Assembly (NCBI GenBank): GCA_020628095.1
Contig: JAHDFP010000005.1
Coordinates: 62,001 to 126,000 of the forward strand
Direction of reading: 5' to 3'
DNA: 64,000 bases
Source: Saprospiraceae bacterium
GTDB taxonomy: Bacteria > Bacteroidota > Bacteroidia > Chitinophagales > Saprospiraceae
Shown: positions 1-64,000 of the stretch, piece by piece
How positions within the stretch are numbered: position 1 is the first letter of the stretch
Layout: every line of letters begins with the position of its first letter
Translations under genes and position numbers: made by a program
Notes under the pieces: generated by a model
Database searches by the model: none
What the model was told of the DNA's origin: nothing
What the model saw: the letters and a program-made list of their open reading frames with translations, nothing else

Positions 1-98
1 AATCCTTCGATAAGCAGTTGGATGATGTATTTGCTTTTGCTAAATCGAGTCCATTTCCTGCAGTATCAGAATTAGATACGCACATTTACGCAGATTAA
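1..98 (+). CDS. Thiamine-dependent dehydrogenase E1 alpha subunit, C-terminal end (partial)
   Basis: Tail of a forward gene that enters from the left edge. Reading from base 3 gives about 31 residues ending SPFPAVSELDTHIYAD before a TAA at 96-98. A C-terminus of the form FA..SPFP...EL....Y is typical of the alpha subunit of 2-oxoacid dehydrogenase E1 enzymes (pyruvate or acetoin dehydrogenase type). The next gene, 35 bp downstream, is a clear E1 beta subunit, which strongly supports the call because the two subunits form one alpha2beta2 thiamine-diphosphate enzyme. The catalytic part and the thiamine-binding GDG motif lie outside the window, so the substrate cannot be judged. Confidence 0.7.
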   Translation, partial: SFDKQLDDVFAFAKSSPFPAVSELDTHIYAD

Positions 99-133
99 TT
101 TATTAACTAAGAAATTAAGCATTAACTGATTAT

Positions 134-1189
134 ATGAGTACAAGTACATTTGCTCAAGCGATTAATTCAGCCACAGAAATAATGATGGAGAAAGATCCGA
201 CAACAATGTTGTACGGATTAGGTGTGCCCGATCCTAAGGGAATCTTCGGGACGACCTTAGATCTTCACAAAAAATTTGGTAATGAGCGAGTCATGGATAT
301 GCCGACGGCAGAAAACGGTATGACAGGTGTGGCCATAGGGTCAGCGATTATGGGAATGCGCCCTATCATGACTCACCAGAGGGTAGAATTTGCACTATTG
401 GCTATAGAGCAGATATTTAACCAAGCCGCTAAGTGGCATTATATGACAGCTGGTCAGCTTAAGGTGCCTATGGTTATACGATTGATTATAGGTAAGGGAT
501 GGGGGCAAGGTCCGCAGCACTCGCAGAGTCTCGAAGCGATCTTTGCTCATATACCTGGACTGAGAGTAGTGATGCCTGCAACTCCCTATGATGCTAAGGG
601 ACTGCTAATATCCAGTATAGAGGAAAATAACCCTGTGATATACATGGAGCACAGATGGTTGCATAATACACATGGTGAGGTGCCAGAGGGATATTATACT
701 GTTCCTTTGGGTAAAGCACGTGTGGCTAAAGAGGGTAGCGATATTACCATAGTGGCTAACTCCCTTATGGTTGTGGAATCTCTTAGAGCGGCAAAGCTAT
801 TGGAGGAGCACGGAATTAGTGCGGAGGTTATAGATCTAAGGTCTTTGCGTCCATTAGATAGCGAGACCATTCTTACTTCTGTATCAAAGACTAAGAATCT
901 ATTAGTCGCCGATAATGGATGGACAAAGTATGGCATTAGCGCAGAAATTATCGCTACTGTAACTGAACAACTATGTACAGAATTAAAGTCAAACCCTCAA
1001 CGTGTAGGAATCAAAAATGGACCTATTCCATCCACTCCTGCACTGGCTAAGTATTGCTATACAAGATATGTAGATATAGCTCAAAAGGCGGCACACATTC
1101 TTAACCATGATCTCAAGCTATCAGAAGATGATCTGAGAGAACCAGAGCATCTGGACATTCCTGATAAAAGTTTCACTGGTCCTTTCTAA
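134..1189 (+). CDS. Thiamine-dependent 2-oxoacid dehydrogenase E1 beta subunit
   Basis: A 351-residue E1 beta subunit of usual length. The N-terminal transketolase-like pyrimidine-binding domain (about 1-190) has the glutamate that activates thiamine diphosphate in PTAENGMTG (Glu60), and the family signature GPQHSQSLEAIFAHIPGL at about 126-143 followed by VVMPATPYDAKGLL. The C-terminal transketolase domain (about 200-320) contains the DLRSLRPLD motif. It pairs with the alpha subunit just upstream. In a normal pyruvate dehydrogenase complex an E2 acyltransferase would follow, but here glycan genes follow. Inference: the pair may transfer a two-carbon unit to a sugar or keto acid, as the E1 homologues AviB1/AviB2 do in avilamycin biosynthesis, rather than feed central metabolism. 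Reaction uncertain, family certain. Confidence 0.88.
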   Translation: MSTSTFAQAINSATEIMMEKDPTTMLYGLGVPDPKGIFGTTLDLHKKFGNERVMDMPTAENGMTGVAIGSAIMGMRPIMTHQRVEFALLAIEQIFNQAAKWHYMTAGQLKVPMVIRLIIGKGWGQGPQHSQSLEAIFAHIPGLRVVMPATPYDAKGLLISSIEENNPVIYMEHRWLHNTHGEVPEGYYTVPLGKARVAKEGSDITIVANSLMVVESLRAAKLLEEHGISAEVIDLRSLRPLDSETILTSVSKTKNLLVADNGWTKYGISAEIIATVTEQLCTELKSNPQRVGIKNGPIPSTPALAKYCYTRYVDIAQKAAHILNHDLKLSEDDLREPEHLDIPDKSFTGPF

Positions 1190-1229
1190 AGAGAGAAAAT
1201 CTTTATCACTCGTACTCTAGATCATTCTG

Positions 1230-2447
1230 GTGAATAAAGTAAAATCTATTATCAAGCGCATTGCTCAGTATGTGCTTATGATATTATGCATTCCAGCTGT
1301 ACTTATTATAAGATTGATTAGTCCGTGGAAGCATGTTTATTTGGGATATTTTGATGTGCGCAGAATAGGTCATGTGACTGTAGATGCGATGATAGAATTA
1401 GGTCGGAGGCAAGAAGAAAAAAAGAGTAATGTCTATTGGTATTATGCCCTTGGAAAAACTTGCAATGAGGCTTGGCTTAATATTATGCATAGACATTTTT
1501 ATATCCGCCCTTGGGTCAAATGGATGGATATGTGTAATAGAAAAATTCCTGGAGGTGAGTCGCATTATAGACCGCCGGGAAGGACAACGGGGAGCAGAGA
1601 CTTGACTGGTGTGGTAGAGAGAACAGGGGTTACCATGCCATTCACGAAAGAGGAAACCAATAAGGCCAAATCATGGCTAAAAAGCAAGGGATGGAAAGAA
1701 GGAGAAAAATTCGTTGCGCTGATGGTGAGAGACTCAGGTTATCTGTCTGCTAAGACGCAATCCAATAATCAATCGCAAATACAAAAACACCACGAGTATA
1801 GAAATTCAGATATCGCATCCTATGTAAAGGCGGCTGAGTGGCTAGCAGATAGAGACGTTTGGGTGCTGAGGATGGGGCAAAAGATGCTCAATAGAATTCC
1901 ATCCGATCATCCCAAGATTATTGACTATGCCTTTGAGACAGGTGCATCCCCGTTATTAGATGTATGGATTATTGCCAACTGTCATTTTGGAATTGCTACA
2001 CTGACAGGGATGGATTCTATCGCTGTGGCATATCGGAGACCTATCGTTTTTGTCAATGCCATGCCTATCGCTCATCTTATAAGCTGGCATAATATAATTC
2101 ATGTGCCTAAGAACATGGTGTACAAATCCTCTGGTCACCCTGTACCACTGAAGGAGCATGTTGCGCATTACTATTTTTCTACGGTGGACTACGAATCCAA
2201 TGATATAGAATTAGTAGATCTTACAGAGGACGAAATATTATCGGCCGTACAAGAAAGATATAATTCATTATTGGAAGATGTTGAGTCTAGTGTGGTCGAT
2301 ACGCAAGAAAGATTCTGGAATGCACTTAAGCAGGTCAAACGTGATAGTGCCAACAGAGGTTGCATTGTATATGACGACCTGCATGGATGGATACATCCCT
2401 CAGCTAGAGTGGGGCAGGATTGGTATGATAAAAGTCTGATGAACTAA
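1230..2447 (+). CDS. Probable glycosyltransferase, TIGR04372-like
   Basis: A 405-residue protein starting with GTG. An N-terminal hydrophobic stretch (about residues 14-31) is followed by LGYFDVRRIGHVTVDAMIE, which resembles the start of the TIGR04372 family of putative glycosyltransferases found in LPS and capsule loci. The C-terminal part, around GIATLTGMDSIAVAYRRPIVFVNAMPI, looks like the nucleotide-sugar-binding half of a GT-B fold, where a protein-in-wrong-place check on a shared sugar pool is typical. It lies 40 bp after the E1 beta gene and 15 bp before the next frame, so it is probably cotranscribed. Donor and acceptor cannot be assigned from sequence. The exact family name is recalled from pattern, not searched. 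Confidence 0.6.
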   Translation: MNKVKSIIKRIAQYVLMILCIPAVLIIRLISPWKHVYLGYFDVRRIGHVTVDAMIELGRRQEEKKSNVYWYYALGKTCNEAWLNIMHRHFYIRPWVKWMDMCNRKIPGGESHYRPPGRTTGSRDLTGVVERTGVTMPFTKEETNKAKSWLKSKGWKEGEKFVALMVRDSGYLSAKTQSNNQSQIQKHHEYRNSDIASYVKAAEWLADRDVWVLRMGQKMLNRIPSDHPKIIDYAFETGASPLLDVWIIANCHFGIATLTGMDSIAVAYRRPIVFVNAMPIAHLISWHNIIHVPKNMVYKSSGHPVPLKEHVAHYYFSTVDYESNDIELVDLTEDEILSAVQERYNSLLEDVESSVVDTQERFWNALKQVKRDSANRGCIVYDDLHGWIHPSARVGQDWYDKSLMN

Positions 2448-2462
2448 CTAAGAGCTAGTCTT

Positions 2463-3311
2463 TTGGGTATAGGAAGGAATATAAAGATTTGGAAAAAAGC
2501 GATACACTCTGGTGTCAGAGTAGCTAGGCGACTTTCTACAGAAAAGAAAGATATGTCTAGACTGATATGCACTATTCCGAGAAGTGGATACTCTATGATC
2601 GCCGCCATAATCAATTCTTGTGAATGCGAATTGTTGGGCATTGACGGCAAGATTTTTATTACTAATAAGTCTTATCTCAATTACTTTAAAGAACACCTAC
2701 AATCTGCGGACGAACGCAGCTATTTTAGAACCTATCCAGCTAAAGTATATCATTCTCATCTGCCCTTGAACAAAGTACTTATTCCCATAAGCTCAGATAA
2801 GAATAGGATAGTCATTATGATGCGCGATGGATTTGGTTATACTAAAAGTGTTTTGCGACATCTTATACTTGACAAAGGACTTTCGGATCAATATTCTGAT
2901 CGCCTCGGTATGAAAGAGTATGATCGTCTTAAGAAAATATATAACCCTATAGAGTATTATATCAAATTCAATAACTCTCTATCCCAATTTTTGGAGGAAA
3001 AGAAGAGAGGTAATTATGAGCTACGGATTCACTATACTAAGGATCCAAAAACCATTGATAAAGAAAAATTTGTACATACGCTCAATGACTTTTTCTCATT
3101 GGGATATTCCGATGAGATAATAACCAAAGCCTGTGGCTATCTGGATCAGGAAAGAGTGAAAAAATACTCTAGTGCTTCCTCTGTTAAGTTTTCTAATTCT
3201 TCATTTTCTTTCACACCAGAATTAGAAGAATACATAATAGATCAATTGAGTAAGTCGAATGAAACCTTAGAGAATATCTATAGTCAATTTCCATTCTATA
3301 AGAACCAGTAA
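2463..3311 (+). CDS. Sulfotransferase-like protein
   Basis: The frame opens with TTG at 2463 (282 residues); an ATG at 2553 would give a 252-residue protein that begins directly at the core motif. The core reads CTIPRSGYSMIAAII, matching the 5'-phosphosulfate-binding loop (PRSG.S) of PAPS-dependent sulfotransferases, and RIVIMMRDGFGYTKSVLRHLI matches the RD.....S pattern of the 3'-phosphate-binding region. This suggests sulfation of a sugar hydroxyl. Similar P-loop folds also occur in other transferases, and overall similarity looks distant. The TTG start leaves only 15 bp to the previous stop, in keeping with the tight packing of the locus; the ATG start leaves 105 bp. I favour neither strongly. 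Confidence 0.5.
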   Translation: MGIGRNIKIWKKAIHSGVRVARRLSTEKKDMSRLICTIPRSGYSMIAAIINSCECELLGIDGKIFITNKSYLNYFKEHLQSADERSYFRTYPAKVYHSHLPLNKVLIPISSDKNRIVIMMRDGFGYTKSVLRHLILDKGLSDQYSDRLGMKEYDRLKKIYNPIEYYIKFNNSLSQFLEEKKRGNYELRIHYTKDPKTIDKEKFVHTLNDFFSLGYSDEIITKACGYLDQERVKKYSSASSVKFSNSSFSFTPELEEYIIDQLSKSNETLENIYSQFPFYKNQ

Positions 3312-3347
3312 CACTTTTATATATCTATACTAACTAAAACAATTCTT

Positions 3348-3887
3348 ATGCAAACGTCAATAATATCTGAACAAGCTAACATTCATCCTTCGGTCAAGAT
3401 AGGGCACTTCTGTGTCATCGGCAGTGATGTGACCATAGGAGAAAATGTCGTCATCGGAAACTATTGTATTATAGATAGCGATGTGACCATAGGTAAAGGC
3501 ACGGTGGTCAAAAGTAATGTGGAATTAAGACCTAACACCAAAATAGGAGAAGACTGCTATGTGGATTCGGGAGTCAAGACTTCGGGTAATGTTACTGTCA
3601 TGAATAATGTCACACTAAGGTATGATACTATCTTAGCGCGTGGTGTCGTCGTCGGTGATAATACTTATATCTGTCCACGTGTTATGACTAATAACTTAAG
3701 TACCAAGCTGGATACCATCGGTGGTGCGAAAATAGGTAAGGATTGCTTCATAGGTACTAATGCCGTCTTACAGCATGGTATAGTCATAGGTGACAAAGTA
3801 GTCGTTGGCGCCATGTCATTTGTATCTAAAGATTGCGAAGGAGATAAAATATATGTGGGCATACCTGCTAAAATCTGGCAGAGATAG
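3348..3887 (+). CDS. Left-handed beta-helix (hexapeptide) acyltransferase
   Basis: A 179-residue protein built almost entirely of hexapeptide repeats ([LIV]G....) from about residue 10 to 175, for example VKIGHFCVIGSDVTIGENVVIG and the closing VVGAMSFVSKDC..DKIYVGIPAKI, the usual C-terminal signature of sugar O- or N-acetyltransferases. Such proteins form trimers and use acetyl-CoA. It sits 36 bp after the sulfotransferase-like gene and 9 bp before a NeuD-type gene, at the head of the nonulosonic acid group. It could be the N-acetyltransferase (LegH role) of that pathway or an O-acetyltransferase of the finished sugar. The sugar acted on is not readable from the sequence. Confidence 0.85.
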   Translation: MQTSIISEQANIHPSVKIGHFCVIGSDVTIGENVVIGNYCIIDSDVTIGKGTVVKSNVELRPNTKIGEDCYVDSGVKTSGNVTVMNNVTLRYDTILARGVVVGDNTYICPRVMTNNLSTKLDTIGGAKIGKDCFIGTNAVLQHGIVIGDKVVVGAMSFVSKDCEGDKIYVGIPAKIWQR

Positions 3888-3896
3888 TCTATCGTA

Positions 3897-4535
3897 ATGC
3901 ACGACGTTATTATAATCGGTAATGGTGATAACGCAGAAGTTGTCATTGACATCATCAGCGAAATCCATGATATAAATATCATCGGAATTGCATCTGAAAA
4001 TCTTAATAAAGGAGATCAGTTTATGGGATTCCCAGTATTAGGTAATGATCAAGATATAATAAGCTCGACTGATAATAGTGTACAACTCGTCAATGCGGTG
4101 GGCGCCTATAGAAATACAGAAAAAAGGCAGGGCACTTTTGATAAATTCAAACAAGCAGGCTTTACATTCATATCAGTTTTACATCCTAATGTGAGTATCT
4201 CAAGCAATGCCACAATAGGAGAAGGTGTCATCATGTATTCTGGCGTGTCTATTAATACCAATACGACAATAGGCAATAACTGTATACTGGCATTAAACTG
4301 TTCTGTAGGACATCATACACACATAGAGGATCATGTCCTCATATCTGCCGGTGTCAATGTAGGTGCCAATGCAACCGTGGGCGCCAACTCATTAGTTGCT
4401 ATAGGGGCCTCTGTAATATCTGGCGTAAGCATCTCTAAAAACAATCTTATAGGTGCTGGCGCGGTCGTGGTAAAAAATACATCGGAAAATCAAATCCTAT
4501 TTGGTGTTCCAGCAAAACCAATCAATGAAAAGTAA
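3897..4535 (+). CDS. neuD: NeuD/PglD-type sugar acetyltransferase
   Basis: A 212-residue protein. The N-terminal part (about 1-80) starts MHDVIIIGNGDNAEVVIDII, the Rossmann-like PglD_N domain with a glycine-rich loop. A left-handed beta-helix follows (about 95-205) with the motif NCSVGHHTHIEDHVLISAGVNV; the histidine pair is characteristic of the acetyl-transfer site in PglD and NeuD enzymes. It ends GVPAKPI. Its stop overlaps the start of neuB by 11 bases, so the two are translationally coupled. In this setting it probably N-acetylates a 4-amino sugar precursor of the legionaminic type, or O-acetylates sialic acid. NeuD and LegH roles cannot be separated by sequence alone. Confidence 0.8.
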   Translation: MHDVIIIGNGDNAEVVIDIISEIHDINIIGIASENLNKGDQFMGFPVLGNDQDIISSTDNSVQLVNAVGAYRNTEKRQGTFDKFKQAGFTFISVLHPNVSISSNATIGEGVIMYSGVSINTNTTIGNNCILALNCSVGHHTHIEDHVLISAGVNVGANATVGANSLVAIGASVISGVSISKNNLIGAGAVVVKNTSENQILFGVPAKPINEK

Positions 4536-5544
4536 AGAAGCATATATTATAGCAGAGATCGGCCCCAATCATAATGGTGACGAAGCATTGGCTATAGAAA
4601 TGATAGAAAAGCTTTCCAAAATCGGTGTTAACGCAATCAAATTTCAGATTGCAGTTCCAGAGAATGTATACTCTAAGGACTCATTCAAGCCGGAGTATCA
4701 AAAACAAAATGAAAAGAGCAAAAGCCCTATTCAGATGGCCAAACGTCATCAGCTGAGTTATGAACAGCATAGACTCTTTTATAATGTGTGTAGGGAGAAT
4801 AATGTGGACTATTTGTGTTCTGCTTTTGATTTAGCGAGTCTTGAGTTTTTATTGTCTGAGTTTGAGTTGCCATATCTTAAGATAGCCTCAGGGGAGATAT
4901 TTTCAGTCGATATGATGGATGTAATTGCTAAGACCGATATACCTGTGATACTCTCTACAGGTATGGCCACGTTTGACGATATAGAAAAAGCCGTTGGTCT
5001 CCTGAATAAATATAAAAAGAAGGATATCACAATACTACATTGCATAAGCAATTATCCGACTCAGTTTGAAGAAGTCAATATGGGTATTATGAGTAAAATC
5101 TCGTCTACATTTGGATATCCTGCAGGGTTTTCTGATCACACCATTGGCAATATTGCCAGTGTAGTTGCCGTAAGTCAAGGTGCAACGATTATAGAAAAAC
5201 ATGTTACTAAGGATAAAAACCTAGAAGGACCAGATCATAAGGCGAGCATTACTATAGAAGAGTTTGGCGACCTAGTTAAAGCTATAAGAGATGTAGAAAC
5301 AATTATATCGGGTCCCGAGACTAAGACTTTCACTAAAAGAGAAGAAGAAGTACGACGTTCTGCCAGAAAGAGTATCATCGCGGCAAGAGAATTAAAGAAG
5401 GACGATGTCATAACCCGAGAGGACCTAGTTATTAAGCGACCGGGATTTGGTATAAGTCCATTAGATATGGATAAGGTCATAGGCCGACAACTTCTGGTAG
5501 ATGTGGAAGAGGATAGAATCATCAAGCCAGAATATCTGAGTTGA
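4525..5544 (+). CDS. neuB: N-acetylneuraminate / legionaminate synthase
   Basis: Condenses phosphoenolpyruvate with an N-acetyl-mannosamine-type sugar to give a nine-carbon nonulosonic acid. The 339-residue protein has the TIM-barrel NeuB domain with IAEIGPNHNGD at residues 9-19, KIASGEI, GFSDHTIG and EKHVTKDKNLEGPDHKAS, and a C-terminal SAF antifreeze-like domain from about 280 (RSIIAARELKKDDVI-like segment). The frame extends upstream to a TTG at 4501, but the ATG at 4525 gives the usual family N-terminus directly before AYIIAEIG and is preferred. It is followed by neuC with a TTGA overlap. Neighbours with a CBS nucleotidyltransferase favour legionaminic over plain sialic acid. Confidence 0.93.
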   Translation: MKSKEAYIIAEIGPNHNGDEALAIEMIEKLSKIGVNAIKFQIAVPENVYSKDSFKPEYQKQNEKSKSPIQMAKRHQLSYEQHRLFYNVCRENNVDYLCSAFDLASLEFLLSEFELPYLKIASGEIFSVDMMDVIAKTDIPVILSTGMATFDDIEKAVGLLNKYKKKDITILHCISNYPTQFEEVNMGIMSKISSTFGYPAGFSDHTIGNIASVVAVSQGATIIEKHVTKDKNLEGPDHKASITIEEFGDLVKAIRDVETIISGPETKTFTKREEEVRRSARKSIIAARELKKDDVITREDLVIKRPGFGISPLDMDKVIGRQLLVDVEEDRIIKPEYLS

Positions 5545-6650
5545 GCCAGGATAGAAAGATAGCTTTCTTTACAGGCTCTAGATCAGAATATGGGATTATG
5601 AAAAATCTCATTTTTGAGATTAAGAACTCATCCTTTGATTATAGCTTGTTTATTTCTGGTTTCCATCTTTCTGAGAAGTACGGTTATACAATAAAAGAAA
5701 TAGAAAAGGACGGATTAGATAATCTCGAACTGATCCATCTTAGTGAAGAAGAGAACACATTCTCGCCACTCAGTTTTTCTGAACTAATCAAAGAAATCTC
5801 GCAAAGATTAAATAAGATTCGTCCAGCAGTGATGTTTATATTTGGAGATAGAGTGGAGAGTTATGCAGCTACCTTAGCCGCACATTTGGAGCATATTCCG
5901 ATTGCGCATTTTGGGGGTGGCGTTTTTACTCAAGGAGCATTGGATAATATTTATAGATATAATATATCTAATCTTGCCGATTACAGTTTTGTAACCACAT
6001 CTTCAGCAAAGGAGGTTCTTGATTCTTTGCCAATCGTAAAAAAGAAAATCTTTAATGTAGGGTCTGTGGCTATAGAGGCTATAATGAAGTGGAAAGATAA
6101 CGCCGTTAGTATTAAGGAATTATTACCAGAGTTAGTCATTGGTCAGTTTGTGCTAATCACTTTTCACTCTGTTACTTTTTATAATGAAGATGTGGCGAAG
6201 GTCTTGGAGGAGAGTGTAAAAACTATACTTCGTCATGGTGACCAAGTGTTGCTCACTTATCCTAATGGGGATATCGGCTCAGAACCGATTGTGGAGACTA
6301 TAGAAAGGCTGAGAAATGTGAATGGAGTGTTTGTCGTGAAGAGTTTGGGCGCGAAGTATTATTATGCCGCATTACAAGATTGTCGATTTGTATTGGGTAA
6401 TAGCAGCAGTGGCATTATAGAGGCACCTTACTTTGATAAAATGGTTGTCAATGTCGGTAAGAGACAAGAGGGTAGAATCTCAGAAGACCATATTATACAT
6501 GTTCCATCCGATCCAGATTCTGTTATCCAAGAGATAAATAAACTCTATGAAGGCAATGCTCAAGATCCGCGTAATTCCTGCATTTATGGAGAAGGAAATA
6601 CCTGCGAAAAGGTCGTACAAATATTGGAAGAAGAACTTAATGCCGTTTAA
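5541..6650 (+). CDS. neuC: Hydrolysing UDP/GDP-sugar 2-epimerase, NeuC/LegG type
   Basis: A 369-residue enzyme that converts an NDP-N-acetylglucosamine-type sugar into free mannosamine-type sugar for NeuB. Near the N-terminus it has FFTGSRSEYGIM, the NeuC form of the GTRxDYG motif, then FGDRVESYAATLAAHLEHIPIAHFGGG, and at the C-terminal half GNSSSGIIEAP and VNVGKRQEGR, all hallmarks of the hydrolysing epimerase family (WecB/NeuC fold). The start is a TTG whose last two bases lie in the neuB stop codon (TTGA). The gene ends in TAATG overlapping the next gene by one base. In the GDP route this would be LegG. Confidence 0.9.
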   Translation: MSQDRKIAFFTGSRSEYGIMKNLIFEIKNSSFDYSLFISGFHLSEKYGYTIKEIEKDGLDNLELIHLSEEENTFSPLSFSELIKEISQRLNKIRPAVMFIFGDRVESYAATLAAHLEHIPIAHFGGGVFTQGALDNIYRYNISNLADYSFVTTSSAKEVLDSLPIVKKKIFNVGSVAIEAIMKWKDNAVSIKELLPELVIGQFVLITFHSVTFYNEDVAKVLEESVKTILRHGDQVLLTYPNGDIGSEPIVETIERLRNVNGVFVVKSLGAKYYYAALQDCRFVLGNSSSGIIEAPYFDKMVVNVGKRQEGRISEDHIIHVPSDPDSVIQEINKLYEGNAQDPRNSCIYGEGNTCEKVVQILEEELNAV

Positions 6651-7699
6651 TGAAGAAATCTAAGTACTTAGTAGATCATAAAATCTCTGTGGTCAATTGT
6701 CTTATAAAATTAGATGGACTGGCATCTGATGATACTTTGTTCGTTGTGGACGAGCAACATACACTATTAGGTTCTATAACGGATGGCGATATGAGAAGGG
6801 GGCTGATAGATGGACTAACTATTAATAATGAGATATTAGAATATGCCAACAAGTCTCCTAAGTATGTGATGGAAAGTGATTTGGATATTTTGAAGTTGGT
6901 TTATTGGAGAGACGAACGGAAGATTAATTTGATACCTATAGTCAATGAGAATAGGCAAATAGTCGAAATTCTAAACTTTAAAAACCTGAGATCAAAGCTG
7001 CCAATAGATGCAGTGATTATGGCTGGAGGAAAAGGGGTAAGATTGCGACCGCTTACGGAGAATACGCCCAAGCCTCTTCTGAAAATAGGTGATAAGCCGA
7101 TTATAGAATATAATGTAGATAGATTGAAGTTATTCGGCCTCAAGAACCTATATATTTCGATCAACTATCTTGGAGAACAATTGAAGGAATATTTTGGCGA
7201 TGGGGCAGATAGGGCTTTGGATGTAGGCTATATATGTGAGGACAAACCCTTAGGGACAATTGGTTCTTTGTCATTGGTTCCTTCATTCGAGAACGAATAT
7301 ATATTAGTGATGAACTCTGATTTGCTCACTAATCTGGATTATGAAAAAATGTTTATCAAGTTCTTGAATGAATCTGCTGATATGATCATAGCGACTGTGC
7401 CATATCAGGTTGAGGTGCCGTATGGTGTATTCGAACTTGAAAACAATCTGGTATCTGGAATTAAGGAAAAGCCTACCTATACCTATTATTCTAACGGGGG
7501 TATATATGTATTCAAAAAGGAAATGTTGAAATACATACCTGAAGGTAGTTATTTTGATGCCACGGATTTCATAGAAACGCTAATTAATAACGGAAAACGT
7601 GTGGTGCAGTACCCGATACATGGCTATTGGTTGGACATAGGTAAGCATGACGATTTTAAGAAAGCTGAAAGAGAAATCCATAGTATAGATTTTTCCTAA
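6650..7699 (+). CDS. CBS-domain sugar-1-phosphate nucleotidyltransferase, PtmE-like
   Basis: A 349-residue fusion of two parts. Residues 1-115 resemble a CBS pair (DTLFVVDEQHTLLGSITDGDMRRGL and a second copy ending in NLIPIVNENRQIVEIL). Residues 120-345 are a nucleotidyltransferase domain starting VIMAGGKGVRLRPLTENTPKPLL, with GTIGSL and a MNSDLL metal site. The same architecture is found in PtmE of Campylobacter jejuni, the glucosamine-1-phosphate guanylyltransferase that starts the GDP-linked legionaminic acid pathway. Position directly after neuC supports this role. The CBS pair may sense a nucleotide. Guanylyl versus uridylyl specificity is not proven here. Confidence 0.78.
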   Translation: MKKSKYLVDHKISVVNCLIKLDGLASDDTLFVVDEQHTLLGSITDGDMRRGLIDGLTINNEILEYANKSPKYVMESDLDILKLVYWRDERKINLIPIVNENRQIVEILNFKNLRSKLPIDAVIMAGGKGVRLRPLTENTPKPLLKIGDKPIIEYNVDRLKLFGLKNLYISINYLGEQLKEYFGDGADRALDVGYICEDKPLGTIGSLSLVPSFENEYILVMNSDLLTNLDYEKMFIKFLNESADMIIATVPYQVEVPYGVFELENNLVSGIKEKPTYTYYSNGGIYVFKKEMLKYIPEGSYFDATDFIETLINNGKRVVQYPIHGYWLDIGKHDDFKKAEREIHSIDFS

Positions 7700-7703
7700 T
7701 TTT

Positions 7704-8864
7704 TTGCAAGAAGTATTGAAACCTAAAAACTTTATTTACCTAAGCCAATCCAAGTTTTCCAGAGTGTTCTACGAAGATTTTGGATTGGATACCATGATTG
7801 ATTTGGGCTACAATGTTGAGTTTTGGGATATATCGTATTTGACAAGACGAGAATACGCAGAGTCGTTTAAGCCTATTGACCCAATGGCATTTGATAATCT
7901 AAAGGTTATTGATTCTATTGGCGACTTTAAACAATTATTGAGTCGTCGAGCAGAGAGCAATTCACTCTTTTTCTTTATCTCTTCATTTCCCGATTTTATA
8001 CTGAAAGAAATAAAGCAAAGTGGTGTTGATTTTGTAGTTCATGACTTTAAGCCAATGCCATCCATAAGCAAAAGAGATGTGCTTATGAGCTATGTCAGAA
8101 AGAGAGATATAGGAAAGTTAGTCGCAAAAGTCATAGGATTATTGAAGGATAGAATAGTCAAAAAGAAAACCAAAGTTGCTCCAGTCGTAGATGTTCACGC
8201 AAAGTACGCGATGATCGTAAATGAGAAGTCATGGAGAAAAAGTCTTGCGAATGGAGAAACTAAGCCAGTCCATGTGCCATCGCCAGATTACACGACCTGT
8301 GCCATTAATAACAAGACGGAGCAACAAGAAATCGCCTTTATAGATCAAGGATTCGTCAGACATCCTGATCTAAACAGGAAGGATCAAGATAAGATCACTC
8401 ACCATTATAAGTCTCTTAATAAGTTCTTTGATATCATCGAAGAAAAATTTGGCTGCGAAGTGGTCATAAGCGCACATCCACGTGTGGAGTATGATGAGAA
8501 CCTCTTTGGTGGTAGAAAGATATATTATAAAGACGCAGCCAACCAGGTAAGGAATGCTAAGCTGGTGCTGACATTCTATTCTACGGCTTTGTCTTATGCT
8601 GTATATTATAACAAGCCGCTCATGTTTTTGCATTGCAAGTACATAGAGAGTTTAGTGCCTATTAGCTTTAAGTACACATACATGTTAGCTGATAGATTAA
8701 AAAGTCCATTAGTCGGAATTAATAACACCTCAAAGGCAAAAAGATTGCAGTTGCCAAAAGTAGATAACCAAACCTACAGTCGATTTAAAAACCTATACCT
8801 CAAAAAGAATACAACTCCAGAGCAAAATGCTTTTGAGATTCTGGATAGGGCGATCAGATGTTAG
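7704..8864 (+). CDS. Probable GT-B glycosyltransferase, unassigned
   Basis: A 386-residue protein with a TTG start 4 bp after the previous stop. I do not recognise a named family. The C-terminal half contains CEVVISAHPRVEYDENLF and NAKLVLTFYSTALSYAVYYNKPLMFL, a pattern (HPR, then an S-T-A loop followed by a hydrophobic strand and KP) seen in sialyl- and polysialyltransferase-like GT-B proteins and other surface-carbohydrate transferases. It lies between the CBS nucleotidyltransferase and the CMP-nonulosonate synthetase, so it is a good candidate for the transferase that attaches the nonulosonic acid. That is inference from position; the donor is unproven. Confidence 0.5.
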   Translation: MQEVLKPKNFIYLSQSKFSRVFYEDFGLDTMIDLGYNVEFWDISYLTRREYAESFKPIDPMAFDNLKVIDSIGDFKQLLSRRAESNSLFFFISSFPDFILKEIKQSGVDFVVHDFKPMPSISKRDVLMSYVRKRDIGKLVAKVIGLLKDRIVKKKTKVAPVVDVHAKYAMIVNEKSWRKSLANGETKPVHVPSPDYTTCAINNKTEQQEIAFIDQGFVRHPDLNRKDQDKITHHYKSLNKFFDIIEEKFGCEVVISAHPRVEYDENLFGGRKIYYKDAANQVRNAKLVLTFYSTALSYAVYYNKPLMFLHCKYIESLVPISFKYTYMLADRLKSPLVGINNTSKAKRLQLPKVDNQTYSRFKNLYLKKNTTPEQNAFEILDRAIRC

Positions 8865-8904
8865 TGTGTTATTACTTCTTTTAGATTAGTGCTGTAGCAA
8901 GCTA

Positions 8905-9615
8905 GTGATAGATACCAAAAAAATACTTGTCGTGATTCCCGCTAGGGGTGGGTCTAAGGGCGTGCCACGTAAAAATATCAAAACGCTAAATCAGATTCCC
9001 CTTATTCATTATTCTATTAGATTGGCGAGAACACATTTTTCTGACGATCAGATTTGTGTAACCACGGATGATAAGGATATTATAGAGGCCTGCGAACTTA
9101 TAGATTATAAGCCCCAGTTTGTAAGACCAGATCATTTGGCAGCTGATACGTCAGGTATGCGCGATGTCATATTACACGCAATAGAAGAATATCAAAATGA
9201 AGAAAAGAAATATGAGGGCTTGTTATTATTACAGCCCACATCACCATTACGCCTGCAATCTCAGATGAATGGTTTTCTTTCTCATATCGATGATGACATG
9301 GATATGCTTATATCAGTAAATAAGAGTAAGGTCAATCCCTATTTTAATTTATATACGGAGAACGAATCGGGCTATATACAGAAATGTATGCAAGGTAATT
9401 TTCAGTATCGTCAGGCCTTACCTGATTACTGGCAAATTAATGGTGCATTCTACTACTTCAAGATAGAGGCACTGTATAGAGAAAGTATCTCATCACTCAA
9501 AAAAGTGAAAAAATATGTCATGAGCGAAATTAACTCCGTTGACATAGATTCGCCATTGGATTTTTTCATTTGTGATAAATTATTGGCAGAAGGTAAGGTC
9601 GAGTTAGATTACTAA
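8905..9615 (+). CDS. neuA: CMP-nonulosonic acid cytidylyltransferase, NeuA/LegF type
   Basis: Activates a free nonulosonic acid with CTP to give the CMP-sugar donor. The 236-residue protein starts with GTG and has the diagnostic IPARGGSKGVPRKNIK loop near the N-terminus (about 11-26), then LLLLQPTSPLR at about 110-120, and ends in the VDIDSPLDF motif common to NeuA proteins. Only the catalytic nucleotidyltransferase domain is present; the SGNH hydrolase domain of bifunctional NeuA enzymes is absent. It closes the nonulosonate group that begins at about 3348. Product type (Neu5Ac, legionaminate or similar) depends on the sugar supplied. Confidence 0.9.
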   Translation: MIDTKKILVVIPARGGSKGVPRKNIKTLNQIPLIHYSIRLARTHFSDDQICVTTDDKDIIEACELIDYKPQFVRPDHLAADTSGMRDVILHAIEEYQNEEKKYEGLLLLQPTSPLRLQSQMNGFLSHIDDDMDMLISVNKSKVNPYFNLYTENESGYIQKCMQGNFQYRQALPDYWQINGAFYYFKIEALYRESISSLKKVKKYVMSEINSVDIDSPLDFFICDKLLAEGKVELDY

Positions 9616-9646
9616 TCTCTGCTTCATTTTAGTGTTGAATATATAA

Positions 9647-11086
9647 ATGCTATTTAATTCCATAGAATTTTTAATTTTCTTCTGCATAGTCTTTGTGGTC
9701 TATTGGTTTGCCCTAAAGAAGAGCTATACCAAGCAGAACATATTCATATTAGTCGCAAGTTATATTTTCTATGGATGGTGGGATTGGCGTTTTCTATTTC
9801 TTATCTCGTTAAGTACGGTTACAGATTATACCATTGGCATATTCATGTCACAAAGCACTACTCAGAAATCGAAAAAAAGATTTCTTTGGTTGAGCCTGAT
9901 GGTTAATCTAGGTCTGCTTGCAATATTCAAGTATTATAACTTTTTCGTTGACAATTTTGTAGAGGCATTTGGATTATTGGGGATCGAGCTTAATGCAAGA
10001 ACACTTAGTATCATATTGCCTGTAGGGATTAGTTTTTATACATTCCAGACACTCAGTTATACGATAGATATATATAGAGGAAGAATAGAACCGACTAAGA
10101 ATTTTATAGCTTTTGCCACTTTCATTAGTTTCTTTCCTCAGCTTGTGGCAGGACCTATTGAGAGAGCCACTAATCTATTGCCCCAGTTTCTCAAAGAAAG
10201 AAACTTTACCACTAATAACGCCATAGATGGATTGAGGCAAATCATCTGGGGACTTTTTAAGAAAGTTGTTATCGCGGATAATTGTGGTGTATTCGTTGAT
10301 GATATATTTACTAATTATGCGGACTATAGTGGTGGTGTCGTATTCCTAGGAGCCATACTATTTGCTTTTCAGTTATACGGTGATTTTTCTGGTTATTCGG
10401 ATATAGCGATAGGCGTGGCAAGAATACTCGGATTCAATCTTTTGCAAAACTTTAAGTTTCCGTACTTCACAAGTAATATGTCTGATTTTTGGGGTCGATG
10501 GCATATATCACTTTCGACCTGGACTAACGACTATATCTTTCTTCCACTTAATACTGCACTTTCTAAAGTGTCTAAGAAATCCATTTATACCAGTCTTATA
10601 ATTACCTTTCTGATATTAGGTCTGTGGCATGGTGCTAACTGGACGTATGTCGTCTTTGGATTGATACATGGTTTGACTGTGGCGTTTGAGTTTTTGACCA
10701 GGAAGCAACGTAACATTTCCAAGAAAAAATATAGCAAGATATTCTCTTTAGGCGGTTGGGCAATAACCATGTTTATATGGTTGCTGAGTTTGATATTTTT
10801 CAGAGCACTTAGTGTGGATCATGCATGGGGCATTATCTCGTCAGTACAGTTGAGTAACTTATTTGACTTTAGTAGTTTTTCATTTAGTACTGACTTGATT
10901 ATAGTTTTAGTATTTATAGCCCTTTTGCTTGCGGTGGAATGGAAAAGCAGATTTTATGAGCATACTCTGGAGAAGTTAGAGCTGAGACTAGGACCTATTC
11001 CCAGGCGATTGACTTATTATTTTCTTGTCTTTGTGATATTAGGATTTAAGGGTAGCGAACAGAACTTTATTTACTTCCAGTTTTAG
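9647..11086 (+). CDS. MBOAT family O-acyltransferase (first copy)
   Basis: A 479-residue multi-pass membrane protein of the AlgI/DltB-like MBOAT family. Recognisable blocks are NIFILVASYIFYGWWDWRF at the N-terminus, LPVGISFYTFQTLSY, FFPQLVAGPIERA, LYGDFSGYSDIAIG and the catalytic histidine in LWHGANWT (His328). It should carry acyl groups across the inner membrane onto a glycan. The paralogue at 36549 keeps the common YIPLGGSR segment just before the catalytic region, whereas this copy has FLPLNTALS instead, a visible divergence. The SGNH partner gene begins immediately after its stop. Transfer of acetyl from acetyl-CoA is the default expectation. Confidence 0.9.
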   Translation: MLFNSIEFLIFFCIVFVVYWFALKKSYTKQNIFILVASYIFYGWWDWRFLFLISLSTVTDYTIGIFMSQSTTQKSKKRFLWLSLMVNLGLLAIFKYYNFFVDNFVEAFGLLGIELNARTLSIILPVGISFYTFQTLSYTIDIYRGRIEPTKNFIAFATFISFFPQLVAGPIERATNLLPQFLKERNFTTNNAIDGLRQIIWGLFKKVVIADNCGVFVDDIFTNYADYSGGVVFLGAILFAFQLYGDFSGYSDIAIGVARILGFNLLQNFKFPYFTSNMSDFWGRWHISLSTWTNDYIFLPLNTALSKVSKKSIYTSLIITFLILGLWHGANWTYVVFGLIHGLTVAFEFLTRKQRNISKKKYSKIFSLGGWAITMFIWLLSLIFFRALSVDHAWGIISSVQLSNLFDFSSFSFSTDLIIVLVFIALLLAVEWKSRFYEHTLEKLELRLGPIPRRLTYYFLVFVILGFKGSEQNFIYFQF

Positions 11087-12004
11087 ATGAAAGAATTTAT
11101 TTATAAGGGCATATCTTTTGTGTTTCCTATTCCATTTTTGGCTTTGGCAGCCTATTTTGTTTTTCCATTTATTCTTGGTGTTTTAAATGGTCCGTCAACA
11201 AAGTTTCAAATAGAAAAGTCTTTCGACTATTTAGAAAGTAAAGATGTTGATTTGCTGATTCTTGGTAATAGTAGAGTATATCGAGGAATCAATCCATCTA
11301 TTATACAAGAGAAGGCCTTTAATTTTGCACATGATAATGACACTTATAATCAGCTTTATTATAAGTTAGTCCATGCCTTGAAAGTGCATCCTGATATGAA
11401 AGAGGTGGTATTAGGTGTTGATTATTTCCAGTTTAGTTTTTTGGCTAAATCTAGAAATTACGCCTATGCCGATGTATTGCCAAAAGAGTATCTCAAAGAT
11501 TACAACGAATCTCAACTTAAGAACAAGTTGTTGCATGTATACAAGACAATTTATCCAGCATACTTCGTCAATAAGCTAAAGCACTCTAACTATAAACATG
11601 CAGTACCTTTTTATAAAGAAAATGGTCAATTCATCAAACCTGGAAAATCGTCTCCTGATGATATGACGGAGAGAGATTTTAACCGTCTTGAGATCCAGAT
11701 AAAGTATTTTGGTTTGATAGTAGATTTATGCAAAGAGAATGATCTTACCTTGTATTTGGTGATGCCTCCGCTCAGAGATAATGAGCTGACAAACTATACC
11801 GAAGAAGAGATAAAAGACTTTAAAAGTTTTATAGGTTCTTATACAACTGATGATAAAGTTCACTATTTGGACTTTTCGGTCAGACATGATTTTGATTTAA
11901 ACGATTTTACAGACCTTTCGCACCTCAATGAGTCAGGAGCAGATGCTTTCTCCACTATGCTGAGGGATGATATTATTCAACTTCGTAACAGTTATAACAA
12001 GTAA
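11087..12004 (+). CDS. SGNH-like membrane-anchored partner of the first MBOAT
   Basis: A 305-residue protein with an N-terminal membrane segment (about residues 8-32) and a periplasmic SGNH-like domain. Block I appears as LILGNSRVYRGI at about 57-68, with the serine in GNSR, and the C-terminal D..H appears as DLSHLNESGA at about 274-283. Proteins of this type (DltD, AlgJ/AlgX-like, WssI-like) work with an MBOAT protein and complete acyl transfer to the polysaccharide outside the membrane. The ATG follows the MBOAT stop with no spacing, so the two are expressed together. The exact acyl group and sugar are unknown. Confidence 0.75.
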   Translation: MKEFIYKGISFVFPIPFLALAAYFVFPFILGVLNGPSTKFQIEKSFDYLESKDVDLLILGNSRVYRGINPSIIQEKAFNFAHDNDTYNQLYYKLVHALKVHPDMKEVVLGVDYFQFSFLAKSRNYAYADVLPKEYLKDYNESQLKNKLLHVYKTIYPAYFVNKLKHSNYKHAVPFYKENGQFIKPGKSSPDDMTERDFNRLEIQIKYFGLIVDLCKENDLTLYLVMPPLRDNELTNYTEEEIKDFKSFIGSYTTDDKVHYLDFSVRHDFDLNDFTDLSHLNESGADAFSTMLRDDIIQLRNSYNK

Positions 12005-12009
12005 GAAGT

Positions 12010-13902
12010 ATGTGCGGATACGTAGGATACGTAGGACCCAATGCCTCTGATAAGAGAGAAGATATCTCACTAATGAGATCACTCATAAATCATAGAGGCC
12101 CTAATGCGAATACCATTAACACACATCAGGATGTAATCATTGGATTTAACCGATTAGCCATTAATGACCTTAGTGCTAATGGTAATCAGCCGTTTACTGT
12201 GGATAATACGACGGTATATTGCAACGGCGAAATCTATAATCATAAAGAACTAAGAGAAAAGTATGATCTGACGGAGCTATGCCGATCGACCTCAGATGTG
12301 GAGATAGTGCCACATCTATATAACAGATTTGGTCTGGATTGTCTGAGTCTTTTTAATGGCATGTTCGCTCTCTGTATAATAGATCATGATAAGGATACGA
12401 CCTACTTAGCATTGGATAGATTTGCTCAAAAGCCTATGTATCTCAGCAAGAGAAAGAATGGCTATTATTTCGCTTCAGAGTTAAAATGTTTCATGCTGGG
12501 TCTGGAGGATGCAGAGATAGATAGAGACGCTCTTAACATTGGTTTTTTCCTTGGGATGTTTGCACATAACATGACGCCTATAAAGGGAGTGGAGAGACTC
12601 GCTCCAGCTGAGCTGGTTGCTATCAAAGATGGCGAAATTACTAGAAAGGTATGGTATCAATGTCGTCCAAATTATCATATTGATAAGTTAGATAATATAG
12701 AGCTGGAGAGAGAATATTATAAGCTCTTTGACGATGCTGTCAGACTAAGGATGGAAGCGGATGTGGAGGCTGGCGTATTTCTGAGTGGCGGGTTAGACTC
12801 TTCATCCATTACGGAGTCAGCACAAAGACAATATCCTAAAAAGGTCCATTCTTTCACTGGGATAGTGGACGGCAAGAGTTGGAGTACGGACAATGTCAAT
12901 TCTATAAAATTTGCAAAAGAGTATAACATATATAGGCATGAGGTACCTATTAATACGACTACTTATGATGACCTTATAGTCAAGACATGTTATAATAATG
13001 ATGAGATTCCTTTCGAGTCTTGTCAGCTCAATTTTATGGCTATTGCAGAGGAGGCGCAAAAATATGTGACCATACTTCTTGACGGTACGGGAGGAGACGA
13101 ACTTTTTCTTGGCTATCCTTGGCATAAGTTGGTATACTCTAAGCCACGATGGGCGCGAGATGTTTTTCCATTCTTAGGAGTCAATTTTTTCAAGAGATTA
13201 AGCAAGACTAATTATAGGACTCTGATAAGGGGACTGATGCTTTCTGATGTAAGAAAGTTTATTTTCTTTTTCCGCGCTTATGTGAATATTGATATGATGA
13301 ATCTCTCTCCTCATTTTAAGAGTGAGATTTTGTTTGAGTTGTTGGATGATTTTATTCCTAAGTATAAGGGACATTTCAATAATACATCTAGCGTCAATCA
13401 CCTTTCGTACCTCGAAAATAGTACCACGAGGATGTTGCAATACTTTATGGGTGACCGATCGTCTATGGCATATTCTATTGAGAATAGGTCTCCATTCTCG
13501 GATTACCGTATTTGGGAATTTGCTATGGGAATAGATGAGAAAAGAAAACTTAAGACGGGTACTAAAACATTGATGAGAGAGATATCTTCTAAGTTACCAG
13601 ACTACATCAGAAATGCAGAGAAAGATGGATTCAGTACGCCGATATTTCAATGGTTTATAAAGGATGCAGACTTTCTTAATTCTAAATTGAAATTAGTGTC
13701 TCAATACAGGGAAATGCTAGATCACTATCTAGGTCACGAGCTGGTGAAAGCAATATTAGACAAATGGATTAGTAAGAGTAATCTAGTCTGGATGGATGGA
13801 ATTAATCTGCACATGCTGGTATCGTTTGTAGTTTGGTATAAAATATTCTTTGAAGAGAAACGACCAATAACCGACCGGGTTTCATTTAGTGATTTTGTAT
13901 AA
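12010..13902 (+). CDS. asnB: Asparagine synthetase (glutamine-hydrolysing)-like amidotransferase
   Basis: A 630-residue AsnB-type protein. The catalytic Cys2 is exposed after Met removal (MCGYVGYVG), and the class II glutamine amidotransferase domain (about 1-200) includes RGPNAN, LAINDLS and NGEIYNH. The synthetase domain follows with the ATP pyrophosphatase loop SGGLDSSS at about 258-265 and GTGGDELFLGY. In polysaccharide loci such proteins (for example WbpS-type) amidate the carboxyl of a hexuronic acid instead of making free asparagine. Given the diacetamido-uronic acid genes later in the run, an amidated uronic acid is a reasonable inference. It lies 5 bp after the SGNH gene. Confidence 0.85.
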   Translation: MCGYVGYVGPNASDKREDISLMRSLINHRGPNANTINTHQDVIIGFNRLAINDLSANGNQPFTVDNTTVYCNGEIYNHKELREKYDLTELCRSTSDVEIVPHLYNRFGLDCLSLFNGMFALCIIDHDKDTTYLALDRFAQKPMYLSKRKNGYYFASELKCFMLGLEDAEIDRDALNIGFFLGMFAHNMTPIKGVERLAPAELVAIKDGEITRKVWYQCRPNYHIDKLDNIELEREYYKLFDDAVRLRMEADVEAGVFLSGGLDSSSITESAQRQYPKKVHSFTGIVDGKSWSTDNVNSIKFAKEYNIYRHEVPINTTTYDDLIVKTCYNNDEIPFESCQLNFMAIAEEAQKYVTILLDGTGGDELFLGYPWHKLVYSKPRWARDVFPFLGVNFFKRLSKTNYRTLIRGLMLSDVRKFIFFFRAYVNIDMMNLSPHFKSEILFELLDDFIPKYKGHFNNTSSVNHLSYLENSTTRMLQYFMGDRSSMAYSIENRSPFSDYRIWEFAMGIDEKRKLKTGTKTLMREISSKLPDYIRNAEKDGFSTPIFQWFIKDADFLNSKLKLVSQYREMLDHYLGHELVKAILDKWISKSNLVWMDGINLHMLVSFVVWYKIFFEEKRPITDRVSFSDFV

Positions 13903-13941
13903 GAGATTTGTTTCTATTGTTTCATATCTAAAAATTAAATC

Positions 13942-14514
13942 ATGAGATTACTGATTATCATTTTTGGCTTATGCGCTTTTACTCTTGGATGTAAAGGTGA
14001 TAAAACCGAGGTAACTACACCCACAGCTGAGTCCAATGCAGAAGAAAAGATAGAGACGGTTGCCAAAACAGAACCTACCAACAAATCCACGAATGAGATG
14101 GCATCTAAGCCGCTTACTGGCTCATTAAGTAATCAATACATCCAACTAAAACAAGAGCTAAAGAATGTGGATCAGAAGATGAAAGAAGCGCTAGAGCAAA
14201 GAAAGACTATCAGTAAGCGCCGAGGTGATGTTACCAAACAGTTTTCTGATAAGACAAAGTCTGTCCCAGAAAAACAAAGTTGGGCTGACTCTATGAATCA
14301 TTACAAAGCAAAGTATCAAGAAAACGTAGACATGTATAAGTCTCTTAATACTAAGAAAAAAGAACTGCTCACTAGTATATCAGAAAAGCGCAAGGGCATC
14401 CAGGCGGAAATAAAAGTACTTACAGAGAAAATAGGAGAGACTAAAGACGCTAATCTCAGGAAGACGGTTATTGATGAGCGATTAGAACTTATTAATGTAC
14501 TCAAGGCAAGGTAG
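13942..14514 (+). CDS. Predicted coiled-coil lipoprotein of unknown function
   Basis: A 190-residue exported protein. The N-terminus has a type II signal peptide with the lipobox FTLGC (cysteine at about residue 17), followed by a Thr/Glu-rich linker to about residue 60 and then a long charged, heptad-like helix (LKQELKNVDQKMKEALEQR and onwards) to the C-terminus. It has no recognisable enzyme motif. It would be anchored to a membrane facing the periplasm. Its presence between an amidotransferase and an aldolase gene is odd; a second exported coiled-coil protein occurs at 18970. No function is proposed beyond a possible envelope spacer or scaffold. Confidence 0.75.
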   Translation: MRLLIIIFGLCAFTLGCKGDKTEVTTPTAESNAEEKIETVAKTEPTNKSTNEMASKPLTGSLSNQYIQLKQELKNVDQKMKEALEQRKTISKRRGDVTKQFSDKTKSVPEKQSWADSMNHYKAKYQENVDMYKSLNTKKKELLTSISEKRKGIQAEIKVLTEKIGETKDANLRKTVIDERLELINVLKAR

Positions 14515-14548
14515 TCACCACCTTGGGGTATAAAGTATTATTTGATTT

Positions 14549-15289
14549 ATGACTAAGACTAATTTTGGAAGTTGGGTAACACTTAATCATATCTCTATAG
14601 TGGAGATAATGGCAGATGCTGGATTTGATTGGTTATGTGTGGATATGGAGCATTCCGTAATTGATTACAAAGATGCGCAGCAGTTGATAGCCAGTATACA
14701 AGGTAAAGGACTCAAGGCTTATGTACGTGTAGGCGAAAACAATATGCGCATTATCAAAAGAGTGCTAGATGCAGGAGCTGACGGCATCATAGTGCCGAAT
14801 GTAAAAAACAAAGAGGAAGCTCAGAAAGCCGTCGAAGCGGTAAAATATCCTCCCATGGGTAAGCGGGGTGTTGGATTGGCAAGGGCTCAGGCTTATGGAT
14901 ATAATTTTGAAAATTATAGGGAAGGAAAAGCCAAGGACATTCCGGTCATAGTCCAAATAGAACATATCAATGCGATAAATGAGCTAGAGGATATTATTAT
15001 GACAGAAGGTGTTGATGGTACGTTCATAGGCCCTTATGATCTTTCTGGATCTATGGGAAAGCCTGGTCAGTATCATGACGCAGACGTCAAAGAGGCTTTA
15101 GAACGATATGAAAAAATAGCAAAGCAATTCGATAAGTTGATTGGCTTTCATGTTGTCCAACCAGATTATAATTTGGTATTAGATAAGATTAATAAGGGTT
15201 ATGATTTTATAGCTTTTGGTTTAGATACATTGTTTTTAGGATCTAAATGTCGAGAGCAACTTACTTTACTGAAAGAAAGCTTAACATGA
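14549..15289 (+). CDS. HpcH/HpaI family aldolase
   Basis: A 246-residue protein of the HpcH/HpaI aldolase/citrate lyase superfamily. The catalytic-site blocks are visible: FDWLCVDMEHSVID near residue 28, the arginine in AYVRVGEN, DGIIVPNVKNKEEA, then PVIVQIEH with the metal-binding glutamate and DGTFIGPYDLSGSMG. Family members reversibly add pyruvate (or an oxaloacetate-like acid) to an aldehyde to form 2-keto-4-hydroxy acids. Next to a KdsB-like CMP-sugar synthetase it may make a keto-deoxy sugar acid by pyruvate addition, instead of the PEP-dependent route of Kdo. That role is inference. It overlaps the next gene by an ATGA. Confidence 0.88.
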   Translation: MTKTNFGSWVTLNHISIVEIMADAGFDWLCVDMEHSVIDYKDAQQLIASIQGKGLKAYVRVGENNMRIIKRVLDAGADGIIVPNVKNKEEAQKAVEAVKYPPMGKRGVGLARAQAYGYNFENYREGKAKDIPVIVQIEHINAINELEDIIMTEGVDGTFIGPYDLSGSMGKPGQYHDADVKEALERYEKIAKQFDKLIGFHVVQPDYNLVLDKINKGYDFIAFGLDTLFLGSKCREQLTLLKESLT

Positions 15290-16053
15290 GAATAATAGGA
15301 ATTATACCCGCAAGAATGGCTTCGTCAAGATTCCCAGGCAAACCAATGGCTGATATACTTGGGATGCCGATGATAGGACATTGTCTTAAGCGATGTAAGT
15401 TATCGGATAAGCTGGATGAGGTCTATGTGGCAACCTGTGACAAGATCATATACGATTATATAGAAAGTATAGGTGGTAAAGCCGTCATGACAAAAGATAC
15501 ACACGAGCGTGCATCAGATAGAACCGCAGAGGCATTGCTCAAAATAGAAGAAGCCTCAGGAGAAAAACAGGACATTGTCGTGATGATACAAGGAGACGAA
15601 CCTATGATAACTCCTCGGATGATAGATGCCGCAGTACAACCCGTGCTGGATCACGAAGAGGTTAAAATCACTAATCTGATGGCATATATGGAGTCTCGTG
15701 AAGAGCACGAAGATCCTAATGAAGTAAAAGTAGTTGTCGATAAAAATCATTTTGCCTTATACTTCTCCAGGGAGCCTATTCCATCTCGTAAGAAAGGTGT
15801 AGATGACATTCCCATGCTCAAGCAGATATGCATTATACCATTTGAAAGAGATTTCTTACTGGAGTACAATGAGATGGAGCAGACCCAGCTAGAGATAATA
15901 GAATCTGTGGATATGATGCGACTACTGGAAAACGGAATTCCAGTCAAGATGGTTATGGTAGATGATAACACCTACGCTGTAGATAATCAGGCTGATCTAG
16001 ATAATGTTGTGAAAAGGATGAGTAATGACCCATTGCTAAAAGAATATATGTGA
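15286..16053 (+). CDS. KdsB-like CMP-keto-deoxy-sugar synthetase (first copy)
   Basis: A 255-residue protein of the 3-deoxy-manno-octulosonate cytidylyltransferase family: IIPARMASSRFPGKPMADI at residues 6-24, YVATCDKII, MIQGDEPMI at about 99-107 and SREPIPSRKK. The frame opens at an ATG at 15247 inside the aldolase gene, but the ATG at 15286 sits in an ATGA overlap with the aldolase stop and places the IPAR motif at the normal distance, so it is preferred. The motif carries MASSRFPGKP rather than the LaSTRLPGKP of true KdsB, which suggests another keto-deoxy sugar acid as substrate. A paralogue lies at 23370. Confidence 0.82.
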   Translation: MRIIGIIPARMASSRFPGKPMADILGMPMIGHCLKRCKLSDKLDEVYVATCDKIIYDYIESIGGKAVMTKDTHERASDRTAEALLKIEEASGEKQDIVVMIQGDEPMITPRMIDAAVQPVLDHEEVKITNLMAYMESREEHEDPNEVKVVVDKNHFALYFSREPIPSRKKGVDDIPMLKQICIIPFERDFLLEYNEMEQTQLEIIESVDMMRLLENGIPVKMVMVDDNTYAVDNQADLDNVVKRMSNDPLLKEYM

Positions 16054-16054
16054 T

Positions 16055-16978
16055 ATGCCGAAAGTAGCTGTAACAAGTCCATCATTCTCAAAGCATCCCA
16101 TATTGAGAAAAGAGATCACGGAATTATTCCCTGATGTCAAACTAAACAATGATGGCATAAGATACAAAGGGGATGCCTTGTTAGATTACATTAAGGATCA
16201 AGAGGCATTAGTGCTTGGACTAGAACTAATCACTAATGATGTGCTTAATCAATGCCCAGATCTCAAAATAATAGCGAAGTATGGTGTCGGTCTCAATAAT
16301 TTAGATTTGGAAGCCTGTAAAAACCATAATGTAGAAATTGGTTGGACTGGTGGAGTCAATAAGTTGTCTGTGGCCGAGATGACTCTGGGTTATATGTTGA
16401 TGATAAGTCGTAATCTATATACTACCTCCAATGAATTGAAATCTGGAACTTGGAATAAGTCTGGCGGATTTCAATTAACAGGCAAAAGGGTAGGTGTCAT
16501 TGGAGTAGGACACATCGGTAAAGAGGTTATCAGACTATTGAAACCATTTGGTTGCGAAATATGGGTCAATGACATTATAGACCAAAAAGAATATTACGAA
16601 AGTGTCGGTGCAATAGAAAAAACAAAAGAAGAAATCTATTGCCACTGTAATATTATTACCGTGCATACGCCATACAACGATGGTACGCATCACATGATTA
16701 ATAAGGAGAATATAGATATGATGGATAGTTCTACAGTTATTATTAATTCTGCCAGAGGTGGCATTATTAACGAACAAGACTTAAAAGAAGCCTTACTATC
16801 TGGTAAGATACACGCAGCGGCTATAGACGCCTACGAGGAAGAACCCCCTACGGATACATCTTTAATCCAAATTCCTAACCTCATTACTACCCCTCATATA
16901 GGCGGTAATGCCAAAGAAGCCGTCTTAGCCATGGGTAGAAGTGCTATTGGTCATCTTAAAAGGTATTACAATCTATGA
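16055..16978 (+). CDS. D-2-hydroxyacid dehydrogenase (phosphoglycerate dehydrogenase-like)
   Basis: A 307-residue NAD-dependent D-isomer-specific 2-hydroxyacid dehydrogenase. The cofactor loop is VGVIGVGHIGKEVI at about 149-162. The catalytic triad is visible as Arg in NSARGGIINEQ, Glu in DAYEEEPP and His in TTPHIGGNAKEA. There is no regulatory ACT domain, unlike many SerA proteins, so serine biosynthesis is less likely. It starts one base after the KdsB-like gene and overlaps the FkbM gene by ATGA. It may oxidise or reduce an alpha-hydroxy/keto acid intermediate of the sugar made by the aldolase pathway; the substrate is not known. Confidence 0.85.
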   Translation: MPKVAVTSPSFSKHPILRKEITELFPDVKLNNDGIRYKGDALLDYIKDQEALVLGLELITNDVLNQCPDLKIIAKYGVGLNNLDLEACKNHNVEIGWTGGVNKLSVAEMTLGYMLMISRNLYTTSNELKSGTWNKSGGFQLTGKRVGVIGVGHIGKEVIRLLKPFGCEIWVNDIIDQKEYYESVGAIEKTKEEIYCHCNIITVHTPYNDGTHHMINKENIDMMDSSTVIINSARGGIINEQDLKEALLSGKIHAAAIDAYEEEPPTDTSLIQIPNLITTPHIGGNAKEAVLAMGRSAIGHLKRYYNL

Positions 16979-17943
16979 GTATGAGACTTGATAAATTTTT
17001 AGGAGATCATAAGGTGGTTATTATTGATGTCGGCGCGGCAGGTGGTGTACATGAGCGTTTTGACATATTCGAGAATAATCTGACCACCTTATTATTCGAA
17101 CCCAGAGAAGAGGCATACAATAACTTGCCAGACGAAAACGGAGTTATAAAGTTCAATTATGGTTTGGATGAACATGAAGGTGAAAGAACCTTGAACCTTA
17201 CCAATAAATTGTGGTGCAGTTCAATTTTGAAACCTAAATATGACTTTTTAGAAAGGTTTCCTTATGTCGAAAGATACAATATAGATTCTAAGGTCAACAT
17301 GGCGGTCAAACCTTTAGATTCCATCAGAGGTAGTGTGGAATATTTTGATTTTCTCAAAATAGATACACAAGGAACCACTTTTCCAATTATAAAGGGAGGG
17401 GTGAAAGTTTTGGAATCCTTATTTGCTATAGAAGTCGAGACGGAATTTAATGCGATTTATGAGGGGCAGATACTTTTTCATGAGGTAGATCGCTTTTTGA
17501 GGGTCTTTGATTTTGAGTTATTCGATATGCAAAGATATTTCTGGTGCCGAAATACGCTTCCGGCTTACCAAAAAACAAGAGGTCAGATCATATTCGCTAA
17601 TGTGGTTTACTTTAAGACGAGAGAAGCATTGGCAAAAATGTTAGGCGCCATTACCAATAGTGTGGAAAGAAAAAATAGAGCCAAGAGTTTGTTTTCACTA
17701 CTTCTGGCGTATAGACAATATGATTATTTGTTAGAGCTCGTGGATTTCTTTAAAGAGCAAGATCTAGTTAGTTTTTCTAAGGAAGAGCTACGCATAGTGA
17801 ATGGTTATATTAATGATGGGCAAGAGTCTTCTGTGCCTGATTTTAGAGGAAAAAGGTATATATACAGAATCTTGAAATCTATTACGGATTGGGTGCATAT
17901 ATTCCGTCCACGAAAGTGGTTCTGGGTGGATAATGATTTGTAG
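16975..17943 (+). CDS. FkbM family SAM-dependent methyltransferase
   Basis: A 322-residue protein. The N-terminal half carries a class I SAM-binding region starting VVIIDVGAAGGVHERFDIF at about 14-32, the acidic FEPREEAY strand end and, further on, FDFLKIDTQGTTFPIIKGG, which is the typical FkbM-family block. The C-terminal third (after about residue 215) is an extension without a motif I recognise. FkbM enzymes O-methylate sugars or polyketides, so this one probably caps or decorates the glycan. The start overlaps the previous stop by ATGA. The acceptor is unknown. Confidence 0.82.
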   Translation: MSMRLDKFLGDHKVVIIDVGAAGGVHERFDIFENNLTTLLFEPREEAYNNLPDENGVIKFNYGLDEHEGERTLNLTNKLWCSSILKPKYDFLERFPYVERYNIDSKVNMAVKPLDSIRGSVEYFDFLKIDTQGTTFPIIKGGVKVLESLFAIEVETEFNAIYEGQILFHEVDRFLRVFDFELFDMQRYFWCRNTLPAYQKTRGQIIFANVVYFKTREALAKMLGAITNSVERKNRAKSLFSLLLAYRQYDYLLELVDFFKEQDLVSFSKEELRIVNGYINDGQESSVPDFRGKRYIYRILKSITDWVHIFRPRKWFWVDNDL

Positions 17944-17973
17944 TATTAATATGAGAAGTCAATATTGATAAGA

Positions 17974-18861
17974 ATGAAGGTTATTGTTTTTGGAGGCAGT
18001 GGTTTTGTAGGTAGTCATATAGTCGATGAACTACTAGAAAAAGGTTATGACGTTACAGTTTTTGACGTACATCCTTCTGATTATTTGCCATCAGGCGTCA
18101 AGATGCTTACAGGAGATATTAAAGACAGAGAACAGGTTAATGAGGCAATAAAGGGGCAAGATTATGTTTTTCACTTAGCGAGTATTGCAGGTATCAAAGA
18201 TGCGGATGATGATCCGATATTGACAACTCAGACTAATCTGATGAGCACCCTGTACATTTTGGATGCCTGTGTACAATACAAAGTTAAGCGTGTTCTTTTC
18301 GCCAGTACGATCTACGTCTATAGTAAGTATGGTTCTTTCTACAGATGTAGCAAGCAGGCCTCGGAAATCTATATAGAAAACTATCATGAGGTCTATGGAC
18401 TTAACTATACCATAATGCGCTATGGCTCTCTATATGGAAAACGTGCAAACCATTTTAACTCTATCAGTAACCTAATCAAACAAGCCATTCAAGAGAAGAA
18501 AATTGTAAGAGGCGGAGATGGAGAAGAAATAAGAGATTATATACATGTCAAGGACGCGGCAAGGGCCAGCGTAGAGCTTATGAGTAGTGATAGGACTAAG
18601 GATTATGTGATGCTGACGGGCTCACAGCCGATGAGGATTAAGGACTTGCTTAATATGATTAAGGAGATGTTTGATAATAAGATAGAGATCGAATATCTCG
18701 GTGATCCAGGGCCTATTGTAGGCCATTATAATATCACTCCTTATACCTTCAAACCCAAAGTAGCACGTAAGTACGTGCTTGATTATTATTATGATTTAGG
18801 TCAAGGTATACTTGATTGTATATATGATCTGGATAATCAACTTAAAGAAAGCGTAAATTAG
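17974..18861 (+). CDS. NAD-dependent sugar epimerase/dehydratase (extended SDR)
   Basis: A 295-residue extended short-chain dehydrogenase. The cofactor loop is VFGGSGFVGSHIVDEL at residues 4-19, the active site has the serine/threonine region ASTIYVYS and the YxxxK pair in YRCSKQASE, and RYGSLYG follows as in UDP-glucose 4-epimerase relatives. A TTG nine bases upstream (17965) is also open, but the ATG at 17974 gives the normal start MKVIVFGG. It probably works on the activated sugar of the neighbouring aldolase/phosphatase group. Whether it is an epimerase, dehydratase or reductase cannot be decided. Confidence 0.85.
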   Translation: MKVIVFGGSGFVGSHIVDELLEKGYDVTVFDVHPSDYLPSGVKMLTGDIKDREQVNEAIKGQDYVFHLASIAGIKDADDDPILTTQTNLMSTLYILDACVQYKVKRVLFASTIYVYSKYGSFYRCSKQASEIYIENYHEVYGLNYTIMRYGSLYGKRANHFNSISNLIKQAIQEKKIVRGGDGEEIRDYIHVKDAARASVELMSSDRTKDYVMLTGSQPMRIKDLLNMIKEMFDNKIEIEYLGDPGPIVGHYNITPYTFKPKVARKYVLDYYYDLGQGILDCIYDLDNQLKESVN

Positions 18862-18969
18862 ACAACTTTTTTGCTCAGAAAAATCACTTTTATTACATAT
18901 AAATATGATTTAAAATTATCTTCGGACAGTAAAAAAATAATTCAATCATTACTCAATCTTAGATCCCTA

Positions 18970-19824
18970 ATGAAAATTCCTATTTTATTCTTGGTCTTAG
19001 CATTCTTTGGCCTCAGTTCTAATTCTGTTGGCCAATCCGCAGATAACAGCAATAGTGCAACAGGCGAGGTAAAAGCTGAAAGCGCCCAAAATGAGACTTC
19101 TGATAAATCTAAAGAAGAAAGACTCGAAGAGTTGCTCGACGAAATAAAAATATACAAGAAAAAAATGAGGGCTCATGACAAAGAAATGCGTGCGCCCCTG
19201 AAAGAAAAAGTTAAAGAATTAGAGGCGAGAATAGAGGAGATAGACGATAATGAGGTAAGGCATCAGCTTTTGGAACAGAAAATGATATTGGATCAAAAGA
19301 TTAATAAAATAGATCGCGCTTTTCCTGAGCCTTTTCATCAATTAAGTAGACAACGAAAAACTTTATTGGCTAAAAGAGATCAGGCGGGTAAAGATACACC
19401 TGAGTTCAAGGCCTATGTTGAGCGTATCAATGAGTTGAAAAAAGAAATTCCTCAGGCAAAAGATATGGAGGAGAAAAAGGCATTAGCTAAAGAGAAGGCA
19501 GAAGTAGAAAAGGAAATGAGAGCCTTTATTAAGGAAGCAAGAGCTGTTGTAAACGCTGAACGTGACGAAGTAATACGCAGGATAAGAGAAATAGAAAACA
19601 CTCCTGAAAGAAACAAGTTAGTCCTAGAACTGAGAGAAGTTATCCATAGGATAATGGATATAGATGATAACGAAGAGCGTCGCCAACTTCTAAAACAAAT
19701 ATCTGAGACTAAGGTGAAGATGAAGTACATCGTCAGAAATGAAAAGAGGCATGAAATAGCCCGTGTGAAGAATGCAATAGAGGCTGAAATTAAAGAATTA
19801 AAGACTGCTCTACGAAAGTCCTAA
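18970..19824 (+). CDS. Predicted secreted coiled-coil protein of unknown function
   Basis: The frame is open from a TTG at 18871, but the ATG at 18970 begins a clean Sec signal peptide (MKIPILFLVLAFFGLSSNS, probable cleavage after the VGQ region), so a 284-residue protein is preferred. After the signal it is nearly all charged helix with strong coiled-coil character. An internal repeat is visible: IDDNEVRHQLLEQK at about 100 and IDDNEERRQLLKQI near 240. There is no enzymatic motif. It interrupts the sugar-enzyme run and has a 108-bp leader, the second longest gap before 57000, so it may have its own promoter. Function unknown. Confidence 0.7.
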   Translation: MKIPILFLVLAFFGLSSNSVGQSADNSNSATGEVKAESAQNETSDKSKEERLEELLDEIKIYKKKMRAHDKEMRAPLKEKVKELEARIEEIDDNEVRHQLLEQKMILDQKINKIDRAFPEPFHQLSRQRKTLLAKRDQAGKDTPEFKAYVERINELKKEIPQAKDMEEKKALAKEKAEVEKEMRAFIKEARAVVNAERDEVIRRIREIENTPERNKLVLELREVIHRIMDIDDNEERRQLLKQISETKVKMKYIVRNEKRHEIARVKNAIEAEIKELKTALRKS

Positions 19825-19875
19825 TCTTATAACAATTATAAACTTACTAGCTAAGCACTGTCGGATTATCAGAAA

Positions 19876-20421
19876 TTGTTAGAACATATCTCTAATGGAG
19901 ATTGGACACTTTTTCTCGATAGAGATGGCACAATTAACCAAAGAATTATTAATGGTTACGTTGGTAAGTGGGAAGAATTTAAATGGATTGATGGCGCTAT
20001 TCAGGCTTTAGGAATCTTAGCCAAATATTTCCGCCGTATTATTATAATCACTAATCAGCAAGGGATAGCCAAAGGTCTTATGACAGAGGAAGACCTTAGT
20101 TCTGTACACGAGATAATGACTACGCAATGCCGTGAGATAGGAGTAGAGATAGATGCGATCTATTACTGCCCTAAGTCAAGATCGGATAAGTCGAATAATC
20201 GTAAACCTAAACCTAATATGGGATTACTTGCTCAAAAAGACTTTCCAGAGATTGCTTTTAGCGAGACCATTATGATAGGTGATATGCAATCTGATATTGA
20301 CTTCGGAGTCGCTTTGGGTGCTAAGACATTGTCCTTGTTACCAGACAATACGAATGCTGATTTCTATATTCCAAGTATAGAGAAGTTTGCACGAGATCTT
20401 TCTGATTACGCAATATCTTAA
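19876..20421 (+). CDS. HAD-IIIA phosphatase, heptose-bisphosphatase (GmhB)-like
   Basis: A 181-residue HAD hydrolase. The nucleophile motif is LFLDRDGTINQR at about 12-23, the form found in D-glycero-heptose 1,7-bisphosphate phosphatase (GmhB) and histidinol phosphatase. Motif II with IIIITNQQGIAKG follows, and motif III/IV reads MIGDMQSDIDFG. The YYCPKSRSD segment corresponds to the GmhB zinc-binding loop, but the usual four cysteines are not present, so zinc is probably lost. The start is TTG at 19876; 51 bp separate it from the previous stop. It is coupled to the next HAD gene by TAATG. It probably dephosphorylates a sugar bisphosphate. Confidence 0.8.
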   Translation: MLEHISNGDWTLFLDRDGTINQRIINGYVGKWEEFKWIDGAIQALGILAKYFRRIIIITNQQGIAKGLMTEEDLSSVHEIMTTQCREIGVEIDAIYYCPKSRSDKSNNRKPKPNMGLLAQKDFPEIAFSETIMIGDMQSDIDFGVALGAKTLSLLPDNTNADFYIPSIEKFARDLSDYAIS

Positions 20422-21065
20422 TGTCTGATATAAGCAAAACTATTAAGGCGATTCTCTTTGATTTTGATGGGGTCATTTTAGATTCTGTTAATGTCAAGAC
20501 AGAAGCTTTTGTTGCCATGTATGAGCCCTACGGACAAGAGGTTCAGCAAAAAGTATTGGATTATCATTTGGAATATGGCGGAATATCCAGATATAAAAAA
20601 ATTGAATACTGGCACAAAAATTTTCTCGGAGTAGAATTGGACGAAACTCAGTTGGAGGCATTGGCGCAAGATTTTTCTAATAGAGTACTTGACGGCGTTT
20701 TGAATGCAAATTTTATTTTAGGAGCTGGCGAGTTTTTAGATCTATATAGTAATAAGTTGCCATTCTATATCTGTACCGGAACACCACAGAAAGAGATAGA
20801 TGTCATAATAGAAAAGAGAAATCTTAAGTCCCGTTTTGTTTCAGTCTATGGCTCTCCTCAATCCAAAGAGGAAATGATAGAGGTGATAAAGGAGAAGGGG
20901 GAATATGCCTCAACGGAACTATTATTTATAGGTGATGCTATGACGGACTATAGAGCAGCAACTAGCAAAAAGTTGAATTTTATTGGTGTCAGGAATGATA
21001 GAACAGATTTTCCAGTTGGTACAAGACTTATTGATTCTATAATGGAGCTAGAAGAATTTGTATGA
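20421..21065 (+). CDS. HAD family hydrolase, beta-phosphoglucomutase-like subfamily
   Basis: A 214-residue HAD-superfamily protein with the nucleophile motif ILFDFDGVILDS at about 11-22, a helical cap domain (about 25-95), motif II in FYICTGTPQ and the acidic motif IV in LLFIGDAMTDYRAA near 168-181. The layout fits phosphoglycolate phosphatase or beta-phosphoglucomutase relatives. It overlaps the previous gene by one base and the next by ATGA. It likely removes phosphate from an intermediate such as a keto-deoxy sugar phosphate, comparable to the KdsC step, though KdsC itself lacks a cap domain. Substrate unknown. Confidence 0.8.
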   Translation: MSDISKTIKAILFDFDGVILDSVNVKTEAFVAMYEPYGQEVQQKVLDYHLEYGGISRYKKIEYWHKNFLGVELDETQLEALAQDFSNRVLDGVLNANFILGAGEFLDLYSNKLPFYICTGTPQKEIDVIIEKRNLKSRFVSVYGSPQSKEEMIEVIKEKGEYASTELLFIGDAMTDYRAATSKKLNFIGVRNDRTDFPVGTRLIDSIMELEEFV

Positions 21066-21991
21066 TGGAGGAAAAGAAAAAAGTATTGGTTACAGGAGCA
21101 GCTGGCTTTATAGGCTCTCACGTTGCCAAAAGAATGTTGGACTTGGGATATGATGTCGCAACTATAGATAATCTATCGACAGGCTATAGGTCTAATATTC
21201 CTGAAGGCGTTACATTTTATGAGGGTGATTGTTTTGATCAGGCAATTATAGAGAATCTGGAGAAAACAAATTGGTCCAGTATTATACACATCGCTGGTCA
21301 GAGTTCTGGAGAAATAAGTTATGATAATCCAGTATACGATCTACAAACTAATACGCAGTCGACACTTATGCTGCTTAAGTTAGCTCAGAAGACTGGTTGT
21401 AACTCGTTTGTGTATGCGTCGAGTATGTCCGTGTATGGTGACCGATTGGATTCTGAGGCTAAGGAATCAGATCAGGTCTCACCTAAGTCCTTCTATGGTG
21501 TGGGCAAACTAGCAAGCGAACATTACCTGAGGATATACACGGACTATAATCTGACCTGTACTTCTCTGAGGTTATGCAACACCTATGGCCCTGGTCAAAA
21601 CATGGAAAATATGAGACAAGGTATGGTGAGTATATTCTTGTCACAGGCTATTAACGACTCCCATATTCATGTCAAAGGAGATAAAGATAGGTTTCGAGAT
21701 TTTTCATACATAGACGATGTCGTCCATGCTTTTGAGAGATCAATGGAATTCTGTGATAACAAATACAGATGTCTTAATGTTACTAGAAATATTAAAATAA
21801 CAGTAGAAGAATTAGTAACTGAGATTAGAAATCTATTTGATGAGGATATTAGTGTAAGGTATGAGGGATCTACACCTGGCGATCAAGTAGGAGTCTATGG
21901 TGATAACACCATGATATCAAAAGAATTAAGTTGGGCACCTTCTGTATCTCTTAGGGAGGGTTTGCAAAAAATGTACGATTGGGCAAAGTAG
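21062..21991 (+). CDS. NAD-dependent epimerase/dehydratase, GalE/WbpP-like
   Basis: A 309-residue extended SDR. The NAD loop is VTGAAGFIGSHVAKRML at about 9-25, followed by DNLSTGYRSNI, and the catalytic YxxxK pair is YGVGKLASE with YASSMSVYGD before it. LRLCNTYGPGQ and DFSYIDDVVHA match the UDP-glucose 4-epimerase side of the family. It begins in an ATGA overlap and its end is overlapped by 13 bases by the lactonase-like gene. It is one of two epimerases in the 14549-24143 group, which supports a multi-step sugar conversion. Confidence 0.85.
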   Translation: MMEEKKKVLVTGAAGFIGSHVAKRMLDLGYDVATIDNLSTGYRSNIPEGVTFYEGDCFDQAIIENLEKTNWSSIIHIAGQSSGEISYDNPVYDLQTNTQSTLMLLKLAQKTGCNSFVYASSMSVYGDRLDSEAKESDQVSPKSFYGVGKLASEHYLRIYTDYNLTCTSLRLCNTYGPGQNMENMRQGMVSIFLSQAINDSHIHVKGDKDRFRDFSYIDDVVHAFERSMEFCDNKYRCLNVTRNIKITVEELVTEIRNLFDEDISVRYEGSTPGDQVGVYGDNTMISKELSWAPSVSLREGLQKMYDWAK

Positions 21992-22698
21992 AACTCAGCT
22001 ATTCCGACAGGCCTATTCAAGTAGTTAGTCTTCAGGACGTGGAAGCTTGCGCCAAACATATATATGACGAAGTAAATGAGGTATGGACAGAGCAAAATAT
22101 TCTTATCTCATGCGGTGGTGGTACACCCAAACCGTTCTATAGTTTGCTTTTTTCTAAGGCTAATAAAAGCAGGCGCACATTACTATTGTCAGATGAGCGT
22201 ATAGTACCAGATAATCACCCTAAGTCTAATCGCCTGATGATATCTTCCATTATGCAAAAAAATGGTAACAAAGAGGATGTAAGGCTATTACCACAATTTA
22301 ATTCTGATGATACCTCAATGGATATTACGCAAGAATTAAATAATACGGACTATTACCAAAACGCTAGTGTCATCTGTGCGATATTAGGTATAGGTGAAGA
22401 TGGGCATACGGCATCCATATTTCCTGGAGCTAATATAGATTATGATACGAAAGAGGCTTTTCTCACATGTAATAACGATGCTGAATCATTCGGTCGGTTG
22501 TCTCTTTCATTTACTTATTTGTTTCGTAGTGAGATGATTATGCTCTATGTTACAGGTAACAATAAATTACCGATATTAAGACGCGTATTGAATGGAAGTT
22601 ATGAGCCTCAAAGTTATCCAGTACAATACATACTAAGAAATTACAACGGTCCTCTTAGCCTTGTGACTGATCTATCAATGCAAGATTTAAAAAAGTAG
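21979..22698 (+). CDS. 6-phosphogluconolactonase-like protein
   Basis: A 239-residue protein of the glucosamine-6-phosphate isomerase/6-phosphogluconolactonase superfamily. Diagnostic segments are ISCGGGTPKPFYSLL at about 43-57, LLLSDERIVPDNHPKSN at about 67-83 and LGIGEDGHTASIFPG at about 134-148, closest to the lactonase branch (SDER and GIGEDGH.AS.FPG). It starts with TTG overlapping the previous gene by 13 bases. Such an enzyme inside a glycan locus is unusual; it may hydrolyse a sugar lactone or catalyse an isomerisation in the keto-acid sugar pathway. It is not expected to be the housekeeping Pgl, because zwf and gnd are absent nearby. Confidence 0.78.
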   Translation: MGKVELSYSDRPIQVVSLQDVEACAKHIYDEVNEVWTEQNILISCGGGTPKPFYSLLFSKANKSRRTLLLSDERIVPDNHPKSNRLMISSIMQKNGNKEDVRLLPQFNSDDTSMDITQELNNTDYYQNASVICAILGIGEDGHTASIFPGANIDYDTKEAFLTCNNDAESFGRLSLSFTYLFRSEMIMLYVTGNNKLPILRRVLNGSYEPQSYPVQYILRNYNGPLSLVTDLSMQDLKK

Positions 22699-22710
22699 AT
22701 AAATTATCGA

Positions 22711-23337
22711 ATGAATAATATAGAAAGAATTTTTTCGGAGAGTAGTAATAGCGCAACCGACTTTATTAATGGTTATGTTGATTACCTCTGTAAATTATTG
22801 AAAGAACTAGATACTGAAAAGGTAGCACTATGCATAGATCAGCTGGAGGAGGCAAGACAAAATGATAATACGGTTTTTATTATAGGGAATGGTGGATCAG
22901 CTTCTACTTCTTCCCATATCGGTAATGATTTTGGATTAGCTGTACTAAAGTTTGCTAAGGATAAAACTAAGTCCTATCGTGTTTTGTCTCTTGCTGAGAA
23001 CATGTCAGTCGTCACTGCGATAGGGAATGATTCGGCTTATGAAAACATTTTCGTGGATCAACTTAAAGTGCATTTTAGACCAGGTGACAAGTTGTTAGCT
23101 ATATCCTGTAGTGGTAACTCACCTAATCTGGTAAAAGCCGCAGAATGGTTTAAAGAGCAGGGTGGTACAGTCATGAGTTGGTTAGGATTTGATGGAGGTA
23201 AATTATTAGGTCTTTCTGATGTACCTGTGGTGGTCACATCTCCTAAGGGCGAATATGCTCCTGTAGAAGACGTGCATCTTGTCATTAATCATATTATCGT
23301 CAGTTGGTTACAACAAAAGCTTATTCATAATCAATAA
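22711..23337 (+). CDS. SIS-domain sugar isomerase, GmhA-like
   Basis: A 208-residue phosphosugar isomerase with a single SIS domain. The phosphate-binding segments are visible: FIIGNGGSASTSSHIGNDF at about 54-72 and LLAISCSGNSPNLVKAAEW at about 130-148, matching the sedoheptulose-7-phosphate isomerase GmhA/DiaA group. It probably interconverts a ketose phosphate and an aldose phosphate. Together with the GmhB-like phosphatase at 19876 it recalls the heptose route, but no HddA kinase or HddC/HldE nucleotidyltransferase is present, so a different sugar is likely. It sits 12 bp after the lactonase-like gene. Confidence 0.85.
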   Translation: MNNIERIFSESSNSATDFINGYVDYLCKLLKELDTEKVALCIDQLEEARQNDNTVFIIGNGGSASTSSHIGNDFGLAVLKFAKDKTKSYRVLSLAENMSVVTAIGNDSAYENIFVDQLKVHFRPGDKLLAISCSGNSPNLVKAAEWFKEQGGTVMSWLGFDGGKLLGLSDVPVVVTSPKGEYAPVEDVHLVINHIIVSWLQQKLIHNQ

Positions 23338-23369
23338 TAACTTCTTTTATAAAAACAAAGCGAAGAACA

Positions 23370-24143
23370 ATGTCAACATTTGATAAGAAGGGAAAAAGAA
23401 TAATTTGCATCATTCCTGCCAGGCTAGGTTCATATAGGTTTCCTACTAAACCATTCGTGGACATTTATGGCAAGCCTATGATTGAACACGTGTACAAGCG
23501 TGCGGCTCTATGCAAAATGCTGGATGAGGTATATGTCGCAACGCCCAATCAAGAAATATATGATCGCGTGGAGGCTTTCGGTGGCAAAGCAATTATGACA
23601 ACTGATGATGTGCGCCGTGCCAGCGACAGAGTGGCCCAGGCTGCATTCAAAGTAGAAAAAGCGGACATCATTGTTAATCTACAGGGAGACGAACCTTTGG
23701 TTAGGCCTGAGATGATAGAAATGGCGGTACAGCCTCTTCTTGATGACCCCACAATTTCTTGTGTTAGCCTGATGCAAAAAATCGGATACGAAGAGGCCAC
23801 AGATATACATGAAATCAAAGTGGTCCATGACACTAACAATATGGTTCTATACCTATCTAGAGAGCCTATACCTTCTAAGTTTATGGGCGATAAGGTGATT
23901 CCTTATTATAAGCAAGTCTGCGTGTTTCCATATACTTACGAATCACTAAAAGATTTTACAGAGCTGGAGTCTACACCTCTGGAGATACTAGAGTCCATAG
24001 ATCTTATGAGATTAGTAGAGCATGGAAGAAAGGTCAAAGTTGTAGAGACTAATGTAGAATCTTACAGTATAGATGTGCCAGAAGATGTTCCTAAAGCCGT
24101 CGAAATCATGAAGAAAGACGACCTTTTTCCTTTGTACAGTTGA
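23370..24143 (+). CDS. KdsB-like CMP-keto-deoxy-sugar synthetase (second copy)
   Basis: A 257-residue paralogue of the protein at 15286. It carries IIPARLGSYRFPTKPFVDIYG at about residues 14-33, YVATPNQEI, VNLQGDEPLV and SREPIPSK. The signature GSYRFPTKP departs from the KdsB form (ASTRLPGKP) even more than the first copy, and the two copies differ from each other, which argues for separate substrates or a paired function. The gene ends the aldolase/SIS/HAD group. The true KdsB for lipid A-core Kdo is probably elsewhere in the genome. Confidence 0.82.
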   Translation: MSTFDKKGKRIICIIPARLGSYRFPTKPFVDIYGKPMIEHVYKRAALCKMLDEVYVATPNQEIYDRVEAFGGKAIMTTDDVRRASDRVAQAAFKVEKADIIVNLQGDEPLVRPEMIEMAVQPLLDDPTISCVSLMQKIGYEEATDIHEIKVVHDTNNMVLYLSREPIPSKFMGDKVIPYYKQVCVFPYTYESLKDFTELESTPLEILESIDLMRLVEHGRKVKVVETNVESYSIDVPEDVPKAVEIMKKDDLFPLYS

Positions 24144-24171
24144 GACAGATATTCTGATAACTTTATAAAAG

Positions 24172-26115
24172 TTGAATAGCTCACATCTTAGAATTTTTGG
24201 ATTAGCGTATCCTATATCGGCGTTAGTCCTTTACCAGAACTCAGTCACTTGGATGTCATCGCGGGTGGGCTATGGTTTACTTAGTTATTCTAAGCTCTTA
24301 TTAGTATTGTTTATACTCTTATTTGGACCTAAGGCGATTTCTACCTTTTTGACCGATAAGTTTGATTTAAGTTGGAGTGGTTCTTCTGAGCTTATTTTTG
24401 TTGGGCTCATAGGTGTGTTGACTCTCCTTGGTACGTTTGTTAGTACTTCGGGAAGTACACTTTTGATTTTGACATCTTTGGTGATTACGTTTCTATTATT
24501 AAAAGATGGGGTAAAGGAATTAAAGCTTTTTCCTTTGTTAGCATCTATAGGCTTTAGTCTTATGCTAAGCGTCTATATGGCTATGATGTTGACAGAAAAT
24601 GGACGAGCGACACCATACTTTTTGCAAGATTTTATAGCTGGAGAGCTCAATGTGGATACGGTTTTTCATTGTGCATTGGCTTATTTATTTGATACCTATA
24701 GGACTATAAGTACTGCCTATAATGGGATAGTAGATCTGCCTTACCATGCTTTTTCTAACATGTTTGTCTCCTCATTATCAGAGCTTACTCAGATAGGAAG
24801 AATGGACCTGTATAATGGCATTGCCTTTTATATTATTATTCCACTTTTCTTATGTAGTATTATAGAATGCGCAAGACATGTCTCTCATCAGTATTTTAAC
24901 TTAGATAAATATAGCTATGGCGTCGTATTAATATTTACATCGACTCTTTTTTTTAATAATGCTTATCTATTTAGATGTGCATTTGTGCATCTGAATTTAT
25001 TGTTTTCCATAGTGCTGCTACTTCATTTATTTATGTTTTTGAGTAAGCACTATGATAAGAATAGAGTATCTGTTCCAATCCACATTTTTATATTCTTATT
25101 CATAACAATAATAACTTATACCAAGCTTTCGTCGGGATTTCACGCATTGGTCATGTACGGAGCATTCAATTTGAAATATTTTGAACTAAGCCCTAAGAGC
25201 GTCTTGCTGAAATTGATACTTCTTGGATTATTAGTATTTTTTGTTTTTCGATTTGTACTGATACCACAAGGCTCGTGGTTTGTGTCCGCCTCTTTTGCTA
25301 AATCCACTTATCGAAAAATAGTAGAGACTTATTGGAGGTTTTGGCGTAATGGTCAGGGATTTCTTTATTATTCGAGTGGCTTCATGATGACTGCCATTTA
25401 TTTGTTTAATCAGAAGGTCAAATCTTTTAAAGATATAAAAGAAGCGATATGGAGTAATTTATTTGTTGCCACCTTATTACTCATGAGTATATCGGGATTA
25501 GTTGTTGGAATTCTGTACTACACCTTTAACTGGTACTTTCTTTTGCCATCTATTATATTCAGTATAATCTATATAGCAGTTATAGTCAGCAAGTATTGGA
25601 CTGAATTAGATGTCAAAAAGTCGTACAAGATGAGCTTTCTCATTTTAGTAGGGGCACTAAATTTTATTAGCCAACCCACAATGATTAAAAAGTATAAAGC
25701 TGAATCCAAAAAACTACAAAAGTCATACAAGAAAATAGTCAATACAAAGGAGAAAAATGTATTGACCGCATATTGCGCCGAGTTAGAGCAACTTGACAGA
25801 ATAGAGAATAAGAGGGAATTAGCCATATATGTCCATAAAGACGAGGACTGGCTCTATAAAAGTCAAAAAAGCAAACATTCACCGTTGTTGATTACTCAGG
25901 CTCTTACTGGTATAGCTATGATAGGTGCAACAGACGGATATGTCAAGCGTGGTAGACATCTTCCATACTTCGGACTACAGTTATATAACAAGCTCGACGA
26001 GGTCAATAATTTAGAAGATGCTATATCTGTAGCCAAGTCTCATGGCTACAGTACATTGCTTAGTTATAGTGCGGATAATAACGAATTGCGAAAAGAAGTC
26101 ATCACGTTAGATTAA
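24172..26115 (+). CDS. Large multi-pass membrane protein, possible polymerase or GT-C transferase
   Basis: A 647-residue protein with a TTG start. The first 480 residues hold about 12 hydrophobic segments with short polar loops. The stretch from about 480 to 647 is soluble, charged and partly helical, ending with PYFGLQLYNKLDEV. The loop ENGRATPYFLQDFIAGELNVDTVFHCALAYL near residues 140-170 has an acidic-plus-histidine pattern reminiscent of GT-C glycosyltransferases, and NGIVDLPYHAFSN follows. I do not recognise a named family. A Wzy-type polymerase or a polyprenyl-phosphate-dependent glycosyltransferase is possible. It is 28 bp after the CMP-sugar synthetase and 6 bp before the next gene. 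Confidence 0.5.
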   Translation: MNSSHLRIFGLAYPISALVLYQNSVTWMSSRVGYGLLSYSKLLLVLFILLFGPKAISTFLTDKFDLSWSGSSELIFVGLIGVLTLLGTFVSTSGSTLLILTSLVITFLLLKDGVKELKLFPLLASIGFSLMLSVYMAMMLTENGRATPYFLQDFIAGELNVDTVFHCALAYLFDTYRTISTAYNGIVDLPYHAFSNMFVSSLSELTQIGRMDLYNGIAFYIIIPLFLCSIIECARHVSHQYFNLDKYSYGVVLIFTSTLFFNNAYLFRCAFVHLNLLFSIVLLLHLFMFLSKHYDKNRVSVPIHIFIFLFITIITYTKLSSGFHALVMYGAFNLKYFELSPKSVLLKLILLGLLVFFVFRFVLIPQGSWFVSASFAKSTYRKIVETYWRFWRNGQGFLYYSSGFMMTAIYLFNQKVKSFKDIKEAIWSNLFVATLLLMSISGLVVGILYYTFNWYFLLPSIIFSIIYIAVIVSKYWTELDVKKSYKMSFLILVGALNFISQPTMIKKYKAESKKLQKSYKKIVNTKEKNVLTAYCAELEQLDRIENKRELAIYVHKDEDWLYKSQKSKHSPLLITQALTGIAMIGATDGYVKRGRHLPYFGLQLYNKLDEVNNLEDAISVAKSHGYSTLLSYSADNNELRKEVITLD

Positions 26116-26121
26116 GCAGAA

Positions 26122-27942
26122 GTGAAATTTCTTATAGCACAGGTTTCAGAAGACACTTTATCTCGCAAGATTAATTCCTTCGAGAATAGTAATATTAAAG
26201 AGTACTGTTTTTTGGGCAAATCAGCCATGTTGTCATATAGACTTAGCAAAACATTGGGTAAGGTCAAGAAGAAGTTGCCTTATGCTGAAAGACTAAGTCG
26301 TATACAGTATGATCATAAAAGTGATTATCTGGATTTTATAGATGGTATAGAAAAGGAAGGTAATCAAGAGGCGTGGTGGTCGAGTTGGTTGTCTTGGAAA
26401 TGCCCTTGGACGACTTCTTTTTATCTTCGGTTGAGCCAACTTCTGACCATAACAGAGTTGGTGGAAGAATATAAGACGAAAGGCGAACGACTGATGATAT
26501 TGGTGGAGGAGCAAGTGCTTTTAGAAAGTTGCAAAAGGCATTATGCAAATGATGCAGAGGTAGAAGTTGCAGAAAGTGATGAAAGGAAAAGTAATCTGTC
26601 TATAGTCAAAAATGGTAGACGTCGTCGTTTAATGTATCCTTTGACTCGACTCAAACGATCCACCAACTTCAATAAGATTTTTAAGGATAGAGTATTTTCA
26701 TTCAAGAAGACCGAGGATAAGAAACTTATCTTGATTCCTACATTTTTGGATAACAGATCATTTAGATCTGGAGTATATAAAGATCCATTCATAGGAAAGA
26801 TTATTAAAGACTTAGATGTTAGTCGTGAGAGCGAACAGGTACTCATAGTGCCTATTATGAGCATCGTACCTAACGATAGTCTTTTGAAGTTTAAAGACTG
26901 GTTAGTAGAGAATGGATTCTATGTTTTGTTTTTGGATCAAGTTGTTAGTTTCTTGGATAACGTGAAATTCAGTATTTCTAATTCTGCGTTCAATAATAGC
27001 TCTGAGAGGGAAATATTATATAAAGGAATTGACATTGGTGAATTAATCCACGAAGAGAGAAGATCAGAATGGGCTAGTTTCCAAAAAGGATTTCTAAATC
27101 AAGTCCGAAGATTAGGTGAAAAGCTGAATAAACTTGATAGAGAGATAACCCTTATATATCCATACGAAAATCAGAGCTGGGAACGCATCCTTAATAACGA
27201 ACTCCGGTCAAAGAAAAACTTTAAAAGTTTTGGTATCCAAAATGCGCCATGTCCGAGTTTATTTACAAAGTTCTATTTCTCTAAAAAGCTAACTTCTGAT
27301 TTGCCTTTGCCAGATCATCTATTTACGAGCGGATATATTTCTTATAATAATCTATCTGAATATTATGGAGATTATACAGATGTTATATTAAGCGCATCAC
27401 CAAGACCATTTGGTGATTATAGTTCTTCTGATTATGAACGAAACCCAAGGCATGTCATGGTGGGGTGTTCTGCAAGTCTGGAAGAATCTATAGACCTTAT
27501 AATCTTTGTGGTAGAAGGCCTAAAAGATCATTCTGATTATCAAGTAAGAATAGTGCCACATCCTCAGAGGAAAAACTTTAATTATAAGCAGTTGCTCTTA
27601 GAACTAGAAACCCCTGATCATATAAAGATTACGGAAGATGGTTATACCGCAGAGTTACAGCGTGCAGGCCACATGATTTTTGACTCCTCTACAGTAGGAC
27701 TCGAAGCCATACGTCATAATCTGAATCCCATCTTTATAGGACATGATAATGTATTATGTGTCAACCCTAATGAATTTGATAAAGAGGTGACGCAGTATGT
27801 ATATGACATGGAAGAATTGATTTCAGCAATAGAAAATTATAAGGGATATAGTAAGGAAAAATCCCAATCACTAAGTGAGCAATACTTTGGAAATGAAAAA
27901 GGTGTCAACATTGCAAGCTACATTCGATCAAAGATTGCTTAA
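26122..27942 (+). CDS. Surface carbohydrate biosynthesis protein, TIGR04326-like
   Basis: A 606-residue soluble protein with a GTG start. The N-terminal third contains EAWWSSWLSWKCPWTTSFY near residues 82-100, resembling the WW.S.L.EK motif I associate with the TIGR04326 family of surface carbohydrate biosynthesis proteins first noted in Leptospira. The C-terminal half is GT-B-like: VRIVPHPQRKNFNY, then GHMIFDSSTVGLEAIRHNLNPIFIG near 515-540, the usual nucleotide-sugar-binding pattern. It is 6 bp after the large membrane protein, so the pair may act together. The acceptor and donor are unknown; family placement is from memory. Confidence 0.5.
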   Translation: MKFLIAQVSEDTLSRKINSFENSNIKEYCFLGKSAMLSYRLSKTLGKVKKKLPYAERLSRIQYDHKSDYLDFIDGIEKEGNQEAWWSSWLSWKCPWTTSFYLRLSQLLTITELVEEYKTKGERLMILVEEQVLLESCKRHYANDAEVEVAESDERKSNLSIVKNGRRRRLMYPLTRLKRSTNFNKIFKDRVFSFKKTEDKKLILIPTFLDNRSFRSGVYKDPFIGKIIKDLDVSRESEQVLIVPIMSIVPNDSLLKFKDWLVENGFYVLFLDQVVSFLDNVKFSISNSAFNNSSEREILYKGIDIGELIHEERRSEWASFQKGFLNQVRRLGEKLNKLDREITLIYPYENQSWERILNNELRSKKNFKSFGIQNAPCPSLFTKFYFSKKLTSDLPLPDHLFTSGYISYNNLSEYYGDYTDVILSASPRPFGDYSSSDYERNPRHVMVGCSASLEESIDLIIFVVEGLKDHSDYQVRIVPHPQRKNFNYKQLLLELETPDHIKITEDGYTAELQRAGHMIFDSSTVGLEAIRHNLNPIFIGHDNVLCVNPNEFDKEVTQYVYDMEELISAIENYKGYSKEKSQSLSEQYFGNEKGVNIASYIRSKIA

Positions 27943-27961
27943 CTAAAGAAAAATAATCATC

Positions 27962-28744
27962 ATGGAAGTCGTTATACTATGTGGAGGAAAAGGGACACGT
28001 CTGAGCGAAGAAACAGTGCTCAAGCCCAAGCCTATGGTGGAAATAGGCGATAAGCCAATCCTATGGCATATTATGAAGAGTTATAGCCACTATGGCTACA
28101 AAAAGTTTGTACTGGCTCTGGGTTATAAAGCGAACTATATCAAAAACTATTTTTATAATTATCGTATTGCATCTAATGATTTTACGCTAAACATGGACCC
28201 TCAGAGCCAATTGCAATATCATGGTGCTTCTGACGAAAAGGATTGGGAGATTACTTTCGTGGATACGGGATTAGAAACACTCAAAGGGGGGCGGATAAAG
28301 CGATTGGAAAAATATGTAACATCGGATAAGTTTCATCTGACTTATGGTGATGGAGTATGCGATGTGGATATATCTAAGCTGGTGGATTTTCATAATAACC
28401 ATGATCGAATGGGCACGGTAACTGCTGTGCATCCGCCTTCACGATTTGGTGAGATGAGTCTGGAGAGTAATGCGGTATTAGATTTTCACGAAAAACCACA
28501 GATGAACTCTGGATATATCAATGGTGGATATTTCATATTTGACAGGAAACTATTTGATTATCTGACGGAAGATGAAAACTGTGATCTGGAATTTGGTCCA
28601 TTACAAGAGATAGTCCAGGAGAATCAATTGAATGCTTACATACATGATGACTTTTGGCAGTGTATGGATAATGTCCGTGAGAGAAACTATCTGAGTACTT
28701 TAATAGAAAAACGAAAAGCACCTTGGATGGTGTGGGATAAATAA
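27962..28744 (+). CDS. rfbF: Glucose-1-phosphate cytidylyltransferase
   Basis: Makes CDP-glucose from CTP and glucose 1-phosphate, the entry to CDP-6-deoxyhexoses. The 260-residue protein has the nucleotide-binding loop LCGGKGTRLSEETVLKPKPMVEIG at the N-terminus, the RfbF-type segment KNYFYNYRIASNDFTLNM, LTYGDGVCDVD as the metal site, and GGYFIFDRKLFDYL followed by FWQCMDNVRER. These are all specific to RfbF rather than RmlA. The next gene, 2 bp downstream, is the matching CDP-glucose 4,6-dehydratase, which confirms the pathway. Confidence 0.93.
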   Translation: MEVVILCGGKGTRLSEETVLKPKPMVEIGDKPILWHIMKSYSHYGYKKFVLALGYKANYIKNYFYNYRIASNDFTLNMDPQSQLQYHGASDEKDWEITFVDTGLETLKGGRIKRLEKYVTSDKFHLTYGDGVCDVDISKLVDFHNNHDRMGTVTAVHPPSRFGEMSLESNAVLDFHEKPQMNSGYINGGYFIFDRKLFDYLTEDENCDLEFGPLQEIVQENQLNAYIHDDFWQCMDNVRERNYLSTLIEKRKAPWMVWDK

Positions 28745-28746
28745 AG

Positions 28747-29850
28747 ATGTTTAAAAATATATATAAAGGAAAGAAAGTTCTTATCACTGGTCATACTGGT
28801 TTTAAGGGAAGCTGGTTAACGAGCTGGTTGCTTAAATTAGGGGCTGAGGTGCATGGATTTTCTGTGGACTATCCGAGTGACCCTTCTATGTTTTTAGAGT
28901 TGAAAATAGAAGATCGTATCCATCATCATCTGGGTGATGTGAGAGATAAAGAATTAGTCCATAAGATAGTGCATGATACTAAACCAGATTTTGTTTTTCA
29001 CTTAGCCGCACAGGCCTTGGTGTCTATTTCTTACTCTGATCCAGTGGATACTATCGAGACCAATGTCATGGGTACAGCTAATATGCTGGATGCACTTAGG
29101 ACGGCTGAGTTCCCATGTACCGCTATATTCATCACGAGTGATAAGTGTTACGAAAATGTAGAATGGGTATATGGGTACAAAGAAACAGATCAGATCGGAG
29201 GTAGAGATATATATAGCGGATCTAAGGGAGCTGCAGAGGTGATCTTCCATTCTTATTATTATTCTTTCTTTAAAGACAAGAAAAGTAACATCAGATTGGC
29301 TTCGGCAAGAGCAGGTAACGTGATCGGTGGAGGCGACTGGGCCAAAGACAGACTTGTGCCGGACTGTATGAAGGCTTGGTCCAAAGGAGGACAGGTTACG
29401 ATAAGAAGTCCAAAAGCAACAAGACCTTGGCAGCATGTTATGGAGCCACTAAGTGGTTATCTCAACCTAGGAATGCAATTGTCACTGGACGAATCCTTGC
29501 ATGGAGAAAGTTTTAATTTTGGACCTCGGTCAGAATATAATCATACCGTATTAACCTTGCTCAAGGAGTTATCCACATATTGGAAATATGAGGATAGCAA
29601 TGATGCTTTTACGATAACGGATAATATTCCTTTTCATGAGGCTGGCTTGCTTAAACTCAATTGTGACAAAGCCTTGTTTTACATGAAGTGGCAGCCGACT
29701 CTGGATTTTGAGACCTTAATTAAGTTTGTTGGTGAGTGGTATTATTCTTTTTATAAATCAAAAGATAATATCGTCGACATAACTAATAATCAAATAGAGC
29801 AATACGAAAATCTGGCAATAGACCAGAGTATACAATGGGCAATATCATAG
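28747..29850 (+). CDS. rfbG: CDP-glucose 4,6-dehydratase
   Basis: Converts CDP-glucose to CDP-4-keto-6-deoxyglucose. The 367-residue extended SDR has the diagnostic GHTGFKGSWLTSWLLKLGAEV near residues 15-35, in place of the usual GG.GFIG loop, HLAAQALVSISYSDPV, the active-site SDKCYEN and YSGSKGAAE (YxxxK). The HVMEPLSGYL block and C-terminal W.P are also typical of RfbG. It follows rfbF by 2 bp and overlaps the 3,5-epimerase-like gene by 16 bases, which ties the four genes 27962-31225 into one CDP-sugar unit. Confidence 0.93.
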   Translation: MFKNIYKGKKVLITGHTGFKGSWLTSWLLKLGAEVHGFSVDYPSDPSMFLELKIEDRIHHHLGDVRDKELVHKIVHDTKPDFVFHLAAQALVSISYSDPVDTIETNVMGTANMLDALRTAEFPCTAIFITSDKCYENVEWVYGYKETDQIGGRDIYSGSKGAAEVIFHSYYYSFFKDKKSNIRLASARAGNVIGGGDWAKDRLVPDCMKAWSKGGQVTIRSPKATRPWQHVMEPLSGYLNLGMQLSLDESLHGESFNFGPRSEYNHTVLTLLKELSTYWKYEDSNDAFTITDNIPFHEAGLLKLNCDKALFYMKWQPTLDFETLIKFVGEWYYSFYKSKDNIVDITNNQIEQYENLAIDQSIQWAIS

Positions 29851-30260
29851 AGGGCATATCTATCCATGATCTTAGGATCATACCGCATCCACAAGGTGAT
29901 ATTATGCATGGAATAAAAAGTTCTGATGTAGGGTATTCTTCATTTGGCGAGGCGTACTTTTCGTCTGTTCATCATGGAGAGGTCAAGGGCTGGAAGATGC
30001 ATACTAAGATGAGGCTTAATCTTATCGTGCCTATTGGCGAAATAAAGTTTGTGGCATATCATGAGCCGAAGGATACTTTTTTTGAGATAATATTATCAAG
30101 AAGTAATTATAAGAGACTAAGTGTAGAACCAGGAATCTGGCTGGCATTCCAGGGGGTAGGGCAAAACGAAAATATGTTGCTCAATATAGCCAGTATACCA
30201 CATGACCCTACTGAAGCAGAGTCTAAACCCTTAGAGGCTATTAACTATCAATGGCAGTAA
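29835..30260 (+). CDS. RmlC-like sugar 3,5-epimerase (cupin)
   Basis: A 141-residue cupin related to dTDP-4-dehydrorhamnose 3,5-epimerase but about 40 residues shorter. HGIKSSDVGYSSFGEAYFS precedes GEVKGWKMHTKMRLNLIVPIG, where the histidine in KMHTKM fits the RmlC catalytic base, and GIWLAFQGVG with LLNIASIPHDPTEA follows, where bacterial epimerases have the YVPEGFAHGF strand. It overlaps rfbG by 16 bases and the next gene by 10. It probably epimerises C3, C5 or both of CDP-4-keto-6-deoxyglucose, as the epimerase step of CDP-6-deoxyaltrose/gulose pathways does. Exact stereochemistry unknown. Confidence 0.72.
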   Translation: MGNIIEGISIHDLRIIPHPQGDIMHGIKSSDVGYSSFGEAYFSSVHHGEVKGWKMHTKMRLNLIVPIGEIKFVAYHEPKDTFFEIILSRSNYKRLSVEPGIWLAFQGVGQNENMLLNIASIPHDPTEAESKPLEAINYQWQ

Positions 30261-31225
30261 AAAAGTCATTACTCATCATAGGAGCTAAAGGATACATCGG
30301 CGCCTATCTATCCTCGAAGTTGACTGAGGAGTACGATGTAGATGGGGTAGTAAGACGTATGCCAGAAGGGAATGAAGAAGTTTGGCGGACTGCCTTCAGG
30401 CAAATTTACTTAGGTGATATGACGGACGAATCCTTCGTTACGGAAATAAGCCAAAAGCAATATGATGCCGTAATATATCTGGTATCATTGGATCATACAG
30501 AATCCAGAAAAGACCCCGCTTATGTGGCTCAGGTCAATGTGATTCCATATTGGAGCTTATTGAGACAATATAGTGAACGAGACTATAAGACAAGAATTAT
30601 CTACTTCTCTACACAGCAGGTTTATGGTAGAATACCAGCAGAACTAATAAAAGAAAATAGAGAATTGGCCGTCGTCAACCAGTATGGACTAACGCATCAG
30701 ATGTGCGAACAAGTATCTAAATACTATAGCAAAGTAACCAATTCGACCTATGCCTGTATCCGATTATCCAATGGCTATGGCGCGCCCAAATTAAAAGAGA
30801 ATAATTGTTGGTCTCTTGTTACGAATGATCTCTGTCAGATGGCCTATAGAGATAACAAAATCGCTTTGTTATCAGATGGATCGCCTATGCGCGATTTCAT
30901 CCACTTAGACGACGTATGTAGAGCAGTTAGTATATTGCTGAATGTTGATAAACCTCAGTCTTATGACTGTTATAATGTCGCTTCTTCTGAGACGCACAGC
31001 ATTTTGTCTTTAGCAAGTAAGGTGCAAGATGTATATTATGAAAGAACAAAAACCAGGATACCTATTATAGGTCCTGATAGTAAGGAAATAACAGGACTAG
31101 ATCAGTTTTCTGAAAGGGAGAGGTTTCAGTTAGATACTTCTAAAATGAAGTCATTGGGATTTAGTCCATCTGTCACATTAGAAGAAGGTATTGAATCAAT
31201 ATTTGATTACCTCTCACAATCATGA
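30251..31225 (+). CDS. CDP-sugar 4-ketoreductase-like SDR with altered active site
   Basis: A 324-residue extended SDR. The cofactor loop is IIGAKGYIGAYLSSKL at about 8-23 and the active-site strand is IIYFSTQQVYG. The catalytic pair reads YGLTH instead of the usual YxxxK: the codon at about 30703 is CAT, so the lysine is replaced by histidine. DFIHLDDVCRA is preserved. Coming after the CDP-glucose dehydratase and an RmlC-like epimerase, it is the likely C4-ketoreductase that finishes the CDP-6-deoxyhexose. The altered lysine could mean a different mechanism or a reductase-only activity; alignment with the family is needed to say how rare it is. Confidence 0.75.
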   Translation: MAVKKSLLIIGAKGYIGAYLSSKLTEEYDVDGVVRRMPEGNEEVWRTAFRQIYLGDMTDESFVTEISQKQYDAVIYLVSLDHTESRKDPAYVAQVNVIPYWSLLRQYSERDYKTRIIYFSTQQVYGRIPAELIKENRELAVVNQYGLTHQMCEQVSKYYSKVTNSTYACIRLSNGYGAPKLKENNCWSLVTNDLCQMAYRDNKIALLSDGSPMRDFIHLDDVCRAVSILLNVDKPQSYDCYNVASSETHSILSLASKVQDVYYERTKTRIPIIGPDSKEITGLDQFSERERFQLDTSKMKSLGFSPSVTLEEGIESIFDYLSQS

Positions 31226-32145
31226 CTAAGCTGCCTACAATTAGCATCATAGTTACGACGTATCAAAGGGAGCAACTGCTCAAAGAAACACTTATCTCAA
31301 TACTAAATCAGACGTATACAGACTTTGAGTTGATTGTTGTTGATAATCATTCGGATTATAACTTTTTAGAGTCGATAGACTCCATTGGTGATGATAGAAT
31401 AAAGCCATTTCAAAATCAGAATAATGGCGTTATCGCAGTTAATCGTAATTATGGTATCCAACGCGCTAAGGGTCAGTATATAGCATTTTGTGATGATGAC
31501 GATCTATGGCATCCTGATAAGTTAAAGCTGCAAGTGGATGCTATGCAGGATAGCTCGCTTAATGTGGTTGGTTGCGAACTTAATTTGATGTCTAACAAGA
31601 AATCATTCAATGGTTATGCCAATGTTATACGAGGAATGAGTAAGGCATTTGCGGATGAGATCATCTTGACGGAAGAATACATTAAGCAAGAAAAAGATAT
31701 TGCCTTGTCTAGTGCTTTGGTAAGGAGAGAAGTGGCAGTTAGATTAAATGGTTTTGATGAGGATAAGAACCTTGTGGGTAATGAGGACTATGAGTTTTGG
31801 TTACGGATATTGCTGGATAAGGACAAATCCATTAGAGTATTGGGTCAAAAATTAGTAGACTATCGAGTACATATTTCTGGTTACTCTAATACTTTCAATA
31901 CTAATGATATGTCATACGTCAACAAAATGAAGTTGGCTTTTGACAAAAACAATGAAGCCCTCAAAAAGTATGATATCGAATCACAGTTAGAACAGTTGAA
32001 AAGAAAAAGAGGAAGGGGTTCTGTCAAACGAGCTTACCTTGGAAATGAAATTACGCTATCTGAAGCTGTAAGGAACCATAATGTGGGTTATATAACCGCG
32101 ATAGATTGGATGCTGCGCAAAAGAATAAAATCTGTATTAAACTAA
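31222..32145 (+). CDS. Family 2 glycosyltransferase
   Basis: A 307-residue GT-A enzyme of CAZy family GT2. ISIIVTTYQREQLLKETLISIL at the N-terminus, FELIVVDNHSD, the nucleotide-sugar loop RNYGIQRAKGQYIAFCDDDDLWHPDKL with the DxD-type metal site at about 92-98 and GNEDYEFWLRIL with the catalytic ED are all present. A C-terminal helical tail of about 70 residues follows. It overlaps the previous gene by ATGA and probably transfers the CDP-linked sugar made just upstream or a neighbouring residue. It is predicted to be cytoplasmic with no membrane segment. Confidence 0.9.
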   Translation: MTKLPTISIIVTTYQREQLLKETLISILNQTYTDFELIVVDNHSDYNFLESIDSIGDDRIKPFQNQNNGVIAVNRNYGIQRAKGQYIAFCDDDDLWHPDKLKLQVDAMQDSSLNVVGCELNLMSNKKSFNGYANVIRGMSKAFADEIILTEEYIKQEKDIALSSALVRREVAVRLNGFDEDKNLVGNEDYEFWLRILLDKDKSIRVLGQKLVDYRVHISGYSNTFNTNDMSYVNKMKLAFDKNNEALKKYDIESQLEQLKRKRGRGSVKRAYLGNEITLSEAVRNHNVGYITAIDWMLRKRIKSVLN

Positions 32146-32155
32146 GTCCCACCGA

Positions 32156-33301
32156 TTGTCCGAGACAAAAAAAATATTGTTTGCCTCTACTAATCCACAT
32201 TCTATCTATCTGAAGAACCTAGCCAGAGAAAGTGTCAACAGATATGAAGGATTGAGTATTGATATGATCGATATAGCGAGAAATGATTTTTATCATTTTA
32301 AATCAGAGGAGTCTTCATTCGCATTAGTGCCTGATGAAATCACTAAGAGAGGTAAGACTATTTCAGAATTATGGAAGACAAGATCTTTGATTAAGGGATT
32401 AGCTTCTTATGAGTCAGTGACCATGCACGCGCCATCGGTACGATACGCTCTTTATATGGGTGATTTAGCAGGTAGAGCAAAAAGGGCTAATGTGGTGATA
32501 TGGGGCTCTGACTTTTATGCCATTACGTCATCTTGGAAACAGAAGTTGCAACGCTATATATATAACCGTGCTGATAGGATGGTCATCAGCACAGTCCAAG
32601 GGAAGCTGGACTTGGTAAAAAGAGTACCTTCTGTAGAGAACAAAATCACAAACATCAAATTCGGCAATAATAATATCGAGTTGATCAATGTGGAGACTAT
32701 CAATGAGATAAAGAAGTCCTTACGCAAGGAGTATGGTGTAAAGGATGGGAAGATGGTTTTTTGTCTGGGTCACAAAGCTGAGGCAGAACAACAGCATTTA
32801 CGTGTATTGGAGAACTTATTCCAGTTAGATACCCTCCTTTTGGATAAGTTACATATTGTTATACCGTTAACTTACCCTAGAGGGGCTTATGCCGAAAAAC
32901 TAGAGAAAGATATACTTGAGTTTTTTGATCAGAAAGATTTTCAAGATTATACCTTATTGACAGATTTTCTTTCTGATGAAGAAATATCTAATCTCAGAAT
33001 AGTGTCAGACATATATATCAATGCACGTACGCATGATTTATTTGCTGCGGCCGTAATGGAACACCTCTATGCTCAAAATGTGGTTTGTGTTCCAGAATGG
33101 CAAGTCACTTGTGATGAGCTCAAAGAGATGAAGGCAGACTTCTTTGATTTTAATTGGGAGAACCTACAAGATGTGTTGACTAAGGCTATTAATCGGGCAG
33201 ATCGCAATGCTTCATCTTTGACACATAATTCTGAAATAATACATAATCATATTTCTTGGGATTCCGTAGCCCCGAAGTGGCTCGATATATTCCTGAATTA
33301 G
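32156..33301 (+). CDS. GT-B glycosyltransferase resembling WecF (GT56)
   Basis: A 381-residue protein with a TTG start. Its course resembles WecF, the TDP-Fuc4NAc:lipid II transferase: RANVVIWGSDFYAITSSWKQKL (WecF has a comparable IWGADLY segment), FCLGHKAEAEQQHLRVLENL and LHIVIPLTYPRGAYAEKLEKD, then RTHDLFAAAVMEHLYAQNVVCVPE in the donor-binding half. This suggests transfer of Fuc4NAc or a related 4-amino sugar, which fits the WecE-like and WecD-like genes on the reverse strand at 59535 and 63059. Similarity is judged by eye and may only indicate the fold. Confidence 0.6.
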   Translation: MSETKKILFASTNPHSIYLKNLARESVNRYEGLSIDMIDIARNDFYHFKSEESSFALVPDEITKRGKTISELWKTRSLIKGLASYESVTMHAPSVRYALYMGDLAGRAKRANVVIWGSDFYAITSSWKQKLQRYIYNRADRMVISTVQGKLDLVKRVPSVENKITNIKFGNNNIELINVETINEIKKSLRKEYGVKDGKMVFCLGHKAEAEQQHLRVLENLFQLDTLLLDKLHIVIPLTYPRGAYAEKLEKDILEFFDQKDFQDYTLLTDFLSDEEISNLRIVSDIYINARTHDLFAAAVMEHLYAQNVVCVPEWQVTCDELKEMKADFFDFNWENLQDVLTKAINRADRNASSLTHNSEIIHNHISWDSVAPKWLDIFLN

Positions 33302-33314
33302 AACTAATCGTTAA

Positions 33315-34535
33315 ATGAAAGTACCTTTTTTCAAACCTCTAATAGATGATGATGTCATTGCCGAGGTGAATGACACACTTACAAGAACCACCTGGTTGAC
33401 TACAGGTCCTAAGGTTCGTTTGCTGGAGCAGGAGATAGAAAAGTTATTGGGTATAGCCAATGTGCTTTGTGTTAATTCCTGGACTTCTGGCGCCATGCTC
33501 GCACTCAAGTGGTATGGTGTAGGACCAGATGATGAGGTAATTATTCCAGCCTATACTTATAGTGCAACTGCGCTATGCGCTATGAATTTGGGTGCAAAAG
33601 TGGTGATGGTAGATGTCAAGGATGATTTTACACTTGACCCAGAAAAACTGTTGGAAAATATAACTAATAAGACCAAAGCGATTATACCCGTTGATATAGG
33701 AGGATGGCCCTGTGATTATGATGCTATAAAAAGTATTGTCCAAAGCGAAGAGGTCAAAGGCCGTTTTGTAGCTGAGAACGAAGTACAAACCAAATTAGGC
33801 AGACCTCTATTGGTATCGGATTCGGCTCATAGTATCGGTGCTCTATATAATGGCAAGCCGATAGCACATGCACCTGATATGACCGTGTTATCATTTCATT
33901 CAGTCAAGAATATTACTGCTGGAGAAGGTGGTGGGATATGCTTAAACCTACCAGCCGATTTTGATTCACAAGAATTATATCAGGAGCTTAAAGTGCTTTC
34001 TCTCAATGGTCAGACTAAGACGGCTTATGAGAAGAACAAGGTCGGTGGCTGGCGCTATGATATCATCTATCAGGGATTAAAAATTAACATGCCCGATATA
34101 TGTGCAGCCATAGCTCTTGCCCAAATAAAGAAATACAAAGAGGAGTTGTTGCCAGAGCGACTCAAAATATTTGATAGATATAACCAAAATTTATCTAAAT
34201 ATGAATGGGCCATAATGCAAGGGGTAGAGGATGGCGGTAATAGATCGTCATGCCATCTTTACCTTGTCAGGATAAAAGGAATCACTGAGGATCAAAGAGA
34301 TCAGATGATACAATATCTATCCGAAAACCAAGTAGGGGTCAATGTACACTATATTCCTATGGCCATGCTTAAGTTGTTTAAGTCAATGGGGTATAAAATC
34401 GAGGATTATCCTAAGACTTACGAATTATATGCCAATCAGATAACATTGCCTATTTATAATAATCTGACCTTGGAGCAAGTCGATCATGTATGTGTTATGT
34501 TGGACAAGGCCTATCAGAGTCTCGGAATCTCGTAA
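33315..34535 (+). CDS. DegT/DnrJ/EryC1/StrS sugar aminotransferase
   Basis: A 406-residue PLP-dependent aminotransferase of the sugar type. It starts KVPFFKPLIDDDVIAEV, has CVNSWTSGAMLALKW, the strand PVDIGGWPCDYDA, and the Schiff-base lysine in FHSVKNITAGEGGG (Lys198). Long insertions around 155-175 and NGQTKTAYEKNKVGGWRYDI are like the WcfR group that makes UDP-AATGal in Bacteroides capsules, but I cannot confirm that. It should aminate a 4-keto sugar nucleotide. It is 13 bp after the GT56-like gene and its stop abuts the SGNH gene, so it belongs with the acylation cassette as well. Confidence 0.85.
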   Translation: MKVPFFKPLIDDDVIAEVNDTLTRTTWLTTGPKVRLLEQEIEKLLGIANVLCVNSWTSGAMLALKWYGVGPDDEVIIPAYTYSATALCAMNLGAKVVMVDVKDDFTLDPEKLLENITNKTKAIIPVDIGGWPCDYDAIKSIVQSEEVKGRFVAENEVQTKLGRPLLVSDSAHSIGALYNGKPIAHAPDMTVLSFHSVKNITAGEGGGICLNLPADFDSQELYQELKVLSLNGQTKTAYEKNKVGGWRYDIIYQGLKINMPDICAAIALAQIKKYKEELLPERLKIFDRYNQNLSKYEWAIMQGVEDGGNRSSCHLYLVRIKGITEDQRDQMIQYLSENQVGVNVHYIPMAMLKLFKSMGYKIEDYPKTYELYANQITLPIYNNLTLEQVDHVCVMLDKAYQSLGIS

Positions 34536-35441
34536 ATGAGGCGATTTTTAGTTAAGGTTGCTTTATTTGGACTGTTTGTGATGGTTTTCGGTCTATCTGC
34601 ATTTGTGGTGAACTATCTTTGGATAGATTGGACTAATATAGAGGATTGCGAGTTCCCAGAAAATCAGGATTACGATCTGCTTATACTTGGTAGTTCTAAT
34701 GCCAGTGATATCGCCAGACATTATAAGACTAAGAGAAAAGACCTTAAGACGGCTGCATTCCAGACGGCTGGCGGGGGTGTATTGATCCAGCAATCGTATT
34801 TGGATCTATTTTTTAAGAAGAACAATACGACAAAGAAGATTCTATACATCTTCGATACGCATCTTTTATTCACTGACAAATTTGATTCTCCATCACGGGC
34901 TCGCAAGTTAAAATTTGATAGTGATGTCGTTGCTGTCTATAAAGACAATCTGGGACCAAAGTGGATGTTTAGTCAATTAGCAGAATACTTTAATATGGGT
35001 AAATGGCAATTGCTAGATAAATTCGTATCGCGAGAATTAGAGCAAGCAGATTACAGCAAAGCTTTGCAGGAAGTGAAAGAAAAAGAAGTCATCAAATGGA
35101 TAAAAGATATGTTCGGTGAGTTTCCAGCAAAGGCAGATGACGAAGTAATTAATGTACAGACTGAAAAGATGAATAGTACCATACGAAAGCTGCTAGATTA
35201 CAAAAGTGTGGATGATGTTGTCCTTGTGATTCCTCCTTCGTTGTATGGACAAAAGGATCCAAATAAGAAGGAAACATTAACGTATTTAAACAAGTATAGA
35301 AATAAAATTAATTTTTTCGATACCAGTGAAATTTTTCTTGGTGGTGATTTGTTTAAAAATTTTAAAGATCCAGTCCACCTTAATCAATATGGCGCTGAGA
35401 TACTAGAAAGAGATTATTTGTCTAAATATTTAAAATTATAG
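34536..35441 (+). CDS. SGNH-like (DltD-type) membrane-anchored acylation protein
   Basis: A 301-residue protein with an N-terminal membrane anchor (about 5-28) and an SGNH-like domain. Block I is LLILGSSNASDIARH at about 48-62 and the C-terminal D..H is DPVHLNQYGAEIL at about 279-291, so the serine and histidine-aspartate positions are retained. It begins immediately after the aminotransferase stop and is followed 4 bp later by an acyl carrier protein, a LnmK-like protein and an MBOAT acyltransferase. DltD has the same role next to DltB and DltC in D-alanylation of teichoic acids. I infer a periplasmic acyl-handling role. Confidence 0.75.
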   Translation: MRRFLVKVALFGLFVMVFGLSAFVVNYLWIDWTNIEDCEFPENQDYDLLILGSSNASDIARHYKTKRKDLKTAAFQTAGGGVLIQQSYLDLFFKKNNTTKKILYIFDTHLLFTDKFDSPSRARKLKFDSDVVAVYKDNLGPKWMFSQLAEYFNMGKWQLLDKFVSRELEQADYSKALQEVKEKEVIKWIKDMFGEFPAKADDEVINVQTEKMNSTIRKLLDYKSVDDVVLVIPPSLYGQKDPNKKETLTYLNKYRNKINFFDTSEIFLGGDLFKNFKDPVHLNQYGAEILERDYLSKYLKL

Positions 35442-35445
35442 CCTA

Positions 35446-35667
35446 GTGCAAGAAAAGTTAATAGAGATTATCCAAAAAATAAGAACAGAATCTGGTCTTC
35501 CTGAGATTACCGAATTTAAAGAGGAGATGAGCTTAAAGGACGATTTAGATATAGATTCGATCAGTATGGCGCAACTCATAGCCGAGATTGACCAAAACTT
35601 CAAAGTGGATATAAATGCGGCTGGCCCTGTGCAGACATTTGGAGAAATCCTTAGCAGATTGAAGTAA
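35446..35667 (+). CDS. Acyl carrier protein
   Basis: A 73-residue acidic carrier protein starting with GTG. The phosphopantetheine attachment serine is Ser38 in LDIDSISMAQL, and the length and helix pattern are those of a free-standing ACP (DltC/AcpP size). It lies 4 bp after the SGNH gene, 10 bp before the LnmK-like gene and within reach of the MBOAT gene. It should carry the acyl thioester that the MBOAT protein uses, as DltC does for D-alanine. The main fatty-acid AcpP is expected elsewhere. A second ACP is encoded on the reverse strand at 62756. Confidence 0.9.
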   Translation: MQEKLIEIIQKIRTESGLPEITEFKEEMSLKDDLDIDSISMAQLIAEIDQNFKVDINAAGPVQTFGEILSRLK

Positions 35668-35677
35668 TCCAAGAGAA

Positions 35678-36544
35678 ATGAATATCAATAAAGATATCAC
35701 AATCAATATGCCTCAGATGGCGCTTGAGGCACTTTCCGAGAATTGGTTGTTTAAGGAATTAGGGGCGATGCACTGGGATCTTATCTGTCATGGATTAAGT
35801 ACAAAATCATTTGACCTGAAAAATGATACTGATGATCGGCTCTATGCCACCTTTGTGAGGATCAGGTTGACATCAGAAAAGAACCTAAGCCACTTTATAG
35901 AAAATGACGCAGCTGCAATGGATGGTAGTATCGCTAGATTTGGTAATTCTATGTATTTCAGTAAGATAGACTTTAAGACATCAGAAGTTGCCTTCCACAA
36001 TGAGTTGATGACTACATTTTCTATAAGAAATCATGGAGATAATACCAAGTTAGCTAAGAGTGAACCTCATAATGTGGACAACCAAGTAGAAAATCTAAGC
36101 AAATTACCTGCCATAGGCTCAGAATATAGATTAATCAAAAAGAGAGTTCTCAAGGAGCTCAATCTTGGAAACTTCAAATTTACTATTGATTACGATCAAG
36201 AGCCCATTTTTACTCATACGTACGCGCTTAATCCGTTCATAGATCTCAATGGTGTTAATCTACTTTACTTTGCGGCATATCCCATTATCAATGATGTCTG
36301 TGAGTCCAAGTATTTTAACGAACAATTAGATGGAAGTCGATGGGAGCAGACTTACTATACATCACATAAGGATATTCTATATTATTCTAATTGTAATATA
36401 AATGAACGCATTAAATATGAGCTATTGACGGCGGAGAAGCAAGGTGCGGATTATTTGGTATCTAGTTTATTGAGAAGAGAAAGTGATAATGAAATACTTG
36501 CTCGCGTATTCACTGTGAAATCACCAAAAAGAGAAATCGCATAA
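35678..36544 (+). CDS. LnmK / Pnap_2097-like acyl-ACP-forming protein (double hot-dog)
   Basis: A 288-residue protein. Near the N-terminus it has MPQMALEALSENWLFKELGAMHW (residues 10-32, shown here in part as MPQMALEALSENWLF), and later ALNPFIDLNGVNLLYFAAYP at about 186-205. These match the Pnap_2097/LnmK family as I recall it. LnmK of the leinamycin pathway has a double hot-dog fold and is a bifunctional acyltransferase/decarboxylase that turns methylmalonyl-CoA into propionyl-ACP. Being 10 bp after an ACP gene is strong support. It may load the ACP with propionyl or a related acyl group. The family and substrate are unconfirmed by search. Confidence 0.7.
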   Translation: MNINKDITINMPQMALEALSENWLFKELGAMHWDLICHGLSTKSFDLKNDTDDRLYATFVRIRLTSEKNLSHFIENDAAAMDGSIARFGNSMYFSKIDFKTSEVAFHNELMTTFSIRNHGDNTKLAKSEPHNVDNQVENLSKLPAIGSEYRLIKKRVLKELNLGNFKFTIDYDQEPIFTHTYALNPFIDLNGVNLLYFAAYPIINDVCESKYFNEQLDGSRWEQTYYTSHKDILYYSNCNINERIKYELLTAEKQGADYLVSSLLRRESDNEILARVFTVKSPKREIA

Positions 36545-36548
36545 GTCG

Positions 36549-38006
36549 GTGTTATTCAATTCGATTGAATATTTAATATTTCTTCCTTTAGTCTTTTTGA
36601 CTTATTGGACGATACTCAAGGACAAAACTAAGTTGCAAAACCTTTTTGTCCTAGTAGCAAGTTATGTTTTTTATGGATGGTGGGATTGGAGATTTCTTGG
36701 GCTAATATTATTTAGTACGATAACAGATTACACCTTGGGTCAGGCCATATACAAATCCGATAATGCACTAGCTAAGAAGAGACTACTAATACTTAGCCTT
36801 GTAGTCAATTTAGGTTTACTTGGCTTTTTTAAATATTACAACTTCTTTGTCGAGAACTTCGTTGATGCATTTGGTAGTTTGGGTATAGAGCTTAATGCAC
36901 GCACACTCAGCTTAATATTACCGATTGGTATTAGTTTTTATACATTTCAGACCTTGAGTTATACCATAGACGTATATAGAGAACGACTCAAGCCGACTAA
37001 TGACTTCATTGCCTTTGCGGCATTTATTAGTTTCTTTCCGCAATTAGTAGCTGGACCTATTGAGAGAGCATCCAATTTGCTACCTCAGTTTTTTAAGTCC
37101 AGACAATTTACATACGATAATGGGGTAGACGGGCTACGTCAGATATTATGGGGTCTGTTTAAGAAAGTGGTCATTGCAGATAATTGTGCGGTTTACGTTA
37201 ATTATATTTTTGAAAATTCCGCTGATCTCAATGGTATTACGTTATTAATAGGTGCTGTGTTGTTTGCCTTCCAGATTTATGGGGACTTCTCCGGATATTC
37301 TGACATTGCAATAGGCTCCGCCAAGTTATTAGGATTTAACTTGATGCAAAATTTCAGTTATCCATATTTTTCAAGAGACATTGCTGAGTTTTGGAGGAGA
37401 TGGCATATTTCTTTGTCTTCATGGTTTAAGGATTATTTGTACATACCCTTAGGTGGCAGCAGGCTCGGCAAGTTTTCTACCATAAGAAATGTGTTTATAA
37501 TATTTATTGTTAGCGGATTTTGGCATGGTGCTAATTGGACTTATTTGTTTTGGGGCTTTTTGAATGCAGTCTTCTTCTTACCTCTGTTATTATCTAATAA
37601 GAACAGAAGTAACTTGAACGTCGTCGCTGAAGGAAAGTATATTCCGAAATTGTCCACCGTTTTTAGAATCGCTATCACTTTTTCTTTGACTTGCCTTGCA
37701 TGGATATTTTTCAGAGCCAATGATCTGTCTCATGCCTTTGACTACGTACTAAGTATAATCAGTAATTTTCAAGTAATAAGTCTGCAGGTACCTGGCAGCA
37801 TTAAAGTGCTTGTATTAATATTCCCGCTCATAATATTGATGAATTTAGTGGAATGGTTAGGCAGAGCAAAAAAACATGCATTGGAGCAGATGGAATTAGT
37901 TGTAAAGAATGGGGCGTGTAGATTTGTTGTATACTTATTTCTGATTTTCATAATAGCTGTTTTTGGTGGCAATTTGGATCAAGAATTTGTTTACTTCCAG
38001 TTTTAG
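36549..38006 (+). CDS. MBOAT family O-acyltransferase (second copy)
   Basis: A 485-residue multi-pass membrane protein, paralogue of the one at 9647, with a GTG start 4 bp after the LnmK-like gene. It keeps FYGWWDWRF, GISFYTFQTLSYTIDVY, FFPQLVAGPIERA, GDFSGYSDIAIG, the full DYLYIPLGGSRLG motif that the other copy lacks, and the catalytic histidine in FWHGANWT (His326). DltB is the best known family member that takes its acyl group from a carrier protein. With ACP, LnmK-like and SGNH genes beside it, an ACP-thioester donor is plausible, in contrast to the acetyl-CoA assumed for the first copy. Confidence 0.9.
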   Translation: MLFNSIEYLIFLPLVFLTYWTILKDKTKLQNLFVLVASYVFYGWWDWRFLGLILFSTITDYTLGQAIYKSDNALAKKRLLILSLVVNLGLLGFFKYYNFFVENFVDAFGSLGIELNARTLSLILPIGISFYTFQTLSYTIDVYRERLKPTNDFIAFAAFISFFPQLVAGPIERASNLLPQFFKSRQFTYDNGVDGLRQILWGLFKKVVIADNCAVYVNYIFENSADLNGITLLIGAVLFAFQIYGDFSGYSDIAIGSAKLLGFNLMQNFSYPYFSRDIAEFWRRWHISLSSWFKDYLYIPLGGSRLGKFSTIRNVFIIFIVSGFWHGANWTYLFWGFLNAVFFLPLLLSNKNRSNLNVVAEGKYIPKLSTVFRIAITFSLTCLAWIFFRANDLSHAFDYVLSIISNFQVISLQVPGSIKVLVLIFPLIILMNLVEWLGRAKKHALEQMELVVKNGACRFVVYLFLIFIIAVFGGNLDQEFVYFQF

Positions 38007-38041
38007 TAAGATTAATTAAGAAAAAATAGAGTAAGAAATAA

Positions 38042-39028
38042 ATGAAGAAAGTACTGGTAACAGGAGCAGACGGATTCATAGGAAGTCACTTAGTAGAGGC
38101 ACTGATAGAAGAAGGGTATAAGGTTAAGGCTTTTTGCTATTATAACTCATTTAATAGTTGGGGATGGCTTGATACATTGCCTAAAGATAAACTCGATCAG
38201 GTAGAGATATTTACCGGTGACATAAGAGATCCTAATGGTGTAAAAACAGCAATGCAAGACTGCAAGGAGGTTTTTCACCTAGCAGCACTAATTGCGATAC
38301 CTTATTCGTACCATTCACCTGATTCCTACATACAGACCAATATCTCAGGCACGCTCAATGTACTGCAGGCAGCTCGTGATTTGAATTATGATAGGGTATT
38401 GGTCACCTCTACCTCAGAGGTATATGGTACAGCACAGTACATTCCTATCGACGAAAAGCATCCACGTCAGCCACAGTCCCCTTACTCAGCATCTAAGATC
38501 GGAGCGGACTGTCTGAGTGAATCTTTTTATAGATCATTTGATATGCCCATTACGATCGTGAGACCATTTAATACTTTTGGCCCACGTCAATCAGCTCGTG
38601 CGATAATCCCGACTATAATAGGTCAGTTGGTGAGTGGTAAGTCAGAAATCAAACTAGGCGACCTCAAACCGACGAGAGATTTTCTTTATGTAAAGGATAC
38701 GGCAAGAGGATTTATAGCCATCAGTAAGTCGGACGCACTGATAGGTCAGGATTGTAACATAGCAACTAACTCTGAGATATCTATGGGTGATCTTGTACAA
38801 AACCTCATAGACCAAATCAATCCAGAAGCTAAAGTAGTTACTGATCCTCAGCGCATAAGGCCTGGAAAATCAGAGGTCTATAGACTCTATGGAGATAATA
38901 AGAAGATAATGGAGCATACAGATTGGAAGCAAAAGTATACACTTAGTCAGGGGCTAGCAGAAACCATTAAGTGGTTTTCTAATAAGAAGAACTTAGATAA
39001 GTATAAGACCGATATATACAACGTATAG
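38042..39028 (+). CDS. legB: NDP-sugar 4,6-dehydratase, LegB-like
   Basis: A 328-residue extended SDR. It has VTGADGFIGSHLVEALIEEG at about 6-25 and the segment CYYNSFNSWGWLDTL, which I associate specifically with the LegB NAD-dependent 4,6-dehydratases of legionaminic acid synthesis. The active site is STSEVYG and YSASKIGAD (YxxxK), with RPFNTFGPRQSARAIIPT. In the legionaminic route it converts GDP- or UDP-GlcNAc to the 4-keto-6-deoxy sugar. It lies about 28 kb from the other nonulosonate genes, so the pathway is split. A PIG-L deacetylase and a methyltransferase follow. Confidence 0.85.
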   Translation: MKKVLVTGADGFIGSHLVEALIEEGYKVKAFCYYNSFNSWGWLDTLPKDKLDQVEIFTGDIRDPNGVKTAMQDCKEVFHLAALIAIPYSYHSPDSYIQTNISGTLNVLQAARDLNYDRVLVTSTSEVYGTAQYIPIDEKHPRQPQSPYSASKIGADCLSESFYRSFDMPITIVRPFNTFGPRQSARAIIPTIIGQLVSGKSEIKLGDLKPTRDFLYVKDTARGFIAISKSDALIGQDCNIATNSEISMGDLVQNLIDQINPEAKVVTDPQRIRPGKSEVYRLYGDNKKIMEHTDWKQKYTLSQGLAETIKWFSNKKNLDKYKTDIYNV

Positions 39029-39033
39029 AAAGA

Positions 39034-39672
39034 ATGCTAGAGCTTAAGAATAAGAGGGTATTAGCCTTGTCGCCACATACTGATGACATTGAACTAGGAA
39101 GTGGTGCTACGGTCAATATGATGTTGCAAAATAATTGTGAGGTGACCTATGTGGCTTTTTCTATATGTGAAGAGTCCGTGCCAGAAGGATATGCTAAGGA
39201 TACTTTGGAAAAAGAATGTCGGGCGTCTACTCAGCAGTTAGGAATCCCAGATTCTCATTTAGTTATAAAAAAATATCCTGTAAGGCGATTTAACGAGCAT
39301 CGACAAAATATACTTGAGGACATCGTTAGCTTACGGAGTCAAGTAGATCCTGATTTGATATTTTGTCCTTCTTCTTTTTCTATACATCAGGACCACCAGG
39401 TAATATATAATGAAGCGCTAAGAGCCTTCAAGATGAGAACCATCTTAGGATACGAATTACCTTGGGATACGCGATCATTCACCACCTCAGCGATAATCAA
39501 AGTAGATGAAGATAATGTCCGAGCTAAAGTAAATGCATTACAGGAGTATAAAACTCAGGGATTTAGAAATTACTGCTCTGAGGAATATACAAAAGCTCAT
39601 CTGAGTGCACGTGGCATACAAGTTGGCGCGAAGTATGCAGAGGCTTTTGAAGTGATAAGAATAGTTACATAA
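39034..39672 (+). CDS. PIG-L/LmbE family deacetylase
   Basis: A 212-residue zinc-dependent N-deacetylase of the LmbE/PIG-L family. The metal-binding motif is LSPHTDDIELGSG near residues 11-23 and the second histidine site is IHQDHQVIYNEAL near 111-123. Family members remove acetyl from an N-acetylglucosamine-type sugar or a sugar-derived conjugate. It is 5 bp after the LegB-like gene and 16 bp before a methyltransferase, which suggests a free amine is exposed and then modified on the sugar, an inference only. Confidence 0.85.
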   Translation: MLELKNKRVLALSPHTDDIELGSGATVNMMLQNNCEVTYVAFSICEESVPEGYAKDTLEKECRASTQQLGIPDSHLVIKKYPVRRFNEHRQNILEDIVSLRSQVDPDLIFCPSSFSIHQDHQVIYNEALRAFKMRTILGYELPWDTRSFTTSAIIKVDEDNVRAKVNALQEYKTQGFRNYCSEEYTKAHLSARGIQVGAKYAEAFEVIRIVT

Positions 39673-39688
39673 AAACGAACAAATAATA

Positions 39689-40462
39689 ATGTACCAAAAA
39701 TTTAATACGCACAGTAAGGCTTTAGATAATAGAATCAAAGCGCATGGCAAGTATGGATCAAGAGATTTAAATTCTTGGATTTTTAATAGTGTCAAGGTCG
39801 CTCCAGGACAGGTTGTTATGGACTTAGGTTGTGGTCGTGGAAAACAAACAATGGATATCGCGGCTAAGGTAGGTACTAAAGGCCATGTTACCTCTGTCGA
39901 TCTGTCTAAAGAATCATTGGATCATCTTCTGGCTACGGCCCTAGAAAAGAAGTTGCATAACATAGAAACTTATCATTCCGATATCGACAACATTTTTAAA
40001 GTGCACGGTCTGAAAAGATACGATGCCATGATAAGCTCTTATGCTTTGTATTATACACATAATCCTGAGCAGACAATCAAAAACATATACCGAAAATTAA
40101 AGCCTGGTGGTAAATTATTCTTCTGCGGACCGTCAAAGCAAAACAATGCCGAGATAAAAAACTTTCATTATAAAATAAAAGGTGGTGATATTCCACCTCA
40201 TACATTTGCTTCGATATTCATGGAAGAAACAGGTCTGCAAGCGGTGAATAAAGTATTCGGTAAGAGCAAAGTTTTAAGCTTCGATAATACACTCAGCTTT
40301 GATAGTGCTGAGGCTTTATATAATTATTGGAGTTCTTATAATCTTTATGACAAATCAATAGATAAAGCTTTTAAGACGGCTGCTGCTGCACACTTTAAGG
40401 ATAACAAAAACTTTATTACCAAGAAACGAGTCGTCGGTGTCCTTGCCGTCAAGCCTAAATAA
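39689..40462 (+). CDS. Class I SAM-dependent methyltransferase
   Basis: A 257-residue methyltransferase with the SAM-binding motif VVMDLGCGRGKQTMDIAAKVG at about 42-62, an acidic loop in VTSVDLSKES and the motif DAMISSYALYYTHNP followed by LKPGGKLFFCGP, the UbiE/Coq5-like arrangement. A C-terminal extension of about 80 residues may bind the substrate. Together with the PIG-L deacetylase it could give an N-methyl or N-methylimidoyl group on a legionaminic-type sugar, or O-methylate the glycan. The substrate is not visible in the sequence. Confidence 0.82.
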   Translation: MYQKFNTHSKALDNRIKAHGKYGSRDLNSWIFNSVKVAPGQVVMDLGCGRGKQTMDIAAKVGTKGHVTSVDLSKESLDHLLATALEKKLHNIETYHSDIDNIFKVHGLKRYDAMISSYALYYTHNPEQTIKNIYRKLKPGGKLFFCGPSKQNNAEIKNFHYKIKGGDIPPHTFASIFMEETGLQAVNKVFGKSKVLSFDNTLSFDSAEALYNYWSSYNLYDKSIDKAFKTAAAAHFKDNKNFITKKRVVGVLAVKPK

Positions 40463-40468
40463 ACTAGC

Positions 40469-41548
40469 TTGAAAATATTTACAATAATAGGTGCGCGACC
40501 ACAGATAATTAAGTCGGGCATTATATCCCACGCCATAGATCGTGTAGATGGAGTGGAGGAGGTGGTGGTGCATACTGGGCAGCACTTCGATGATAATATG
40601 AGTGATGTCTTTTTCCGTCAGATGAATATCAAACCGCCTAAATACAATCTGGGGTTAGATAGCTTATCACATGGCGCTATGATAGGACGTATGATAGAGC
40701 AACTGGAGATCAAGATGCAATCAGAGCAGCCAGAGGTGGTGTTGCTTATCGGTGACACTAACTCTACTTTGGCAGGTGCTATTGCAGCCAGGAAGTTGGA
40801 TCTATTTATAGCTCATATAGAAGCTGGTGTGCGCTCTTATAATAAGTTGATCCCGGAAGAGGCTAATCGTCTGATATCAGATCATCTATCGGATGTGTTA
40901 TTTTGTTCTAACAGGGACGCTATAGATTGTCTTAATAAAGAAGGAGTATATAACCACGTTTACTTTTCTGGTGATGTGATGAAAGATGCAGCGATGTATT
41001 ATCGTAGCATGTCACAGTCGCCTAGTAACATCGTAGCGGAGAAGGGCCAATTCGTATTGGCCACTTGTCATCGTGCCGAAAATACTAATGATGCGGATAA
41101 GCTTCGTCAGATATTTGCTGCGTTAGATGAGATTAACAATCATGTAAAAATCATCATGCCGCTCCATCCTCGTACCAGAAATAAGTTAAAGGAATATCAG
41201 ATCAAAACAAATATAGATACGATAGAGCCTGTGGGATACCTTCAGATGCTATGGTTGTTAGAGAATAGTAAGATGGTCATCACCGATAGTGGAGGAGTAC
41301 CTAAAGAGGCTTTCTTTTTTGGAAAACCCTGTCTGGTCATGAGACCAAAAATAGAGTGGACAGAATTGGTTACACATCATTGTACAGACTTGATAGATTA
41401 TATATCTACTGACAATATAGTGCAGGGATATAAAGCTGTCAAGGACAAGACGATCTCTAAGGATCATAACTTCTATGGAGATGGAAATGCCGCCGATTTC
41501 ATAATCGCCAAAACGGTGGAATACGCTAATCAAAGATTGAATCAATAA
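40469..41548 (+). CDS. wbpI: Non-hydrolysing UDP-sugar 2-epimerase, WecB/WbpI-like
   Basis: A 359-residue protein with a TTG start. IGARPQIIKSGIIS at the N-terminus, VVHTGQHFDDNMSDVFF, LIGDTNSTLAGAIAARKLDLFIAHIEAGVRSYNKLIPEEANR and TDSGGVPKEAFFFGKPCLVMR are the standard blocks of the WecB family. The nearby WbpD, WbpB and WbpE types suggest the WbpI role, epimerising UDP-2,3-diacetamido-2,3-dideoxyglucuronic acid to the manno form, rather than making UDP-ManNAc. Substrate choice depends on context and is not provable from sequence. Confidence 0.82.
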   Translation: MKIFTIIGARPQIIKSGIISHAIDRVDGVEEVVVHTGQHFDDNMSDVFFRQMNIKPPKYNLGLDSLSHGAMIGRMIEQLEIKMQSEQPEVVLLIGDTNSTLAGAIAARKLDLFIAHIEAGVRSYNKLIPEEANRLISDHLSDVLFCSNRDAIDCLNKEGVYNHVYFSGDVMKDAAMYYRSMSQSPSNIVAEKGQFVLATCHRAENTNDADKLRQIFAALDEINNHVKIIMPLHPRTRNKLKEYQIKTNIDTIEPVGYLQMLWLLENSKMVITDSGGVPKEAFFFGKPCLVMRPKIEWTELVTHHCTDLIDYISTDNIVQGYKAVKDKTISKDHNFYGDGNAADFIIAKTVEYANQRLNQ

Positions 41549-41554
41549 TCTTCA

Positions 41555-42139
41555 ATGTCTGAGAAAAATTACTTTGCTCACGAGACGGCTGTCATAGATG
41601 AGGGTTGCGTGATAGGAGAGGGTACTAAAATTTGGCACTTCACTCACATTATGCCTAATTGTAAAATCGGGATTAAATGTAATTTAGGTCAGAATGTCGT
41701 TGTATCACCTGAGGTCATATTAGGTAACAATGTGAAGGTACAGAATAATGTTTCTATCTATACAGGTGTTATCTGCGAGGACGATGTTTTCTTGGGACCA
41801 TCTATGGTCTTCACCAATGTGACCAATCCAAGGTCTCATGTCAACCGTCGGTCAGAATTTATGAAAACGATCGTCAAAAAAGGGGCTTCTATAGGTGCTA
41901 ACGCAACAATAGTGTGTGGCAATGACATAGGCGAGTATGCACTAATAGGTGCTGGCACCGTCATTACTAAAGAAGTACCTGCTTATGCCCTAATAGTCGG
42001 CAATCCAGGTCGCCAGATAGGATGGGTAAGTGCCTATGGACATAGATTAGATTTCGGAGAAAACGGTAGGGCACGATGTCAAGAGAGCAATGAGGAATAT
42101 AGATTAGTTGACAACCAAGTCCAAAGAGTAAGTTCTTGA
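41555..42139 (+). CDS. wbpD: WbpD-like N-acetyltransferase (left-handed beta-helix)
   Basis: A 194-residue hexapeptide-repeat enzyme. It begins [29 protein letters not shown] and includes [38 protein letters not shown] with the Asn/Pro-rich loop of WbpD, and [26 protein letters not shown]. WbpD acetylates the 3-amino group of UDP-GlcNAc3NA in UDP-2,3-diacetamido-glucuronic acid synthesis. It starts 6 bp after the WbpI-like gene and the next frame begins inside its stop (TTGA). The trimeric fold with an acetyl-CoA-binding site at subunit interfaces is implied by the repeats. Confidence 0.85.
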
Positions 42140-43449
42140 AAAAAATACTTATAGTCAGCTATAGTTTTCCACCTTCTAATGCGGCAGCGGCGCAGAGGCC
42201 ATTTTTTTTAGCTAAGTATTTTCCTGAGTATGGCTATCACCCGATTGTTCTAACTCCTGAAAACGCACATAGTGCGCAAGGCTCAAGTAACTGGACAGAT
42301 ACCTCAGACATAGAGATTGTAAAAACTAAAAACGTAGACCTATCTGGTGCGCAGAAGCTTAGAAACAAAAATTACAATACCTCTGCTGGAAAGAAGAAAG
42401 GGGCATCGCGTTTGGCTAAAGTAGCCAAATCAAGTATCGAGTATTTGGCGCCGAGGGTTTGTATTCCAGATAGAGCCTTTTTATGGAAAAAGTATGCTAT
42501 TGAGAAAGGCAGAGAAATATGTACCAATAATAAAATAGAAGCTGTAATCTCTACTAACCCTGCGGTAACCAATCATCTCATTGCAGAGAAACTTTCAGAT
42601 GAGTTTGGAATGAAATGGATTGCTGATTTTAGAGACTTTTACTATACAGGCAATTATGAAGACAGCGCATATCTCAGACGAGTAATAGATTCTCGAATAG
42701 AAAAGCGAATCTTGAAAAAAGCTGAACACATTACAATGATCTCGCCTAAAATGAAGGATCATATAGTAGATAGTAATAAACATATCAGTAACAAGAGTAC
42801 TGTAATCTATAATGGATTTGATCCCAATGAATATTCTGATGGACAGAATAGTATAGAATTGCGAGAGGATAAGCTGACTATCTTTTATGCTGGATCTTTT
42901 TATAGAGGTGTAAGAAATCCCTTGCCCTTGTTTCAGGCTCTGGATAGTGCCATAGAGGACGGCTTAATAAGCTCTGATAAAGTAGAAGTCTCGATTGCCG
43001 GCAATCTTGACAAAGAACTATTAAAAGATATTAATAGATACAAGTCATCCGCCTGCCTTACGTTGCTTGGGGTAATACCACGTAAAGAAGTTATAGAAAT
43101 ATACAAAAGAACACATTTGTTATGGTTGATAATAGGTGACCATATTTCTCATTACTTGGGTTTTCCAGTTAAGGGTTATGAGTACATGGGGACTAAACGC
43201 CCTATGATTGTCTTTGCGCCGAATAATTCGCAAGCAGAGGATATAATCGATGATATAGATAATGGATACTTTCTGAGCAGTGGTATGGATACCGTTAATC
43301 AACAAGCTAATGCCCAAACCATGAAGACTATTATCAAAGATTTTAATAAGTGTAAACTGCAATCTCCATGTATCTATCCAGATGATGCGATTAAGAAGTA
43401 CCATCGAAAATATCAAACGCAGCAATTTGCTGAAATACTACATGGCTAA
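42136..43449 (+). CDS. GT4-type glycosyltransferase
   Basis: A 437-residue GT-B protein with a TTG start that overlaps the previous stop as TTGA. It starts [37 protein letters not shown], the usual Rossmann half of family GT4, and a flexible basic linker ([12 protein letters not shown]) near residue 95. The donor half has [17 protein letters not shown] and FYAGSFYRG. The EX7E motif at the donor site appears as [17 protein letters not shown]. It is cytoplasmic. It is cotranscribed with the uronic-acid sugar genes, so a diacetamido-uronate transferase role is possible but unproven. Confidence 0.85.
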
Positions 43450-43455
43450 GCTTAG

Positions 43456-44700
43456 GTGAGATTATTACAAGTCATATTAGCTCTGTTTGTGCTGACCTCG
43501 ACTTTTAGATTTAATGTTATGCCAGCGACCACTATTAGTCAATTTTTTGGCTATGCTGCCGTATTGCTTTCAGTGGTTTGTCTTAATAAGGTTGTCTTGA
43601 ATCATACTCTGAAGATCTTTTTGCTTTTTATAGGATTTCTATCTATTAGCTTTTTTCTTACAAAGAATTTGCCTTGGACAGCAGTGAGTTTTATTGCTGT
43701 ATCATATTTCTTTCTGGTATCAGCAACACTAGTAAGTAGTTTTTGTTCGGAAAATGGATTTAGGAATTTAGTTTTGATTTTTGCATCCGCCACCTGTATA
43801 TCTTCTGTTATTGGTCTTTATGACTTATCGACCGTAGGTACGGGCGCACAGCAATTGATTGGGATGGGATATGAAAATCGTTTGCCCTCAGGGACTTTCA
43901 AAAATGGTGGGCAGGCAGGTTCTTATATGATGGTGGCCTTCGCCTCTATCTTTCCAGTTGTGATGAGTGATCTTAAGAAGAAATTTAGCATATTTCAAAG
44001 ATTATTTTTATTCGTGGTCTCAATCTTAGCGGTTGTCTACACCCTGTTAAGTGCTAAGATGGCTTCGTTAGTAGGTATTGTTTGTGGTATCGTTTTCTTT
44101 ATTTTACTCAGGCTGAACTTACGAGTTATTATAGTCAGTGCGATATCATTATTTCTGTTACCTAAACTTTTGGACATCATATCTGCTCTTGGAGGGGGCA
44201 AAATTATAGATAGGTTATTGAATAAATATTATTCTCGTTTAGGTGGGTTCGCTGAACTTGATTTTGGAGTCTTGCAAAATGAATTTTTCGGAGATAATAT
44301 CTCGACAGCCCTAAGTGTTTTTAATAGATTTCCATTATTTGGTTCAGGTTTAGGAGGAGTTAAGGGAGTATATAATCATTACGAAATACATTCCACATAC
44401 TTAATGATTTTAGCAGAAACAGGATTAGTCGGAAGCATACTTTATGTATCACTCATGTTAAGTCTTACTTTCTTGTTTTTTGTCAAAAATAGATTTGGGA
44501 GTAATCCGTACAGCAGTTATTTGAAAAATGCATTTCCTCTATTTGTAGGGATGGTCGTTTCTTGGAGTTACACCTTTCATCTGCGTAAGAGAGAATTTTA
44601 CATTTTTTTGGCAATTATCATCATTGCCAACATACTTGCCAAAAGAGTCAATCGCATGAGAATTAATTCCTGGAATAATCATCAATTGGCCCTTGACTAA
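43456..44700 (+). CDS. wzy: O-antigen polymerase/ligase-like membrane protein
   Basis: A 414-residue multi-pass membrane protein with a GTG start. About ten hydrophobic segments surround a periplasmic loop that carries NRFPLFGSGLGGVKGVYNHYEIHSTYLMILAETGLVG near residues 285-320 (cited in parts: GSGLGGVKG and HSTYLMILAETGLVG). The pattern GxGxG followed by H.T.L....E.G..G is the Wzy_C/WaaL signature, with the conserved histidine. It would polymerise or ligate the repeat unit. The gene is flanked by a glycosyltransferase and an acetyltransferase, which supports a Wzy role; a second such protein is at 54371. Confidence 0.78.
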   Translation: MRLLQVILALFVLTSTFRFNVMPATTISQFFGYAAVLLSVVCLNKVVLNHTLKIFLLFIGFLSISFFLTKNLPWTAVSFIAVSYFFLVSATLVSSFCSENGFRNLVLIFASATCISSVIGLYDLSTVGTGAQQLIGMGYENRLPSGTFKNGGQAGSYMMVAFASIFPVVMSDLKKKFSIFQRLFLFVVSILAVVYTLLSAKMASLVGIVCGIVFFILLRLNLRVIIVSAISLFLLPKLLDIISALGGGKIIDRLLNKYYSRLGGFAELDFGVLQNEFFGDNISTALSVFNRFPLFGSGLGGVKGVYNHYEIHSTYLMILAETGLVGSILYVSLMLSLTFLFFVKNRFGSNPYSSYLKNAFPLFVGMVVSWSYTFHLRKREFYIFLAIIIIANILAKRVNRMRINSWNNHQLALD

Positions 44701-45283
44701 ACTGTACTTATATCTTATTCACGCGATTTATGTACTATATTTTAGAACTCATTCTAAAATTGTTTGCAAAGGAAAAGTAAGAATAAAAGGGAGACCTAAT
44801 GTCTCAATAAAAAATAAATCCAAGCTAATATTAGGGAATAATGTAATGATAAATTCTTCTAACCATGGTTATCACATTAATATGTTTAGACCAACCAAGT
44901 TGCTTTTGGATGGTGAGTCGGCTGTAATAGAAGTAGGTGATAATACAAGGATACATGGGTCGTGTCTTCATGCCAAGAGCAATATCCACGTTGGTAAAAA
45001 TTGTCTGATTGCGGCTAATTGTCAGATTATGGACTGTAGTGGTCACATGTCTAATTTTGATAATCCATCAGAAAGATTGAATACTACAGATATACCAAAG
45101 AGTGTTATTATAGAAGATAACGTGTGGATAGGTGCTAATAGCTTTGTGCTCCCAGGTGTAACTATAAAGACGGGTAGCATTATAGGTGCTGGAAGCATAG
45201 TTACTAAAAATATTCCTGCATACTCTTTAGCAGTTGGCAATCCATGTAAAGTCGTCAGAACTTATAATCCTCAGGCCAATTGA
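44693..45283 (+). CDS. Hexapeptide-repeat O-acetyltransferase
   Basis: A 196-residue left-handed beta-helix acyltransferase with a TTG start overlapping the previous gene by 8 bases. An N-terminal hydrophobic segment (about 3-17) precedes repeats such as VRIKGRPNVSIKNKSKLILG, and the C-terminal region holds SVIIEDNVWIGANSFVLPGVTIKTGSIIGAGSIVTKNIPAYSLAVGNPCKVV, the usual WcaF/CysE closing blocks (NVWIG, PGV, GAGSIV, GNPCKVV). The IMDCSGH segment supplies the catalytic histidine. It probably O-acetylates a sugar in the repeat. Stop and next start share TTGA. Confidence 0.85.
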   Translation: MTKLYLYLIHAIYVLYFRTHSKIVCKGKVRIKGRPNVSIKNKSKLILGNNVMINSSNHGYHINMFRPTKLLLDGESAVIEVGDNTRIHGSCLHAKSNIHVGKNCLIAANCQIMDCSGHMSNFDNPSERLNTTDIPKSVIIEDNVWIGANSFVLPGVTIKTGSIIGAGSIVTKNIPAYSLAVGNPCKVVRTYNPQAN

Positions 45284-46680
45284 GTGGTTTAGTAACAAAG
45301 ATATATTACAGCCTTCCAAGCTTTCTTAAAAATATTTTAATTACTGGGTATGCCTGGAAAAATCATAATAAGCGAAGGGCTGGTGTGTACCAAAATAAAT
45401 TGAATCTTTATAGAGAATCATACCACTGGACGAGACCTCAGCTAAAGAATTATCAATTAGAAGAATTGACGAAACTACTAAGGGAAGCATCCTTGCATTC
45501 AGATTTTTATAAAGATAGAGTGTCTACACATTTTGTCGATGAGTTAAACCAAACAAATATTCAGAATCAACTCAAGAAGCTTCCTTTTCTATCTAAAGAT
45601 GAACTCAAGAATAAAGTAGATTCTATCCAGAATAAGTCAAGAAAATCTGATCATATCAATATGACCAGTGGTACGACAGGTACGCCCACTAAGGTCTATT
45701 ATGATGACGAGTCTACTCAGATTTCTTTCGCCTTATGGCGTAGGTTTCATGATGTTATTGGATTACCCGAGAGTTATAGGTCGGTTCGATTTTCTGGGAG
45801 GATAATATGTAGTCCGACAAGTACCAGACCTCCTTTCTGGGTTTATAACTATCTGGATAAGCAGTTGCTCATGTCTACTTATCATCTCAATGATAGGAAC
45901 ATGAAAAGTTATGTAGATAAACTGAATCACTTCAAGCCACTGTTTTTGGATGGTTATCCTTCAGCACTATATATACTTGCCAATTTTATTGTAAAAAATA
46001 GTTTGAAATTGACTTTTAGACCTAAAGCAATAGCCACTACTGCGGAAACTCTTTATGAGCATCAAAGGGTAGTCATAGAATCTGCTTTCGGTTGTAAGGT
46101 GTATAATCAATATGCTTCGTCAGAAGGTGGGTCGTTCGTGACAGAATGTTCTCAGGGTAATCTACATCTTAATCTTGACTCTGGGATATTCGAGTTTTAT
46201 ACACACGACGATAAGATCGCCGAATCCGGTGATATGGCCGAGCTAATTGTTACAAGTTTTAGAAACTTAAAGACGCCCCTTATTAGATATAAGACAGGTG
46301 ATTTTTTTAGATTATCAGAAGATAAAAATGAGCAATGTGAATGTGGATCATGGATGCCGATGGTAGAAGAAATTATCGGAAGGCAAGATGACATATTGTA
46401 TACGGAAGAAAAAGGGTATGTGGGTAGAATGGACCCCGCTTATAAAGGATTAGAAGGAATTGTCAAATCTAAGATTGTACAAGAAAGTATTGATCGAATA
46501 AATGTTTTTCAGATAGTAGACCAAGGTTATACTGAGTACATGAATAAAAAATTCTTAAGAAGTCTTAAAGATAGGTTAGGAGAAAAAGTCAATATTGAGA
46601 TAAAAATTGTTGACGAAATACCATTGTCAAAAAATGGCAAGTTTAAAGCCGTTGAACGTAATTTCGAAATAAAAGAATAA
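45280..46680 (+). CDS. CapK / phenylacetate-CoA ligase-like adenylating enzyme
   Basis: A 466-residue member of the PaaK/CapK branch of the adenylate-forming superfamily. The AMP-binding loop is MTSGTTGTPTKVYYD at about 127-141, followed by TTAETLYEHQR, YASSEGG and LIRYKTGDFF; CECGSWMPMVEEIIGRQDD is the CapK-type cysteine-containing segment. The C-terminal lysine in PLSKNGKFK is present. CapK genes are frequent in capsule loci, and the substrate is unresolved; an acyl or amino acid activated for transfer to a sugar is the usual idea. It starts with TTG overlapping the acetyltransferase stop. Confidence 0.85.
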   Translation: MSGLVTKIYYSLPSFLKNILITGYAWKNHNKRRAGVYQNKLNLYRESYHWTRPQLKNYQLEELTKLLREASLHSDFYKDRVSTHFVDELNQTNIQNQLKKLPFLSKDELKNKVDSIQNKSRKSDHINMTSGTTGTPTKVYYDDESTQISFALWRRFHDVIGLPESYRSVRFSGRIICSPTSTRPPFWVYNYLDKQLLMSTYHLNDRNMKSYVDKLNHFKPLFLDGYPSALYILANFIVKNSLKLTFRPKAIATTAETLYEHQRVVIESAFGCKVYNQYASSEGGSFVTECSQGNLHLNLDSGIFEFYTHDDKIAESGDMAELIVTSFRNLKTPLIRYKTGDFFRLSEDKNEQCECGSWMPMVEEIIGRQDDILYTEEKGYVGRMDPAYKGLEGIVKSKIVQESIDRINVFQIVDQGYTEYMNKKFLRSLKDRLGEKVNIEIKIVDEIPLSKNGKFKAVERNFEIKE

Positions 46681-46690
46681 CATCTGGATT

Positions 46691-47824
46691 ATGGAGCAAA
46701 AAATTCACATGGTCGATCTTATCTCTCAATATAAAGACATCAAGTCAGAAGTAGATATCGCGATCAATAAGGTCATCGAAGAAGCTAGCTTTATAAAGGG
46801 ACCTCAGGTAAAAGAGTTTGAATCTAGTTTGTCAGATTATCTTAATTGTGGTCACACCATAGCTTGTGCCAATGGAACGGATGCTCTTCAGATTGCACTT
46901 ATGGCGCTCGGATTAAAACCAGGAGATGAGGTCATTGTGCCTGCATTTACTTATGTGGCGACTGCTGAGGTGATAGCCTTATTAGGACTAAAACCTGTTA
47001 TGGTAGATGTAGAGCTGGATTCATTTAGTATCCTACTTGATGGCTTAGAAAAAGCAGTCACTACTAAAACTAAAGCAATAGTTCCAGTGCATCTGTTTGG
47101 TCAGTCATCTAATATGGAGGCCATTATGAAATTTGCTAGTACTCACAATCTTTACGTAGTAGAAGATAATGCTCAGGCCATTGGATCAGATTTTATTTTT
47201 GAATCTGGAGAAAGGTCCAAAACTGGTACAATTGGTCATATCGGATGTACATCTTTTTTTCCATCTAAAAATTTAGGCTGCTATGGTGATGGTGGTGCGA
47301 TTTTCACTAATGATGATCATCTGGCAACGCAGATAAGAATGATCGCTAATCATGGACAAAAGAAAAAGTACTATCACTCTGTCGTCGGATGTAACTCCAG
47401 ACTAGATAGTATACAGGCGGCTGTTCTAAATATTAAGCTGAAAAAGTTAGATGAGTACTGTGCGCATCGGAATAAATTAGCCGACTACTATGATGGCCAA
47501 TTGTCAGATATAGAAGAGCTAATAATTCCTTATAGATATAAGCAGTCTACTCATGTTTTTCATCAGTATACACTAAGGGTAGCTAATGGGAAACGTGATG
47601 CATTAAAAGAGCATTTGTCAGCTAATAATATACCATGTGGAATATATTATCCATTACCACTGTATAAACAAGAAGCATATAGTCATTACGTGACACAAAA
47701 TTTTAGCTTAAGCAACACTGAGCAATTATGCGAAGAAGTTATTTCTCTACCGATGCATACACACATGACTGAGGGCCAAAGGGAATATATAGTAGCTGAG
47801 GTTAGATCTTTTTTTGATGATTAG
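46691..47824 (+). CDS. wbpE: WbpE-like UDP-sugar 3-aminotransferase
   Basis: A 377-residue PLP aminotransferase that begins IHMVDLISQYKDIKSEVDIAI. It has ACANGTDALQIALMALGLKPGDEVIVPAFTYVATAEV and the Schiff-base lysine in FFPSKNLGCYGDGG (Lys193). QYTLRVANGKRDAL and GIYYPLPLYKQEAY match the WbpE family, which aminates UDP-3-keto-GlcNAcA. The next gene encodes the matching WbpB-type dehydrogenase; WbpD and WbpI types lie at 41555 and 40469. In the P. aeruginosa WbpB/WbpE pair the NAD of WbpB is recycled with 2-oxoglutarate. Confidence 0.88.
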   Translation: MEQKIHMVDLISQYKDIKSEVDIAINKVIEEASFIKGPQVKEFESSLSDYLNCGHTIACANGTDALQIALMALGLKPGDEVIVPAFTYVATAEVIALLGLKPVMVDVELDSFSILLDGLEKAVTTKTKAIVPVHLFGQSSNMEAIMKFASTHNLYVVEDNAQAIGSDFIFESGERSKTGTIGHIGCTSFFPSKNLGCYGDGGAIFTNDDHLATQIRMIANHGQKKKYYHSVVGCNSRLDSIQAAVLNIKLKKLDEYCAHRNKLADYYDGQLSDIEELIIPYRYKQSTHVFHQYTLRVANGKRDALKEHLSANNIPCGIYYPLPLYKQEAYSHYVTQNFSLSNTEQLCEEVISLPMHTHMTEGQREYIVAEVRSFFDD

Positions 47825-47870
47825 TTCTTAGGACAATGACTTTATAAAAACATTTATCAATCTAGGTAAT

Positions 47871-48845
47871 ATGAAGAATTTTGTACTTATAGGCGCGGCG
47901 GGATATATTGCCCCTAGGCACATGCAAGCCATAAAGGTCACTGGAAATAATTTGCTTGCAGCGTTTGACCCATTTGATTCGGTAGGAATTATAGATAGTC
48001 ATTTTCCAGATGCTGACTTTTTTACAGAGTTTGAAAGATTTGATAGGCATCTCGAGAAATTACGCCGCAATGGAGTAAAGATAGACTACGTGTCTATTTG
48101 TTCTCCCAATTATTTACACGACGCACATTGTCGATTCGGTATGCGTCTAGGTGCAGATGTGATCTGTGAAAAACCGATTGTCCTTAATCCATGGAACATT
48201 GAGGCTCTCAAAGAAATACAGGACGAAACAGACAGAAAGATATTTAACATATTACAACTACGACTTCATAAAAGTGTGGTGGCTCTAAAAGAAGAAGTCA
48301 TGAATGGTCCACAGGACAAGGTGTATGATTTTGACCTGACCTATCTTACATCGAGAGGAAAATGGTACTATACCTCATGGAAAGGTGACATAGTCAAATC
48401 AGGCGGTATCGCTACTAATATCGGTGTGCATTTCTTCGACATGCTCATCTGGATATTTGGCAGTGTTGTAGAGAACGAGGTGCACGTACATACACACGAC
48501 AGGGCCTCTGGTTACCTTAGGTTAGAGCGTGCTAATGTAAAATGGTTTTTGAGCATTAATTATGATGTCATTCCTGAGGCCGTTAAAGCGACTGGAAAGA
48601 GAACTTACAGATCTCTTAGAATAGAGGATAGAGAGTTTGAGTTTTCCGATGGTTTCACGGAGTTGCATAATAAGAGCTATCAAGAGATTATGGATGGTAA
48701 TGGCTTCAACATACAGGAAAGCCTAGCGGCCATACAATTGGTACATGACATCCGTCATCAAAAGCCTATGGGTGTCACAGAAAGAAGTCACCATCTGGCA
48801 AGTGCGGAGGCTTCTGAGCATCCATTCGGACATTCTATTAAGTAG
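47871..48845 (+). CDS. wbpB: WbpB-like oxidoreductase (Gfo/Idh/MocA family)
   Basis: A 324-residue NAD-dependent sugar dehydrogenase. NFVLIGAAGYIAPRHMQAIKVTGNNLLAAFDP near the N-terminus is the WbpB form of the GxGxxG loop, the EKPIVLNPWN segment carries the catalytic lysine of the family, and the C-terminal domain contains GGIATNIGVHFFDMLIWIFG. WbpB oxidises the 3-hydroxyl of UDP-GlcNAcA to supply the keto sugar for WbpE. It is 46 bp after the WbpE gene, the longest gap around here apart from the 52.4 kb leader. The UDP-GlcNAc 6-dehydrogenase (WbpA) that feeds it is not in the window. Confidence 0.88.
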   Translation: MKNFVLIGAAGYIAPRHMQAIKVTGNNLLAAFDPFDSVGIIDSHFPDADFFTEFERFDRHLEKLRRNGVKIDYVSICSPNYLHDAHCRFGMRLGADVICEKPIVLNPWNIEALKEIQDETDRKIFNILQLRLHKSVVALKEEVMNGPQDKVYDFDLTYLTSRGKWYYTSWKGDIVKSGGIATNIGVHFFDMLIWIFGSVVENEVHVHTHDRASGYLRLERANVKWFLSINYDVIPEAVKATGKRTYRSLRIEDREFEFSDGFTELHNKSYQEIMDGNGFNIQESLAAIQLVHDIRHQKPMGVTERSHHLASAEASEHPFGHSIK

Positions 48846-48866
48846 GATATTTACTAGTTTTCTGGC

Positions 48867-50036
48867 TTGAGAGAAAATAAGAATCCACTATTGTTCAGAA
48901 TGACAACTGTCCCTTTATCCTTAAACTACTTGTTAAGAGGGCAGATGCGAAAAATGTCTAATAGTGGTTATGATGTTTTGATGATAAGCGCTGATGATGA
49001 TTCGGTTCAGAGTATTAAAGCATCAGAAGGATGTCAGCATGAGTCAATTTCGCTGACACGTAATTTCAGCATAGTCACTGACCTCATTGCTCTAAAACAA
49101 TTCGTTCAACTTTGTAGAAAATATAAACCAACCATTATACATACTCACACACCGAAAGCTGGAATAGTAGGAATGCTCGGTGGTTGGATATGTCGTATAC
49201 CATTAAGGTTGCACACTGTGGCTGGATTACCTCCTGTAACCCAGGGAATTAAGGGCAGAATTTTCAAGTTAATCGAATCTTTAACTTTTAGATGCGCTAC
49301 TCATGTCTTACCAAACAGTAATTCACTAAAAAAATATGCGCTGAATAGATATCCTTCTCATAAGAGAAAAATGGATATGATAGGACATGGTTCCTCTAAT
49401 GGTGTTTCCCTAAAAGAGTTTAGCAGCAATGACTTAGAAGGAGATGTCATGAACGAAATCAAAGAAAGTATAGATTACAATGAACATTATAAATACCTGC
49501 TTTCGATAGGTAGAATAGTCAAGTCTAAAGGCATAGAGGAACTTGTCAATGCCTACAAGAAGCTGGATATAAAGGGAGTCAAATTGGTTCTTTTGGGCAA
49601 ATTCGAAACCTTGAGATCGAATGAAATTATATCCGACAGCATCAAGAATGAAATATTAAATAACAAGAATATTATACACATAGATTGGACGGATAATGTC
49701 AAGTACTTTTTGTCTTTAGCTGATGTGTTAATTCATCCTTCTCACAGAGAAGGTTTTCCCAATGTACTCTTGCAAGCGGGAGCAATGCAATGTCCCATAG
49801 TATGTTCTCGTATTGTCGGCAATGTCGATTTGGTGTCTCAAAAAAATACAGGACTTTTGTTTGAAAAAGGGAATATGGATGAGATAAAAGAGAGCTTAGA
49901 GTTCGCTATAAATAATCCAGAGATAATGCAGTCATACGCTCTAAATCTTTACAAAGAAATACAGACAAAATTCTCAAGAAAGAAAGTGCAGCAGGAGTAT
50001 CTCAACTATTACAACAATTTATTAATAACCACTTAG
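48867..50036 (+). CDS. GT4-type glycosyltransferase, PglA-like
   Basis: A 389-residue GT-B protein with a TTG start. PLFRMTTVPLSLNYLLRGQMRKM, TIIHTHTPKAGIVGMLGGWICRIPLRLHTVAGLPP and FRCATHVLPNSNSLKKYAL are the N-terminal blocks of the PglA-like group; the donor half has SIGRIVKSKGIEEL, LIHPSHREGFPNVLLQAGAMQCPIVCSRIVGN with the EX7E motif. PglA adds the second sugar (GalNAc in Campylobacter) to undecaprenyl-bound bacillosamine. The following four genes are PglC, D, E and F types, so the second-sugar role is likely. The donor here may be another N-acetylhexosamine. Confidence 0.83.
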   Translation: MRENKNPLLFRMTTVPLSLNYLLRGQMRKMSNSGYDVLMISADDDSVQSIKASEGCQHESISLTRNFSIVTDLIALKQFVQLCRKYKPTIIHTHTPKAGIVGMLGGWICRIPLRLHTVAGLPPVTQGIKGRIFKLIESLTFRCATHVLPNSNSLKKYALNRYPSHKRKMDMIGHGSSNGVSLKEFSSNDLEGDVMNEIKESIDYNEHYKYLLSIGRIVKSKGIEELVNAYKKLDIKGVKLVLLGKFETLRSNEIISDSIKNEILNNKNIIHIDWTDNVKYFLSLADVLIHPSHREGFPNVLLQAGAMQCPIVCSRIVGNVDLVSQKNTGLLFEKGNMDEIKESLEFAINNPEIMQSYALNLYKEIQTKFSRKKVQQEYLNYYNNLLITT

Positions 50037-50048
50037 TAGTTTCGCTGA

Positions 50049-50642
50049 TTGTTCAAAAGGCTCTTTGACCTTATGGTTAGCATTCCCATGGCATTAGTTA
50101 CATTTCCTCTTGTCATATTTACTTTTCTTGTCCTTTGGATTGACTTAAGGACTTTTCCTGTTTTTACACAATTAAGACCAGGAAGGAAATCAAAACCATT
50201 TACTATTTACAAACTAAAGTCAATGAACGATAATAGAGATGAGAATGGTAAATTGTTGCCCGATGACGTACGGTTAACCAAAATTGGAAAAATTGTACGT
50301 AGTTTATCTTTAGATGAATTACCACAACTCTATAACGTTATCAGAGGTGAGATGAGTCTTATTGGTCCACGACCATTGCTAATGGAATATTTGCCACTTT
50401 ATTCTGATAAACAAAGTCGCAGACATGAAGTCAGGCCTGGTATTACGGGTTGGGCACAAGTGAATGGGCGTAATCAATTATCATGGGAGGATAAATTTGA
50501 CTTTGATGTCTGGTATGTAGATAACCAAAGTTTTTTATTGGACTTGAAGATCGTTTTTTTAACTATCAAGAAAGTCATATTCAGAGAAGGAATATCTTCA
50601 GCTAATACCTTTACTATGGAAAAATTTAGGGGTACAAAATGA
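50049..50642 (+). CDS. pglC: Undecaprenyl-phosphate sugar phosphotransferase, PglC-like
   Basis: A 197-residue monotopic phosphoglycosyl transferase with a TTG start. A reentrant hydrophobic helix (about 6-32, FKRLFDLMVSIPMALVTFPLVI) precedes KPFTIYKLKSMNDNRDENGKLLPDDVR, SLDELPQLYNVIRGEMSLIGPRPLLMEYLPLYS, and the RHEVRPGITGWAQVNGRNQLSWEDKFDFDVWYVDN block; these include the catalytic DE pair. It starts the lipid-linked glycan by moving a sugar phosphate, probably a diacetamido sugar from PglD/E/F, to undecaprenyl phosphate. It overlaps the next gene by ATGA and is the only initiating transferase visible here. Confidence 0.92.
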   Translation: MFKRLFDLMVSIPMALVTFPLVIFTFLVLWIDLRTFPVFTQLRPGRKSKPFTIYKLKSMNDNRDENGKLLPDDVRLTKIGKIVRSLSLDELPQLYNVIRGEMSLIGPRPLLMEYLPLYSDKQSRRHEVRPGITGWAQVNGRNQLSWEDKFDFDVWYVDNQSFLLDLKIVFLTIKKVIFREGISSANTFTMEKFRGTK

Positions 50643-51217
50643 TACTTTTCGGTGCAAGCGGGCATGGCAAAGTGGTACAATCGGCTTCTAATAAGACGGT
50701 AATTCTGTATTTTGATGACGATGAATCGAAAAGCGAATTCAATGGATTGTCGGTTAAGCGATATGACTTTAAAATATCCTTGACGGAAGAAATTGTGATC
50801 ACGATTGGGGATAATCAAATAAGAAAAACGATATCTCAAAAAATAAAACACAATTTTGGAAAGGTAATTAGTTCATACGCCATTGTGGATCAGAATGTAT
50901 CCATAGGTAGGGGTAGTCAGATATTGCATAATTCAGTTATTCAGTCTGATACGGTCATAGGAAAGCATTGTATTATCAATACTTCTGCCTCTGTGGATCA
51001 CGATTGTGTAATTGAGGATTTTGTCCATATTGCACCTAATGCAACTTTATGTGGTAACATATTTGTTGGCGAGGGTAGTCTCATTGGTGCGGCGGCAGTA
51101 ATTTTGCCAGGAGTAAAAGTAGGAAGATGGTGCAAAATAGGTGCAGGTAGTGTTGTCACAAAAGATGTAGAGGATTTCGCGGTTATGGTCGGATCGCCAG
51201 CAAGAAAATTAAAATAG
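50639..51217 (+). CDS. pglD: PglD-like UDP-4-amino-sugar N-acetyltransferase
   Basis: A 192-residue PglD-type acetyltransferase. The small N-terminal domain reads ILFGASGHGKVVQSASN and YFDDDESKSEFNGL; the beta-helix follows with CIINTSASVDHDCVIEDFVHIAPNATLCG, containing the catalytic histidine in VDHD. The end is KIGAGSVVTKDVEDFAVMVGSPARKL. PglD acetylates UDP-4-amino-4,6-dideoxy-GlcNAc to UDP-diNAc-bacillosamine. The gene follows pglC by ATGA and precedes the pglE gene by 3 bp, reproducing the order found in many Bacteroidota clusters. Confidence 0.9.
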   Translation: MILFGASGHGKVVQSASNKTVILYFDDDESKSEFNGLSVKRYDFKISLTEEIVITIGDNQIRKTISQKIKHNFGKVISSYAIVDQNVSIGRGSQILHNSVIQSDTVIGKHCIINTSASVDHDCVIEDFVHIAPNATLCGNIFVGEGSLIGAAAVILPGVKVGRWCKIGAGSVVTKDVEDFAVMVGSPARKLK

Positions 51218-51220
51218 AAA

Positions 51221-52366
51221 ATGAATAAACCCAGAATATACTTATCGTCACCACACATGTCAGGCCACGAACAAAAGTTCATACAGCAGGCCTTTGATGA
51301 AAATTGGATAGCGCCATTAGGGCCTAATGTAGATGGCCTGGAAGATGATATTGAGGCTTACAATAGTATAGATCATTGTGCTGTACTATGTTCAGGTACA
51401 GCGGCTATCCACATCGGGCTTATACTATTAGGAGTAAAACAGGAGGACGAAGTCTTGTGTTCTACCTTTACCTTTTCTGCGACGGTCAATGCTATACGAT
51501 ATTGCAATGCGGTTCCTGTATTTGTAGATTCAGAAAAGGATACGTGGAATATGTGTCCTGAGATGCTCAGGGCAGCAATAGAGGATCGAATCAAAAAGGG
51601 TAAAAAGCCAAAGGTATGTATCATTGTACATCTCTATGGAATGCCATCCAAAATGGATGAGTTAATGGCAATATGCGAGGAATACGAAATACCAGTACTG
51701 GAAGACTCGGCCGAAGCACTGGGAGCTGAATACAAAGGGCAAAAGATGGGGACTTTCGGTGAGTTAGGTATTTATTCTTTTAATGGTAATAAGATAATAT
51801 CTACTTCTGGTGGTGGCGCATTAGTATCTAAGAACCAAGAACATATAGAGCGTGCTAAATTTTTGTCCACTCAGGCAAGAGATAAAGCCCCGCATTATCA
51901 GCACTCCGTTATAGGCTATAATTATAGAATGAGCAATATCGTGGCAGGTATAGGACGTGGTCAGATGATCGTGCTGGATAAGTGGATAGAAAAAAGACGA
52001 AATATCAATAAGTGGTATAGAGAGCTATTGTCGTCTATAGACTATATCACTTTCTTAGAAGAACCGAGCGAAGACTTTTTCTCTACTTTTTGGCTGACTT
52101 GTATTTATTTTAATAAAAATGATCAGGGTGTAGATCGAGAAATGGTCAGATTAAAGTTATTGGAGCAAAATATCGAGTCAAGGCCACTATGGAAGCCGAT
52201 GCACATGCAACCTGTGTTTAAGGATTTTCCAGCTTATGTCAATGGATTTAGCGAAGACTTATTCGTTAATGGTCTATGTCTGCCAAGTGGGTCCAATATG
52301 ACGGAGGAGCACTTCGATCGTATCCAATCATCCTTACTCGGTTTATTATCACCCGTAACTGCATAA
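51221..52366 (+). CDS. pglE: PglE-like UDP-4-keto-sugar aminotransferase
   Basis: A 381-residue PLP aminotransferase. KPRIYLSSPHMSGHEQKFIQQAF and NWIAPLGPNVDGLEDDIEAY are specific to the PglE group, followed by CSGTAAIHIGLILLGVK, FVDSEKDTWNMCPE and the Schiff-base lysine in SFNGNKIISTSGGG (Lys191). It makes UDP-4-amino-4,6-dideoxy-GlcNAc from the PglF product. It may also provide the amine for the legionaminic route, which lacks its own LegC-type aminotransferase here. A 76-bp leader with a promoter-like site separates it from the next gene. Confidence 0.9.
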   Translation: MNKPRIYLSSPHMSGHEQKFIQQAFDENWIAPLGPNVDGLEDDIEAYNSIDHCAVLCSGTAAIHIGLILLGVKQEDEVLCSTFTFSATVNAIRYCNAVPVFVDSEKDTWNMCPEMLRAAIEDRIKKGKKPKVCIIVHLYGMPSKMDELMAICEEYEIPVLEDSAEALGAEYKGQKMGTFGELGIYSFNGNKIISTSGGGALVSKNQEHIERAKFLSTQARDKAPHYQHSVIGYNYRMSNIVAGIGRGQMIVLDKWIEKRRNINKWYRELLSSIDYITFLEEPSEDFFSTFWLTCIYFNKNDQGVDREMVRLKLLEQNIESRPLWKPMHMQPVFKDFPAYVNGFSEDLFVNGLCLPSGSNMTEEHFDRIQSSLLGLLSPVTA

Positions 52367-52400
52367 TTTTTGCAGTAAGGTATATGGATCAAATATCTTG

Positions 52401-52408
52401 TAACTTTG
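52401..52408 (+). promoter_or_regulatory. Possible Bacteroidota -7 promoter element before the PglF-like gene
   Basis: TAACTTTG matches the Bacteroidota -7 consensus TAnnTTTG exactly and sits 34 bp before the TTG start at 52443, in the largest gap between pglE and pglF. A TTTG at 52369-52372 could be the -33 element, but the spacing of 28 bases is longer than the usual 17-23, so only the -7 element is convincing. It may start an internal transcript. Confidence 0.35.
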
Positions 52409-52442
52409 ATATACAAAACCTAACCTTAGAAATAATATCCCT

Positions 52443-54371
52443 TTGGATTTATTAAAAAAGAAATATACTAATCCAGCCTACCTGAGTCGACTGCTTATCT
52501 TATTTGTCGACGTTTTCTTGGTTTGTACGGCGATATGTCTGGCATTTCTATTGAGATTCGATTATAACTATGATAAGTTATTTCCCGACCTCAAGTTCTT
52601 CTTACCTAAGATATTACTGATAAGACTTATCTGTTTTAGGATTTTCAGGACCTACTCCGTTATTGTTCGTTACGCGGGTCTACAGGATTTATTTAAGATA
52701 TTCCTATCGGTATCTGCTGGATCGGCATTTATGATTGCCATCGTCTTACTATTTAGGTTGAACTATGACCTGACTAAGTGGTCCTGGGGGTTTTATCCTT
52801 ACTATCCTTTGTCCATTTTCATAATAGAATATATTCTTTCTTTGGCACTTATCGGAGGCTTCAGGATAGCCATGCCATTTATATTTAATCTGGTCTATAA
52901 TAAAAGTAAGGATAAGAGTAAGACAATAATTTTCGGAGCAGGGCAGCTTGGTTCTTTGACATTAGATTTGCTGAGTAGGGATACTAATAACAAGTATAAC
53001 ATTGTAGGTATTGTAGATGATAATCCCGATCTCAAGAACAAATATCTCAATGGTATTCCAGTATATCACATAGACTCATTGTCAGAGCTATTCGAGGTAC
53101 ATGATGTGGAGAATGCCATCATGGCGATAAAAAACATCAGGTTAAAGCGAAAAAACGAGTTTGTAGAATATTGCCTCAAGAAAGACATTAATGTCATGCA
53201 GGTTCCTGTCAGATCAGATTGGGATCAAGCCGAATTTACTGTTAATGAGATCAAGAAAATAAAAATTGAAGACCTTCTCAATAGAGAAGCCATCAACTTA
53301 GGCAAAGAGCAAATCAAAAATTATATACAAGGTAAGGTCGTTTTAGTTACTGGTGGGGCAGGATCTATAGGTAGTGAGATCGTAAGGCAACTCATAGGAT
53401 TTAATCCAGGAAAAATATATATACTCGATCAAGCAGAATCACCATTGGTAAATCTAGGACTAGAGATCAAGGAGAAATATGGATACGAAAGGGTAGAGGT
53501 GATATTGGCTAATGTCTCTGATAGACACCGATTACAGTTTTTGTTCAAAAAAATGAATCCTCAGATCGTCTTTCATGCCGCCGCCTATAAGCATGTCCCG
53601 ATCATAGAGTCTTTCCCGAGTGAAGCTATCAAAGTCAATGTCTTAGGAACTAAGAATGTGGTCGAATTATCAAGCTTGATGGGTGTAGAAAAGTTCGTAC
53701 TGGTATCAACGGACAAAGCGGTTAATCCGACCAACGCCATGGGGGCGTCCAAGCGAATAGCTGAACTATTTGTGCAATGCGTTAATAACCGATCTAAGAC
53801 ACAGTGTATCATTACAAGATTCGGAAATGTATTAGGGTCTAATGGGTCCGTTATTCCGAGATTTAAAAAACAAATCGAGACTGGAGGTCCAGTTACAGTA
53901 ACTCACCCTGAGATCATTCGTTATTTTATGACCATTCCAGAGGCGTCTCAGCTAGTAATAGAGGCTGGTGTGATGGGAGAAGGTGGGGAGATATTATTGT
54001 TTGATATGGGAGAGCCTGTCAAAATATTAGATCTTGCTGAGAAGCTTATAAGGTTAGCAGGGTATAAGCCGCATGATGATATAGAGATACAATTTACAGG
54101 CTTGCGTCCAGGTGAGAAATTATACGAAGAGCTGCTTACCACTAACGAAAATTCTGTCCCTACACATCACCCCAAAATCTTAAAAGGTAAATTTTTCAAA
54201 ATAGATTTTGACAAAACAGAAGAACAAATCAATAAGCTCATCGAGAGCATAGATAAAATCACTAAAGAACAAATCCTAAAAGACATTCAGGCAATTGTGC
54301 CAGAATATAAAAAACCAGAACTGAAAGAGATAGAAGACACTCCTGTCAAGTATCTCAATGTAATCAAATAA
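52443..54371 (+). CDS. pglF: Membrane-bound UDP-GlcNAc 4,6-dehydratase, PglF/CapD-like
   Basis: A 642-residue PglF/WbpM-type dehydratase with a TTG start. Four transmembrane segments lie in residues 15-150. A first Rossmann region has IFGAGQLGSLTLDLL near 165; the catalytic SDR domain has LVTGGAGSIGSEIVRQL at about 300-316, and STDKAVNPTNAMGASKRIAE near 424-443 (cited in part) carries the catalytic Lys and Met-Gly-Ala-Ser-Lys loop. Product: UDP-4-keto-6-deoxy-GlcNAc for PglE. It shares one base (TAATG) with the next gene. The same product could feed the 33315 aminotransferase. Confidence 0.9.
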   Translation: MDLLKKKYTNPAYLSRLLILFVDVFLVCTAICLAFLLRFDYNYDKLFPDLKFFLPKILLIRLICFRIFRTYSVIVRYAGLQDLFKIFLSVSAGSAFMIAIVLLFRLNYDLTKWSWGFYPYYPLSIFIIEYILSLALIGGFRIAMPFIFNLVYNKSKDKSKTIIFGAGQLGSLTLDLLSRDTNNKYNIVGIVDDNPDLKNKYLNGIPVYHIDSLSELFEVHDVENAIMAIKNIRLKRKNEFVEYCLKKDINVMQVPVRSDWDQAEFTVNEIKKIKIEDLLNREAINLGKEQIKNYIQGKVVLVTGGAGSIGSEIVRQLIGFNPGKIYILDQAESPLVNLGLEIKEKYGYERVEVILANVSDRHRLQFLFKKMNPQIVFHAAAYKHVPIIESFPSEAIKVNVLGTKNVVELSSLMGVEKFVLVSTDKAVNPTNAMGASKRIAELFVQCVNNRSKTQCIITRFGNVLGSNGSVIPRFKKQIETGGPVTVTHPEIIRYFMTIPEASQLVIEAGVMGEGGEILLFDMGEPVKILDLAEKLIRLAGYKPHDDIEIQFTGLRPGEKLYEELLTTNENSVPTHHPKILKGKFFKIDFDKTEEQINKLIESIDKITKEQILKDIQAIVPEYKKPELKEIEDTPVKYLNVIK

Positions 54372-56134
54372 TGCGCTCACTCTACAGCATCTCATCTAAG
54401 CTGATATATGGAGTATTCATATTAGGGATATTCTTTTATGTGCTGTCCATTGGGACATTCCATACTCAGAATTTATTTGATGATGCCTTGTTTTTTTCTA
54501 AGATGCCATTACCATTTACTAATGGTGTTCTTTACTATCTATGGATCGCGGGATTCAGTTTGTTATCGCTTGTATTTTTAAGGAAGAGAAAGGATATTCC
54601 CCTTGTGGATATGGTCTTTTTGGCTTTGGTATTATGGTCATTTTTAAGTGTATCGTGGGCGAGTAATCAGGCGCTTGGGCTTTCTGTGTCGAGTAGACTC
54701 TTAGGGGCTTATCTGTTGTTCGTAATGACCAGAAAACTTTTTTCTGAGCATCCTAATTTTAGATCATACCTTTCTCTCAGCTTAGGAATACTATTTATAA
54801 TATTCTCTATTTTTTTCATTTTAGAAAATTTCAATGTATTCCAGTCCTTTATGGATACAGGGAGTAGAGCTTCGTTTCACCATATTAGAAGTTTTATAGG
54901 AGGTAAAAACAATTCTGCTATTTTCCTTTCTTTCAGCCTTCCATTGCTGTTATTCAATCTGGCCAATAGACCATTTAGAGATGTCTCTATTATTGCCTCT
55001 TTACTGTGCATAGTCGGGATACTTTTGTGTGGTAGCCGTAATGCGATTGTTTTTATTGGCTTGTTTTTCATTTTGATCTTATTGCTCAGATTTGGTTTTA
55101 CGGCTTGGAAACTAATGATTGGGTTTCCAGTTTTGCTATTCAGCTTTTTATTTATTCTGATAAACTTTGAGGTCGGTGGATTATTCAGATCTGGAATGAC
55201 TTATTACCATCAGCGGATGGCGAAAATATCCTTGGGCTTGCTCAAAGATGACAATATATTACTGGGTATAGGAGCGGGGCAGTGGACTATTATGAAGGAT
55301 AAGATGCAATACTATATCAATGCTAATCTCGTCCATCCGCACTCTGATTTTATGTCCTTTTTGTCTGAATTAGGCTTGATTGGATTTTTGTTGTTTGCAG
55401 CAGTTATTGGACTAGTAATATATCAGGTATCCAGAGGTGTAAATAAAGAAAATAGAATATTACGCTGGCAAAATCATGTCTGCTTTGCGTTTGCTATCTC
55501 AGTATTATGGTACATGTCCTTTGAGGATCTCAAGCTCAGTCTTAATTACTATTCTCTTATTATACTTAACTGGGGAATAATATTCAGTGATAAAGAAATA
55601 AACCGTTTCAAATCAGATAACAAAATCCTAGGTCTTGTGAGTCAGCTTTCGGTCATATTGATGTCTGGATGGTTGATATATTATGCTTACAATCTTAACA
55701 AAGAAAGAAGCAAAATAGATAACTATAGGACTTCCCTACAATCACAAGAATGGACCTATGCGCTTTATGATCTGAGACAGTTTGATAAGCAGTATTATAA
55801 TACGATAGGTAGTCGCCCATTATCTAATATGGAAGCCGAGGCCTATGGCAACTTACAGCTAGATAGTCTGGAGCTCGCATCTTACTATGAGACCTTAGAG
55901 TCATTTCCTCATAACGTAGAGGCTCATAGCAGATTATGCGAGATTTATTTTGAGAGGGGAGAGATGGAAAAGAGTTTTCGCCATTTCAAGTTCGTGAGAC
56001 GTTTCCAAAATCACATGCGCTTTACTAACGCCTACCTTAAGAAATTTGAAAAGATTCCTGAGTACGCAGATAAAGCTAAAAAGCTCAAGAAATATAAATG
56101 GAATACAAGAAAGGTAAACCTATTGCCATTCTAA
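54371..56134 (+). CDS. O-antigen ligase-like protein with soluble C-terminal extension
   Basis: A 587-residue protein. About twelve membrane segments fill residues 10-440; the periplasmic loop has SWASNQALG, GSRNAIVFIGLFF and DNILLGIGAGQW followed by NANLVHPHSDFMSFLSELGLIGF, the conserved G.G..W ... HxH/D ... E.G..G region of the WaaL/PglL ligase family. Residues 445-587 are soluble and helical (FPHNVEAHSRLCEIYFERGEMEKSFRHF resembles a TPR). Such tails occur in some oligosaccharyltransferases and ligases. It follows PglF by one base overlap, so ligation of a bacillosamine-initiated glycan to lipid A or protein is plausible. Confidence 0.8.
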   Translation: MRSLYSISSKLIYGVFILGIFFYVLSIGTFHTQNLFDDALFFSKMPLPFTNGVLYYLWIAGFSLLSLVFLRKRKDIPLVDMVFLALVLWSFLSVSWASNQALGLSVSSRLLGAYLLFVMTRKLFSEHPNFRSYLSLSLGILFIIFSIFFILENFNVFQSFMDTGSRASFHHIRSFIGGKNNSAIFLSFSLPLLLFNLANRPFRDVSIIASLLCIVGILLCGSRNAIVFIGLFFILILLLRFGFTAWKLMIGFPVLLFSFLFILINFEVGGLFRSGMTYYHQRMAKISLGLLKDDNILLGIGAGQWTIMKDKMQYYINANLVHPHSDFMSFLSELGLIGFLLFAAVIGLVIYQVSRGVNKENRILRWQNHVCFAFAISVLWYMSFEDLKLSLNYYSLIILNWGIIFSDKEINRFKSDNKILGLVSQLSVILMSGWLIYYAYNLNKERSKIDNYRTSLQSQEWTYALYDLRQFDKQYYNTIGSRPLSNMEAEAYGNLQLDSLELASYYETLESFPHNVEAHSRLCEIYFERGEMEKSFRHFKFVRRFQNHMRFTNAYLKKFEKIPEYADKAKKLKKYKWNTRKVNLLPF

Positions 56135-56147
56135 AACTATATACGTA

Positions 56148-57017
56148 GTGAAAAGACTTCTAATTACTTGTATAGTGGATAAACAACCCGTTTTTATAGA
56201 GGAATATAAAATATGGGCTGTATGTATGTCAAAGCTCTACAAGGATTCTGCTCACACGATTAGGGCCTATTTTATAGATGAAGTCAATCCGGAGGTTGAG
56301 CTTTTTTCTATTAAGTATGGAATAGAAATAAAGATTGTACCTACACTTATTCCTGAAAGTCCGCATAGCAATAAGATCATACCTCTGTTAGCTGAGGATA
56401 TTATCGAGTATGATGGGATCGTAATTACTGATTCCGATCTTTATATGGTACAAGCTTTTGACCAGTATTTTATAGAAGGTCACATCAGATTGGCGCCAAA
56501 TAACCAAAATAATCCTCCAAGTCGGATTTTCGAATCAGTATTTAGACTTTTTGGGTTGCCGCTACCGTTCAAAAAAGGAATAGCATTATTCCCTGGACAT
56601 AATGGACTCCAGGAATCCTATATCAATAATAATAGTGGTGGCATTATAATGGTCCCCGCAGACCAAGCGAGAAAGGTAGGTGAGTTATGGAAAAACAACG
56701 TCCTACGTATCATTTCGGAAGCCGAGATATTAGAGAGATGGAGAGTCCATGTGGATCAGGTGGGATTCGCAATAGTCATGGCACAGCTGGGTAAAGAGAT
56801 ATTCTTCTTGCCACCCCAACTCAACTGTATACTCAAAATGATGCCTTTAGTCAGTGATATAACTGGTTTTCATATCGCCAAAGCCCATAAAAAACAGTAT
56901 GCAGAGTGGTTTTCCAATGATAATTTGTTAGAGTATCAGACAGATAATGCCGAATTGCATAGGTCAATTGCATTATTAAATCAACGAATTACAGAGGCAA
57001 ACACTATTGTTTTATGA
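56148..57017 (+). CDS. GT-A-like glycosyltransferase, unassigned
   Basis: A 289-residue protein with a GTG start, last of the long forward run. It begins KRLLITCIVDKQPVFIEEYKIWAV and has the metal-binding DxD-type motif IVITDSDLYMVQ at about 92-103, then GGIIMVPADQ and HVDQVGFAIVMAQLGKEIFFLPPQLN, all patterns of retaining GT-A enzymes (GT8 or a related unassigned family). The HIAKAHKKQYAEWF end is near the metal-coordinating histidine typical of GT8. It is predicted cytoplasmic. The acceptor is unknown. Confidence 0.6.
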   Translation: MKRLLITCIVDKQPVFIEEYKIWAVCMSKLYKDSAHTIRAYFIDEVNPEVELFSIKYGIEIKIVPTLIPESPHSNKIIPLLAEDIIEYDGIVITDSDLYMVQAFDQYFIEGHIRLAPNNQNNPPSRIFESVFRLFGLPLPFKKGIALFPGHNGLQESYINNNSGGIIMVPADQARKVGELWKNNVLRIISEAEILERWRVHVDQVGFAIVMAQLGKEIFFLPPQLNCILKMMPLVSDITGFHIAKAHKKQYAEWFSNDNLLEYQTDNAELHRSIALLNQRITEANTIVL

Positions 57018-57283
57018 TTTTTGAAAATAAATCAAAGTAATTGTAGGGTTTTAATTCTTTGTGTTGTTCTATTTATAACAGGCTTATTTTTTTGTTTCGG
57101 ACAATACGAATTATAACAAATTGAGTACTCAATAAGAATAATTGTCAAATACAACGAGATGTATGATTTTTGACAAAATATGGCATAATTGTAGTATTTG
57201 TAAAATATAATAACCGTATTACGCCGTGCAATAGAATATTATACAGTATTTTAGATTTTTGCATTTATTAAAACTTATACAGC
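57018..57283. other. AT-rich intergenic leader of the S74 gene
   Basis: This 266-bp stretch is the longest gap in the window. It separates the 57-kb forward run from an independently regulated gene. It is very AT-rich and holds no open frame worth naming. A TTG (57170-57172) and TAGTATTTG (57192-57200) resemble a -33/-7 promoter pair with a spacing of 19 and a 3-base instead of 2-base spacer inside the -7 box. I see no clear terminator for the forward run. Confidence 0.4.
57170..57200 (+). promoter_or_regulatory. Weak promoter candidate for the T9SS/S74 gene
   Basis: A TTG at 57170-57172 and TAGTATTTG at 57192-57200 give a -33/-7-like arrangement with 19 bases between them. The -7 element has one extra base compared with TAnnTTTG, so the match is imperfect. 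It would place transcription initiation about 75 bp before the ATG at 57284. Confidence 0.25.
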
Positions 57284-58477
57284 ATGAAATTTACATTATC
57301 CATTTTTATCCTATTTATAAGTTACACATTATCAGTAGGTCAGCTCAAGGTTGTTACTAATGGTGATATCTTAGTCAGTGGCACATCAGCCCCTTCGACT
57401 TCTGCATTTTTAGACGTTAATGTACATAGTACTTCTCGTAACTGTTTTCAGACTGGATCTTATGGTCTACAGTCAGCAGGTAATACTAACGGTTTCTTGA
57501 CACATAATTGCTATTGGAATTCTGCTAATGGTGGTGGTGCTGTTGTCTTAAGAGAAGCTGGAGCAGGTGCTATATCTCAATATTTTCAAGGAAACACAAT
57601 TTTCAGAACAGTACCAGCAGGTGCTGCAGGCGCTGTTGTACCTTACGTAGAGGCTATGACAGTACAGGCATCAGGTAAGTTGGTATTGGGTTATCCGTGG
57701 ACGGCTAACCTACCTAACCTTATGTCAGTGAATGGTTCTATTGGCGCATCAGCGTTCAATGTCGTTTCTGATATTAGATTAAAGAATAACATATCTAAGT
57801 TTAAGCACGGATTAGATGCTGTGATGAAGCTAAAGCCTATCACATACACTTATAACGGTGGTGCAGGGATAGAAGACAGAGAGGTGCATGTTGGATTAGC
57901 AGCACAGAACTTGCAAGAAGTGGCTCCTGAGTTAGTAAAAGAATTTGAATATCAGGATCATGAGATTATCAGTGGAATGGAAGGTATTACTAAGAAAGTG
58001 GGTAGTGCTGAGACATATTTACAGATCAAAGATAATCAGGTGAAGTACCTTCTTGTCAATGCTATACAAGAGCAGCAACTTATCATAGATGATCAAAAGG
58101 CGCAGTTAGATGCTCAGGCCGAAAAATTAGATAAATTACAAAGCCAGATAGATGCCATTATCAATGGTGATATTCAGATAGGTGAAGTTATCAGTGTACA
58201 GTTAACGCAATATGATTTTGCAGAGCTAAAAGATAACAGACCGAATCCATTCAATGGTTATACAGAGATAGATTACATTATTCCATCTGAATCAAAGAAC
58301 GCTCAGATGAATATCTATAACAATGAGGGCAGACTGATAAGATCTATTCCTATCCAACATACAGGTGCAGGAACAGTTAAGTTAGAAGCATCACAAATCC
58401 CAAGTGGTACTTATAACTACTCACTACTTGTAGATGGTAAGATGATAGAGACTAAGCAAATGTTCTTAGCAAAGTAA
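57284..58477 (+). CDS. T9SS-secreted protein with S74 (intramolecular chaperone) domain
   Basis: A 397-residue exported protein. A Sec signal peptide (about 1-19, MKFTLSIFILFISYTLSVG) is followed by a Gly/Ser/Asn-rich beta-type region (25-150), then the S74 peptidase motif SDIRLKNNISKF with the autocleavage serine Ser162, found in tail-fibre and endosialidase chaperones. VHVGLAAQNLQEVAPELV and a coiled coil (EQQLIIDDQKAQLDAQAEKL near 265-285) complete the domain. Residues 318-397 (NRPNPFNGYTEIDYIIP, GTYNYSLLVDGK) are a type A C-terminal sorting domain for the type 9 system. It has its own leader and terminator. Such CTDs are attached to A-type LPS, which links it to the locus. Confidence 0.88.
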   Translation: MKFTLSIFILFISYTLSVGQLKVVTNGDILVSGTSAPSTSAFLDVNVHSTSRNCFQTGSYGLQSAGNTNGFLTHNCYWNSANGGGAVVLREAGAGAISQYFQGNTIFRTVPAGAAGAVVPYVEAMTVQASGKLVLGYPWTANLPNLMSVNGSIGASAFNVVSDIRLKNNISKFKHGLDAVMKLKPITYTYNGGAGIEDREVHVGLAAQNLQEVAPELVKEFEYQDHEIISGMEGITKKVGSAETYLQIKDNQVKYLLVNAIQEQQLIIDDQKAQLDAQAEKLDKLQSQIDAIINGDIQIGEVISVQLTQYDFAELKDNRPNPFNGYTEIDYIIPSESKNAQMNIYNNEGRLIRSIPIQHTGAGTVKLEASQIPSGTYNYSLLVDGKMIETKQMFLAK

Positions 58478-58500
58478 GTAAGTCGCAAAAAAGAAAAACG

Positions 58501-58535
58501 AAAGGGTTACAACATGGTTTGTAACCCTTTTTTTT
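58501..58535 (+). terminator. Rho-independent terminator
   Basis: A perfect 12-bp inverted repeat (AAAGGGTTACAA at 58501-58512 and its complement at 58519-58530) with a six-base loop, followed by further Ts so that eight Ts end the stem. It lies 24 bp after the stop at 58477 and ends the T9SS/S74 transcript. Confidence 0.85.
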
Positions 58536-58604
58536 ATGCCTCTTACTTTTCTTCTTTTTTCTAATTTCGCAGTCGCAACATCCAATTAGATATATCCAAT
58601 ACAC

Positions 58605-59519
58605 ATGAGCGATATTGCCAAGTATAATATTACAAAGCATCTAAAGGAACAAGATTTAGAAGCACGGTTTGAGCTTTGTCCTTTTTGCCAAGGTGATAAG
58701 TCACTGCATGTATGTGATATACAAGAGAAACCCAAAATAGAAGCTCTGGAGTGCAATCATTGTCATATAGGCTATATCAGTAGACAGCCCACAGGCGAGT
58801 ACCTTAATCATTATTACTCCAACTATTACGATGCGGAAAAACATACCACAATAGAAAAAGACACGCTTATAAAGCATCTCCTTAAAAACCTAAGCGCTCA
58901 TATTACAAAGGGTATCGACACTCTAAAGGTCATTGACTACGGCGGTGGAGATGGTAGTATCGCTTATGGTCTAATCCAAGAACTGGTTAGTAATAAATCA
59001 TATAAGTCCGCGATACTATACGTCGTGGATGTTAACTCGGGATTATTATCTAGTAAGGACGACGTAGAGGTTGTCAATCTAAAATCCTTGGAAGAATTAC
59101 CAGATAATCTATCTGCACATATAGTCATTGCCAGTGCCATATTGGAGCATGTCAAGCAGCCTCAAGTTATACTAAAGCAATTGCTAATGTTATTATCATC
59201 CAAGGGCTTATTCTACGCAAGGACACCGTTCATGTATCCATTCTCTAAGCTATTTGGTAAGGTCGGATCTCAGGTTGACCTACATTATCCAGGGCACCTT
59301 TTCGATATGGGCAGTAAGTTTTGGAATCGTGTGTTAAAAACATTGGATATTGATAAGGATTACAGTTTCGTCAAATCTCAGACTTCTTTAGTCGAGACGA
59401 AGCTCAAAACTGATTTTGTGAGGACTATTGCTGCGCATATTTTTAAGTTACCATCTAAGTTAGGCCTGAGTGGATACAAACTTGTGGGAGGCTGGGAAGT
59501 ATTTATTCAGCGCAGATAG
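58605..59519 (+). CDS. SAM methyltransferase with N-terminal zinc-ribbon-like motif
   Basis: A 304-residue protein. Two CxxC pairs (CPFC near 26 and CNHC near 50) suggest an N-terminal zinc-binding module of the kind seen in sugar C-methyltransferases and related surface-glycan methyltransferases. The SAM-binding motif is LKVIDYGGGDGSIAYGL near 107-123, followed by VVDVNSG and IVIASAILEHVKQPQ, with the RTPFMYPF loop. It could methylate a sugar carbon or nitrogen. It runs towards the reverse operon; the two stops are only 15 bp apart, so a shared terminator region is expected, though none is obvious. Confidence 0.7.
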   Translation: MSDIAKYNITKHLKEQDLEARFELCPFCQGDKSLHVCDIQEKPKIEALECNHCHIGYISRQPTGEYLNHYYSNYYDAEKHTTIEKDTLIKHLLKNLSAHITKGIDTLKVIDYGGGDGSIAYGLIQELVSNKSYKSAILYVVDVNSGLLSSKDDVEVVNLKSLEELPDNLSAHIVIASAILEHVKQPQVILKQLLMLLSSKGLFYARTPFMYPFSKLFGKVGSQVDLHYPGHLFDMGSKFWNRVLKTLDIDKDYSFVKSQTSLVETKLKTDFVRTIAAHIFKLPSKLGLSGYKLVGGWEVFIQRR

Positions 59520-59534
59520 TACTTAAGAGGATTA

Positions 59535-60680
59535 CTACTTCTCCACAAAAGCCTTTATATGCCCTATGATATACTCCTGCTCTTCATCGGATAATTCGTA
59601 GAAGACAGGAAGTCTGACTAAGGTGTCCGCATATTGATCACAGTATGGTAGATCGTAATTGACATCATCATATCCCTTGAAGAAGTCACTGCGATGTAAA
59701 GACAGATAGTGAAAGACGCAATGAATCTTTTGAGCCCTCATATAACGTATAAACTCTGATCTACTATCTAAGTCATGGAATAAGAGATAGAACATGTGTC
59801 CGTTCTCTACTGTATAATCTTTGAGCACTGGTAGCTCAAAGATGGTTTGGTTGAGTGCGCTTAGTTCTGAGCGATACCTTTCGACTATTTTTATTCTTTT
59901 GTTTTGTATTAGCTCCAGACACTCTAGTTGCCCATAGAGATAGGCAGCATTAAGCTCTGATGCTAAGAACGAAGAACCCTTATCTACCCATCCATACTTA
60001 TCTACCTCACCACGGAAGAACGCCGCGCGGTTAGTTCCTTTCTCCCATATAATTTCTGATCGGTCGAGGTATTTCTCATTATTGACCACGAGTAGTCCAC
60101 CCTCTCCAGAGATCACATTTTTGGTTTCGTGGAAAGAGTATGCTGAAAAATCCCCAAAAGATCCTAATGGTTTCCCTTTGTAGGTGGAGTCTATTGCTTG
60201 CGCACAGTCCTCTATAAGAAAAAGATTGTATTTGGCGCATAACTCCATGATCGGGTCCATATCACAGGCTTTACCAGCATAATGGACTACCACGATGGCC
60301 TTAGTATTGGGTGTGATACTCTCTTCTATTTTGCTGGCGTCCATATTGGGATGATCCGGCTCAGAATCTACAAATACCAGTTTCGCATTTCTTAGGACGA
60401 AGGCATTAGCTGTAGAGACGAAGGTGTAACTAGGCAATATGACCTCGTCACCCTCTTTGATGTCCGCTAGTATGGCTGACATCTCTAGGGCATCCGTACA
60501 CGAGGTCGTCATAAGACACTTCTTATATCCATACCGCTCCTCAAAGAACCGATGGCACAACTTACTATAGTGACCATTGCCAGATATCTTTTTCCTGTCC
60601 ACCGCATCTTTGATATAATCCAGCTCCTTACCGACGATAAATGGTTTATTGAATGGTATGTCGAATGCCTTATCAGCCAT
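59535..60680 (-). CDS. wecE: dTDP-4-amino-4,6-dideoxygalactose transaminase, WecE/RffA-like
   Basis: A 381-residue PLP aminotransferase, last gene of the reverse operon. IPFNKPFIVGKELDYIKDAVD, TTSCTDALEMSAILADIKEGDEVILPSYTFVSTANAFVLR and the lysine in SFHETKNVISGEGG (Lys187) are specific to WecE, and EKGTNRAAFFRGEVDKYGWVDKGSS is the WecE substrate-binding block. It aminates dTDP-4-keto-6-deoxyglucose to dTDP-Fuc4N. RmlA and RmlB, which would supply that substrate, are not in the window. It overlaps the AMP ligase gene by 8 bases and should act with the GNAT gene at 63059. Confidence 0.9.
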   Translation of the reverse strand: MADKAFDIPFNKPFIVGKELDYIKDAVDRKKISGNGHYSKLCHRFFEERYGYKKCLMTTSCTDALEMSAILADIKEGDEVILPSYTFVSTANAFVLRNAKLVFVDSEPDHPNMDASKIEESITPNTKAIVVVHYAGKACDMDPIMELCAKYNLFLIEDCAQAIDSTYKGKPLGSFGDFSAYSFHETKNVISGEGGLLVVNNEKYLDRSEIIWEKGTNRAAFFRGEVDKYGWVDKGSSFLASELNAAYLYGQLECLELIQNKRIKIVERYRSELSALNQTIFELPVLKDYTVENGHMFYLLFHDLDSRSEFIRYMRAQKIHCVFHYLSLHRSDFFKGYDDVNYDLPYCDQYADTLVRLPVFYELSDEEQEYIIGHIKAFVEK

Positions 60681-62031
60681 CTATTGATTTTCGTACTTTT
60701 TTGAATCTATTAGAATAGTTAATGCCTTCCTTCACATTGATCTTTGTGGGTACCTTATATCGCTCCAGTCGTTCTCTGCAATAATTTCTGAGCGCTCTTA
60801 TCGTTCCTTTCTTATTCTCCGATGATTTTATAACCACATCGGCTACCACAGTCTGACCAGTAATCAGGTGCGATGCACCATAGACAGAGGCATCTAATAC
60901 TTCTGGATTAGTCATCAGTACTGTTTCTACCTCTATAGGCAATAGCTTCTCACCACCGACATTGATAACCTCACTATTCCGCCCTATGATACGGATGTAG
61001 CCGTCATCGGTTTCTTCTACCAGATCACCTGTCTTAAACCATCCGTCATCTGTAAATCTCTGCATAGAAGCATTAAGATAACCCATAATTTGAGTTTTGC
61101 TTCTTAGCCAGAGTTCGCTATCAATGATTTTGTACTCCAGATTAGGGTCATCTATTTTTAAGAAAGTACTGGATGAGGATTTGCTTGATATATTAGCGAT
61201 TCCTGTTTCGCTCGTGCCAAAAGTCTGTAATAACTTCACTTTGGGGAAAGACTCTTTGAGCCTTAGTAAGAGGCTTTCAGACATTTGCTCTGTACCGTAA
61301 GTAATCATCCGCAGTGAGCTTAGGTCATACTTATCTAGTGCACCACTCATAAGAATAAGATTAAGAAAAGTAGGGGAGGCAGGTAGTATTTGCACCTTAT
61401 TTTTCTCTATAAGCTCACAGATATAGTCTGGGTCTCGGTGTGTCGGTAAGATCAGTGTCGCCGTCATCGCCAGACAATTAAACAAAGTATTAAGTCCACC
61501 GATATGATCAAACATCAGAAAGACCAACAACCTCATAGACCTAATCTTCTTACTCTCAAAACTTGATAATAGATTATCGAAGTTATGGATCATGGCCTTG
61601 GGCTTCCCTGTGCTACCACTGCTGAATAAGATCAGTCCTGCATGATTACCCTTGACAAGATTTCTTATTAGCTCATGCTGATCTTCATTACTATTTTCTT
61701 CTTCCTTAATGACGAGTTCACCATCAGAAAGACATTCTATGAGGAGGTCATTATTTAGTTCGGCTTTCTTTTCTTCGAGATTAACGGCACTTTCTTTAGT
61801 GACTGGAGCGATGATGCACTTTTGCTTAATGAGCGCAATTAGTAAGGAGATAGAAAAAAAACTGTAATCAGAGTATAAGATCACCGTCTTGTTCTGACAA
61901 TCTATAGACGATAGCTGTTCTGTATATTTATCAATTTGCTTACTCAGAGCCGCATAATGGTATTCTTCCTGATCGTGGACCAGAGCCACTTTGTCAGGGT
62001 TGTCGTCGAATCTTTGAAGTAACCATTCCAT
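60673..62031 (-). CDS. Adenylate-forming acyl ligase (ANL superfamily)
   Basis: A 452-residue enzyme, shorter than the usual 500-550. The P-loop is FSSGSTGKPKAMIH near 134-147, then the A5 motif TFGTSETG, WFKTGDL (A7), and GRNSEVINVGGEKLLPIEVE (A8 hinge). The C-terminal catalytic lysine lies near the end in SNRFKKVRK. It activates a carboxylic acid with ATP and passes it to CoA or to a carrier protein. The ACP at 62756 and reductase at 62036 stand just upstream in the same operon, so loading of the ACP with a short hydroxy or keto acid is a plausible inference. Confidence 0.85.
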   Translation of the reverse strand: MEWLLQRFDDNPDKVALVHDQEEYHYAALSKQIDKYTEQLSSIDCQNKTVILYSDYSFFSISLLIALIKQKCIIAPVTKESAVNLEEKKAELNNDLLIECLSDGELVIKEEENSNEDQHELIRNLVKGNHAGLILFSSGSTGKPKAMIHNFDNLLSSFESKKIRSMRLLVFLMFDHIGGLNTLFNCLAMTATLILPTHRDPDYICELIEKNKVQILPASPTFLNLILMSGALDKYDLSSLRMITYGTEQMSESLLLRLKESFPKVKLLQTFGTSETGIANISSKSSSSTFLKIDDPNLEYKIIDSELWLRSKTQIMGYLNASMQRFTDDGWFKTGDLVEETDDGYIRIIGRNSEVINVGGEKLLPIEVETVLMTNPEVLDASVYGASHLITGQTVVADVVIKSSENKKGTIRALRNYCRERLERYKVPTKINVKEGINYSNRFKKVRKSIDG

Positions 62032-62035
62032 AGCC

Positions 62036-62740
62036 TTACATTACGCCACCCAGATAGATGGTCTGTCCAGTAATAAACTGACTTTCTGGTTTTATAAAAA
62101 AGTCAATCACATTAGTCACATCATCGAATGTTCCAAATCTCTTTAGACTTTGATGACCTATGAGTTCATCTATTTTGTCTTTTGGTACATTTTTTATCAG
62201 GTCGGTTTCTATAGGCGTCGGACCTACACAATTGACTGTTATACCAAACTCTCCTAACTCTTTAGCTGATATTCTTGTCAGACTTTCTACGGCTGCCTTG
62301 CTGGAAGCGTAAAGGGCCTCTCCATCCAGATTAAGTGGAACAGCTACTGTAGAAAAATTAATGATCCGTCCCGCTTTCTTTTTTATCATCACCTTTGCCA
62401 CTTCTCTGCTTGTAATAAAAGACCCATAATAATTCGTCTCGAAAATAGATTTCATAGCCGAGTATGGCGAAAGCAAGAGATGGTTCATAGAGGCCATTCC
62501 TGCATTATTAATGAGTACGTCTATATGTCCATGCGCTTTTTTTATAGAGCGCACCATCCTGACAATTTCCTTTTCTTCTTTCAGGTCCACCTGATGATGG
62601 CTATACTTAGAATGCTCAAGATCGACAGGCCTGCGACTACAGCCTATGACAATATGTCCTTGACTGAGATAATGCTCTGTCAGGTGCTTACCGATGCCTT
62701 TTCGGGTACCTGTGATCAGTATGATTAGCTGATTGTCCAT
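62036..62740 (-). CDS. Short-chain dehydrogenase/reductase, FabG-like
   Basis: A 234-residue classical SDR. The cofactor loop is ITGTRKGIGKHL at about 8-19, NNAG is at about 77-80, the catalytic serine lies in NFSTVAVP and the YxxxK pair is YASSKAAVE at about 143-151. The order matches 3-oxoacyl-ACP reductases and related sugar or acyl reductases. It is 4 bp from the AMP ligase gene and 15 bp after the ACP gene on the reverse strand. Its position suggests reduction of a 3-keto group on an ACP-bound acyl chain, as proposed for VioR-type enzymes. Confidence 0.88.
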   Translation of the reverse strand: MDNQLIILITGTRKGIGKHLTEHYLSQGHIVIGCSRRPVDLEHSKYSHHQVDLKEEKEIVRMVRSIKKAHGHIDVLINNAGMASMNHLLLSPYSAMKSIFETNYYGSFITSREVAKVMIKKKAGRIINFSTVAVPLNLDGEALYASSKAAVESLTRISAKELGEFGITVNCVGPTPIETDLIKNVPKDKIDELIGHQSLKRFGTFDDVTNVIDFFIKPESQFITGQTIYLGGVM

Positions 62741-62755
62741 CAGTTAGAGACTAGC

Positions 62756-63055
62756 TTATTGGTCTTGAGCATTTATAAGTTCCTGTATATAATTAGAGAT
62801 GCTGCGCACTGTCCTGAAAGGGGATATCCTTTGACTCATAGCCCTCTCTGTGGCAATGGTCACCTGCTTACCAAAATTGTCCTCTATCTCCATCTCCAGA
62901 TCTGCTATCAAGGTCACCAGATTAATACTATCTAATCCGCCGTTAGGACCATACAACACGGAATCTTTATCAGGGTTATGATACATATCAGATTCTATGT
63001 CTTCACCCAGTAGTTTGACACATTCTATGACGACCTTTTCTATTTCCTCTATCAT
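62756..63055 (-). CDS. Acyl carrier protein (second, reverse strand)
   Basis: A 99-residue carrier protein, longer than the usual 75-80. The phosphopantetheine serine is Ser43 in GGLDSINLVTLIADLEMEI, with IEEIEKVVIECVKLLGEDIES before it and a C-terminal helix (RTVRSISNYIQELI). The extra length is a loop of about 15 residues near 58-73. It is 3 bp after the GNAT acyltransferase gene and 15 bp before the reductase gene, so it probably carries the acyl group that the GNAT protein transfers to an amino sugar. Confidence 0.88.
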   Translation of the reverse strand: MIEEIEKVVIECVKLLGEDIESDMYHNPDKDSVLYGPNGGLDSINLVTLIADLEMEIEDNFGKQVTIATERAMSQRISPFRTVRSISNYIQELINAQDQ

Positions 63056-63058
63056 CGT

Positions 63059-63814
63059 TTACTTGATGTATTTATGAAAACCGAAACTTGAGTTAGAAAT
63101 ATTGAATCCATAAGACAAGTACAAATTGATGGTCGCAATATTGGCTGCCGATACTTTGACATCTACAACATTACGCACGCCTTGACTCACCAGATAATTC
63201 AATAACGAGCTCCAAAAATAAGGAGAAACCAATCCAAAATCTCTACGACTACCTCCTAAAATCAGTTTGGCTTTTGACCCCATTATTTCTAAGGCCATAA
63301 AGCTAATTAATTGATTATCAGATTCGTACACTATTATCTCTTTGCCTTGCTCTACAAGATCGTCTATCCAGTGCCAATGTCTTTTGTGATTGATCTCTGG
63401 TGAGACCATGATATCTTCGTAAAATCTACCGTAATCAAACGCCGTTACTGCGATATCTTTTATAGCCTCTATATCCGATGGTGTATAACTTCTTATATCA
63501 AATAGCTTGTCCGGAAATTTAAGTTTGTGCAGTCTTCTCTTGTTAAGTGTCAGCGTTGTCTCCACATATCGGAATCCTCTGTCTTGGATATGATGTCTGA
63601 GCATTCTTTCCTGAGAATCTATGCGAGTATAGACCAGCTCGTAAGATTCCGAAGAGATTGCCGATTCCAATTGATCGAGCAAGGAAGCCACGTCTTCTTC
63701 ACTAATATTAGGACTAAAGTGGATCTCTCCCGTTTTCAGACCAAAGGCACGGGCATCCCAGGGAGTGGGCTTGAGTATCGCATAATTGCTCTTGTCGATA
63801 CTAATCTTCGTCAT
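63059..63814 (-). CDS. GNAT acyltransferase, WecD-like
   Basis: A 251-residue protein. The opening NYAILKPTPWDARAFGLKTG matches WecD, dTDP-fucosamine acetyltransferase (WDxxxFG near the N-terminus), and the C-terminal GNAT half has FDYGRFYEDI, LISFMALEIMG, KLILGGSRRDFG and SAANIATINLYLSYGF. WecD makes dTDP-Fuc4NAc from dTDP-Fuc4N and acetyl-CoA. With an ACP, ligase and reductase next to it, the acyl donor may instead be an acyl-ACP. Its 5' end overlaps the partial GT2 gene by 14 bases. Confidence 0.78.
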   Translation of the reverse strand: MTKISIDKSNYAILKPTPWDARAFGLKTGEIHFSPNISEEDVASLLDQLESAISSESYELVYTRIDSQERMLRHHIQDRGFRYVETTLTLNKRRLHKLKFPDKLFDIRSYTPSDIEAIKDIAVTAFDYGRFYEDIMVSPEINHKRHWHWIDDLVEQGKEIIVYESDNQLISFMALEIMGSKAKLILGGSRRDFGLVSPYFWSSLLNYLVSQGVRNVVDVKVSAANIATINLYLSYGFNISNSSFGFHKYIK

Positions 63815-64000
63815 CGAATCCTATCTTTTTCTCTACTACAAACAAGGGTCTATTCTTGACAGTATCAAAAATACTACTGATGTAGATACCCACTATACCC
63901 AATGATATAATAATGATCCCACTCAAAAACCAAAGTGAAGATATAATCGTCGTAAAACCAGAAACACTCGTACCCATAATCGCATACCGTATAAGGTAAA
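63801..64000 (-). CDS. Family 2 polyprenyl-phosphate glycosyltransferase, C-terminal end (partial)
   Basis: About 65 residues of a reverse-strand gene that enters from the right edge and stops with TAG at 63801-63803. Two hydrophobic segments (GTSVSGFTTIISSLWFLSG and IIIISLGIVGIYISSIF) are followed by DTVKNRPLFVVEKKIGFDDED, the ending of DPM1/ArnC/GtrB-like GT2 enzymes (Y...D..K.RP.FVV). These bind undecaprenyl phosphate and add a sugar to the lipid carrier. The catalytic domain is outside the window. It is the first gene of the visible reverse operon, overlapping the GNAT gene by 14 bases. Confidence 0.8.
   Translation of the reverse strand, partial: YLIRYAIMGTSVSGFTTIISSLWFLSGIIIISLGIVGIYISSIFDTVKNRPLFVVEKKIGFDDED

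Follow-up and report, generated by a model that had tools for sequence, protein, structure and literature searches.

Positions 34536 to 38006 of the window, the whole 64,000-nt stretch of a Saprospiraceae bacterium analyzed here, hold a four-gene cassette that may well encode a carrier-protein-dependent MBOAT/SGNH system for the O-acylation of an extracytoplasmic glycan, in which an LnmK-family protein would replace DltA as the enzyme charging the carrier. We estimated the probability of this reading at about one in two. All coordinates are counted from the first letter of the window.

Gene content and the LnmK-family protein

The cassette comprises an SGNH-like protein of 301 aa in the DltD/PatB position (34536 to 35441), a free-standing ACP of 73 aa with a GTG start (35446 to 35667), an LnmK-family double-hot-dog acyltransferase/decarboxylase homologue of 288 aa (35678 to 36544), and an MBOAT acyltransferase of 485 aa, also with a GTG start (36549 to 38006). 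As the first-pass annotation had described, the four genes are tightly spaced, and the ORF coordinates agree with intergenic gaps of 4, 10, and 4 bp. All four lie on the plus strand. An aminotransferase gene lies upstream of the SGNH-like gene, with 0 bp between them. LnmK-family genes are rare, with 3 of 395 genomes containing one at the level of the phylum and 9 of 398 at that of the family, yet an MBOAT gene repeatedly stands beside ACP-LnmK. Consequently, the four-gene grouping exceeds a chance association.

The LnmK-like protein matched TIGR04098 over its full length with 153.0 bits (cut-off 100), while its score against TIGR04099/Pnap_2097 was 123.8 bits, narrowly below the cut-off of 125; a close relative in another genome (L033) reached 126.7 bits. 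A single-sequence phmmer search of the PDB with this protein returned no relevant match, and a profile search of the PDB with the LnmK-family profile retrieved LnmK. The AF2 model had a pLDDT of 89 and a double-hot-dog fold, and its top structural matches with Foldseek and VIA were seven LnmK entries (Z 26.4–26.9). Tyr62, an active-site residue of LnmK, aligns (6x7l numbering) with Y56 of the window protein (codon 35843–35845), which is invariant in the family alignment A2. N191 (codon 36248–36250) lies within a DLNGVNLLYFA loop and does not vary across 17 sequences or in LnmK, which employs a loop Asn of this kind (PMC8666670); on our reading of the alignment, N191 would be the equivalent of this catalytic Asn.

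The TIGR04098 score, the confident model, and the conserved Tyr and Asn firmly place the 35678 protein in the LnmK family, and the comparisons proposed in the first-pass annotation, with TIGR04098, with LnmK structures, and of catalytic residues, all agreed with LnmK. The window protein shares only about 15% of its residues with LnmK, so its substrate preference may be different.

The ACP scored above the cut-off for PF00550 (26.3 bits) and carries a DSI motif at Ser38 (codon 35557–35559), so the free-standing carrier described earlier stands. An ACP of the same subtype precedes the LnmK gene in L007, L009, L033, L034, and L035. The 301-aa protein is the weakest family call of the cassette, being predicted as SGNH from its motifs and an N-terminal hydrophobic helix. 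It scored 17 bits against PF19040, below the cut-off of 27, a sequence search of the PDB gave no match, and its predicted structure had a pLDDT of only 36. Its GSS (Ser54) and DPVH (His281) motifs are conserved at Ser54 and His281 in two relatives adjoining MBOAT genes, and in L095 a relative (78 bits) adjoins ACP-MBOAT. The SGNH/DltD-like label is accordingly a prediction at the level of motifs.

Two MBOATs as candidate acceptors

The MBOAT at 36549 matched PF03062 with 105 bits, and its nearest solved structures are DltB (6bug, E 8e-25), confirming an MBOAT acyltransferase in the cassette that is of DltB type by closest structures. It contains His286 (RWH), His326 (WHG), and a C-terminal FVYFQF with Tyr482; this FXYXXF acyl shuttle is common to all sampled MBOAT relatives. 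The protein is PatA/AlgI-like and carries its own shuttle. It lacks the DltC-docking helix of DltB, the corresponding loop resembles that of carrier-less MBOATs, and the protein clusters with ACP-less MBOATs. The 36549 MBOAT may therefore use acyl-CoA.

The polysaccharide locus that holds the cassette encodes a second MBOAT (9647 to 11086, plus strand), which ends in FIYFQF and is followed on the same strand by an SGNH-like partner of 305 aa (11087 to 12004) assigned from its GNS and SHLN motifs. The clade (support 98/96) that is linked to ACP and LnmK in other genomes is represented in the window by this MBOAT, outside the originally annotated cassette, and not by 36549. The 9647 protein is therefore a candidate alternative or additional acceptor of acyl-ACP, and 36549, 9647, or both may accept the acyl group from the carrier.

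Recurrence, mechanism, and alternative readings

ACP and LnmK genes stand directly beside an MBOAT gene in five genomes from four genera, in three gene arrangements. The recurrent loci in other genomes include MBOAT-ACP-LnmK-SGNH operons (L033 and L034), ACP-LnmK divergent from the MBOAT with an SGNH-like gene nearby (L007 and L009), and the order SGNH-ACP-LnmK (L035). Since several recurrent loci share ancestry, about five independent arrangements are represented. An MBOAT gene was present within 10.5 kb in six of seven LnmK loci and at about 10.7 kb in the seventh, while other families each occurred in at most three of the seven. Among 29 close MBOAT relatives, none had an ACP or LnmK gene within about 1.5 kb; the idea that MBOAT loci always carry ACPs was consequently rejected. 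The constancy of the MBOAT near LnmK loci, set against these 29 relatives, is the basis of the carrier-dependent reading, and the neighborhood suggested by the first-pass annotation thus does recur. Recurrence outside the phylum was judged from plasmid records, and no relative was found in phage records.

In the proposed mechanism, the LnmK-family protein would take a 2-carboxyacyl-CoA, most likely (2R)-methylmalonyl-CoA, and decarboxylate it with Tyr56 and the loop that holds Asn191. The phosphopantetheine of the neighboring ACP would then carry a short acyl group, in all likelihood propionyl, and the LnmK-family protein would thus stand in for DltA as charger; family, fold, and residues speak strongly for this first step. 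The genomic association suggests that the acyl-ACP would then dock at the cytoplasmic side of MBOAT 36549 or 9647, and that a His of the MBOAT would hand the acyl group on to the shuttle Tyr in the C-terminal FXYXXF of the same protein. From there, as is established for PatA/PatB and Dlt, the SGNH-like protein would take it on its Ser and transfer it to a hydroxyl of the locus polysaccharide. Propionyl is a plausible group on the ACP given the methylmalonyl-CoA mutase in the genome; this enzyme, itself common, is encoded by the host as well as by 9 of the 10 other genomes with LnmK, and in Burkholderia the gene for an LnmK homologue abuts that for the mutase. In the literature collection searched, there was no relevant precedent for propionylated glycans and no paper on Pnap_2097 or TIGR04098.

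An unlikely alternative keeps the MBOAT/SGNH route but lets the LnmK homologue make acetyl-ACP from malonyl-CoA or malonyl-ACP, so that the glycan is only O-acetylated and the carrier raises affinity or gates supply with the acyl group unchanged. To our knowledge, all cells with fatty-acid synthesis contain malonyl-CoA, and the low identity to LnmK also counts for this alternative. The MadA/MadB hot-dog enzymes have an analogous Asn loop and yield acetyl-ACP, the donor that E. coli GlmU prefers (PMC8666670). However, PDB titles and references listed in PMC8666670 describe the characterized LnmK-family member as methylmalonyl-specific. There would also be little advantage in a carrier and loader of its own if acetyl-CoA could serve the MBOAT directly, and the presence of the mutase, though common, favors methylmalonyl-CoA.

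It is rather unlikely, too, that a cytoplasmic sugar N- or O-acyltransferase, of the hexapeptide NeuD/PglD type or a GNAT, uses the acyl-ACP during nucleotide-sugar synthesis, which would make the MBOAT adjacency a mere consequence of a shared polysaccharide locus. Such cytosolic use is possible because fused ACP-LnmK and hexapeptide-transferase-LnmK proteins exist: in L004 a fused ACP-LnmK gene overlaps a NeuD/PglD-type sugar acetyltransferase gene, a polysaccharide plasmid of Roseobacter encodes a fusion of LnmK with a hexapeptide acyltransferase, and G784 has a fused ACP-LnmK while the MBOAT search there gave no match. Genes of the NeuD/PglD type also lie at two places in the window itself, 3897 and 50639. 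Where ACP-LnmK is of the free-standing type, however, the MBOAT is the sole constant neighbor, adjoining it within an operon or divergently in five genomes, and no NeuD-type gene adjoins ACP-LnmK in the window, L007, L009, L033, or L034. Very improbable is a reading with no decarboxylative loading step, in which the double-hot-dog protein would be either a thioesterase acting on acyl-ACP or an inactive relative: FatA-type acyl-ACP thioesterases follow as the next structural matches (Z about 20), but LnmK clearly ranks first (26.9 versus 21.5), the TIGR04098 cut-off is exceeded, and the Tyr62 equivalent and DxNG-LLYFA signature are retained while the thioesterase motif DxNxHVNN is absent, so a thioesterase identity was rejected.

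The carrier-dependent glycan O-acylation preferred here may be part of something broader. Within the same bacterial family, ACP-MBOAT-SGNH sets also stand beside FkbH as the carrier charger (L095 and L035) or beside a DltA-like enzyme (L098). Tentatively, at somewhat short of even odds, carrier-charged MBOAT/SGNH acylation could form a modular class well beyond Dlt with LnmK, FkbH, and a DltA-like adenylating enzyme as interchangeable chargers, in which LnmK would give propionyl or acetyl by decarboxylation and FkbH a C3 acid from glycolysis. The recurrence of the same ACP-LnmK/MBOAT pairing in related bacteria suggests that sugar-decorating membrane machines can exchange acyl suppliers; in a modular class, surface glycans would receive acyl groups that acetyl-CoA cannot supply. 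According to a mechanistic study from 2025, Dlt is the MBOAT/SGNH pathway with a carrier protein, and others use acyl-CoA (PMC12148441). If the present reading is true, recurrent ACP and LnmK with MBOAT/SGNH would add another carrier-dependent kind to Dlt, charged by a decarboxylase of polyketide type, and the LnmK/Pnap_2097 family would gain a role outside polyketides. The chemical mark predicted for a surface glycan of such a bacterium is a propionyl (+56) ester that base would cleave, and the ACP-LnmK set would be a gene marker for finding further such systems.

Comparison with known systems

Like the MadA/MadB malonyl-ACP decarboxylases feeding GlmU (PMC8666670), the cassette would use a hot-dog decarboxylase with an Asn catalytic loop to supply a short acyl-ACP for a cell-envelope sugar; MadA/MadB differ in having a single hot-dog, yielding acetyl, serving the N-acetylation of GlcN-1-P in the cytosol, and lacking an MBOAT. 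With LnmK/LnmL of leinamycin biosynthesis (PDB 4hzn–4hzp, 6x7l–6x7p; TIGR04098), it shares the fold, the counterparts of Tyr62 and the Asn loop, and a free-standing ACP of its own adjoining LnmK, but its neighbors are MBOAT and SGNH-like genes of polysaccharide loci and not a polyketide synthase.

As in teichoic-acid D-alanylation by Dlt (DltA, DltB, DltC, DltD, DltX), a carrier, an MBOAT whose nearest solved structures are DltB, and a predicted SGNH protein are encoded in one operon. In contrast to Dlt, 33315–39028 encodes no adenylating DltA and has the LnmK-family protein in its place, as had been noted earlier. There is also no separate DltX, its shuttle motif being fused to the cassette MBOAT. 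The cassette MBOAT and ACP fall far under the DltB and DltC equivalog cut-offs (147 bits against 375, with 171 bits for MBOAT 9647, and 14.5 against 68), and the cassette lies within a Gram-negative-type glycan locus with an MBOAT that has no DltC-docking helix. Of the original interpretation, the LnmK identity, the recurrence, and the DltB-type MBOAT were upheld; the cassette is not Dlt proper, and the MBOAT clade tied to ACP and LnmK in other genomes lies outside it.

The FXYXXF shuttle carries acyl-Tyr in PatA (PMC12148441). With PatA/PatB, AlgI/AlgX, and WssH, the cassette has in common an MBOAT with a catalytic His (His326), this C-terminal acyl-Tyr shuttle, and a predicted SGNH partner. 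Those systems are carrier-less acyl-CoA users (PMC12148441), whereas the cassette operon has an ACP and a charger of its own.

The cassette and its LnmK-family protein

The cassette lies on the forward strand and encodes an SGNH-like protein (34536-35441), an ACP (35446-35667), an LnmK-like protein (35678-36544) and an MBOAT (36549-38006; MBOAT 36549), separated in this order by 4, 10 and 4 bp, exactly as the first-pass annotation had placed them. An aminotransferase gene directly precedes the start of the SGNH-like gene, and the surroundings form a long, mostly co-directional polysaccharide locus with NeuB-type, NeuD-type, LegB-type, glycosyltransferase and polymerase-like genes. This locus also contains two charged coiled-coil-like proteins with signal-peptide-like N-termini and no obvious function (13942-14514 and 18871-19824, + strand). 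A second carrier-protein set, with all genes in the same direction (59535-63814, - strand), comprises GNAT-like, ACP-like, FabG-like SDR, AMP-dependent ligase and DegT aminotransferase members; its ACP-like ORF (62756-63055, - strand) encodes 99 aa with LDSINL.

The LnmK-like protein scored 153 bits against the LnmK family HMM TIGR04098 (cut-off 100) and 123.8 bits against the Pnap_2097 family HMM TIGR04099 (cut-off 125). Searched against the PDB, a profile of 17 relatives convincingly found only the LnmK structures (E ~3e-14). The window segment DLNGVNLLYFAAY was aligned to the LnmK segment DVNGVGLLYFASY, Y56 aligned with LnmK Tyr62 (6x7l numbering), and Y56 and N191 were invariant or almost so in alignments of relatives. 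LnmK, like MadB (Asn45), is reported to use a loop Asn of this kind for decarboxylation (PMC8666670). Using the confident AlphaFold2 model (pLDDT 89), Foldseek placed all seven LnmK entries at the top ranks, and VIA-align also listed them first (Z 26.4-26.9), with acyl-ACP thioesterases behind (Z 21.5 or lower). Based on the HMM score, profile match, residues and model ranking, the protein is a firm member of the LnmK family, in agreement with the original assignment, and it very likely loads the ACP. The nearest named relative of its gene was found in a Cyclobacteriaceae MAG.

Recurrence and proposed exchange of chargers

LnmK-family genes were rare, occurring in 3/395 genomes of the phylum, 9/398 of the family and 2/395 of the class. 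The parts of the cassette nevertheless recurred in other genomes. Loci L033 and L034 had the order MBOAT-ACP-LnmK-SGNH, whereas in L007 and L009 an MBOAT was divergent from ACP-LnmK and an SGNH-like gene lay nearby. Locus L035 carried SGNH-ACP-LnmK at a contig end. Detection of the LnmK-linked ACP relied on a dedicated profile or on its presence fused to the LnmK N-terminus. An MBOAT lay within 10.5 kb in six of seven LnmK loci, and no other non-LnmK family was found in more than three. Conversely, no ACP or LnmK gene lay within ~1.5 kb of any of 29 MBOATs closely related to MBOAT 36549. Since L033/L034 and L007/L009 are related pairs, there are about five independent arrangements; the cassette is real, recurrent and coherent.

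LnmK relatives also occurred in other contexts. ACP-LnmK fusion proteins were found in L004, where the fusion gene overlaps a NeuD/PglD-type gene, L030, whose genome (G784) gave no match in an MBOAT search, and L036. A hexapeptide-repeat acyltransferase-LnmK fusion was located in a surface-polysaccharide region of Roseobacter litoralis plasmid pRLO149_63 (L013:8320-9777), while polyketide or fatty-acid-like clusters housed further relatives (L012, L014, L017, L029, L072). On a Burkholderia plasmid, an LnmK/Pnap_2097 homologue directly precedes methylmalonyl-CoA mutase (L016:7971-10942); this homologue lies within the MSMEG_0565-0572 nitrogen-starvation cluster.

Inspection, rather than a systematic count, of gene contexts in genomes of the same taxonomic family revealed other chargers. 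ACP-MBOAT-SGNH sets with an FkbH-type protein (L095:4585-11348 and a second L035 set, L035:8877-15123) probably perform carrier-dependent glycan acylation by a C3 acid from glycolysis; the L095 set also has MaoC-like and enoyl-reductase-like genes. Consecutive genes in L098:8221-13330 encode a DltA-like adenylating enzyme, a GNAT, an ACP, an SGNH-like protein and an MBOAT; this Dlt-like set belongs to G733, a genome also carrying the LnmK type. ACP-AAC(3)-like (Antibiotic_NAT) fusions adjoin or lie near MBOATs (L096:2351-4905, L099:1170-3689, L098:420-3866). Because of these FkbH and DltA-like sets and fusions, the simplest reading of the gene contexts is that chargers are exchanged on a common membrane machine, and this variety lends support to the earlier proposal that LnmK stands in for DltA.

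The candidate accepting MBOATs and the probable acyl group

An MBOAT probably uses the acyl-ACP. In a tree of 33 MBOAT proteins, the second MBOAT of the window (9647-11086; MBOAT 9647) shared a clade with the ACP/LnmK-linked MBOATs of L033, L034, L007 and L009 (support 98/96), joined by the ACP-linked MBOAT of L095 (support 95/88), and MBOAT 36549 was placed among ACP-less MBOATs. When the L033 MBOAT was searched against 219 family genomes, the best four matches, including MBOAT 9647, were all from LnmK genomes, and the fifth was from G860, a genome with an ACP-linked MBOAT. The DltC-docking residues of DltB lie in a cytoplasmic loop (PMC11035591), whose equivalent is short and AlgI-like in MBOAT 36549, versus longer and basic in the MBOAT 9647 clade. 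Given the tree, the family search and the loop form, the acceptor may be MBOAT 9647, MBOAT 36549 or both; operon contact favours MBOAT 36549 and descent favours MBOAT 9647.

If the ACP is loaded and used in this way, propionyl would be the somewhat favoured acyl group. The methylmalonyl-CoA mutase gene is intact in the host genome, and this mutase family was matched in 9/10 other LnmK genomes, the exception being 66% complete, which permits propionyl and is no proof of it. The main alternative is that malonyl-CoA yields acetyl instead, a route supported by the precedent of MadA. We estimate an overall probability of about 0.5 for a carrier-dependent route through an MBOAT in which propionyl is the most likely acyl group, though not a proven one.

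Comparison with Dlt and PatA-type systems

DltB structures were the best matches of MBOAT 36549 (6bug, E 8e-25), but its DltB equivalog score of 147 was far under the cut-off of 375. Both conserved histidines (His286 and His326) are present. The SGNH assignment was weak by HMM and had no confident structure model, and a PDB sequence search with this protein gave no match; its Ser54 and His281 are conserved in two MBOAT-neighbouring relatives, one of which sits in an ACP-MBOAT-SGNH operon.

The C-terminal FXYXXF of PatA is an acyl-Tyr shuttle, and Dlt carries this motif on a separate protein, DltX (PMC12148441), whereas MBOAT 36549 itself ends in the shuttle-type FVYFQF. MBOAT/SGNH systems other than Dlt, including the PatA type, are regarded as carrier-free users of acyl-CoA (PMC12148441), whereas the cassette has an ACP in its operon. 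Because the motif is on the MBOAT itself and an ACP is present, the cassette, as read from its sequence, pairs a PatA/AlgI-like MBOAT with a Dlt-like carrier. It is a probable variant of MBOAT/SGNH envelope acylation.

Follow-up and report, generated by a model that had tools for sequence, protein, structure and literature searches.

A reverse-strand operon at the end of the window, the 64,000-nucleotide stretch of Saprospiraceae DNA analysed here, appears to build dTDP-4-amino-4,6-dideoxy-D-galactose (dTDP-Fuc4N) bearing on its 4-amino group a short, probably hydroxylated acyl group delivered by an ACP, and then to place this sugar on undecaprenyl phosphate. We give this reading a probability of about 0.6; within it, there is good support for a private acyl supply to a 4-amino sugar. 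The present analysis establishes the gene identities, the operon, a conserved cassette of ACP, FabG-like reductase (SDR) and AMP-forming acid:ACP ligase (ANL), the WecD-like fold of the modelled GNAT acyltransferase, and the recurrence of these gene sets in other genomes. Non-acetyl amide-linked acyl groups shape O-antigens, capsules and flagellar glycans, and are rarely readable from sequence. If the cassette marks such amides, genomes could be screened for them by the cassette together with a sequence sign in the acyltransferase, and the cassette is also a possible enzymatic route to acyl-ACP donors for modified sugars.

Operon architecture and proposed pathway

All of the genes of the operon described here lie on the minus strand. 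The last encodes a WecE-type aminotransferase (59535..60680, 381 aa), and is preceded by those for the ANL (60673..62031, 452 aa; PF00501 and PF13193), the SDR (62036..62740, 234 aa), the ACP (62756..63055, 99 aa), the WecD-like GNAT (63059..63814, 251 aa) and a GT2, probably of the polyprenyl-phosphate sugar transferase type (63801..64745 in window numbering, of which 63801..64000 fall within the window, and 7801-8745 of locus L009; PF00535). The intergenic distances are -8 bp (WecE/ANL), 4 bp (ANL/SDR), 15 bp (SDR/ACP), 3 bp (ACP/GNAT) and -14 bp (GNAT/GT2). The operon that the sequence-only reading described is thereby confirmed, and the identities it gave to the six genes are supported. 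The operon is, however, longer than was stated there, because the GT2 gene begins beyond the window and is itself preceded by two methyltransferase genes, both outside the window.

In the proposed pathway, the ANL would adenylate a short acid and load it onto the private ACP, and the SDR would produce the hydroxy form by reduction, acting either on the ACP-bound acyl group or on a free precursor. The GNAT, judged by its context and its altered CoA loop, would acylate the Fuc4N that WecE makes, with ACP rather than CoA as the carrier of the donated group. The GT2 would place the acylated sugar on undecaprenyl phosphate, and a membrane glycosyltransferase, for which the product of the divergent adjoining gene is a candidate (YfhO family, 40.6 bits against a cut-off of 28.5), would transfer the sugar outside the cytoplasmic membrane. 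One or two of the methyltransferases may O-methylate the sugar, in the manner of VioM.

The predicted amino sugar

The aminotransferase passes the cut-offs of both NCBIfam WecE models (NF008687, 546.7 bits against 375; TIGR02379, 496.5 against 434.85). Its best PDB match is 4piw (E 1.1e-115), and the SFHETKN motif is present in all seven of the proteins compared. RmlB, the dTDP-glucose dehydratase, is encoded elsewhere in the genome (C10:137130-138116; 467.4 bits against a cut-off of 365.1). Since WecE passes its cut-offs and RmlB is present, the predicted conversion of dTDP-4-keto-6-deoxyglucose to dTDP-Fuc4N, already named in the sequence-only reading, is supported. In a census of 58 WecE loci, an ACP together with an ANL or a KAS was found nearby in six.

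The ACP-SDR-ANL cassette

The ANL is 41-56% identical to 42 relatives, its D175-H176 pair is invariant in 69/69 sequences, and its structure model has a pLDDT of 92.9. Reading the acid from this structure was tried and rejected: the top PDB matches (Z 33-35) are equally good across many substrates, and the fold therefore allows no inference on the acid. The SDR is closest to FabG (TIGR01830, 160.9 bits against a cut-off of 297.75), and its profile gave no PDB match at E<=1e-60. Y144 and K148 are invariant in 41/41 relatives, and the position of the catalytic serine is held by Thr131, with Thr in 34 and Ser in 7 of these relatives. The ACP has no family match at E<=0.001, PF00550 appearing at E 0.078, and a profile search returned two weak chains and nothing else. 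It carries a GGLDS motif with Ser43 as the predicted phosphopantetheine site; S43, S74, S78, P79 and F80 are invariant in 57/57 relatives. A literature search, with most subscription journals outside its reach, found neither biochemistry on the cassette proteins nor an assignment of the cassette to sugar N-acylation.

Of 80 related loci, drawn from about twelve phyla, 76 have an ACP and an SDR near the ANL, and 66 keep strict ACP-SDR-ANL order; the window set belongs with these, having all three families on one strand in that order. The full set, with GT2, was found again in a Bacteroidales and a Myxococcales contig (L029 and L043), and a WecE-GNAT-ACP-ANL-SDR set with distant cassette enzymes lies beside flagellin genes in L131. 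Genes for an ACP, a reductase and an AMP-synthetase beside pseH in Aeromonas are also in print (PMC7874193). The sequence-only reading, which named no parallel with this gene set, is to that extent corrected, and the set is not a chance assembly, because unrelated genomes contain the same sets. A further locus (L132) has the order GNAT-SDR-ANL-ACP.

The neighbours of the cassette vary, and include WecE, pseudaminic-acid, PglD-type or natural-product genes. Among upstream neighbours (Pfam; 45 of 52 proteins) one GNAT model matches 9/45, and among downstream neighbours (38 of 54 proteins) hexapeptide models match 5/38, so the association of the cassette with N-acyltransferases is genuine but by no means general. 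A search of E. coli genomes with the Vibrio cassette DNA, and one of phage records with the ANL, gave no match. We suggest, as a broader reading that falls somewhat short of even odds, that the cassette is a general acyl donor across these phyla, in which one hydroxyacyl-ACP would serve unrelated acyltransferases (WecD-like, PseH-like, other GNATs and PglD-type) as well as natural-product enzymes, and that GNATs joining it would exchange acyl-CoA for acyl-ACP and shed the CoA loop. If this is true, nonulosonic acids and 4-amino sugars with non-acetyl amides could be predicted from the cassette, and unexplained masses of pseudaminic acid on flagellins would become open to direct test.

The predicted N-acyltransferase and its acyl donor

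The only family match of the GNAT is to WecD, far below the cut-off (NF008212, 44.7 bits against 219). Its model (pLDDT 88.6) superimposes best on WecD 2fs5 (Z 21.0, rmsd 3.0, 218 residues aligned; next Z 17.0), and a WecD fold is supported by this model. The window enzymes thus resemble the WecE/WecD pair of enterobacterial common antigen, the aminotransferase by family score and the GNAT by fold. The WecD of that pathway uses acetyl-CoA and is not known to have an ACP, ANL or SDR partner.

The strict CoA-loop motif, [QR]xxGx[GA], was not found in the window GNAT, in which RDFGLV is one residue off the consensus and shifted relative to the alignment; loop residues 191-200 have a mean pLDDT of 69, and are among the less certain parts of the model. 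The motif is present in 1/6 cassette-linked WecD-like GNATs versus 9/13 cassette-free ones, and in 0/11 cassette-linked PseH. The cassette-linked exception is the GNAT of L029, which retains a QNIGLG loop; on the other side, L231, L254, L255 and the L217 fusion are one residue short of the strict motif despite having no cassette. A loop-less control, L140, turned out to lie inside an ACP-GNAT-KAS III-SDR-KAS III-WecE set. L138/L168, which retains the loop with an ACP and an FkbH-like gene nearby, was excluded as ambiguous. The PseH controls from Bacteroidota (2/395 genomes over the cut-off; 9 of 30 loci aligned) are weak because most matches are not PseH. Fisher values of 6e-7, or 3e-5 with near duplicates merged, are indicative only, the scoring being by eye, the sequences related and weaker cases added later. 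As most cassette-linked GNATs lack the strict motif and most cassette-free relatives have it, its loss hints at acyl-ACP as the donor. Together with a conserved cassette that swaps acyltransferases, the missing motif supports the proposal, made in the sequence-only reading, that a dedicated acyl-ACP would feed the GNAT.

The GNAT might instead be a plain acetyl-CoA-dependent WecD making Fuc4NAc, with the ACP, SDR and ANL serving another product and co-transcribed by accident. Operons of WecE, GT2 and GNAT do exist without the cassette, among them L237 and L133 (GT2-GNAT-GtrA-methyltransferase-WecE-membrane protein), and 45 of the 80 cassette loci have none of seven sugar markers. The position of the window cassette between GNAT and WecE, within an operon of overlapping genes, its recurrence in L029, L043 and, more distantly, L131, and the missing loop motif make this reading unlikely.

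Nature of the acyl group

A dedicated acyl-ACP is supported, but the suggestion that it carries a hydroxyacyl such as 3-hydroxybutyryl was not borne out as to that acid. A route that starts with ANL loading of acetoacetate, followed by reduction by the SDR, accords with the resemblance of the SDR to FabG, and the ANL occupies the place that VioS would have in the viosamine island of Pseudomonas syringae. There, a KAS III, a reductase and an ACP give N-(3-hydroxybutyryl) viosamine, and a reductase mutant loses the modified viosamine (PMC3927599). No KAS was found among the ORFs of the window operon, free acetoacetate does not suggest itself as a substrate, and the cassette supplies PKS-type and halogenase-type neighbours too; 3-hydroxybutyryl is rather unlikely.

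It is also rather unlikely that the group is 4-hydroxybutyryl or dihydroxybutyryl, with the SDR reducing a semialdehyde or keto group either ahead of ANL loading or following it. The octanoate chain of thiomarinol starts from 4-hydroxybutyrate, and the thiomarinol plasmid pTML1 holds a distant ANL-SDR-ACP set (ANL 36% identity) directly ahead of a PKS gene; its ACP, however, is outside the cassette family and its SDR is 30% identical. In Aeromonas piscicola AH-3, in which genes for an ACP, a 3-oxoacyl-ACP reductase and an AMP-synthetase come after pseH, a pseudaminic acid (Pse) derivative of 376.14 Da is reported (PMC7874193). This mass fits Pse+acetyl+C4H6O3 (376.148) and not the 3-hydroxybutyryl form (360.153), but it has other solutions, and luxE and luxC are also at the locus.

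Related systems

The P. syringae island (vioA, vioM, vioT, vioS, vioB, vioR and acp) is backed by mutants and mass spectrometry, and shares with the window operon a DegT aminotransferase, methyltransferase, private ACP, FabG-like reductase, N-acyltransferase and glycosyltransferase; its product, an N-hydroxyacyl 4-amino-4,6-dideoxyhexose on dTDP, resembles the one predicted here. It differs in using VioS with no ANL, in making Qui4N instead of Fuc4N, and in its 1173-aa VioT, which is unlike the ArnC-like GT2 (PMC3927599). The Aeromonas Group II polar-flagella islands, likened here by their printed gene descriptions, differ in their pseudaminic acid and in luxE and luxC; their authors propose a liposugar component and, in the accessible text, give orf1-3 no step (PMC7874193). 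In Flavobacterium psychrophilum, wfpC-wfpG follow a similar logic, with an ACP of their own, a reductase and an acyltransferase (PglD-type) that are predicted to attach 3,5-dihydroxyhexanoyl to a 4-amino sugar, but have two KAS enzymes, no ANL named in the accessible text, and UDP-Qui2NAc4N as the sugar (PMC6519341).

The Vibrio cholerae genes rfbK and rfbL have ACP and ligase roles. In V. cholerae O1, normal O antigen requires wbeL (471 aa, putative ATP-binding domain), which has a predicted role in tetronate synthesis; by description in the accessible text, this system likewise N-acylates a 4-amino-4,6-dideoxyhexose with a short hydroxy acid, although the sugar is perosamine and the accessory enzymes are others (PMC3441752).

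Probable transfer to a lipid carrier

Over nearly its whole length, the GT2 matches PgfS (206.9 bits, cut-off 500) and ArnC (PRK10714, 182.2 bits, cut-off 529), and because of this likeness undecaprenyl phosphate is the probable acceptor of the sugar. In its possible use of such a GT2, the operon resembles the Arn (ArnC/ArnT) and Gtr (GtrA/GtrB) polyprenyl-phosphate sugar systems, whose sugar and acyl group differ from those of the window operon. The 59 kb ahead of the operon form a large plus-strand cluster with three further DegT aminotransferases, and the product could be a soluble donor for an ordinary polysaccharide repeat of that cluster. The operon has its own ArnC/PgfS-like GT2, however, and such a GT2 is found with WecE in 14/58 loci, which leaves the soluble donor a rather unlikely outcome and undecaprenyl phosphate the probable acceptor.

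In contrast to the Arn and Gtr systems, no flippase gene was recognised among ORFs of at least 70 aa beside the operon, and the sole GtrA match in the genome is on another contig (C26). Only in the window locus and in L020 is a YfhO-like protein encoded near the cassette. In related loci, the genes adjoining WecE encode GtrA (L133), an EamA-type small transporter (L029) and a PMT_2 protein (L217).

The operon and its products

The operon at 59535-64000 encodes a WecE-like aminotransferase, an AMP-forming acid:ACP ligase (ANL), a FabG-like reductase (SDR), a 99-residue ACP, a WecD-like GNAT and a GT2 transferase. The sequence-only reading took it as a gene set for an N-acylated 4-amino sugar with its own ligase, ACP and reductase, and this outline is correct: the operon is real, and its five complete minus-strand genes lie where they had been placed, separated by -8, 4, 15 and 3 bp. 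The GNAT and GT2 genes overlap by 14 bp, and GT2 runs beyond the window edge. Past it, the contig carries a methyltransferase gene (276 aa), a second methyltransferase frame (137 aa) and then a divergent gene for a YfhO-family membrane protein. The second frame, at 65608-66021 in window numbering (L009:9608-10021, minus strand, on a stretch of the same contig), continues without a stop beyond the first start listed for it, and this upstream extension takes in a likely SAM-binding motif; another start codon, a truncation or a sequence error is possible.

WecE exceeds two curated family cut-offs, the ANL and SDR are ordinary members of their superfamilies, the GNAT gives a sub-threshold match to the WecD model, and no curated model matched the ACP above its cut-off. 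The substrate of WecE is available, because the genome encodes one RmlB above cut-off, on a different contig. The 64-kb window harbors four DegT-family aminotransferases in all (33315-34535, 46691-47824, 51221-52366 and 59535-60680), and a long plus-strand cluster contains three of these. It also encodes a secreted-type protein (57284-58477) that combines a type IX secretion tail with a Peptidase_S74 (endosialidase chaperone) domain.

The logic of this operon has published relatives. What is new is the combination of the ANL route with WecE/WecD enzymes, the breadth of the three-gene ACP-SDR-ANL cassette and, possibly, a sign of a donor switch in the GNAT. In the literature searched, no paper was found that assigns this cassette to sugar N-acylation; an Aeromonas paper lists such genes (PMC7874193).

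The nature of the acyl group

The acyl group had been suggested to be 3-hydroxybutyryl. According to PMC3927599, a Pseudomonas syringae island of vioA, vioM, vioT, vioS, vioB, vioR and acp yields dTDP-N-(3-hydroxybutyryl)-2-O-methyl viosamine, and the modified viosamine is lost in a vioR mutant. As described there, that island employs a KAS III, whereas the window operon has an ANL instead. The acid must therefore be supplied ready-made, which leaves a 3-hydroxyacyl group, by analogy, plausible only.

Two leads point away from a 3-hydroxyacyl group, namely the mass of an Aeromonas pseudaminic acid (Pse) and a thiomarinol plasmid. In Aeromonas Group II flagellar islands, pseH is followed by an ACP gene and by genes for a 3-oxoacyl-ACP reductase and an AMP-dependent synthetase, with luxE and luxC also present; one Pse derivative of A. 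piscicola AH-3 has a mass of 376.14 Da (PMC7874193). The computed masses are 376.148 for Pse with acetyl and C4H6O3, and 360.153 for Pse with acetyl and 3-hydroxybutyryl. On the thiomarinol plasmid pTML1, an ANL-SDR-ACP run, its ANL a distant family member, precedes a PKS gene (L264:7872-12684). The thiomarinol side chain starts from 4-hydroxybutyrate. The main text of the plasmid paper makes no mention of this acid (PMC3069032).

Spread and neighborhoods of the cassette

Six ANL proteins, used as queries against 84,980 species genomes, gave at least 549 confirmed relatives, and the 80 best loci were carried forward; each of the ACP, SDR and ANL profiles was built from the window protein plus five to seven relatives. 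Among these best 80, both ACP and SDR lie near the ANL in 76; of these, 66 show the strict ACP-SDR-ANL order on a single strand and ten a different spacing. The four incomplete loci lack the ACP (L082, L083) or both ACP and SDR (L093 and L103, the latter with only an ANL fragment). By record name, the 80 loci come from Bacteroidota, Pseudomonadota, Campylobacterota, Myxococcota, Verrucomicrobiota, Spirochaetota, Acidobacteriota, Bacillota, Bdellovibrionota, Actinomycetota, Chloroflexota and Desulfobacterota. Ser43, Ser74 and Ser78-Pro79-Phe80 are invariant in the ACP family (57/57 aligned), as is Asp175-His176 in the ANL (69/69); the catalytic-serine position of the SDR is Thr in 34/41 and Ser in 7/41. 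Counting the window genome, the ACP occurs in 7 of 395 sampled genomes of its phylum and in 1 of 60 relatives, a patchy and probably mobile trait.

One or more of seven sugar markers occur in 35 of the best 80 loci (DegT 27, NeuB 14, CMP-nonulosonate synthetase 12, PseB, PseG and PseH 11 each, PglD 10). A further 11 have a halogenase-containing cluster or a P450, and 34 have none of these. KAS III is present in 15, and PseH immediately precedes the ACP in nine. On a Rhizobium plasmid the cassette adjoins a gene annotated as a CmlS-like FADH2 halogenase (L012:7890-13543), whose neighbor cluster has members in six of the 80 loci. Three of the 80 loci (L029, L035 and L043) contain a true WecE, defined as one scoring at least 250 bits against the window protein. 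The gene order is GT2-ACP-SDR-ANL-GNAT-(small EamA-type)-(488-aa membrane protein)-WecE in L029 and WecE-GT2-GNAT-ACP-SDR-ANL in L043. In L029, a Bacteroidales locus, the SDR is split into two overlapping frames (9304-10001), perhaps by an assembly error.

Related gene sets and a probable route for the sugar

Proteins matching the window GNAT occur in 7 of 395 genomes of the phylum, the window genome among them. The two closest relatives lie in L131, a WecE-GNAT-ACP-ANL-SDR set (WecE at 460 bits) next to flagellin genes, and in L132, which reads GNAT-SDR-ANL-ACP; in both, ANL, SDR and ACP are distant from those of the window (ANL identity 27.8% and 25.3%, respectively). The next two represent a cassette-free version: L133 reads GT2-GNAT-GtrA-methyltransferase-WecE-781-aa membrane protein, and the L134 contig ends after a GtrA-like gene. 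The last two, L135 and L136, have a different DegT and no cassette. In a census of all 58 WecE-bearing genomes among the 395, some stretches of which overlap the earlier loci, an ACP with an ANL or KAS III lies near WecE in at least six (window, L215, L216, L218, L225, L229), and an ArnC-like GT2 (236 bits or more) occurs in at least 14; these are lower bounds because several stretches end at contig ends. In L217 (6384-8174) a single 596-aa fusion protein combines a WecD-like GNAT with WecE; it is flanked by an ArnC-like GT2 on one side and a PMT_2 membrane protein on the other.

The window GT2 matches PgfS (206.9 bits) and ArnC (182.2 bits) over nearly its whole length, below both cut-offs. 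Membrane proteins in related loci, of the GtrA (L133), EamA (L029) and PMT_2 (L217) types, fit transfer via undecaprenyl phosphate; the YfhO protein adjoining the operon is only a candidate for a role in this route.

The acyl donor

The GNAT structure model (pLDDT 88.6) matches WecD best (Z 21.0; next 17.0). In GNATs the CoA pyrophosphate loop has the consensus [QR]xxGx[GA]; the window protein lacks this motif in its strict form. Among the WecD-like GNATs read, it is kept in one of six cassette-linked proteins (L029; missing in the window, L043, L131, L132 and L215) and in nine of 13 cassette-free ones (L133-L136, L237, L239, L243, L245, L246). The remaining cassette-free proteins (L231, L254, L255 and the L217 fusion) are each one residue off. 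The L215 protein is likewise just one residue off, as is the window GNAT at a shifted position, so the WecD-like family alone is weak evidence. All 11 cassette-linked PseH proteins lack the strict motif, L036 among them retaining G-L-G, and Campylobacter jejuni PseH (4xpk) has K-G-V-G at the aligned place; in a third GNAT group, all four cassette-linked proteins lack the motif at the loop. This trend in sequence, from small numbers of related proteins with exceptions on both sides, fits a donor switch from acyl-CoA to acyl-ACP.

L140, a presumed control without the loop, was found inside an ACP-GNAT-KAS III-SDR-KAS III-WecE run (L170:7715-12460). This run resembles F. psychrophilum wfpC-G and, by analogy, may attach 3,5-dihydroxyhexanoyl to 4-amino-4,6-dideoxy-D-galactose (Fuc4N). 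Separately, a Pse-type cluster (L168:7819-10715) has an ACP and an FkbH-like protein near a PseH that retains the CoA loop.
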